A stretch of 22,170 nucleotides of DNA from a virus, in the IMG/VR virus record IMGVR_UViG_3300021376_000396, positions 1 through 22,170 of that record; one strand, written 5' to 3'. Position numbers and translations under genes: made by a program. The notes beneath the pieces were generated by a model. That model saw nothing but the letters and a program-made list of their open reading frames with translations. It was not told where the DNA came from and did no database searches. How positions within the stretch are numbered: the stretch's first letter is position 1; each line of letters begins with the position of its first letter. This document shows, piece by piece, positions 1 through 22,170 of the stretch.

Positions 1-80
1 GGCCGAGTGGTTTAAGGCAGCAGTCTTGAAAACTGCCGATGTGAAAGCATCCGTTGGTTCGAATCCTACCCTTTCCGCCA
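1..80 (+). tRNA. tRNA-Ser (anticodon TGA), 5' end truncated by window edge
   Basis: The anticodon stem GCAGT/ACTGC (20-24 and 32-36) encloses a 7-nt loop with anticodon TGA at 27-29, which reads UCA serine codons. A long variable arm (about 37-52), typical of class II serine tRNAs, and a T-loop with TTCGAAT (58-64) are present. The 3' acceptor strand CCTTTCC is at 70-76, followed by discriminator G77 and an encoded CCA (78-80). The window begins at about tRNA position 9, so the 5' acceptor strand lies outside. The next tRNA follows without a gap. Confidence 0.95.
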
Positions 81-154
81 CGGGGTGTAGCGCAGTTTGG
101 TAGCGCATCTGCTTTGGGAGCAGAGGGCCGGGGGTTCGAATCCCTCCACTCCGA
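81..154 (+). tRNA. tRNA-Pro (anticodon TGG)
   Basis: The acceptor stem CGGGGTG (81-87) pairs with CACTCCG (147-153), with one G-U pair and discriminator A154. The anticodon stem TCTGC/GCAGA (108-112 and 120-124) encloses a loop with anticodon TGG at 115-117, reading CCA and, by wobble, other proline codons. The T-loop TTCGAAT is present. CCA is not encoded, unlike in the adjacent tRNA-Ser. The two genes abut directly and were probably transcribed together and processed apart. Confidence 0.95.
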
Positions 155-187
155 TCAGATATAGATAGTATGTTCATAATTAAAAGT

Positions 188-358
188 ATGGAAGAACAAA
201 ACAATCCTTTTCAAGAATCTAATGATTTCATTAGAAACTCTTTTATGGAAGTCATAGGAGTCCTAGATGAATATATTCAAGACGAAGAACTTAAGAAAGA
301 AACTTTTGCAGAAATGGCCAGAAAGTTTAGTGACAATTTAGGAGGATTTTTAAAATGA
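188..358 (+). CDS. Small acidic hypothetical protein
   Basis: This encodes about 56 residues from ATG 188. An in-frame ATG at 170 would add MFIIKS. Neither start has a clear Shine-Dalgarno sequence, and I chose 188 because the MEEQ start looks more natural. The product is charged, mostly helical in appearance, and has no cysteines or membrane segment. Its stop overlaps the glutaredoxin start (ATGA, 355-358), so the two are probably translationally coupled. I do not recognise the family. Its position just after a tRNA pair and before glutaredoxin suggests a small accessory phage protein of unknown role. Confidence 0.6.
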   Translation: MEEQNNPFQESNDFIRNSFMEVIGVLDEYIQDEELKKETFAEMARKFSDNLGGFLK

Positions 359-591
359 AATTAGCAGTCTACAGTAAAGTGGGGTGTCCATATTGCGATA
401 AAATCAAACAACTATTTCAAATGAAAGGGTGGAACTATGCTACCTATGAATTAGATAGGGACTTTACAAAAGAACAATTCTATAGTCAATTTGGTTTTGG
501 TGCTACATTTCCTAAAGTAATTATGGATGATATTATACTAGGTGGATGTACCGAATCTATTCAGTATTTCAGATCTAGAAATATGCTATAA
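355..591 (+). CDS. Glutaredoxin
   Basis: This 78-residue protein has the size and layout of a single-domain glutaredoxin. The redox motif CPYC is at residues 11-14 after the first beta strand, the cis-proline motif TFPKV is around residues 51-55, and the GG turn is at 63-64 (ILGGCTES). Glutaredoxins pass electrons from glutathione to targets such as ribonucleotide reductase. T4-like phages use them (T4 NrdC is the analogue) to support deoxynucleotide synthesis. A strong AGGAGG at 340-345 lies 9 nt before the ATG. The start overlaps the upstream stop by 4 nt. The family call is secure; the specific partner is inferred from phage biology. Confidence 0.92.
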   Translation: MKLAVYSKVGCPYCDKIKQLFQMKGWNYATYELDRDFTKEQFYSQFGFGATFPKVIMDDIILGGCTESIQYFRSRNML

Positions 592-594
592 ATA
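587..594 (+). promoter_or_regulatory. T4-type late promoter TATAAATA
   Basis: TATAAATA matches the T4 late promoter consensus exactly. It is built over the glutaredoxin stop codon (TAA 589-591) and lies about 60 nt upstream of the membrane protein start at 655. The late class would need gp55, which is not in this window, and gp33, which is. A TATAAT hexamer at 629-634 is also present but has no matching -35 box. Confidence 0.6.
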
Positions 595-654
595 ATCATA
601 CGTTTAGAATTCGGGAGGTTGGGCCCTTTATAATTGTTGTATCTAGGAGGACCC

Positions 655-894
655 ATGGAACATTTAGAGTTTATTTACGTTTCATTTTTCTTAACTATTG
701 GCACCTTTATCCTTGGATTTATGGCTGGTTGGTTTGCCAATAATATTTTTGATGCTTGGTATCAAAACGCAGGTTATGCAAAGTCCATTACACATCCAGA
801 AATGCTGGATGAAGATGGCAATATCCTCAGAGAGGAATTAACCTACTTGACATTGGTTGAGGAGGATGATATTATGGACGATGAAGACGATTAA
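655..894 (+). CDS. Small membrane-anchored protein with acidic tail
   Basis: This encodes about 79 residues. I chose ATG 655 because AGGAGG (645-650) sits just before it. A TTG at 634 in the same frame has no such support. A hydrophobic segment at about residues 5-30 (FIYVSFFLTIGTFILGFMAG) predicts one membrane helix near the N-terminus. The remainder is soluble and ends in a very acidic tail (EEDDIMDDEDD). It lies between glutaredoxin and RNase H. Similar short membrane proteins of unknown function occur in T4-like cyanophages, but I cannot assign a function. A sigma70-like promoter lies inside its 3' end. Confidence 0.75.
   Translation: MEHLEFIYVSFFLTIGTFILGFMAGWFANNIFDAWYQNAGYAKSITHPEMLDEDGNILREELTYLTLVEEDDIMDDEDD
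847..875 (+). promoter_or_regulatory. Sigma70-type promoter TTGACA-N17-TATTAT for RNase H
   Basis: An exact -35 TTGACA (847-852), a 17-nt spacer and a -10 TATTAT (870-875, 5 of 6 matches) predict a transcription start near 882, about 20 nt before the RNase H ATG at 903. The promoter is embedded in the 3' end of the preceding coding region. Its form is shared with sites at 6854 and 21158, which supports it being real. Confidence 0.65.
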
Positions 895-902
895 AACCTA
901 AT

Positions 903-1784
903 ATGATCCTTATTGATATGAACCAGGTGATGATTTCTAATCTGATGGTTCAAGTAAAACTATCCGAAGATGGAATCAATAAAGGACTAGTTCGCCACAT
1001 GGTACTTAATTCGCTTCGGATGTATGTCCAGAAGTTTAGAGAAGAGTACGGTGGAGAACTGGTCCTTTGTTATGATTCAAAACGCTATTGGCGTCGAGAA
1101 TTTTTTCCCTTCTATAAAGGAACTCGTAAGAAAGATCGAGAGAAATCTAATTTAAATTGGGGCCAGATCTTTGAAGTCCTTAATGAGATTAGAGATGAAC
1201 TTCGGCTAAATGTTCCATACCGAGTTATGGAGGTTGATGGTGCAGAAGCAGATGATATTATTTCTGTGTTGACTAAGCGTATTGCTTTTAAGAATATTAG
1301 ATTGCAGAACAACATGCAACCACCTGAAAAGGTATTAATTCTTTCTGGAGATAAAGACTTCATTCAATTGCAAAAGTATCCCTGGCTTCAGCAATACAAT
1401 CCTGTTATGAAGAAGTACGTCAATGGTATGAATCCTAAACAGTATATTGTTGACCATGTACTCAAGGGAGATAAGTCAGATGGTATTCCAAACTATCTTT
1501 CTCCAGACGATACTTTTGTTGAGGGTAAACGCCAAAAACCTCTCTCCATTAAAACCCTAGATAAGATTCGTAATTTATCTCCAGAACAGTTTTGTAATGA
1601 AGAGCAAATGGAATACTATAAAAGAAATCTGACACTCATCGATTTCTCATACATACCTGTAGGAGTCGAACAAAAAATTGTCGATACTTACGATACCGTT
1701 GTTCCAGTTAGCAAGATACGCTTACATAAGTATCTACTAAGAAACAAATTATTTGAATTACTTGAAAAAATTGAGGAGTTTTAA
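903..1784 (+). CDS. rnh: Ribonuclease H / 5'-3' flap exonuclease (T4 Rnh-like)
   Basis: This 293-residue protein is close to T4 RNase H (305 residues), the FEN-1-family nuclease that removes RNA primers and adjacent DNA from lagging-strand fragments. The metal-binding acidic residues are visible in order: D5 (LIDMN), D58 (CYDS), the D112/E115/D117/D118 cluster (VDGAEADDI), D150 and D152 (SGDKD), then D190/D193 in a helix-hairpin-helix-like GDKSDGIPN. A basic RRE-FFPFYKGTRKK region (residues 64-78) matches the family's arch region. No ribosome binding site is obvious before ATG 903. The gene sits 1 nt before the next start and is probably driven in part by the promoter at 847-875. Confidence 0.92.
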   Translation: MILIDMNQVMISNLMVQVKLSEDGINKGLVRHMVLNSLRMYVQKFREEYGGELVLCYDSKRYWRREFFPFYKGTRKKDREKSNLNWGQIFEVLNEIRDELRLNVPYRVMEVDGAEADDIISVLTKRIAFKNIRLQNNMQPPEKVLILSGDKDFIQLQKYPWLQQYNPVMKKYVNGMNPKQYIVDHVLKGDKSDGIPNYLSPDDTFVEGKRQKPLSIKTLDKIRNLSPEQFCNEEQMEYYKRNLTLIDFSYIPVGVEQKIVDTYDTVVPVSKIRLHKYLLRNKLFELLEKIEEF

Positions 1785-1785
1785 A

Positions 1786-2238
1786 ATGTCAATGACCACA
1801 AGCAATCGTATGTTGATTTCTGAAATCTTTCAGAAAGTATCAAATGCAAAAACCAAAGAGCAGAAAATCAAAATTCTGCAAGATAATAATACGCAAGCAC
1901 TACGTAGTCTTTTAATTTGGAATTACGATGACACTGTTATCTCTCTTGTACCAGAGGGAGAAGTTCCTTATAGAGCTAATGAAGCACCTGCAGGTACAGA
2001 GCATACTGTTCTTGAGAAGGAAGCACGTAAACTGTATTACTTCATCAAGGGTGGAGATAATACTTTAAAGCAATTTAAACGTGAGCAAATGTTTATTCAG
2101 ATGTTAGAAGGACTTCATGCGTCTGAAGCAGAACTTCTAGTTCTTGTAAAGGATAAACAACTTCAAAAGAAATATCGAATTACTAGAGCAGTAGTTGAAG
2201 AAGCTTTTCCCCAAATTAAATGGGGAGGCCGTTCCTGA
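1786..2238 (+). CDS. Conserved cyanophage protein, DUF6433-like
   Basis: This encodes 150 residues from ATG 1786, supported by GAGGAG at 1773-1778. An upstream ATG at 1753 lies inside rnh and lacks such support. The sequence is soluble, helical and charged. Recognisable segments are LISEIFQKVSNAKTKEQKI, ALRSLLIWNYDD, EGEVPYRANEAPAGTEHT and AFPQIKWG. From memory these fit the DUF6433 family of T4-like cyanophages. No biochemical role is known to me. It follows rnh by 1 nt and precedes a small gene by 1 nt, so it shares an operon with replication genes, which suggests but does not show a DNA or transcription role. Confidence 0.8.
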   Translation: MSMTTSNRMLISEIFQKVSNAKTKEQKIKILQDNNTQALRSLLIWNYDDTVISLVPEGEVPYRANEAPAGTEHTVLEKEARKLYYFIKGGDNTLKQFKREQMFIQMLEGLHASEAELLVLVKDKQLQKKYRITRAVVEEAFPQIKWGGRS

Positions 2239-2239
2239 T

Positions 2240-2488
2240 ATGAAAATTTTTGCAAAAGATTGTGATCCTGTTCTTGCAGAAGACAGAACTTTACCATACA
2301 ATACTTATCTTGTTAAATATAAATTAGATGGATCAATTCATTTTGACCTTGTACAAAGTGATAAGAAAGTAGAAATCTTTGATTTCTATTGGGATAGGTA
2401 TCGTGGGGATTTGATTTCTTTTGTACAAAGTGAGGGTAGAGTTAATCCAAAATCATGGGACCCCAATAAAGATAAGAAAAAGAAATGA
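2240..2488 (+). CDS. Small conserved hypothetical protein
   Basis: This encodes 82 residues from ATG 2240, preceded by GGGGAGG at 2222-2228 inside the upstream gene's 3' end. An in-frame ATG at 2195 lies in the previous gene and is less likely. The product has a compact beta-rich centre (NTYLVKYKLDGSIHFDLV, then VEIFDFYWDRY) and a lysine-rich tail (DKDKKKK-like, PNKDKKKK). There is no membrane segment or cysteine pair. Its stop overlaps the next start (ATGA, 2485-2488). I recall similar short proteins in cyanophages without a known function. Confidence 0.75.
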   Translation: MKIFAKDCDPVLAEDRTLPYNTYLVKYKLDGSIHFDLVQSDKKVEIFDFYWDRYRGDLISFVQSEGRVNPKSWDPNKDKKKK

Positions 2489-2901
2489 ATTTCAATTTCA
2501 ATTTTGGAAAAAAGAAACCAGGTATTAAAGAATATGCAATCATCGGGATAGTTTTATCTTCGTTGATTGGTGGCCTTTCACAGTGTACAGGAGTATCAAC
2601 AGATGCAATATGGGATTTGGTGGACGAAATTCAAAGAAAGTATTTCCCACAAACTATTCTTAATGAGTTTATACTTAAAGATCCTGAAAAATTAAAACGA
2701 AGGATCGGAAGAGATGTAGACAGAGCAATAGATGACTACGTTAAAAAGTCTGGATTGAAAGAATCTGGAGTTGATAAACCAATCTTCATAGATAAATCTA
2801 TTGATACAAAAGTATGCTATACTAAAGAGTGTCAATCCCTAGGAGGAGAAATGAGACTCTGTGCCCCATGGGTATTTGATTGTAAACCAAATGACAAATA
2901 A
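2485..2901 (+). CDS. Membrane-anchored hypothetical protein with Cys-rich C-terminus
   Basis: This encodes 138 residues. After a short basic N-terminus (residues 1-16) comes one hydrophobic segment (about 17-34, YAIIGIVLSSLIGGLSQC), followed by a soluble charged domain. The C-terminal 30 residues hold four cysteines (VCYTKEC, LCAPWVFDC), which suggests a disulfide-bonded end outside the cytoplasm. LSQC is not a good lipobox because of the glutamine before the cysteine, so a transmembrane or signal anchor is more likely than a lipoprotein. It overlaps the upstream stop by 4 nt and is followed by another membrane protein. The function is unknown. Confidence 0.7.
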   Translation: MNFNFNFGKKKPGIKEYAIIGIVLSSLIGGLSQCTGVSTDAIWDLVDEIQRKYFPQTILNEFILKDPEKLKRRIGRDVDRAIDDYVKKSGLKESGVDKPIFIDKSIDTKVCYTKECQSLGGEMRLCAPWVFDCKPNDK

Positions 2902-2902
2902 A

Positions 2903-3190
2903 ATGACAGTATATCTAGACCCAAGAGGTCCTGCTCATGATGAAGCAGAACAAAGTGCTGAAGAGATTAAACAACAACTTGAAGAACAAGCAAAACAAGA
3001 ATCTCTAGAAAAGGCAAATCAGATTCTATCTGCAGCATTTGCTTATCTTGCGATCTTGCCCTTCTTATTCATGTTTGCATATAACTTATCATTGGTCAAG
3101 ATGTTTAGTCTTGATAAAATAGGATACGTTGAATCACTTGGTGTCGTAGTTGTTGCAAGAGTATTGAGAGGTAAAAATTCTAATGGCTAA
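2903..3190 (+). CDS. Small hypothetical membrane protein
   Basis: This encodes 95 residues from ATG 2903, just after the upstream TAA (2899-2901). In-frame ATGs at 2861 and 2891 overlap the previous gene. Residues 10-37 form a charged, glutamine/glutamate-rich helix that could be a coiled coil (AEEIKQQLEEQAKQESLEKA). A hydrophobic stretch follows at about 43-60 (AFAYLAILPFLFMFAYNL), and a weaker one comes near the C-terminus. It probably spans the membrane once. It overlaps thyX by 8 nt. With the preceding gene it forms a small membrane-protein pair of unknown role. Confidence 0.7.
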   Translation: MTVYLDPRGPAHDEAEQSAEEIKQQLEEQAKQESLEKANQILSAAFAYLAILPFLFMFAYNLSLVKMFSLDKIGYVESLGVVVVARVLRGKNSNG

Positions 3191-3881
3191 AGTATGTTTA
3201 ATTTCGGTGACTCCAGATGCAGAAAAAACAATGGCATATGTTGCTAGAGTTAGCAACCCTGCGAATCAAGACAACGAAAACTATGCCAAGTTGCTTGCTT
3301 ATTGTATTAAGCATAATCATTGGTCTGTTTTTGAGCAGTCTTTTATGACTCTTGAGATCGAGACTACTCGTGGTATCGCAGCACAAATTCTTCGTCATAG
3401 GTCATTCACATATCAAGAGTTCTCTCAAAGATATGCAGATGCAACATTGCTGGGTGAGATTCCGATTCCAGAACTTCGTAAACAAGATACAAAGAATCGT
3501 CAGAATTCTACTGATGATCTTGATCCTGAACTCAAGAAAAGTTTTGAACGTCGTACCAAACATTTGTTTGCAGACATCATGGATCTATATGAAGATATGC
3601 TCACTGCAGGTGTTGCAAAAGAGTCAGCACGTTTTGTGCTTCCCTTAGCAGTACCAACCAAAATTTACATGAGTGGCTCATGTCGTTCATGGATTCATTA
3701 TATCAATTTGCGTTCTGCCAATGGAACTCAAAAGGAGCATATGGAAATTGCAGAGTTATGTAAAAAACATTTTATCTGTAAGTTTCCTAGTACCTCTGAG
3801 GCACTTGGATGGTGTGTTAATCGAGACTGCGGTTGCACCGATTGGGCAGATTGTTTACAACCTAGTTTAAGGATCGATTAA
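3183..3881 (+). CDS. thyX: FAD-dependent thymidylate synthase ThyX
   Basis: This 232-residue protein carries the ThyX signature at residues 71-83 (RHRSFTYQEFSQR), matching RHRX7S with S81 as the conserved serine. ThyX makes dTMP from dUMP using methylene-tetrahydrofolate, with reduced FAD as hydride carrier. The N-terminal strand (KVCLISVTPDAEKTMAYVARVS) and the later FVLPLAVPTKIYMSGSCRSW segment (positions 3633-3692) also fit the family. The length is typical. The ATG at 3183 overlaps the previous stop by 8 nt. In phages the enzyme supplies thymidine for replication, consistent with the nearby glutaredoxin and replication genes. Confidence 0.95.
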   Translation: MAKVCLISVTPDAEKTMAYVARVSNPANQDNENYAKLLAYCIKHNHWSVFEQSFMTLEIETTRGIAAQILRHRSFTYQEFSQRYADATLLGEIPIPELRKQDTKNRQNSTDDLDPELKKSFERRTKHLFADIMDLYEDMLTAGVAKESARFVLPLAVPTKIYMSGSCRSWIHYINLRSANGTQKEHMEIAELCKKHFICKFPSTSEALGWCVNRDCGCTDWADCLQPSLRID

Positions 3882-3882
3882 A

Positions 3883-4023
3883 ATGAACAACCAAGAAGTA
3901 ATTGAAACCGCAAAAGAATGTGGATTGATTTATAATAACAACCATGATATTCTAGAATTCTATCAACGCATTCGTACTGTACTCAAGAAAGAATTTATCC
4001 CACAACCCGTGCGTACTAAATAG
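3883..4023 (+). CDS. 46-residue hypothetical protein
   Basis: This short open frame starts at ATG 3883, 1 nt after the thyX stop, and ends at TAG 4021-4023. The product begins MNNQEVIETAKECGLIY and ends KKEFIPQPVRTK. It fills the only gap between thyX and the next gene, has the same strand and spacing habits as its neighbours, and has no rare features. An upstream GGATCG (3871-3876) is a weak ribosome binding site. I do not recognise it. The tight packing argues that it is expressed, but evidence from homologues is not available to me. Confidence 0.6.
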   Translation: MNNQEVIETAKECGLIYNNNHDILEFYQRIRTVLKKEFIPQPVRTK

Positions 4024-4033
4024 GAGGTGCATC

Positions 4034-4264
4034 TTGCCTACATATCCCGTTAAAAACTCCAAGACTGGAGAGACCAAAGAAATCTACATGACCATGGCCG
4101 AATATGACCAGTGGAGACTAGACAATCCTGACTGGGATAAAGACTGGTCTGCTGGAATCGGTGGAGTAACTTATGGTACACCTAAACAGTCTGATGGTTT
4201 CAAAGAGGTAATGAGCAAGGTGCAGAAAGCCCATCCTCGTGCAAACCTTTCCAGATATACCTAA
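4034..4264 (+). CDS. Conserved cyanophage protein with TTG start
   Basis: This encodes 76 residues from a TTG at 4034, preceded by AGGAGG (4022-4027) with a 6-nt gap. That ribosome binding site decides the start, since no in-frame ATG occurs until well inside. The sequence begins PTYPVKNSKTGETKEIYMTM and continues YDQWRLDNPDWDKDW. I recall this pattern from short cyanophage proteins related in their N-terminal strand to zinc-ribbon (FmdB-like) proteins, but this copy has no cysteines, so it cannot bind zinc in that way. It ends 1 nt before phoH. The function is unknown. Confidence 0.75.
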   Translation: MPTYPVKNSKTGETKEIYMTMAEYDQWRLDNPDWDKDWSAGIGGVTYGTPKQSDGFKEVMSKVQKAHPRANLSRYT

Positions 4265-4265
4265 T

Positions 4266-5021
4266 ATGCCAGTAAAAAAGAGGAACAACAATACTCCAGT
4301 GCCTGCAGGTATGAGTGCAAAACAAATGAGAAGAAAAAAGCCTATTAACAATGAGCATCTTCTTACCATAGAACCGTTAACAGATTCCCAGAAACTTGTA
4401 TTTGATTGCTGGGAAGAAGATAAACATCTAGTCCTACATGGAGTTGCTGGCACAGGTAAGACTTTTATTAGTCTTTATCTAGCACTTAAAGAAGTATTGA
4501 ATCCCAATACTCCATATGATAAAATATACATTGTGCGTTCTTTAGTTCCTACTAGAGAAATTGGATTTCTTCCTGGAGATCATGAGGATAAATCAGCACT
4601 TTATCAAATTCCATACAAGAATATGGTAAAGTATATGTTTGAAATGCCTGATGACAATGCGTTCGAAATGTTGTATAATAATCTGAGAACGCAAGAAACA
4701 ATTTCATTCTGGAGCACATCTTATATTCGCGGTGTTACTCTTGATAACTGTATAATTATCGTAGATGAATTCGCTAACCTGAACTTTCACGAACTTGATT
4801 CCATGATTACTCGTGTAGGTCAAGATGCTAAAATTGTTTTCTCTGGTGATGTTTCACAATCAGATCTAGTTAAACAAAATGAAAAGAACGGAGTTCTAGA
4901 CTTCATGAAAATTCTAGAAACCATGGACGAGTTTTGTTGTGTTGAATTTGGTATTGATGATATTGTCCGTTCTGGTTTAGTTCGTAGCTACATTATTAGT
5001 AAATTAAATTTAGGTTTCTGA
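4266..5021 (+). CDS. phoH: PhoH-like P-loop ATPase
   Basis: This encodes 251 residues from ATG 4266, 1 nt after the upstream TAA. An in-frame ATG at 4239 lies inside the previous gene. The Walker A motif GVAGTGKT is at residues 59-66 and Walker B IIIVDE at 163-168. The PhoH hallmarks RSLVPTREIGFLPG (91-104) and FSGDVSQSD (from 4842) are present. PhoH proteins resemble the helicase core and some act on RNA; their role in phages is unsettled. They are common in marine phages and are often linked by name to phosphate stress, but no Pho box is evident here. The basic N-terminal extension is of unknown role. The stop overlaps the next start (TGATG). Confidence 0.92.
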   Translation: MPVKKRNNNTPVPAGMSAKQMRRKKPINNEHLLTIEPLTDSQKLVFDCWEEDKHLVLHGVAGTGKTFISLYLALKEVLNPNTPYDKIYIVRSLVPTREIGFLPGDHEDKSALYQIPYKNMVKYMFEMPDDNAFEMLYNNLRTQETISFWSTSYIRGVTLDNCIIIVDEFANLNFHELDSMITRVGQDAKIVFSGDVSQSDLVKQNEKNGVLDFMKILETMDEFCCVEFGIDDIVRSGLVRSYIISKLNLGF

Positions 5022-5692
5022 TGTTTAACTTTGTTGATCTCCCAGTATCATTATTGCAAATCGAATCTATCGATAGAGATGGAAGCAGATATTATCCTGT
5101 TCCATGTGGTAAATTTTATCCGTCTATCACCACTGTCACTTCCTTTAAGAAAGCAGCATTCTTTAAGGAGTGGAGAGAACGTGTGGGTTCTGAAGTAGCG
5201 GATAGGAAGACAACAAGAGCAACAACTAGAGGCACAGCATTCCACAGTATCGTTGAGGCATATTTAAAAAATGAGTCTATTGATCCTGCTACTGTTGATC
5301 CTCTTCCTTTCACGTTATTTCAAGTTGCGAAACCTTCTCTTAATCGCATTAATAATATTCATGTTTTGGAAGGGTCTCTTTATTCCGATTATCTTAGCGT
5401 TGCTGGTCGTGTTGATTGTATTGCTGAGTTCGATGGCGAGCTTGCTGTAATTGATTTCAAAACCTCGGACAAAGAAAAGAGAGAAGAATGGATTGAAAAT
5501 TATTTTGTTCAAGAGACTGCATATGCTGCTATGTTTTTTGAACGCACTGGATTGCAACCTAAAAAAATTGTCACTATTATTGCAACTGAAGAAGGTCATT
5601 GTCAAGTGATTGTGAAAGACAACCTAGATTATTATTTTACATTATTAAAGGAGTATATCGATGCTTTTACTAGAGGTAGGGTTAATGCATGA
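5021..5692 (+). CDS. PD-(D/E)XK exonuclease (RecB/MGME1-like)
   Basis: This 223-residue protein shows the nuclease core in order: H75 (GTAFH), E118 (HVLEGSL), D132 (GRVDCIA), D145 and K147 in IDFKTS, and QETAY (Q164, Y168). This H-E-D-DxK-QxxxY series is characteristic of RecB-type single-strand exonucleases such as Cas4, AddB and MGME1. No iron-sulfur cysteine cluster is seen. It probably trims DNA ends or flaps during replication or recombination. It overlaps phoH by 1 nt (TGATG) and gp33 by 8 nt, placing it in the replication operon. The nuclease class is firm; the exact substrate is unknown. Confidence 0.88.
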   Translation: MFNFVDLPVSLLQIESIDRDGSRYYPVPCGKFYPSITTVTSFKKAAFFKEWRERVGSEVADRKTTRATTRGTAFHSIVEAYLKNESIDPATVDPLPFTLFQVAKPSLNRINNIHVLEGSLYSDYLSVAGRVDCIAEFDGELAVIDFKTSDKEKREEWIENYFVQETAYAAMFFERTGLQPKKIVTIIATEEGHCQVIVKDNLDYYFTLLKEYIDAFTRGRVNA

Positions 5693-5933
5693 TAGAGTAG
5701 AAGATAAATTTCTAACTGCTGCTAAGTTTTCTGAAACTATAGAAAAAATTGTCAAAGACTCTGGGGGGTTAGTAAATTATATTGAAGCTATCGTTGCTTA
5801 TTGTGAAGAACATCAAATTGAATTTGAGACAGTAACTAAATTAATTTCTAAACCACTTAAAGAAAAAATTAAATACCAGGCTCAGAACCTGAATTACATG
5901 AAGAAAACTTCCAGAGGAATCCTGCCACTATGA
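5685..5933 (+). CDS. 33: Late transcription coactivator gp33
   Basis: This encodes 82 residues from ATG 5685. An ATG at 5661 with AAAGGAG upstream (5647-5653) is a possible longer start. T4 gp33 bridges the RNA polymerase beta-flap and the sliding clamp to activate late promoters. Recognisable pieces are GGLVNYIEAIVAYCEE, KLISKPLKEKIKYQAQNLNY and the C-terminal KKTSRGILPL, which recall cyanophage gp33. The order 33-59-(x)-32 matches T4 33-59-32 and is the strongest support. A hydrophobic C-terminus would be expected for clamp binding. The stop overlaps the gp59 start by 4 nt. Late-type promoters in this window are the likely targets. Confidence 0.78.
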   Translation: MHDRVEDKFLTAAKFSETIEKIVKDSGGLVNYIEAIVAYCEEHQIEFETVTKLISKPLKEKIKYQAQNLNYMKKTSRGILPL

Positions 5934-6541
5934 CTGGATTTGAAGTTTATCAGATGTATCTATCGCTTAAACTTCACTTCACTAAAGATGACTATGATTA
6001 CTTCCGATTTAATGGGAAGACTAGAGCAAGTCAAGCATCGTTCGACAAACGAAATGATGCTTATTTCTTTAAGAAACTTGCATCTAAGTATGAACGTGAC
6101 AGAATAGAAGAGTATTTCGTATCAAACTTTGTAAGTGATAACAAAGGATACATTAAAGAAATCATTCGACCATTAGGAGAAACAACCTATCGAGAATGGA
6201 AAAAGAAACAACAGAGTTTCCTATATATTTTTAGAGAGGAATTGTCTGTCTTACTAGACAATATTGAATCTCCTTACGAAGACAACTTTGACGGTTTGTT
6301 TACTTGTTCAAAGGGTCGTCATCCAATTATTCTTACATCCTATTTGAGGAAAGAGATAAGTGTAGAAACCTTAATTATTTTTGATACATGTTTAGGATAT
6401 GTTAAACGATTAGATAAAACGTTAACAGATCCAGTTTGGAAACAAGTTAAAACTCAAGTAATAAAGTATGCTCCCTTTCTAAGCATTGATTGTAAAGAAT
6501 ATAAGTCAATCATATTAAAGACTGTTAGAGAAAAGGTATGA
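5930..6541 (+). CDS. 59: gp59 helicase loader
   Basis: This 203-residue protein is close in length to T4 gp59 (217), the all-helical protein that binds forked DNA and gp32 and loads the gp41 helicase. The N-terminus MTGFEVYQMYLSLKLHF followed by YDYFRFNGKTRAS (from 5993) is characteristic of the family, as is the aromatic and basic composition. ATG 5930 overlaps the gp33 stop (ATGA), and the gene's own stop overlaps the next start. Its place between gp33 and gp32 is as in T4, apart from one inserted gene. Basic patches fit a DNA-binding role. No truncation is seen. Confidence 0.88.
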   Translation: MTGFEVYQMYLSLKLHFTKDDYDYFRFNGKTRASQASFDKRNDAYFFKKLASKYERDRIEEYFVSNFVSDNKGYIKEIIRPLGETTYREWKKKQQSFLYIFREELSVLLDNIESPYEDNFDGLFTCSKGRHPIILTSYLRKEISVETLIIFDTCLGYVKRLDKTLTDPVWKQVKTQVIKYAPFLSIDCKEYKSIILKTVREKV

Positions 6542-6870
6542 GCTTTTTTAATTCTGAAATCGTTCAGGAACAACTTCAATCAATTTACGACAACTATCTA
6601 GAACTGCAAAAGAATGCAGAAGCAATTGGCGAAATGCCAAAAGATAAAGCAATTAAACACATAGAAAAAACTAAGGCACTCATTGAGAAGCAAAAACTTT
6701 TCTATATTAGACTTCAATTATCTTCTTGTGAAGACGAAGATGCAGCTGATATGAGACATCGTATCGACTTAATTACCAACATGTTTGGATACAATACTTT
6801 GTCAGAATCTCTTGATTCTATGACGAAATATTTGGACAACGTGCGGGCATCGCTTGACAAGGTGGACTAA
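6538..6870 (+). CDS. DUF1825 family protein
   Basis: This 110-residue helical protein begins MSFFNSEIVQEQL, a start I recognise as that of the cyanobacterial DUF1825 family, whose members begin similarly (FFDSEIV-like) and are about 105 residues long. The later KALIEKQKLFYIRLQLS segment (from 6685) also fits. No enzymatic motif is visible and no function is known to me. Its presence between gp59 and gp32 breaks the T4 order and points to acquisition from, or sharing with, cyanobacteria. It overlaps gp59 by 4 nt, and its 3' end carries a strong sigma70-like promoter for gp32. The family assignment is from memory. Confidence 0.75.
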   Translation: MSFFNSEIVQEQLQSIYDNYLELQKNAEAIGEMPKDKAIKHIEKTKALIEKQKLFYIRLQLSSCEDEDAADMRHRIDLITNMFGYNTLSESLDSMTKYLDNVRASLDKVD

Positions 6871-6882
6871 ATAGAGTATCAT
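6854..6882 (+). promoter_or_regulatory. Sigma70-type promoter TTGACA-N17-TATCAT for gp32
   Basis: An exact TTGACA (6854-6859) and TATCAT (6877-6882) are separated by 17 nt. The expected start is near 6889, some 45 nt before the gp32 ATG. The -10 box overlaps the left arm of an inverted repeat centred at about 6888. The promoter sits at the end of the DUF1825 gene and gives gp32 a transcript of its own, apart from read-through from the operon. Confidence 0.7.
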
Positions 6883-6910
6883 ACCTTTGTTGGTATGATC
6901 ATCCAACAAA
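6878..6910 (+). promoter_or_regulatory. Inverted repeat / candidate pseudoknot in the gp32 leader
   Basis: ATCATACC (6878-6885) and GGTATGAT (6892-6899) form an 8-bp perfect stem around the loop TTTGTT (6886-6891). That loop is fully complementary to AACAAA at 6905-6910, which would make an H-type pseudoknot. An A/T-rich unstructured stretch then leads to the CGGAGA ribosome binding site (6922-6927). T4 gene 32 mRNA has a leader pseudoknot to which gp32 binds to repress its own translation, and this arrangement resembles it. Alternatively the 22-bp dyad is a DNA operator, as it overlaps the -10 box and start site of the promoter above. Confidence 0.5.
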
Positions 6911-6933
6911 TACAATTAATACGGAGAATACAA

Positions 6934-7872
6934 ATGTCATTTGCAACCCTCAAAAAACAATCCAATTCAGTTTTTGAGAAACTGACTAAGGAGGTCGAGA
7001 AGATTTCCAATCCTGAAAGTAGTTCTGGTGCTGATGAACGCATCTGGAAACCAGAAATGGATAAGTCAGGTAATGGTTATGCAGTTATTCGATTCCTGCC
7101 TGCCCCTGATGGAGAAGACATTCCCTGGGCCAAGGTGTGGAGTCATGCGTTCCAAGGTCCTGGTGGTTGGTATATTGAGAACAGTCTCACCACCCTTAAC
7201 AAAAAGGATCCTGTTGGCGAAATGAATCGTCAACTCTGGAACAGTGGTAGCGACGCAGACAAAGAGATCGCACGTAAACAGAAACGTAAACTGAGTTACT
7301 ATGCTAACATCTATGTTGTGGAAGATCCTGCACATCCAGAGAATGAAGGACGAGTCTTCCTCTATAAGTTTGGCAAGAAAATCTTTGATAAAATCATGGC
7401 AGCAATGCAGCCAGAATTCAAAGATGAAACCCCCATCAACCCCTTCGACTTCTGGCAAGGAGCAGACTTCAAAGTGAAGATCCGCAAGGTGGATGGATAC
7501 TGGAACTATGATAAGTCTGAGTTTTCTCGTCCTGGTACTCTCGGTCGTATGACTGATGACGAACTAGAGGCAGTTTGGAAAAAGCAATATTCCTTGGTTG
7601 AATTTACAGCAGATTCTAACTTCAAGACCTATGAAGAACTTGAAGTACGTCTTAACGCAGTGCTCAACTCTAAAGCTCCTGCTCGTCGGGTTGATCAAGA
7701 GACTGAAGAGGATGAGATGTTTGCACGTCCTTCCTCTCCCTCTAGTTGGAGTGAAGAGGTTAGCACCTTTCGTTCTAACGTGAGTACAGCTGTTCCTTCT
7801 CTCCCGACTTTCAATAGCGAGGAAGAGGATGATGACCTAAGTTACTTTGCTCGTCTTGCTGATGAGGAGTGA
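6934..7872 (+). CDS. 32: Single-stranded DNA-binding protein gp32
   Basis: This encodes 312 residues from ATG 6934, with CGGAGA upstream; an ATG at 6895 lies inside the leader hairpin. T4 gp32 (301 residues) coats single-stranded DNA during replication and recombination. The N-terminal basic SFATLKKQSNSVFEKL corresponds to the cooperativity domain. The core segments YANIYVVEDPAHPENEGRVF and KFGKKIFDKI match the T4 fold closely. The C-terminus is acidic (EEEDDDLSYFARLADEE), as expected for the domain that recruits gp59 and other partners. There are no cysteines at all, so the T4 zinc site is missing. A strong terminator follows. Confidence 0.95.
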   Translation: MSFATLKKQSNSVFEKLTKEVEKISNPESSSGADERIWKPEMDKSGNGYAVIRFLPAPDGEDIPWAKVWSHAFQGPGGWYIENSLTTLNKKDPVGEMNRQLWNSGSDADKEIARKQKRKLSYYANIYVVEDPAHPENEGRVFLYKFGKKIFDKIMAAMQPEFKDETPINPFDFWQGADFKVKIRKVDGYWNYDKSEFSRPGTLGRMTDDELEAVWKKQYSLVEFTADSNFKTYEELEVRLNAVLNSKAPARRVDQETEEDEMFARPSSPSSWSEEVSTFRSNVSTAVPSLPTFNSEEEDDDLSYFARLADEE

Positions 7873-7896
7873 AACCAAAATCGCATGTTAAAAACC

Positions 7897-7929
7897 AATG
7901 GGGCGTTCAAAAATCGCCCCATTTTTTTT
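7897..7929 (+). terminator. Intrinsic terminator after gp32
   Basis: A 9-bp stem AATGGGGCG (7897-7905) / CGCCCCATT (7915-7923) with a 9-nt loop is followed by a T-run (7922-7929). It ends the plus-strand operon and lies at the junction with the convergent minus-strand baseplate genes. On the minus strand the same stem is followed by a weaker T-rich tract, so some bidirectional action is possible. Confidence 0.9.
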
Positions 7930-7940
7930 ACTAAAAACGA

Positions 7941-7957
7941 AATGTTAAGAAATGTTA
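7941..7957. repeat. 17-bp repeat copy 1 (AATGTTAAGAAATGTTA)
   Basis: This intergenic 17-mer occurs again, identical and in the same orientation, at 16010-16026. Each copy is itself two AATGTTA units 10 nt apart. Copy 1 lies between the gp32 terminator and the end of gp53. The two-unit layout with 10-nt spacing is like a binding site for a dimeric regulator. Confidence 0.6.
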
Positions 7958-7961
7958 AAGA

Positions 7962-8666
7962 TTATTCTAGGTCTGGGTCTGATTCAGTATCAAATACTTT
8001 GGCCTTATAGAACAACTCGTCATCATCAGAACTATCTTTGACATCTTGAGATGTAATGTCTGAACTGAACTGATATCTCAGTAACCTTTCCATCTCAGCA
8101 ATAAAATCATCGATAACAAATGGGTTGATCAGATATATTGACCGCTTTTCTTCATTTTTAGTATACTCATATTCGTAATTCGATACTGGTCGTACTAAAC
8201 TATCACTACCAATTACGGTTCCATTTGGCAGGGTAAATTTGTAGTCTATGTCTACAACTGTTCCTTCTTCAACTACTTCAATACCCTGATATTCTACTTT
8301 CTTAGTTACATAATGATAAAGTCCTTCTATATTTGTTCCATATTTTTTTCTGAAGTAGATATCAAATTCATCATTTGATTTAGGCCATTGGGAATATACA
8401 TTGACAATATTATTTGTTAATAATATTACCCATTCATATTTTGGAGAACCATATATGCGTTGTGAGACTTGATATGGTTTATCATCTCCAAAAATCACAT
8501 ACTTTTCAAAGGTCATAACTGCCTTGTTTTTTGAAAAGTCCATTGTAGTTCTTCTGAAGATATTCTTCATCACTACATATTCTTGGTCCCAAGTATTCTT
8601 AGAACCAGGATATCCAACCCTTATGTTTGGTACAATTGAAAAGTAATGTTTATCATTCTGTGCCAT
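7962..8666 (-). CDS. 53: Baseplate wedge protein gp53
   Basis: This 234-residue protein is recognised as T4 gp53-like (196 residues in T4), a wedge component that joins wedges to the central hub. Indicative segments are HYFSIVPNIRVGYPGS near the N-terminus and PYQVSQRIYGSPKYEWVILL (residues 64-83), a LysM-like area known in gp53. The C-terminus is acidic. It is the last gene of a minus-strand trio and starts 2 nt after the gp48 stop, so it is probably coupled to gp48. No ribosome binding site of strength is seen. It converges on gp32. Confidence 0.88.
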   Translation of the reverse strand: MAQNDKHYFSIVPNIRVGYPGSKNTWDQEYVVMKNIFRRTTMDFSKNKAVMTFEKYVIFGDDKPYQVSQRIYGSPKYEWVILLTNNIVNVYSQWPKSNDEFDIYFRKKYGTNIEGLYHYVTKKVEYQGIEVVEEGTVVDIDYKFTLPNGTVIGSDSLVRPVSNYEYEYTKNEEKRSIYLINPFVIDDFIAEMERLLRYQFSSDITSQDVKDSSDDDELFYKAKVFDTESDPDLE

Positions 8667-8668
8667 GT

Positions 8669-9700
8669 TTAGAACCCAGCTGCTGCGTCTTGTGCGGTTA
8701 CATATGCAACCTCTTTAAATGTTGTATCAATTTGAACTGCTGGAACAAATTGGTCATTTGTAGTTACATATCCTCCATCTGGTGTATATCCAACGTTAAA
8801 AGTTTCTAAGATACAGTCTTTGAATTTATATACATTGTGCATCTCACCACCACTTGTATATGAACCACCAGAATAACCAACTCTTACCATTCTTAGACGG
8901 AATCTATTTGGTACGGAAAGATATCTACCAGCAGAGCCAGATCCGTAGGGAGATTCCCCAAGAGTAGTAGCAAGGGACCCAGTTGGAGCAGCTGGCGTCG
9001 CGCTTTTTGCTTTGTCACCTGTAGCAGTTGCAGGTTTGTATGTACTACTGGTAAAGTTTGGTAGCATATTCGTTTTAAAAAAAGTAATAATATGATTTAT
9101 TGTTATTGCTTCTTGTTTATTTCTCGCAACCATTTTCCACTGGAATGGGTGAGATCTAAATGTAATCCCAGTAAAAATTTGTTCTTCAAATGGGTTGAAT
9201 ATTTTTCCTTGAGTCACTGCAGATAAAGCAGATCCCGAGACCTGACCACCGACACCTATGGAACCAGCTAGATTTTCTGCTCCCTTTGCAATGTTATTGA
9301 ACAATGCTTCTGGTGATGCAGCACCAGCAGAGGCTTGGATAGCTGAAACAATCCCACCGTTACCTGTTGTCCCTAGCATTTCTGCAGCCATTTTTCCAGC
9401 GACACCAAATGCCATGTTAGAATAATTTGCTTGATATGAAACACTTAAATTTTGTGGCATGTACAAAAATACACTATCACCTTCCTTACTTTGATCTTGA
9501 ATCGACTTTGCCTCCGCCGCCCCAGCGTTACTTAGTACGGCACCTTTATTGTATGTAACTTCGACCGCAGTAATTTTTAAGAAATCAATAAATGCTGTTG
9601 GAAAAGAAGCACCAGGATTGAACAGACCTCCTAATTCGGCTGCTCCTGCTCCATCGGCTCCTGTGACTGGTGGTGTAACTGGATAATAGAAATTTGCCAT
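8669..9700 (-). CDS. 48: Baseplate tail tube cap gp48
   Basis: This 343-residue protein is close to T4 gp48 (364), which sits on the hub and, with gp54, starts tail tube growth. Visible features are a small-residue-rich N-terminus (TGADGAGAAELGGLFNPG), a segment DSVFLYMPQNLSVSYQANYS, a glycine/alanine-rich centre, and a C-terminal tube-like part with ITFRSHPFQWKMVARNKQEA, RFRLRMVRVGYSGG and YTPDGGYVTTNDQFVPAVQI. These resemble tail-tube-fold proteins. It starts immediately after the gp4 stop and has GGAA upstream. I am sure of the tube-related baseplate class and fairly sure of gp48 rather than another tube-like member. Confidence 0.8.
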   Translation of the reverse strand: MANFYYPVTPPVTGADGAGAAELGGLFNPGASFPTAFIDFLKITAVEVTYNKGAVLSNAGAAEAKSIQDQSKEGDSVFLYMPQNLSVSYQANYSNMAFGVAGKMAAEMLGTTGNGGIVSAIQASAGAASPEALFNNIAKGAENLAGSIGVGGQVSGSALSAVTQGKIFNPFEEQIFTGITFRSHPFQWKMVARNKQEAITINHIITFFKTNMLPNFTSSTYKPATATGDKAKSATPAAPTGSLATTLGESPYGSGSAGRYLSVPNRFRLRMVRVGYSGGSYTSGGEMHNVYKFKDCILETFNVGYTPDGGYVTTNDQFVPAVQIDTTFKEVAYVTAQDAAAGF

Positions 9701-10135
9701 TTAGATTTTTAATTCCTTCTCGGTTAATATGATAAATTCCCACATATGATCATGACAAAATTCTTCTGCTGCTTTCCACTTAGCTTTATTTATGGCATAA
9801 GTTACAACTTCATTAATATAATTTTTTGTGTTTCTCTTTTGTGTTGGTGGTTCAATAGTTTGTTTGAATGGTTTAACTTCCACCAAGTATTTTTTCACAT
9901 TACCTTGTTTGTTTTTTACCTTAATAAAAAAATCAGGAAAATATCTATGCCGTTTGCCATCTGCAGGAGAGATGTACGGTATGTGCAATTCTTCACTACC
10001 CCACTGTAAGATATTGTCGTTGGTATCACAGTATTTCATAAACTTAAGTTCCCATGAAGATCTAAAGATAATGTTTTTAGAATCTCCCAAGTATTTACCA
10101 GGATTTGATGGGGTGTACTTTCCTTTATACGACAT
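9701..10135 (-). CDS. 4: Head completion protein gp4
   Basis: This 144-residue protein is near T4 gp4 (150 residues), the head-completion protein required before tails can join. It has an endonuclease-like (TnsA/PD-D/ExK) look: FRSSWELKFMKYCD (E at residue 29), YFPDFFIKVKNKQG (D68) and KKYLVEVKPFKQ (E87, K89). These three spaced acidic and lysine positions agree with a metal-dependent nuclease fold. It is the first gene of the minus-strand trio; its promoter is probably the GATAAATA motif at 10157-10164. No ribosome binding site is visible, and the leader is only about 15 nt if that promoter is used. Confidence 0.88.
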   Translation of the reverse strand: MSYKGKYTPSNPGKYLGDSKNIIFRSSWELKFMKYCDTNDNILQWGSEELHIPYISPADGKRHRYFPDFFIKVKNKQGNVKKYLVEVKPFKQTIEPPTQKRNTKNYINEVVTYAINKAKWKAAEEFCHDHMWEFIILTEKELKI

Positions 10136-10140
10136 AAATA
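10133..10140 (+). promoter_or_regulatory. T4-type late promoter CATAAATA for gp54
   Basis: CATAAATA differs from the T4 late consensus only at the first base. It overlaps the gp4 start codon on the other strand and lies 26 nt before the gp54 ATG. It faces the minus-strand motif at 10157-10164. Confidence 0.65.
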
Positions 10141-10156
10141 ATATTAATCATAGATC

Positions 10157-10164
10157 TATTTATC
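10157..10164 (-). promoter_or_regulatory. T4-type late promoter GATAAATA for gp4-gp48-gp53
   Basis: On the minus strand the bases 10164 to 10157 read GATAAATA, one mismatch from the T4 late consensus. It lies about 22 nt upstream of gp4 and ends one base before the gp54 start codon. With the opposite motif it forms a 32-bp two-way promoter. Confidence 0.65.
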
Positions 10165-10165
10165 G

Positions 10166-11092
10166 ATGACAGTAGCAGTAACAAGTTTGTCGGGTGCAAA
10201 TAGTTTCCAAGGATTTAGATCTTTGACGCAACGACATCCTCCTTCGTATAACAATCTATATTGGGTTAGATTTCGTAGGAAGCCTAATGTGCTGGCAGGA
10301 AGTGACTTTAATGCTTACTTCAACAATGGTGTTACAAGTGGCCCAGGTCACGATAAATCTAGATTGCTGACTTACTATGCAACTGATGTAACGGTTCCTA
10401 GCAGACAAATCACAACTGGAGAAATAAAATCTGTCGGATCACAATGGAAATATCCAACAGGTACTTCATTTAGTGAGATTAGTATTCAATTTATTGTTCC
10501 TAGAACTTATTTCACGAGGACTTTCTTCGAAAGATGGATGAACTACACCGCCTCAGATGCTGGTCAGTATGTATCATGGTATGATGATGCGGTATGCACA
10601 TACCTAGATATTTTTAAATATGAACGTGGTGGAGTTAAACCATATAACGTTGCAGCATATACAAGTGGTAGTCTTGCTGCTAGTACTGGATCACACCCAG
10701 GAACAGTAAGTTGGAATAGATGTATAGGATCATGGACTATGCAAAATGTATATCCATTTAATATTAGTAGTATGCAGTTACAATCTGGGCCTGCAAATTA
10801 TGCTACAATGGAAGTATCATTCTACTTTGAGAGATATCGCTTCTTTGTTCCTTCAGAGTCTTCGGCACTTCAATATGAGACGCCTGCAAGTACTGTAGGA
10901 TCAGCAGGTGTTAAGGCATCAACCGCTGCTCTCAATGCTTCTCTCGCAGCTGGACCTGCACCAACGACTGGAGGTACTCCTACGCTCATCACCACTGCCG
11001 GCCCTGGCGGTGCTGGCACTCCAACAGTTACGACTGTACCCCCTGCAGCATCAGCAGGAGCGACACCTTCAAAATCGGGTCCAGGAAAGTAG
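10166..11092 (+). CDS. 54: Baseplate tail tube initiator gp54
   Basis: This 308-residue protein is close in size to T4 gp54 (320), which with gp48 nucleates the tail tube. Segments FRSLTQRHPPSYNNLYWVRF, YYATDVTVPSRQITTGEIKS and FERWMNYTASDAGQYVSWYD give the look of a tail-tube (gp19-like) fold and fit cyanophage gp54 as I recall it. From about residue 235 the sequence turns into a low-complexity Ala/Pro/Thr/Gly tail (positions 10868-11089), probably flexible. There is no clear ribosome binding site. It lies opposite to gp4 across a shared late promoter region and is followed by gp26. Confidence 0.78.
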   Translation: MTVAVTSLSGANSFQGFRSLTQRHPPSYNNLYWVRFRRKPNVLAGSDFNAYFNNGVTSGPGHDKSRLLTYYATDVTVPSRQITTGEIKSVGSQWKYPTGTSFSEISIQFIVPRTYFTRTFFERWMNYTASDAGQYVSWYDDAVCTYLDIFKYERGGVKPYNVAAYTSGSLAASTGSHPGTVSWNRCIGSWTMQNVYPFNISSMQLQSGPANYATMEVSFYFERYRFFVPSESSALQYETPASTVGSAGVKASTAALNASLAAGPAPTTGGTPTLITTAGPGGAGTPTVTTVPPAASAGATPSKSGPGK

Positions 11093-11099
11093 ATAAATA
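11092..11099 (+). promoter_or_regulatory. T4-type late promoter GATAAATA for gp26
   Basis: GATAAATA begins on the last base of the gp54 stop codon and lies 33 nt before the gp26 ATG. It is one mismatch from the T4 late consensus and is followed by an A/T-rich leader with GGAG near 11123. Confidence 0.65.
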
Positions 11100-11132
11100 A
11101 ATTTATAATATATTATTGCAACTGGAGTAATT

Positions 11133-11846
11133 ATGCCTTTACCTAAATTAGTGGTTCCTGAATATGAATTGGAATTGCCATCAACTAAAGAGACAGTTAA
11201 GTATCGCCCATTTCTAGTTAAGGAGGAAAAATTACTCCTCACTGCCATGCAATTGGGTGAAGAAAAAGATATGATGAATGCTGTTAAGACCATCATTAAA
11301 AATTGTACTAACTTAAAAACAAGAGTAGAAGAATTATCTACCTTTGATATTGAATATGTCTTTCTCAGAATTCGTTCTAAGTCTGTTGGTGAAGTCTCTA
11401 GAGTTGTAGTTACTTGTCCTGATGATGGTGAGACAACGACTGAAATTGATATTGATTTGGAAGAAATTCAAGTAGTTTTCCCAGAAGGACATACGACTAA
11501 AATTGAATTGACAGATGATATTGGTATTATTATGAAGTATCCTTCATTGGATATGTTTATCAAACTTAATTTCACTGGTGAAGATATTACTGTCGATAAC
11601 ATGTTTGAACTATCTGTATCTTGCATGGCTCAGATCTATCAAGGTGACGAAGTATATGATTGCAGAACATATTCCAAGAAAGAAGTTATGGAATTCCTTG
11701 AGGGTTTAAAAAGTAGTGAGTTTGCAAAAATTCAAAACTTTTTTACCACTATGCCTAAACTAGAGCATGAAATTGAAGTTGAAAACCCCAATACTGGAGT
11801 GGTAAGTAAAATTAAATTGGAAGGTCTGGGAAGTTTTTTCGCATAG
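11133..11846 (+). CDS. 26: Baseplate hub assembly protein gp26
   Basis: This 237-residue protein is recognised as the T4 gp26 family (208 residues in T4). The start MPLPKLVVPEYELELPST, followed by YRPFLVKEEKLLLTAMQ (from 11202), is typical, as are VVVTCPDDGE and IIMKYPSLDMF. T4 gp26 is needed for hub assembly and may act like a chaperone. GGAG precedes ATG 11133. The 3' end holds T_TTT_TTC (11834-11840) two codons before the TAG stop, and an open -1 frame continues to 12049. A minority of ribosomes could therefore make a roughly 305-residue gp26-extension fusion, like G and GT in lambda tail assembly. Confidence 0.9.
   Translation: MPLPKLVVPEYELELPSTKETVKYRPFLVKEEKLLLTAMQLGEEKDMMNAVKTIIKNCTNLKTRVEELSTFDIEYVFLRIRSKSVGEVSRVVVTCPDDGETTTEIDIDLEEIQVVFPEGHTTKIELTDDIGIIMKYPSLDMFIKLNFTGEDITVDNMFELSVSCMAQIYQGDEVYDCRTYSKKEVMEFLEGLKSSEFAKIQNFFTTMPKLEHEIEVENPNTGVVSKIKLEGLGSFFA
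11834..11840 (+). promoter_or_regulatory. Candidate -1 ribosomal frameshift site T_TTT_TTC
   Basis: In the gp26 frame the codons read AGT TTT TTC GCA TAG, so T_TTT_TTC is a canonical X_XXY_YYZ slippery heptamer. Slipping back one base moves translation into the frame that stays open to 12047. I see only weak downstream pairing (for example GCAT 11841-11844 with ATGC 11856-11859), and no clear stimulatory pseudoknot or internal ribosome binding site. Confidence 0.6.
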
Positions 11847-12049
11847 CCCTACTTCATGCTACATTAGAGAGTCATCTCGAAACAAACTTTGCGTTAATCC
11901 ATTATCATAAATGGTCTTATAATGATTTAGAAAATATGGTTCCATGGGAGAAGGCATACTATGTTGAGAAACTTCTTGGTCACCTAAAACAAGAAGAAGA
12001 AAGATATAAGAAACAACAACAAGCAGCCAAAGGTCAGCAGAGTCTCTAA
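11840..12049 (+). CDS. -1-frame extension of gp26 (gp51-position, tail-chaperone-like)
   Basis: After the slippery site, 69 codons run without a stop to TAA 12047-12049, which overlaps the next ATG (TAATG). The product begins RIALLHATLESHLETNFA, continues HYHKWSYNDLENMVPWEKAY, and ends in a charged helix rich in Gln, Lys and Glu. No ATG, GTG or TTG opens this frame before an internal ATG at 11936, which would give only 37 residues, lack a ribosome binding site and cut the conserved-looking part. The place between gp26 and the tape-measure-like gene matches T4 gene 51 and the lambda G-T junction. Homology to T4 gp51 (249 residues) cannot be checked here. Confidence 0.6.
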   Translation, partial: RIALLHATLESHLETNFALIHYHKWSYNDLENMVPWEKAYYVEKLLGHLKQEEERYKKQQQAAKGQQSL

Positions 12050-15000
12050 TGTCACGTATCAAACCCTATAAGTACGTTAATCCAAACATGATTACTGCTA
12101 TTAAAGCAAGTAATAAAATGGATACGTCTAAGGGTGGGGCAACCATTATTGCAGCAGGCAAAAAGATAACGGGTCCTCCAGATAAAAAGAAGACAACGGG
12201 ACAGGCCGAGGGATCTGCTGCTGTATCGATGGGTCGTGCAACTCTCCTAAGTTTTAATAGGATTGGTGGTTCGATAGAATCGCTTGGCCGAGTTCAGGCA
12301 CAGTTCATTAAAACATTAACTTCTGAGAAAGCATTAATTACTAAGCAAGCAGAACTTAGAAGAAGACAGCAACAAAGAGCTAGAGATCAGGCAGCAGAAG
12401 ATTCTCAAGAACGTGGTAAGTTAAAACCAGTTCGTGAAGAAACAAAAAAACAAGTTGAGAAAACTAAAGAAAAGGGATTCTTTACTCAACTTATGGAAAA
12501 AATCTTTGGACCATTTAAAGGTATTGTTGAGTTTGCCTTAAGAGCAATTATAACACAAGCGATTTTAGGATGGTTAGCAAATCCCAAAAATGGAGAAAAG
12601 ATCCAGGTATTTATTGATACTTTAAGTACAGTATTTAAGTTTATATTTAATATTGCATATAAATCAATTGATTTCTTCCTTACAGGAGTAGCAAATATTT
12701 TTGGTAATGGTGAAGCAAAGGGGTTTGATAGATTCAAGCAGGTCATGCTTGGACTTGGACAAGTCCTGATTGGAATTGCAGGATTCAAAGCCCTTTCATA
12801 TCTAAATCCATTCAATCTAGTTAAAGACTTAATAAAATTACTAGATTGGTTCAATGTGTTTGGAAACAAACCAATCCCTACCCCGCCTGCTGCACCAGCA
12901 GCAACTCCAGGCGGAGCGCCAACTCCATCTGCTAAACCAAGGGCAGCAGTACAAAAAATTGCATCTGAATATGGTGATGATGCTGCAAAGTATTATGATG
13001 ATTTAATTTCACGAGGTAAAAATCCAGTACAAGCACTTACTGCTGTAAGAAGTAAGTTTAAAAAACTTCCACCAAGACCAAAGGGTCCTCTTGGTCAAGC
13101 TGGTGATTTATTTGATACTTGGAAGAAGAAAGCGGCAGGTGGACTGGATAACCTGAAGTCTGGTGTCATGAAGGGATGGGATAATGTCAAGATGCTTGGC
13201 GGTAGTCTTACCAGAGGTCTCAGAGATAAACTGGCAGCATCAGGAAAATGGTTTGAAAAAGGAATTAGAGAAAAATTAACACCAATTGCTAAGAGTGCGT
13301 ATAATCTCCTTGAAAAGAAAGGAATAATATCTGCTGCAAAAAAAGCAGGTCAATCTGCTAAAAATGCTATTACAAAAATACCTGGTTATGATAAAGTGAT
13401 GAAAAAAGTCGCCAAGGAAGGTGGCGAGAAAATGCTTGGTAAGCTTGGTGGAAAAGCAATTCCAGTTATCGGTGGACTAGTAAACCTTTATTTTGCTTAT
13501 GATAGATTAAAATCTGGTGATAAGTCTGGTGCTGCCCTTGAAGCATTATCTGCTATCTTAGATTTGTCTGGACTATTTGGATTTGTTCCTGGTCCAATGA
13601 TCTCTATGGCATTGGATGCGTATCTATTTGGTAGAGACTTCTTCCCTGATGTAGTTAAGAAAGAAAACGAATTTCTTAATAATATCATTGGTGGAATCAT
13701 GGGTCCACTCAAGGCTATCCAAGATTCACTACCAAAGATTCCTCAACTAGAAACGGGTGGTGTCATTAACAAACCCACTCTTGCCTACTTGGGCGAAAAT
13801 GGACCAGAAGCAGTTGTTCCTCTTGGCCAAGGTGGTGGCGGTAATAAACAAACACAAGCAACACTCATGGCTGCAATGCTGGGATCCTTGGAGGGGATGG
13901 GGCCTGGTGCAGAGATTGCCAAACAATTATTAGGTAGTGATCTTAATAAGATCAAAGCAGAACTAGGATTGGGCATGGTTGGTGGTGTGGGCAGCGGAGA
14001 GTCTATTTCTAAAACGGTTGATAAAGTTGGTGGAATGGAGGATCCACTATCTCAACAAATTGGTACTAAAGCTCCCTCCTTTAGGAAAACTAATAAACCT
14101 GGTAATACACCAATGACCTTAAGAGGTCAATTAGCAAACGTATTAAGCGTATGGGCCTTATTAGCAGATTCAGACCTCAAGAAAGGTATGGGCGGCGGTG
14201 GCAAAGAAGGCGGTGGAGGAGGTGGAGGAAGCGGCAGCAGTTCTGGTTCTGGTGCAGCTGCTGGTAGCGGTGATGACTCCTCTACGGGTACTGCAAATAT
14301 TCAAATTTCAGGCAGTGGATATTTGGGTATCATGAAAGAAACTATGGATAAAGGTGGTATTAAAAATCCAAATGAAAGAGTCATGTTTATGGCTCAAGTT
14401 GGTCATGAATCGGGTGAAGGTAGATACATGGAAGAAATTGCTTCTGGGGCTGCATATGAAGGTAGAAGAGATTTAGGTAATACTCAACCTGGGGATGGAA
14501 AAAGATACAAAGGAAGAGGATATATTCAAATTACTGGACGTGCTAATTATAGAACTTATGGTCCTAAAGCAGGTGTTCCTGACGCAGAAAAACATCCAAA
14601 GAAACTAGCACAACCTGGTAATGCAGCAAAAGTTGCCTTAGCATATTGGCTGGCTAGAGTTAATAGAGGTGCTGCGGCCAAAGGTATGGACGGTATGAAT
14701 ACTGTGACTAAAAATATTAATGGTGGATTAAATGGACTTCAAGATAGAATAGCGAAATTTAAAAAATATGACAAGATGGACGCCATTAAAAAAATGGCTA
14801 AAGGTGGACAATTGTGGAAGAGTCTTCATGGTATTGATTCTAGTGAAACTAAGGCAGATTCACCACCCAAAAATGCAGCAAAGTCGGCTCCAGATAAACA
14901 ACCAGGAAAGTTTGCTTTAGGTGGTAATTATAAGAACGGCTATATACCAGCGTCTGCATTAGCACCAATCAGAGGTGGTGGTAAATTAAGAAAGGAAGTT

Positions 15001-15969
15001 GCACCACAATTTAATCAGATGTGGGATGATGCCAAGGCAGCAGGATATCCTTTAGGATTGTCTTCTTCTTATAGATCGTATGAGGATCAAGTGGCAACAT
15101 ATAAACACTACGGATCACCTAGAGCAGCAAAACCAGGATCTTCACCACACTCATGGGGATTGGCAGTCGATTTGAGTTGGCCCAGTACGAAAGGATATAT
15201 GTGGTTAAGAAAAAATTCTAAGAGATATGGTTTCAATCAAATACCTGGTTTAGAAACTAACAATCCAGGTGGATTTGAGGCTTGGCACTGGCAAGTTGGT
15301 ACTGGACGACCATCTGGTGCCAGTGTCACAAAGGTCGATAAGTCTGGGGCCTCAACTGACACAGATTCATCATCTGGTGGTGATAAATCAGATTCATCAT
15401 CTGGTGGTGATACTGGATCTGGGGGAGATTCTGATGCAAATATTCTTGCGGAAATGGAGAAATCATTTAATGCCCTAAATGAAGGTCTTTTTGGTATTGC
15501 ACCACCTAAACCAACACCTGCTCCTGCAGCAGGTGGAACTGGAACACCAGCAGCAAGTGGAACTGGAACACCAGCAGCAAAACCAGCAAAACCAGGAGCA
15601 CCAGCACCAAAACCAGCACCTACTACTAATCCCCCTGGTGCTCTAGCACCAGGTCAAAGACCAGATAAGGCATTGACTAAAGAACAGTTTGCCATTGCCA
15701 AGTTAGCAAGGGAGCAAGCAAAAGCGATGAAGCTTTCTGGTATGGATAGAGAGAAGTTTGTTGCACAAGCAGTGATGAGTGGCGGTTCCAATTTATCTCA
15801 AACATCACTTGATAATCAAGTCAGCAACACAGCCGCCGATGCTGCAGCATCTGCCCCAGCAATAGTTCCGTTTCCAATAAATAATGGTGGAACAGGTACG
15901 ACTATCGTCAGCGGTGGTGGAGGACAGGTAATGAGACCTGCTCAACCAATTTCAAATATATTTAAATAA
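12049..15969 (+). CDS. Large tape-measure-like tail protein with GH19 and M15 hydrolase domains
   Basis: This encodes 1306 residues. Residues about 60-150 are helical and charged. Hydrophobic helices follow (about 155-220 and 230-270). Ala/Pro linkers come next, then a tape-measure motif GGVINKPTLAYLGENGPEAV (about 570-590). Residues 757-912 form a GH19 chitinase/lysozyme-like domain with candidate catalytic E787 (GHESGEG) and GRGYIQITGRANY. Residues about 985-1090 form an M15 (VanY-type) peptidase with zinc ligands H1034 and D1041 (SPHSWGLAVD) and H1080 (AWHW). The C-terminus has Pro/Ala repeats. Its place after gp26 suggests the role of T4 gp29 (tape measure), with enzymes to open the cell wall. 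The start overlaps the upstream -1 frame (TAATG). The role is inferred; the domains are clear. Confidence 0.82.
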   Translation: MSRIKPYKYVNPNMITAIKASNKMDTSKGGATIIAAGKKITGPPDKKKTTGQAEGSAAVSMGRATLLSFNRIGGSIESLGRVQAQFIKTLTSEKALITKQAELRRRQQQRARDQAAEDSQERGKLKPVREETKKQVEKTKEKGFFTQLMEKIFGPFKGIVEFALRAIITQAILGWLANPKNGEKIQVFIDTLSTVFKFIFNIAYKSIDFFLTGVANIFGNGEAKGFDRFKQVMLGLGQVLIGIAGFKALSYLNPFNLVKDLIKLLDWFNVFGNKPIPTPPAAPAATPGGAPTPSAKPRAAVQKIASEYGDDAAKYYDDLISRGKNPVQALTAVRSKFKKLPPRPKGPLGQAGDLFDTWKKKAAGGLDNLKSGVMKGWDNVKMLGGSLTRGLRDKLAASGKWFEKGIREKLTPIAKSAYNLLEKKGIISAAKKAGQSAKNAITKIPGYDKVMKKVAKEGGEKMLGKLGGKAIPVIGGLVNLYFAYDRLKSGDKSGAALEALSAILDLSGLFGFVPGPMISMALDAYLFGRDFFPDVVKKENEFLNNIIGGIMGPLKAIQDSLPKIPQLETGGVINKPTLAYLGENGPEAVVPLGQGGGGNKQTQATLMAAMLGSLEGMGPGAEIAKQLLGSDLNKIKAELGLGMVGGVGSGESISKTVDKVGGMEDPLSQQIGTKAPSFRKTNKPGNTPMTLRGQLANVLSVWALLADSDLKKGMGGGGKEGGGGGGGSGSSSGSGAAAGSGDDSSTGTANIQISGSGYLGIMKETMDKGGIKNPNERVMFMAQVGHESGEGRYMEEIASGAAYEGRRDLGNTQPGDGKRYKGRGYIQITGRANYRTYGPKAGVPDAEKHPKKLAQPGNAAKVALAYWLARVNRGAAAKGMDGMNTVTKNINGGLNGLQDRIAKFKKYDKMDAIKKMAKGGQLWKSLHGIDSSETKADSPPKNAAKSAPDKQPGKFALGGNYKNGYIPASALAPIRGGGKLRKEVAPQFNQMWDDAKAAGYPLGLSSSYRSYEDQVATYKHYGSPRAAKPGSSPHSWGLAVDLSWPSTKGYMWLRKNSKRYGFNQIPGLETNNPGGFEAWHWQVGTGRPSGASVTKVDKSGASTDTDSSSGGDKSDSSSGGDTGSGGDSDANILAEMEKSFNALNEGLFGIAPPKPTPAPAAGGTGTPAASGTGTPAAKPAKPGAPAPKPAPTTNPPGALAPGQRPDKALTKEQFAIAKLAREQAKAMKLSGMDREKFVAQAVMSGGSNLSQTSLDNQVSNTAADAAASAPAIVPFPINNGGTGTTIVSGGGGQVMRPAQPISNIFK
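15362..15412 (+). repeat. 27-bp tandem repeat coding SSSGGD linker
   Basis: Two copies of a 24-nt identical segment start at 15362 and 15389, a period of 27. They encode DSSSGGD repeats, a flexible spacer after the M15 domain. This could be a length-variable site. Confidence 0.7.
15533..15580 (+). repeat. 24-bp perfect tandem repeat coding GTGTPAA linker
   Basis: Positions 15533-15556 and 15557-15580 are identical and adjacent, encoding a repeated Gly-Thr-Gly-Thr-Pro-Ala-Ala unit in the Pro/Ala-rich C-terminal linker. It is a likely slippage or recombination product. Confidence 0.75.
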
Positions 15970-16009
15970 TATGGCGTTTTGAACCCGCGCCAAAAAATCA
16001 TGAAAAAAG

Positions 16010-16026
16010 AATGTTAAGAAATGTTA
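16010..16026. repeat. 17-bp repeat copy 2, with HLR1-like half site
   Basis: This is identical to 7941-7957. Here it lies 10 nt before the second tape-measure-like gene, where a regulatory role is more natural. The bases 16013-16030 read GTTAAGAA-AT-GTTACAAA. The second half fits the RpaB-binding HLR1 unit of cyanobacteria; the first has two mismatches. The rest of the 66-nt gap (15970-16035) holds a short GC hairpin (TGGCG/CGCCA, 15972-15992) without a T-run. Confidence 0.5.
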
Positions 16027-16035
16027 CAAAAATAA

Positions 16036-19000
16036 ATGGCAGTCAACATCCCTACTTCTAAACCCAAGACCATCCTGTATAAGATGGTTACCGTGCCAAA
16101 GGTTAAAGTTACACCTCAGAACTCGGCTACGGTAACTTCTTATAAGGCTTTTACTTCGGGTTTGAATAGATTAGGGGCGACAATCAATTCAATGATTGTT
16201 TTGCAACAAAGGACTAATGCCGCCTTAACAGAATCGTTAAAACTTAAGGTAAAAGAGGCAGAAGACGCTAGAAAACAAGCAGAGAGATCTAAATTTGATA
16301 AGAAAGGTGGCGGCCTAGGCAAATTAGCAACAAATGTTGGTGTAATGGCAGCTTTTGTTGTCAAAGACTTTTTTGAAAGTATAGCGGGTTTATTTGGAGG
16401 AATTCTAAAGGCAGTTTTAGTACAAGGAATATTACAATGGTTAGCGAATCCTGCAAATAGGGAGAAATTAACTGTTATATGGAATGCGATGGTGGGATTC
16501 TTCAAATTCCTTTGGAATTTTATAAGTACCTCGGTAGGAATGACCCTCAGTGGTCTTTCCGACATGTTAAACTCAAATAAGAGTTTCTGGGAACGATTGA
16601 AGGGGTTTGGAACATTTTTAGTTGGTTTAGGCGGATTACTTTTAACATTTGCATTCCTAAAGAAACCAGCATTATTATTAGGTGGCGTTAAATTCGTTTT
16701 AAAAACAATTTGGGATTCTGTATCTGGTCTTATTTCACTGTTAGGGAAAAGAAAAGGTAAGTTATCTCAAACTCCAGGTGCTGCCCCTCGTGCCCCTGGT
16801 GGTAAACCTGGAAGTGCTCCTCCAGGTCCAGCAGCAGCACCTAGAGGAAGGGCCGGAGCCATCATGAAGGGTATTGGCGCTGTCTCTATGATTGCGGCTC
16901 CACTCGTTGTGGGTGGAATACTGGGGCAAGGTGAGAATGAATTCACGAAAGCTAGAGATGGGTCTGCTCCTACAGAGGGAGTTCCAGGACCAACTCCTGC
17001 TCCTGCTGTTGATAAGACTACTCCTCAAGCAAAAGATGGGGGTATTTTTACTAGACCAACACAAGCTATTATTGGTGAAGCAGGACCAGAAATGCGAGTA
17101 CCACTAATAAGTGGTGCTCAAAACGCCATGAATTATAAAGATAATGGTATTTTGCCTTTACCTGGTGGCGGCGGTGGTGCCCAACCAGATAGAAAACAAG
17201 CAGAAAATCTTTCAAAATTATATCAAGCACCATTTAAAGGTGTTGGTGCGGCCATTCTTGCCAATATGGGAGCAATAGCTCCTAATGTTCCAGGACCAGT
17301 TTTAAACACCCTTGTTGCTCCAATTGCAAACTCTTTTGGCGTACCTGCTGCTATTGTTAACAAATTAGCAGGTAAGAAAGATTCTGATGCAAAGAAGAAA
17401 AAGGGAGTAGGTTTTGGTCAAGGAAGACGATCATCTCAAGGTAAAAAATTTCAACGAAAAGGTGATAACTCTGTTCTAGGTCTCTTAACTGATATTGTTG
17501 GTGCTGGCCAAGTTATTAATAATAAACTTGGTGTGGGTGAAGATAATACTGCATCTGCTAGTAGTGGGTCAGCACCCGCTCCAACATCCAAACCTCCAGA
17601 TACCACTCCAGCAGAAGGAGCAAAAGAAGATTCTGCTGATGCAGGATCTGCATCTGCTGTTGAAGCTGCAAACAAAGGAAAAGGAAGTCAAGATCTAAGT
17701 AAAGGGGAAAGTAAAGGTGCCTCTGTAGCTACACAACAGGGGCAATCATCTGATCAAAGAAGAAAGATGGATTCTTCTAATCAGGCAGCAAATAGGAAAA
17801 AACTCCCATTCAAAGGCCCCGATGGAGTAACAAACTATGAGGTTCTACTGAACGTAACTAATGGAGATTATGAGGTATATAAACATAACGGACTTCTCGG
17901 ATGGGAGCGATTAAGAATCGATGAGGATAAAAATTCGTTACAGAAACAAAAAGCATTTAATCAAGTAAGAGCATTCTACATTAAACACGCTCAAAAGCAA
18001 GGATTAGCTTTAAATTATATTACAGAAGAAGATGTTAAGAGAAGACAAGAATTAGTTAAAAGATATGATGCCGAAGCAAAAGCAAAAGGAGTAGATAGTA
18101 CTGCACCACCAAGAAATAGAAGAGATAACGTGGGGAGAGCAGCTGGCGGATGGATTCAAGGTCCTCAATCTGGATATCCAGTTTCTTTGGATGGTGGTGG
18201 ATCAACTTCTTTCATAGGTCATGGTACAGAATGGGTTGGATTTAAAAAAGCGATGGGAGGAAAAAGTGGAACTGATGCTTTCGTGGTTCCCTTCGATACT
18301 CCAGCAACTAAAAATAATCCTGGACTAACTGGATCTAGAATGCGTCAAGCAAAATCTGGCGGATATGCTATGCCTAAATTTTCTGCTGGAGGAAAGGCAG
18401 AACAAGAGAAATTGGAAAAGAGTGAAAATTTTGCCAGCGGCGATGGAAGACCTAAGAAGAAGGCTTCTGCAGGTGGAGCAATTTTAGAAGGAGCTAAAAA
18501 AACAATTGGATATGGAAAAGGAGTTGGGGATCAATGTGCAAATAGTACTAGAGCCGCATTAAGAGCTGCTGGATCGACATTTGCAGGAAAAGTTACAAAA
18601 AAAGGAGATCTAGACGCTGAAGGAACAAAATATAATGGTCCTGGATTTGCTGCTTCTTTTGCAGGATCTGATATGGGTACTGTTATTAAATCTCCTGGTG
18701 CCCTAGAACCTGGAGATATTGTATTATGGAAAGGTGGAGGTGGTTATGGCCCTGGAGCAATAACTCATGTTGGAATTAAAGGGGAAGGATCATCGTTATA
18801 TCATCATGGTAGAAAGGATGGATTTAGAAAAACTGGTATGTATACTAGTTATGGTGCTCAATCATTTAAAGCAGGCATTAGACTGGGAGGTGCTGTAGGC
18901 GCGGTAGGTTCTGATCCTAGCAATCCAAACGCACCAGCAGATCCCGCTAATCCTAGCGATCCAAACGCAGCAGGGGGTGGTAGTGCGGATGTGCTTGCCG

Positions 19001-19599
19001 AGATGGAGAGATCGATGTCGGAGTTAAAGGTTATGATGGGTGTAAATCCAGCACCAGCAGCAGCAGAAGCACCTCCTACTGAAGTTTGGGTAAATAAGAA
19101 GACAGGAGCAATATCTCTCACGGATCCTTCAAAAACAAAAGGACTAAATCCTAAGGAGTTTGAGAAAAAATCAGTAAGCAAGTTAACTGAAAAGGAGAAG
19201 GCAACTTTTGATAAATTAATGAAGGACAAGAAAGCACAAACTGCTGCCCCAGCTCCAGCGCCCGCTCCTGGTGCTGGATATGGATCAATGACAGCAGAAA
19301 ATGTTGCTGCATCTGCTGCTGCATTTAAATCTGGGGCAAACGCCTCCGTACTTTCCCAGCAGACTACTGCTACTGCAGCGGCAAAAGATGGAGTGAAAGC
19401 CGCTGCTGCACAAGCAACTACAGTCGCGGCCGCTGGTGCTGCAGCTCAACTCTCCAATAAGGCAGCAGAGACTGGACGAAATGTTATGACAGCTCCGCCC
19501 GCGCCACCCATTGTTCTTCCATCTGATCCACCTGGAAAAGATATATGTTTATTTTGGCCTGGAACAGGTTTAATGAGTTTCAATGTAGGATTTAGGTAG
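16036..19599 (+). CDS. Second tape-measure-like tail protein with NlpC/P60-type peptidase domain
   Basis: This encodes 1187 residues. The N-terminus resembles that of the preceding gene: LNRLGATINSM against FNRIGGSIESL, and QGILQWLANPANREKL against QAILGWLANPKNGEKI. Hydrophobic helices lie at about 104-170 and 190-236. A tape-measure motif GGIFTRPTQAIIGEAGPEM is at about 334-352. A second Gly-rich unit GGWIQGPQSGYPVSLDGGG follows near 704. Residues about 820-955 look like an NlpC/P60 or CHAP cysteine peptidase, with C834 (DQCANSTRAAL) and H911 (ITHVGI) as candidate catalytic residues. A C-terminal VLAEMERSMSEL unit matches ILAEMEKSFNAL upstream. It is probably a virion protein that cuts peptidoglycan. 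No ribosome binding site is visible. Confidence 0.8.
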   Translation: MAVNIPTSKPKTILYKMVTVPKVKVTPQNSATVTSYKAFTSGLNRLGATINSMIVLQQRTNAALTESLKLKVKEAEDARKQAERSKFDKKGGGLGKLATNVGVMAAFVVKDFFESIAGLFGGILKAVLVQGILQWLANPANREKLTVIWNAMVGFFKFLWNFISTSVGMTLSGLSDMLNSNKSFWERLKGFGTFLVGLGGLLLTFAFLKKPALLLGGVKFVLKTIWDSVSGLISLLGKRKGKLSQTPGAAPRAPGGKPGSAPPGPAAAPRGRAGAIMKGIGAVSMIAAPLVVGGILGQGENEFTKARDGSAPTEGVPGPTPAPAVDKTTPQAKDGGIFTRPTQAIIGEAGPEMRVPLISGAQNAMNYKDNGILPLPGGGGGAQPDRKQAENLSKLYQAPFKGVGAAILANMGAIAPNVPGPVLNTLVAPIANSFGVPAAIVNKLAGKKDSDAKKKKGVGFGQGRRSSQGKKFQRKGDNSVLGLLTDIVGAGQVINNKLGVGEDNTASASSGSAPAPTSKPPDTTPAEGAKEDSADAGSASAVEAANKGKGSQDLSKGESKGASVATQQGQSSDQRRKMDSSNQAANRKKLPFKGPDGVTNYEVLLNVTNGDYEVYKHNGLLGWERLRIDEDKNSLQKQKAFNQVRAFYIKHAQKQGLALNYITEEDVKRRQELVKRYDAEAKAKGVDSTAPPRNRRDNVGRAAGGWIQGPQSGYPVSLDGGGSTSFIGHGTEWVGFKKAMGGKSGTDAFVVPFDTPATKNNPGLTGSRMRQAKSGGYAMPKFSAGGKAEQEKLEKSENFASGDGRPKKKASAGGAILEGAKKTIGYGKGVGDQCANSTRAALRAAGSTFAGKVTKKGDLDAEGTKYNGPGFAASFAGSDMGTVIKSPGALEPGDIVLWKGGGGYGPGAITHVGIKGEGSSLYHHGRKDGFRKTGMYTSYGAQSFKAGIRLGGAVGAVGSDPSNPNAPADPANPSDPNAAGGGSADVLAEMERSMSELKVMMGVNPAPAAAEAPPTEVWVNKKTGAISLTDPSKTKGLNPKEFEKKSVSKLTEKEKATFDKLMKDKKAQTAAPAPAPAPGAGYGSMTAENVAASAAAFKSGANASVLSQQTTATAAAKDGVKAAAAQATTVAAAGAAAQLSNKAAETGRNVMTAPPAPPIVLPSDPPGKDICLFWPGTGLMSFNVGFR

Positions 19600-19607
19600 G
19601 TATAACT

Positions 19608-20918
19608 ATGGCAGCAGGAACAACTTCGAACAATATAAAACTACGTTCGGCAAAATTTGCAACTACTTCAAAAAAATCTGATGATTTTCAGAAACTGGTC
19701 ACAGAAATTCAGATCATTGAATCAATTGATGCTCCCGCTATGAGAATGAGTATTGCAATAGATGACTCTACTGGAATGATTAATTTGATGAGAGGTAGTG
19801 AAATGATTGAAATCCAGCTTGAGGATGGTATAAACAATAAGGTATATACTTATAACATGAGAATTTATCGTCTGGGCCCACGACTTAGATTCCAGAAAAA
19901 TGACAAATATGTACTCGAAGCAGTATCTAATGAGTTTTTAATAAATGAAACTACTGTTATAACGAAATCATTTAAAAATAAAAAGGCTAGTGAAATTGTT
20001 AAAGATATGCTAAAAGACACCCTAAAAACAAGTAAGAAGAACTTTATTGAGAAAACAAAAGATAAAATACAATGCGTTGTTCCTAATTGGAGACCATTTG
20101 ATTTCTTTAACTGGTTAGGTCTGAGAGCAGTTCGAGATGAAAATGCTGAACAGGCTGGATTTATATTTTGGGAAAACTTTAAAGGATTCCACTTTAAATC
20201 TATGGATAAAATTATCAAAGATTGTAAAGCTGGAACTGGACAAGACAAAGTTTTTAAATATACATATGGTGAAAAAAATACTACTAATAGTACTGCAGCA
20301 GACTACTTTGGAATTCAAATGGTACAATATCCCAATGCATTTGATTCCCTGCTGGCAGTAAGAAATGGACAATGGGCTGGTGCATATTGCACGGTATCTC
20401 TTGATTTTGCTGAAAATAGTAAGTTCCAATCAGCAAATAGTCCTGAAAGCCCATATAAAGGTAAGTATTGGAATGTCATAGAGATGTATGCTAAACAGAC
20501 ACATCTTGGAAGTAAAAAACCATTTTTAGACGAAGATCCACAAATTAAAGGATTGATGAACTCTGTTAGAAGAATACGTTATAGACCAAATCAACTTCAT
20601 TTATGGGATGATGATAAAACTACGACTCCTTCTCAGGGTAAATATCCAGAAAGAAGTCAGGAAACCTCAACATATGTATTCTGTAGGAAAATTACGTTTG
20701 AAACCATCAAATTAAAAATTATTGTACCTGGCAACTTGGCATTACATGCTGGAGAAGCTGTTGATGTGGAAATCCCAGATCCCTTGGCAGAAAAGGGAAA
20801 AGTTGAAAAAGATAAAACATATAGCGGTCGATATGTTATTGCTGGTGTCAGACATAAATATTCTGGTGGATCAGCAATGACTACTGAGTTAGAATTAGTC
20901 AAAGATTCAATTGAATAA
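19608..20918 (+). CDS. 27: Baseplate hub protein gp27
   Basis: This 436-residue protein is a little longer than T4 gp27 (391), the trimeric hub that links the tail tube to the spike. Family-like stretches are FQKLVTEIQIIESIDAPAMR, IEIQLEDGINNKVYTYNMRI, VPNWRPFDFFNWLGLRA and the C-terminal YSGRYVIAGVRHKYSGGSAM with a final ELELVKDS strand. These agree with the repeated barrel domains of hub proteins in contractile tails. It lies 8 nt after the second tape-measure-like gene and closes the structural block. In T4, gene 27 follows 26 and 51, and here two large genes are placed between. The call is good for hub, fairly good for gp27. Confidence 0.85.
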   Translation: MAAGTTSNNIKLRSAKFATTSKKSDDFQKLVTEIQIIESIDAPAMRMSIAIDDSTGMINLMRGSEMIEIQLEDGINNKVYTYNMRIYRLGPRLRFQKNDKYVLEAVSNEFLINETTVITKSFKNKKASEIVKDMLKDTLKTSKKNFIEKTKDKIQCVVPNWRPFDFFNWLGLRAVRDENAEQAGFIFWENFKGFHFKSMDKIIKDCKAGTGQDKVFKYTYGEKNTTNSTAADYFGIQMVQYPNAFDSLLAVRNGQWAGAYCTVSLDFAENSKFQSANSPESPYKGKYWNVIEMYAKQTHLGSKKPFLDEDPQIKGLMNSVRRIRYRPNQLHLWDDDKTTTPSQGKYPERSQETSTYVFCRKITFETIKLKIIVPGNLALHAGEAVDVEIPDPLAEKGKVEKDKTYSGRYVIAGVRHKYSGGSAMTTELELVKDSIE

Positions 20919-20921
20919 ATA
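20914..20921 (+). promoter_or_regulatory. Possible late-type motif AATAAATA before CP12
   Basis: AATAAATA contains the gp27 stop codon and lies 28 nt before the CP12 ATG. It has one mismatch to the late consensus. The call is weak because such A/T strings are common and CP12 would be expected early. Confidence 0.3.
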
Positions 20922-20948
20922 CTCATAACGTTCACTAAGATACGTTCA

Positions 20949-21161
20949 ATGGAAACTATTGACAGCCATATAGAGCATGATAAGAGGATCTTAGATGATC
21001 CCCAAACATCCCCTCAATCTCGTAGACACACTGAGGAAGAACTGAGGGCTCTAGAAATTTACAAAGAGCATCACCCTGAAGATGACCATGATCCAACGTC
21101 ACTAGAGTTATTCTGTGATGGTCATCCAGATGCAGTAGAATGCAAAAAATACGACATTTGA
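20949..21161 (+). CDS. CP12-like Calvin cycle inhibitor
   Basis: This 70-residue protein ends in SLELFCDGHPDAVECKKYDI, the C-terminal module of CP12 with its redox cysteine pair C56 and C65, which binds glyceraldehyde-3-phosphate dehydrogenase. CP12 in cyanobacteria links that enzyme to phosphoribulokinase and switches off the Calvin cycle. Cyanophage copies are thought to shift carbon toward the pentose phosphate pathway and nucleotide supply. The N-terminal cysteine pair and the AWD_VEEL core of host CP12 are absent; a helical EEELRALE stands at that place. It lies just before cpeT, making a cluster of host-metabolism genes. Confidence 0.88.
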   Translation: METIDSHIEHDKRILDDPQTSPQSRRHTEEELRALEIYKEHHPEDDHDPTSLELFCDGHPDAVECKKYDI

Positions 21162-21186
21162 CAACCTCTCCACTTTCTGCTATGAT
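21158..21186 (+). promoter_or_regulatory. Sigma70-type promoter TTGACA-N17-TATGAT at the cpeT start
   Basis: An exact TTGACA (21158-21163, over the CP12 TGA stop) and TATGAT (21181-21186) are separated by 17 nt. The predicted start is near 21193. The -10 box contains the ATG (21182) of cpeT, so transcripts from here would miss that start codon. Confidence 0.6.
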
Positions 21187-21637
21187 AACGGAGTTCTTGA
21201 GTTGCCTGCTTGGTCGATGGTCAAACAAAGATCAAGCATTCAGTAACCCAACACGCTATTCTTGGATTCTCAGTTCTTGGGATGATGTCGGTGAAGGAAA
21301 AATTCTCTCTAAGCAGTGGTATCACTACATGGGAGAAGATAAACCCTACCGAGAAAAGATTAAAACTTTTATTGAAACAGAATCTGGAATTTTAGCTCAA
21401 ACTTGGGATATTGATGGTACTCGGAACAATTTATGTGATATGCATATCACATTATCCAAAGGGGTTTGGATCGGTAAGAATCTTGGAACGGAGTGCATCA
21501 TTAATGGTGCAACACTCCGTTCCGAGTTCGAACTACAACCAGGTCAATTTTTAACTCGTGATGCTGGTTTCATAGATGATAAATTAGTCTGGGGCAGCCT
21601 AGACTATTATCATTTCGGGCGATTAGCGCAGCGGTAG
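21182..21637 (+). CDS. cpeT: CpeT/CpcT-type phycobiliprotein lyase
   Basis: This encodes 151 residues from ATG 21182. An earlier in-frame ATG at 21140 lies inside CP12. CpeT-type lyases attach bilin chromophores to phycobiliproteins. The family pattern is visible in LLGRWSNKDQAFSNPTRYSW, SKQWYHYMGEDKPYREKI and the NLCDMHITL region, followed by GTECIINGATLRSEFEL. The size suits the short cyanophage form. This points to a host with phycoerythrin, mainly Synechococcus, but also seen for Prochlorococcus phages. The last 21 nt, encoding GRLAQR and the stop, are the first bases of tRNA-Val. A promoter -10 box covers the start codon. The lyase activity is inferred from the family. Confidence 0.88.
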   Translation: MITEFLSCLLGRWSNKDQAFSNPTRYSWILSSWDDVGEGKILSKQWYHYMGEDKPYREKIKTFIETESGILAQTWDIDGTRNNLCDMHITLSKGVWIGKNLGTECIINGATLRSEFELQPGQFLTRDAGFIDDKLVWGSLDYYHFGRLAQR

Positions 21638-21688
21638 CGCAGTTGCTTTACACGCAATTGGTCGGCGGTTCGAATCCGTCATCGCCCA
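21617..21688 (+). tRNA. tRNA-Val (anticodon TAC)
   Basis: The acceptor stem GGGCGAT (21617-21623) pairs with ATCGCCC (21681-21687), with discriminator A21688 and no encoded CCA. The anticodon stem GTTGC/GCAAT (21642-21646 and 21654-21658) encloses TTTACAC with anticodon TAC at 21649-21651, which reads GUA valine codons. The T-loop TTCGAAT is present. Its first 21 bases are also the end of the cpeT reading frame. Confidence 0.95.
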
Positions 21689-21776
21689 TTGGTAATACCA
21701 AAAAACATTATGAGAGAATGAGTATTACCATTAGAGCCGTGGAAAGTGCCCTTTGAGAAGAGGGTGTACCCCCTTT
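21689..21776 (+). other. Structured spacer with competing hairpins
   Basis: TGGTAATAC (21690-21698) pairs perfectly with GTATTACCA (21722-21730), but the same left arm can instead fold locally (TTGGT-AAT-ACCAA, 21689-21701). Downstream, AGAGGG (21759-21764) can pair with CCCTTT on its left (21749-21754, closed by a GAGA tetraloop) or with CCCTTT on its right (21771-21776). No coding region is seen here. It could be tRNA-trailer RNA, a leader regulating the next gene, or a small RNA. Confidence 0.4.
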
Positions 21777-21806
21777 CTATACGGATGTAGAGTTCAATCG
21801 ATTTTA

Positions 21807-22170
21807 ATGCAACAATTCCTTACTGTAGCCCTGCCTCTCGTGGCAACGGTTACAACCAATATGGCAACGATGCCGATATTTCCTCCTTTGACGACACCTC
21901 CAGTGCCGTTTTCTATTATTAAGGAGTTTGAAACGACAGCGACCAAAGAGGTTGCTCCCGAAAAGCCAAAAGAGAAAAGGCTAATTTGTAAAGGGTGTTC
22001 AGACAATGAAAATGCTACCCTGGCATATTTCCAGGATCGTGGAATTAAAGACAGAAACGCCCTTGCTACCATCATGGGCAATATTAAACAAGAGTCTACT
22101 TTTGTTCCTAATATTTGTGAAGGTGGTAGTAGGACCAGTTACGGTGGTTGCTACGGCGGCTACGGACTGA
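21807..22170 (+). CDS. Exported lysozyme-like protein, 3' end outside window
   Basis: The frame is open from ATG 21807 to the window end (121 codons). The N-terminus MQQFLTVALPLVATVTTNMA lacks early basic residues but is hydrophobic enough for a signal or membrane anchor. A Pro/Thr linker and a Lys/Glu-rich stretch follow, then CKGC (from 21990). The part from about residue 73 includes AYFQDRG, IMGNIKQESTFVPNIC (candidate catalytic E near residue 98) and GGYGL at the window end. It resembles phage tail lysozyme-like or transglycosylase domains (GN-QES..., GYGL-QW). There is no clear ribosome binding site. The full domain cannot be judged from this window. Confidence 0.65.
   Translation, partial: MQQFLTVALPLVATVTTNMATMPIFPPLTTPPVPFSIIKEFETTATKEVAPEKPKEKRLICKGCSDNENATLAYFQDRGIKDRNALATIMGNIKQESTFVPNICEGGSRTSYGGCYGGYGL

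Follow-up and report, generated by a model that had tools for sequence, protein, structure and literature searches.

A single tail assembly chaperone gene in this phage very probably gives rise to two isoforms through a programmed -1 ribosomal frameshift near its 3' end. The window, meaning the whole stretch of DNA that was analysed, is a fragment record of 22,170 bases, and among database sequences it is best matched by Synechococcus phage S-CREM1 (Kyanoviridae; 76.8% DNA identity). The gene encodes a homolog of gp26 that scored 238.6 bits against PF12322 (curated cut-off 24.5), which places it within this family, and it is the single PF12322 match across the whole 22-kb record. The locus is organized as follows.

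10166..11092, plus strand: tail tube protein gene, upstream of gp26 (phrog_45, E=6e-40).
11133..11846, plus strand: gp26 homolog, short form (TAC-N-like), 237 aa (PF12322, E=7.9e-71; phrog_150, E=1.2e-78).
11819..11824, plus strand: GGAAGG, a Shine-Dalgarno (SD)-like putative stimulator 9 nt before the heptamer (predicted anti-SD duplex of -6.7 kcal/mol; SD-like pairing selected in relatives).
11834..11840, plus strand: slippery heptamer T_TTT_TTC, read directly from the sequence (84/84 relatives; 0/88 other FF pairs).
11844..11846, plus strand: zero-frame TAG stop of the short form, read directly from the sequence.
11840..12049, plus strand: -1 frame extension, 69 codons and TAA (phrog_634, 'baseplate hub assembly catalyst', E=3.1e-21), startless before 11936 and conserved from its first codon.
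12049..15969, plus strand: likely tape measure protein gene, 1306 aa (VanY, 2.7e-14; hydrophobic stretches; GENGPEAVVPL; placed after the chaperone locus).

The gp26 frame ends in AGT TTT TTC GCA TAG (11832-11846), preceded by GGA, and the T_TTT_TTC at 11834-11840 lies in the canonical X_XXY_YYZ phase, exactly as originally predicted. A slip here is predicted to join 236 gp26 codons to the 69 codons of the -1 frame, giving a long form of 305 aa with the junction ...GSFFRIALL.... The earliest ATG, GTG or TTG of the extension is the ATG at 11936, which lies at +92 past the gp26 stop and within the conserved domain, and the last A of the TAA (12047-12049) is also the first base of the ATG that opens the 1306-aa gene; the length of this frame, its missing start and its overlap with the next gene had all been claimed, and each was found in the sequence. 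In random sequence of the local composition, 68 open codons in a row would be expected with a probability of about 0.005.

In the mechanism that we propose, most ribosomes would stop at the TAG at 11844 and release the 237-aa short form, and a fraction would pause at the heptamer, aided by the SD-like element upstream. Both Phe tRNAs would then re-pair one base back, and translation of 69 more codons would complete the 305-aa long form. This isoform would be made at a low fixed proportion and would co-assemble with the short isoform; by analogy with lambda gpG/gpGT, the two would coat the tape measure protein, the product of the following gene, and bring in tail tube subunits. From lambda-type systems we infer that the ratio is fixed and that the proteins act as chaperones.

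The gene order in the window is likely tail tube, chaperone and tape measure, as in frameshifted chaperone loci. The 1306-aa ORF contains a VanY-type peptidase and a GH19-like stretch, its GENGPEAVVPL motif is one that we take to be typical of tape measure proteins, and its Vibrio counterpart (ValKK3) matches the tape measure family phrog_58 (1.6e-6). The products of 12049-15969 and 16036-19599 are successive large proteins, each with a tape-measure-type GExGPE..VPL motif. The window also holds tRNA-Pro(tgg) at 81-154 and tRNA-Val(tac) at 21617-21688.

This arrangement resembles lambda gpG/gpGT, in which a short form, a -1 slip near the 3' end and a startless extension are likewise followed by the tape measure gene. 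The chaperone of the window differs in belonging to PF12322 and in its heptamer, which in lambda is G_GGA_AAG. A search of the PDB with the gp26 model ranked the HK97 chaperone 2OB9 (HK97 gp13) 4th, at a level that is not significant (prob 0.51, E=0.63), and a sequence search of the PDB with gp26 gave no matches; a fold search against viral models returned the same family, including T4-type gp26 and gp51 annotations. Other phages offer further parallels. A conserved -1 frameshift at a T-rich motif before the tape measure gene is described in the Vandenendeviridae/Andersonviridae (phage Adele; PMC12846349); a T-rich slippery motif ahead of this gene is common to the Adele locus and the window, although the Adele motif is reported as GTTTTT. 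In the passages that cite Vladimirov 2022, the Adele paper (PMC12846349) mentions poly-T slippery sites in T4-like chaperones, and the PRFect paper (PMC10885494) states that in some T4-like phages a short gene and a longer fused gene take the place of frameshifting. Going by these passages, this kind of locus is already known, and the window appears to be a well-supported member of it.

To examine conservation, we compared 84 homologous loci, comprising the window, three named phages and 80 viral contigs, mostly at 48-60% protein identity. TTTTTTC lies exactly at -10 from the gp26 stop, followed by an open -1 frame, in 84/84 loci (one contig, L029, ends soon after), and it occurs in every one of the 45 clusters into which the loci fall at 70% amino acid identity of gp26. 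Among distinct loci, the codon before the Phe pair is AGT, TCT, GCT, AAT, GAT or GGT, so that the residue varies between Ser, Ala, Asn, Asp and Gly but the third base is always T. Of the informative codons in the fused frame, the three under strongest constraint include both slip-site Phe codons, and in-frame T6C is absent elsewhere among the 17,220 codons of these genes. Similarity of the extension in tblastn begins at the first post-slip codon, upstream of the annotated starts. It is scarcely credible that the heptamer arises only as a by-product of conservation of the C-terminal Phe-Phe of gp26, with the -1 frame unused. The FF pair is indeed nearly invariant, but it is encoded as TTT TTC after T in 82/82 cases, compared with 0/88 for the other FF pairs of the same genes; the fixed third-base T across five amino acids also argues against such a by-product, and protein-level conservation of the -1 frame contradicts it. 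Judged from sequence comparison, the conservation of the heptamer is more than chance, with a base-level constraint that is independent of the amino acid.

The heptamer extends well beyond these loci. TTTTTTC was found in S-CRM01, Otagovirus, Stenotrophomonas, Acidovorax, Vibrio Schizotequatrovirus, Aeromonas Emmerichvirinae and a Nitratidesulfovibrio phage; TTTTTTT in Methylophilales, Agrobacterium and marine contigs; and TTTTTTG in Rhizobium. One of these three forms is also listed for Pseudomonas and sulfate-reducer phages. A scan with the Agrobacterium phage gp26 as query gave no matches. The extension of Nitratidesulfovibrio phage SRB7757 (L155, after 2154) has no ATG at all, making it a clean frameshift-only case, and in Aeromonas phage AS-szw (L158, 2504-2674) the extension frame is unannotated, with its first ATG at +89. 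Stenotrophomonas phage IME-SM1 (L123, near 3241) has one T fewer than L122, which makes both frames one ORF, through either a homopolymer sequencing error or a genuine fusion. The gp26 homologs of Ackermannviridae (L136-L154, e.g., L136 at ~3302) lack a canonical heptamer (GARATTTTCATTTAATTTTTGAAA or ...TAATG), and the -1 extension is conserved. In the Salmonella and Klebsiella Ackermannviridae there is no junction ATG: the site that is TAATG in Dickeya-type phages has ATT. These phages might therefore reinitiate at AUU or slip in an unusual way.

Sequences flanking the heptamer also appear to be under selection. Counting back four codons from the one that holds the first T of the heptamer, there is a Glu codon, which is GAG in 59/80 loci, compared with 30% elsewhere, and in the relatives this choice yields GAGGG ~9-10 nt upstream of the heptamer. 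Predicted pairing with the 16S tail (anti-SD) is stronger than in synonymous controls at this place only (z -1.09). GAG is enriched as well in loci without a near ATG (14/22, p=0.001, the relatives not being independent). Downstream, the 60-nt windows directly 3' of the heptamer in the relatives have a mean folding z of -2.15 against codon-preserving randomizations, with 67% below -1.5, compared with -0.4 to -0.7 at control offsets, and the stems frequently begin 5 nt 3' of the heptamer; since the relatives are not independent, these SD-like and folding statistics are not exact probabilities. RNAalifold detected no common structure among the relatives, in which the hairpins are strong and lineage-specific. 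In the window itself, no downstream hairpin was detected (z -0.07) with pairing sought up to 120 nt downstream, nor was a downstream fold found in its nearest relatives, S-CREM1 and L004 (z 0.25 and 0.44). We infer that slippage occurs in the window, where its efficiency may be low or depend on features other than a hairpin.

These elements recall the -1 signal of E. coli dnaX, which uses the heptamer A_AAA_AAG rather than T_TTT_TTC. An SD-like element ~10 nt upstream and a heptamer are common to dnaX and the window, whereas the dnaX-type stem-loop 5-8 nt past the heptamer was not detected in the window and is present in most relatives. The long form could in principle be made by RNA polymerase slipping on the T6 run, given that this run is homopolymeric and reaches T7 in some relatives. 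This is highly unlikely, because the codon phase is constant, the terminal base is usually C, and the SD-like element and hairpin spacing suit ribosomal slippage; moreover, six T residues are a short run for transcriptional slippage. The original reading of the junction as a programmed -1 frameshift is supported by the invariant heptamer, by the selected SD-like and hairpin signals (the latter in most relatives) and by conservation of the extension from the slip codon onward.

Public annotations imply a different arrangement, in which ribosomes terminating at the gp26 stop would reinitiate and translate the extension as a small gene of its own (gp51). Records do annotate a separate 'baseplate hub assembly catalyst', TAATG or TGATG overlaps occur in S-CRM01, Vibrio, Agrobacterium and Stenotrophomonas, and an ATG lies within 14 nt after the gp26 stop (at +5, +8 or +14) in 58/82 cyanophage-type loci. 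The original prediction was to be checked by asking whether relatives conserve the heptamer and the -1 frame but no start codon, and the outcome is mixed: the heptamer and frame are conserved throughout the 84 loci, but the lack of a start proved not to be general. Even so, we consider a separate gene very improbable. No ATG, GTG or TTG occurs up to +45 in 16/82 loci, among them the window, whose first start lies inside the conserved domain. In public records the gp51 start is placed at varying later ATGs, or the gene is omitted; the annotated starts disagree and remove conserved residues. Loci that have a near ATG and loci that lack one all retain the heptamer, and T4 has the same segment fused to a full gp26-like domain. 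A combination of the two, in which frameshifting produces the long chaperone and reinitiation in some relatives also produces a free extension peptide, is doubtful but deserves more weight. A +5 ATG accompanies an intact heptamer in 39/83 distinct loci, at a protein position occupied by Leu or Met, and a small free protein may therefore be translated from there as well. This combination does not extend to the window, where the +5 ATG is lacking, and the Met may be merely a tolerated residue.

The frameshift reading also bears on T4, in which 26 and 51 are divergently transcribed separate genes. The original prediction took separate genes to be the norm in T4-like phages; this is true of T4 and its close relatives, but the layout in most of the other sampled T4-like clades is that of a frameshift. 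Nor is T4 gp51 merely the small downstream frame, as it includes a whole gp26-like domain: both T4 gp26 (208 aa; 8.8e-64) and T4 gp51 (249 aa; 3.9e-52) match PF12322. The last 49 residues of T4 gp51 match phrog_634 and the end of phrog_150, and hhalign of the profile of T4-type gp51 ends against that of the frameshift extension gave 95% probability (E=3e-8). T4 gp26 terminates just past FF (EFFELL), and T4 gp51 runs on with homology to the extension. On this sequence evidence, T4 gp26 and gp51 are paralogs, gp26 corresponding to the short form and gp51 to the long form that ends in a homolog of the -1 frame. The make-up of gp51 suggests that the extension works attached to the gp26-like domain. 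Short and long PF12322 proteins would thus come from two divergent genes without frameshifting in T4, and from one gene with a frameshift in the window. In one isolate genome (L133, 2483-3258), a T4-type gp51 is divided over two frames.

In a tree of PF12322, the gp26-type, gp51-type and frameshift-type proteins separate, the tree being unrooted and too divergent to order events. We lean slightly toward the view that frameshifting, with a three-part signal of SD-like element, T_TTT_TTC and hairpin, is ancestral in T4-like phages, and that T4 and its close relatives swapped recoding for gene duplication, with gp26 as the short form and gp51 as a fixed long form. If true, recoding was replaced by two genes inside one family, the Straboviridae, which also includes the frameshift-type Schizotequatrovirus and Emmerichvirinae. 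If some phages obtain these two isoforms through recoding and T4 obtains them from duplicate genes, this would be a natural experiment in which the ratio requirement becomes directly testable. The separate 'gp51' of the cyanophage and T4-like records examined, with its inconsistent starts or missed altogether, would form the C-terminal end of a frameshifted chaperone, which calls for joining these annotations. T4 gp26 and gp51 are now annotated as baseplate hub proteins, and these data also offer a way to interpret them.
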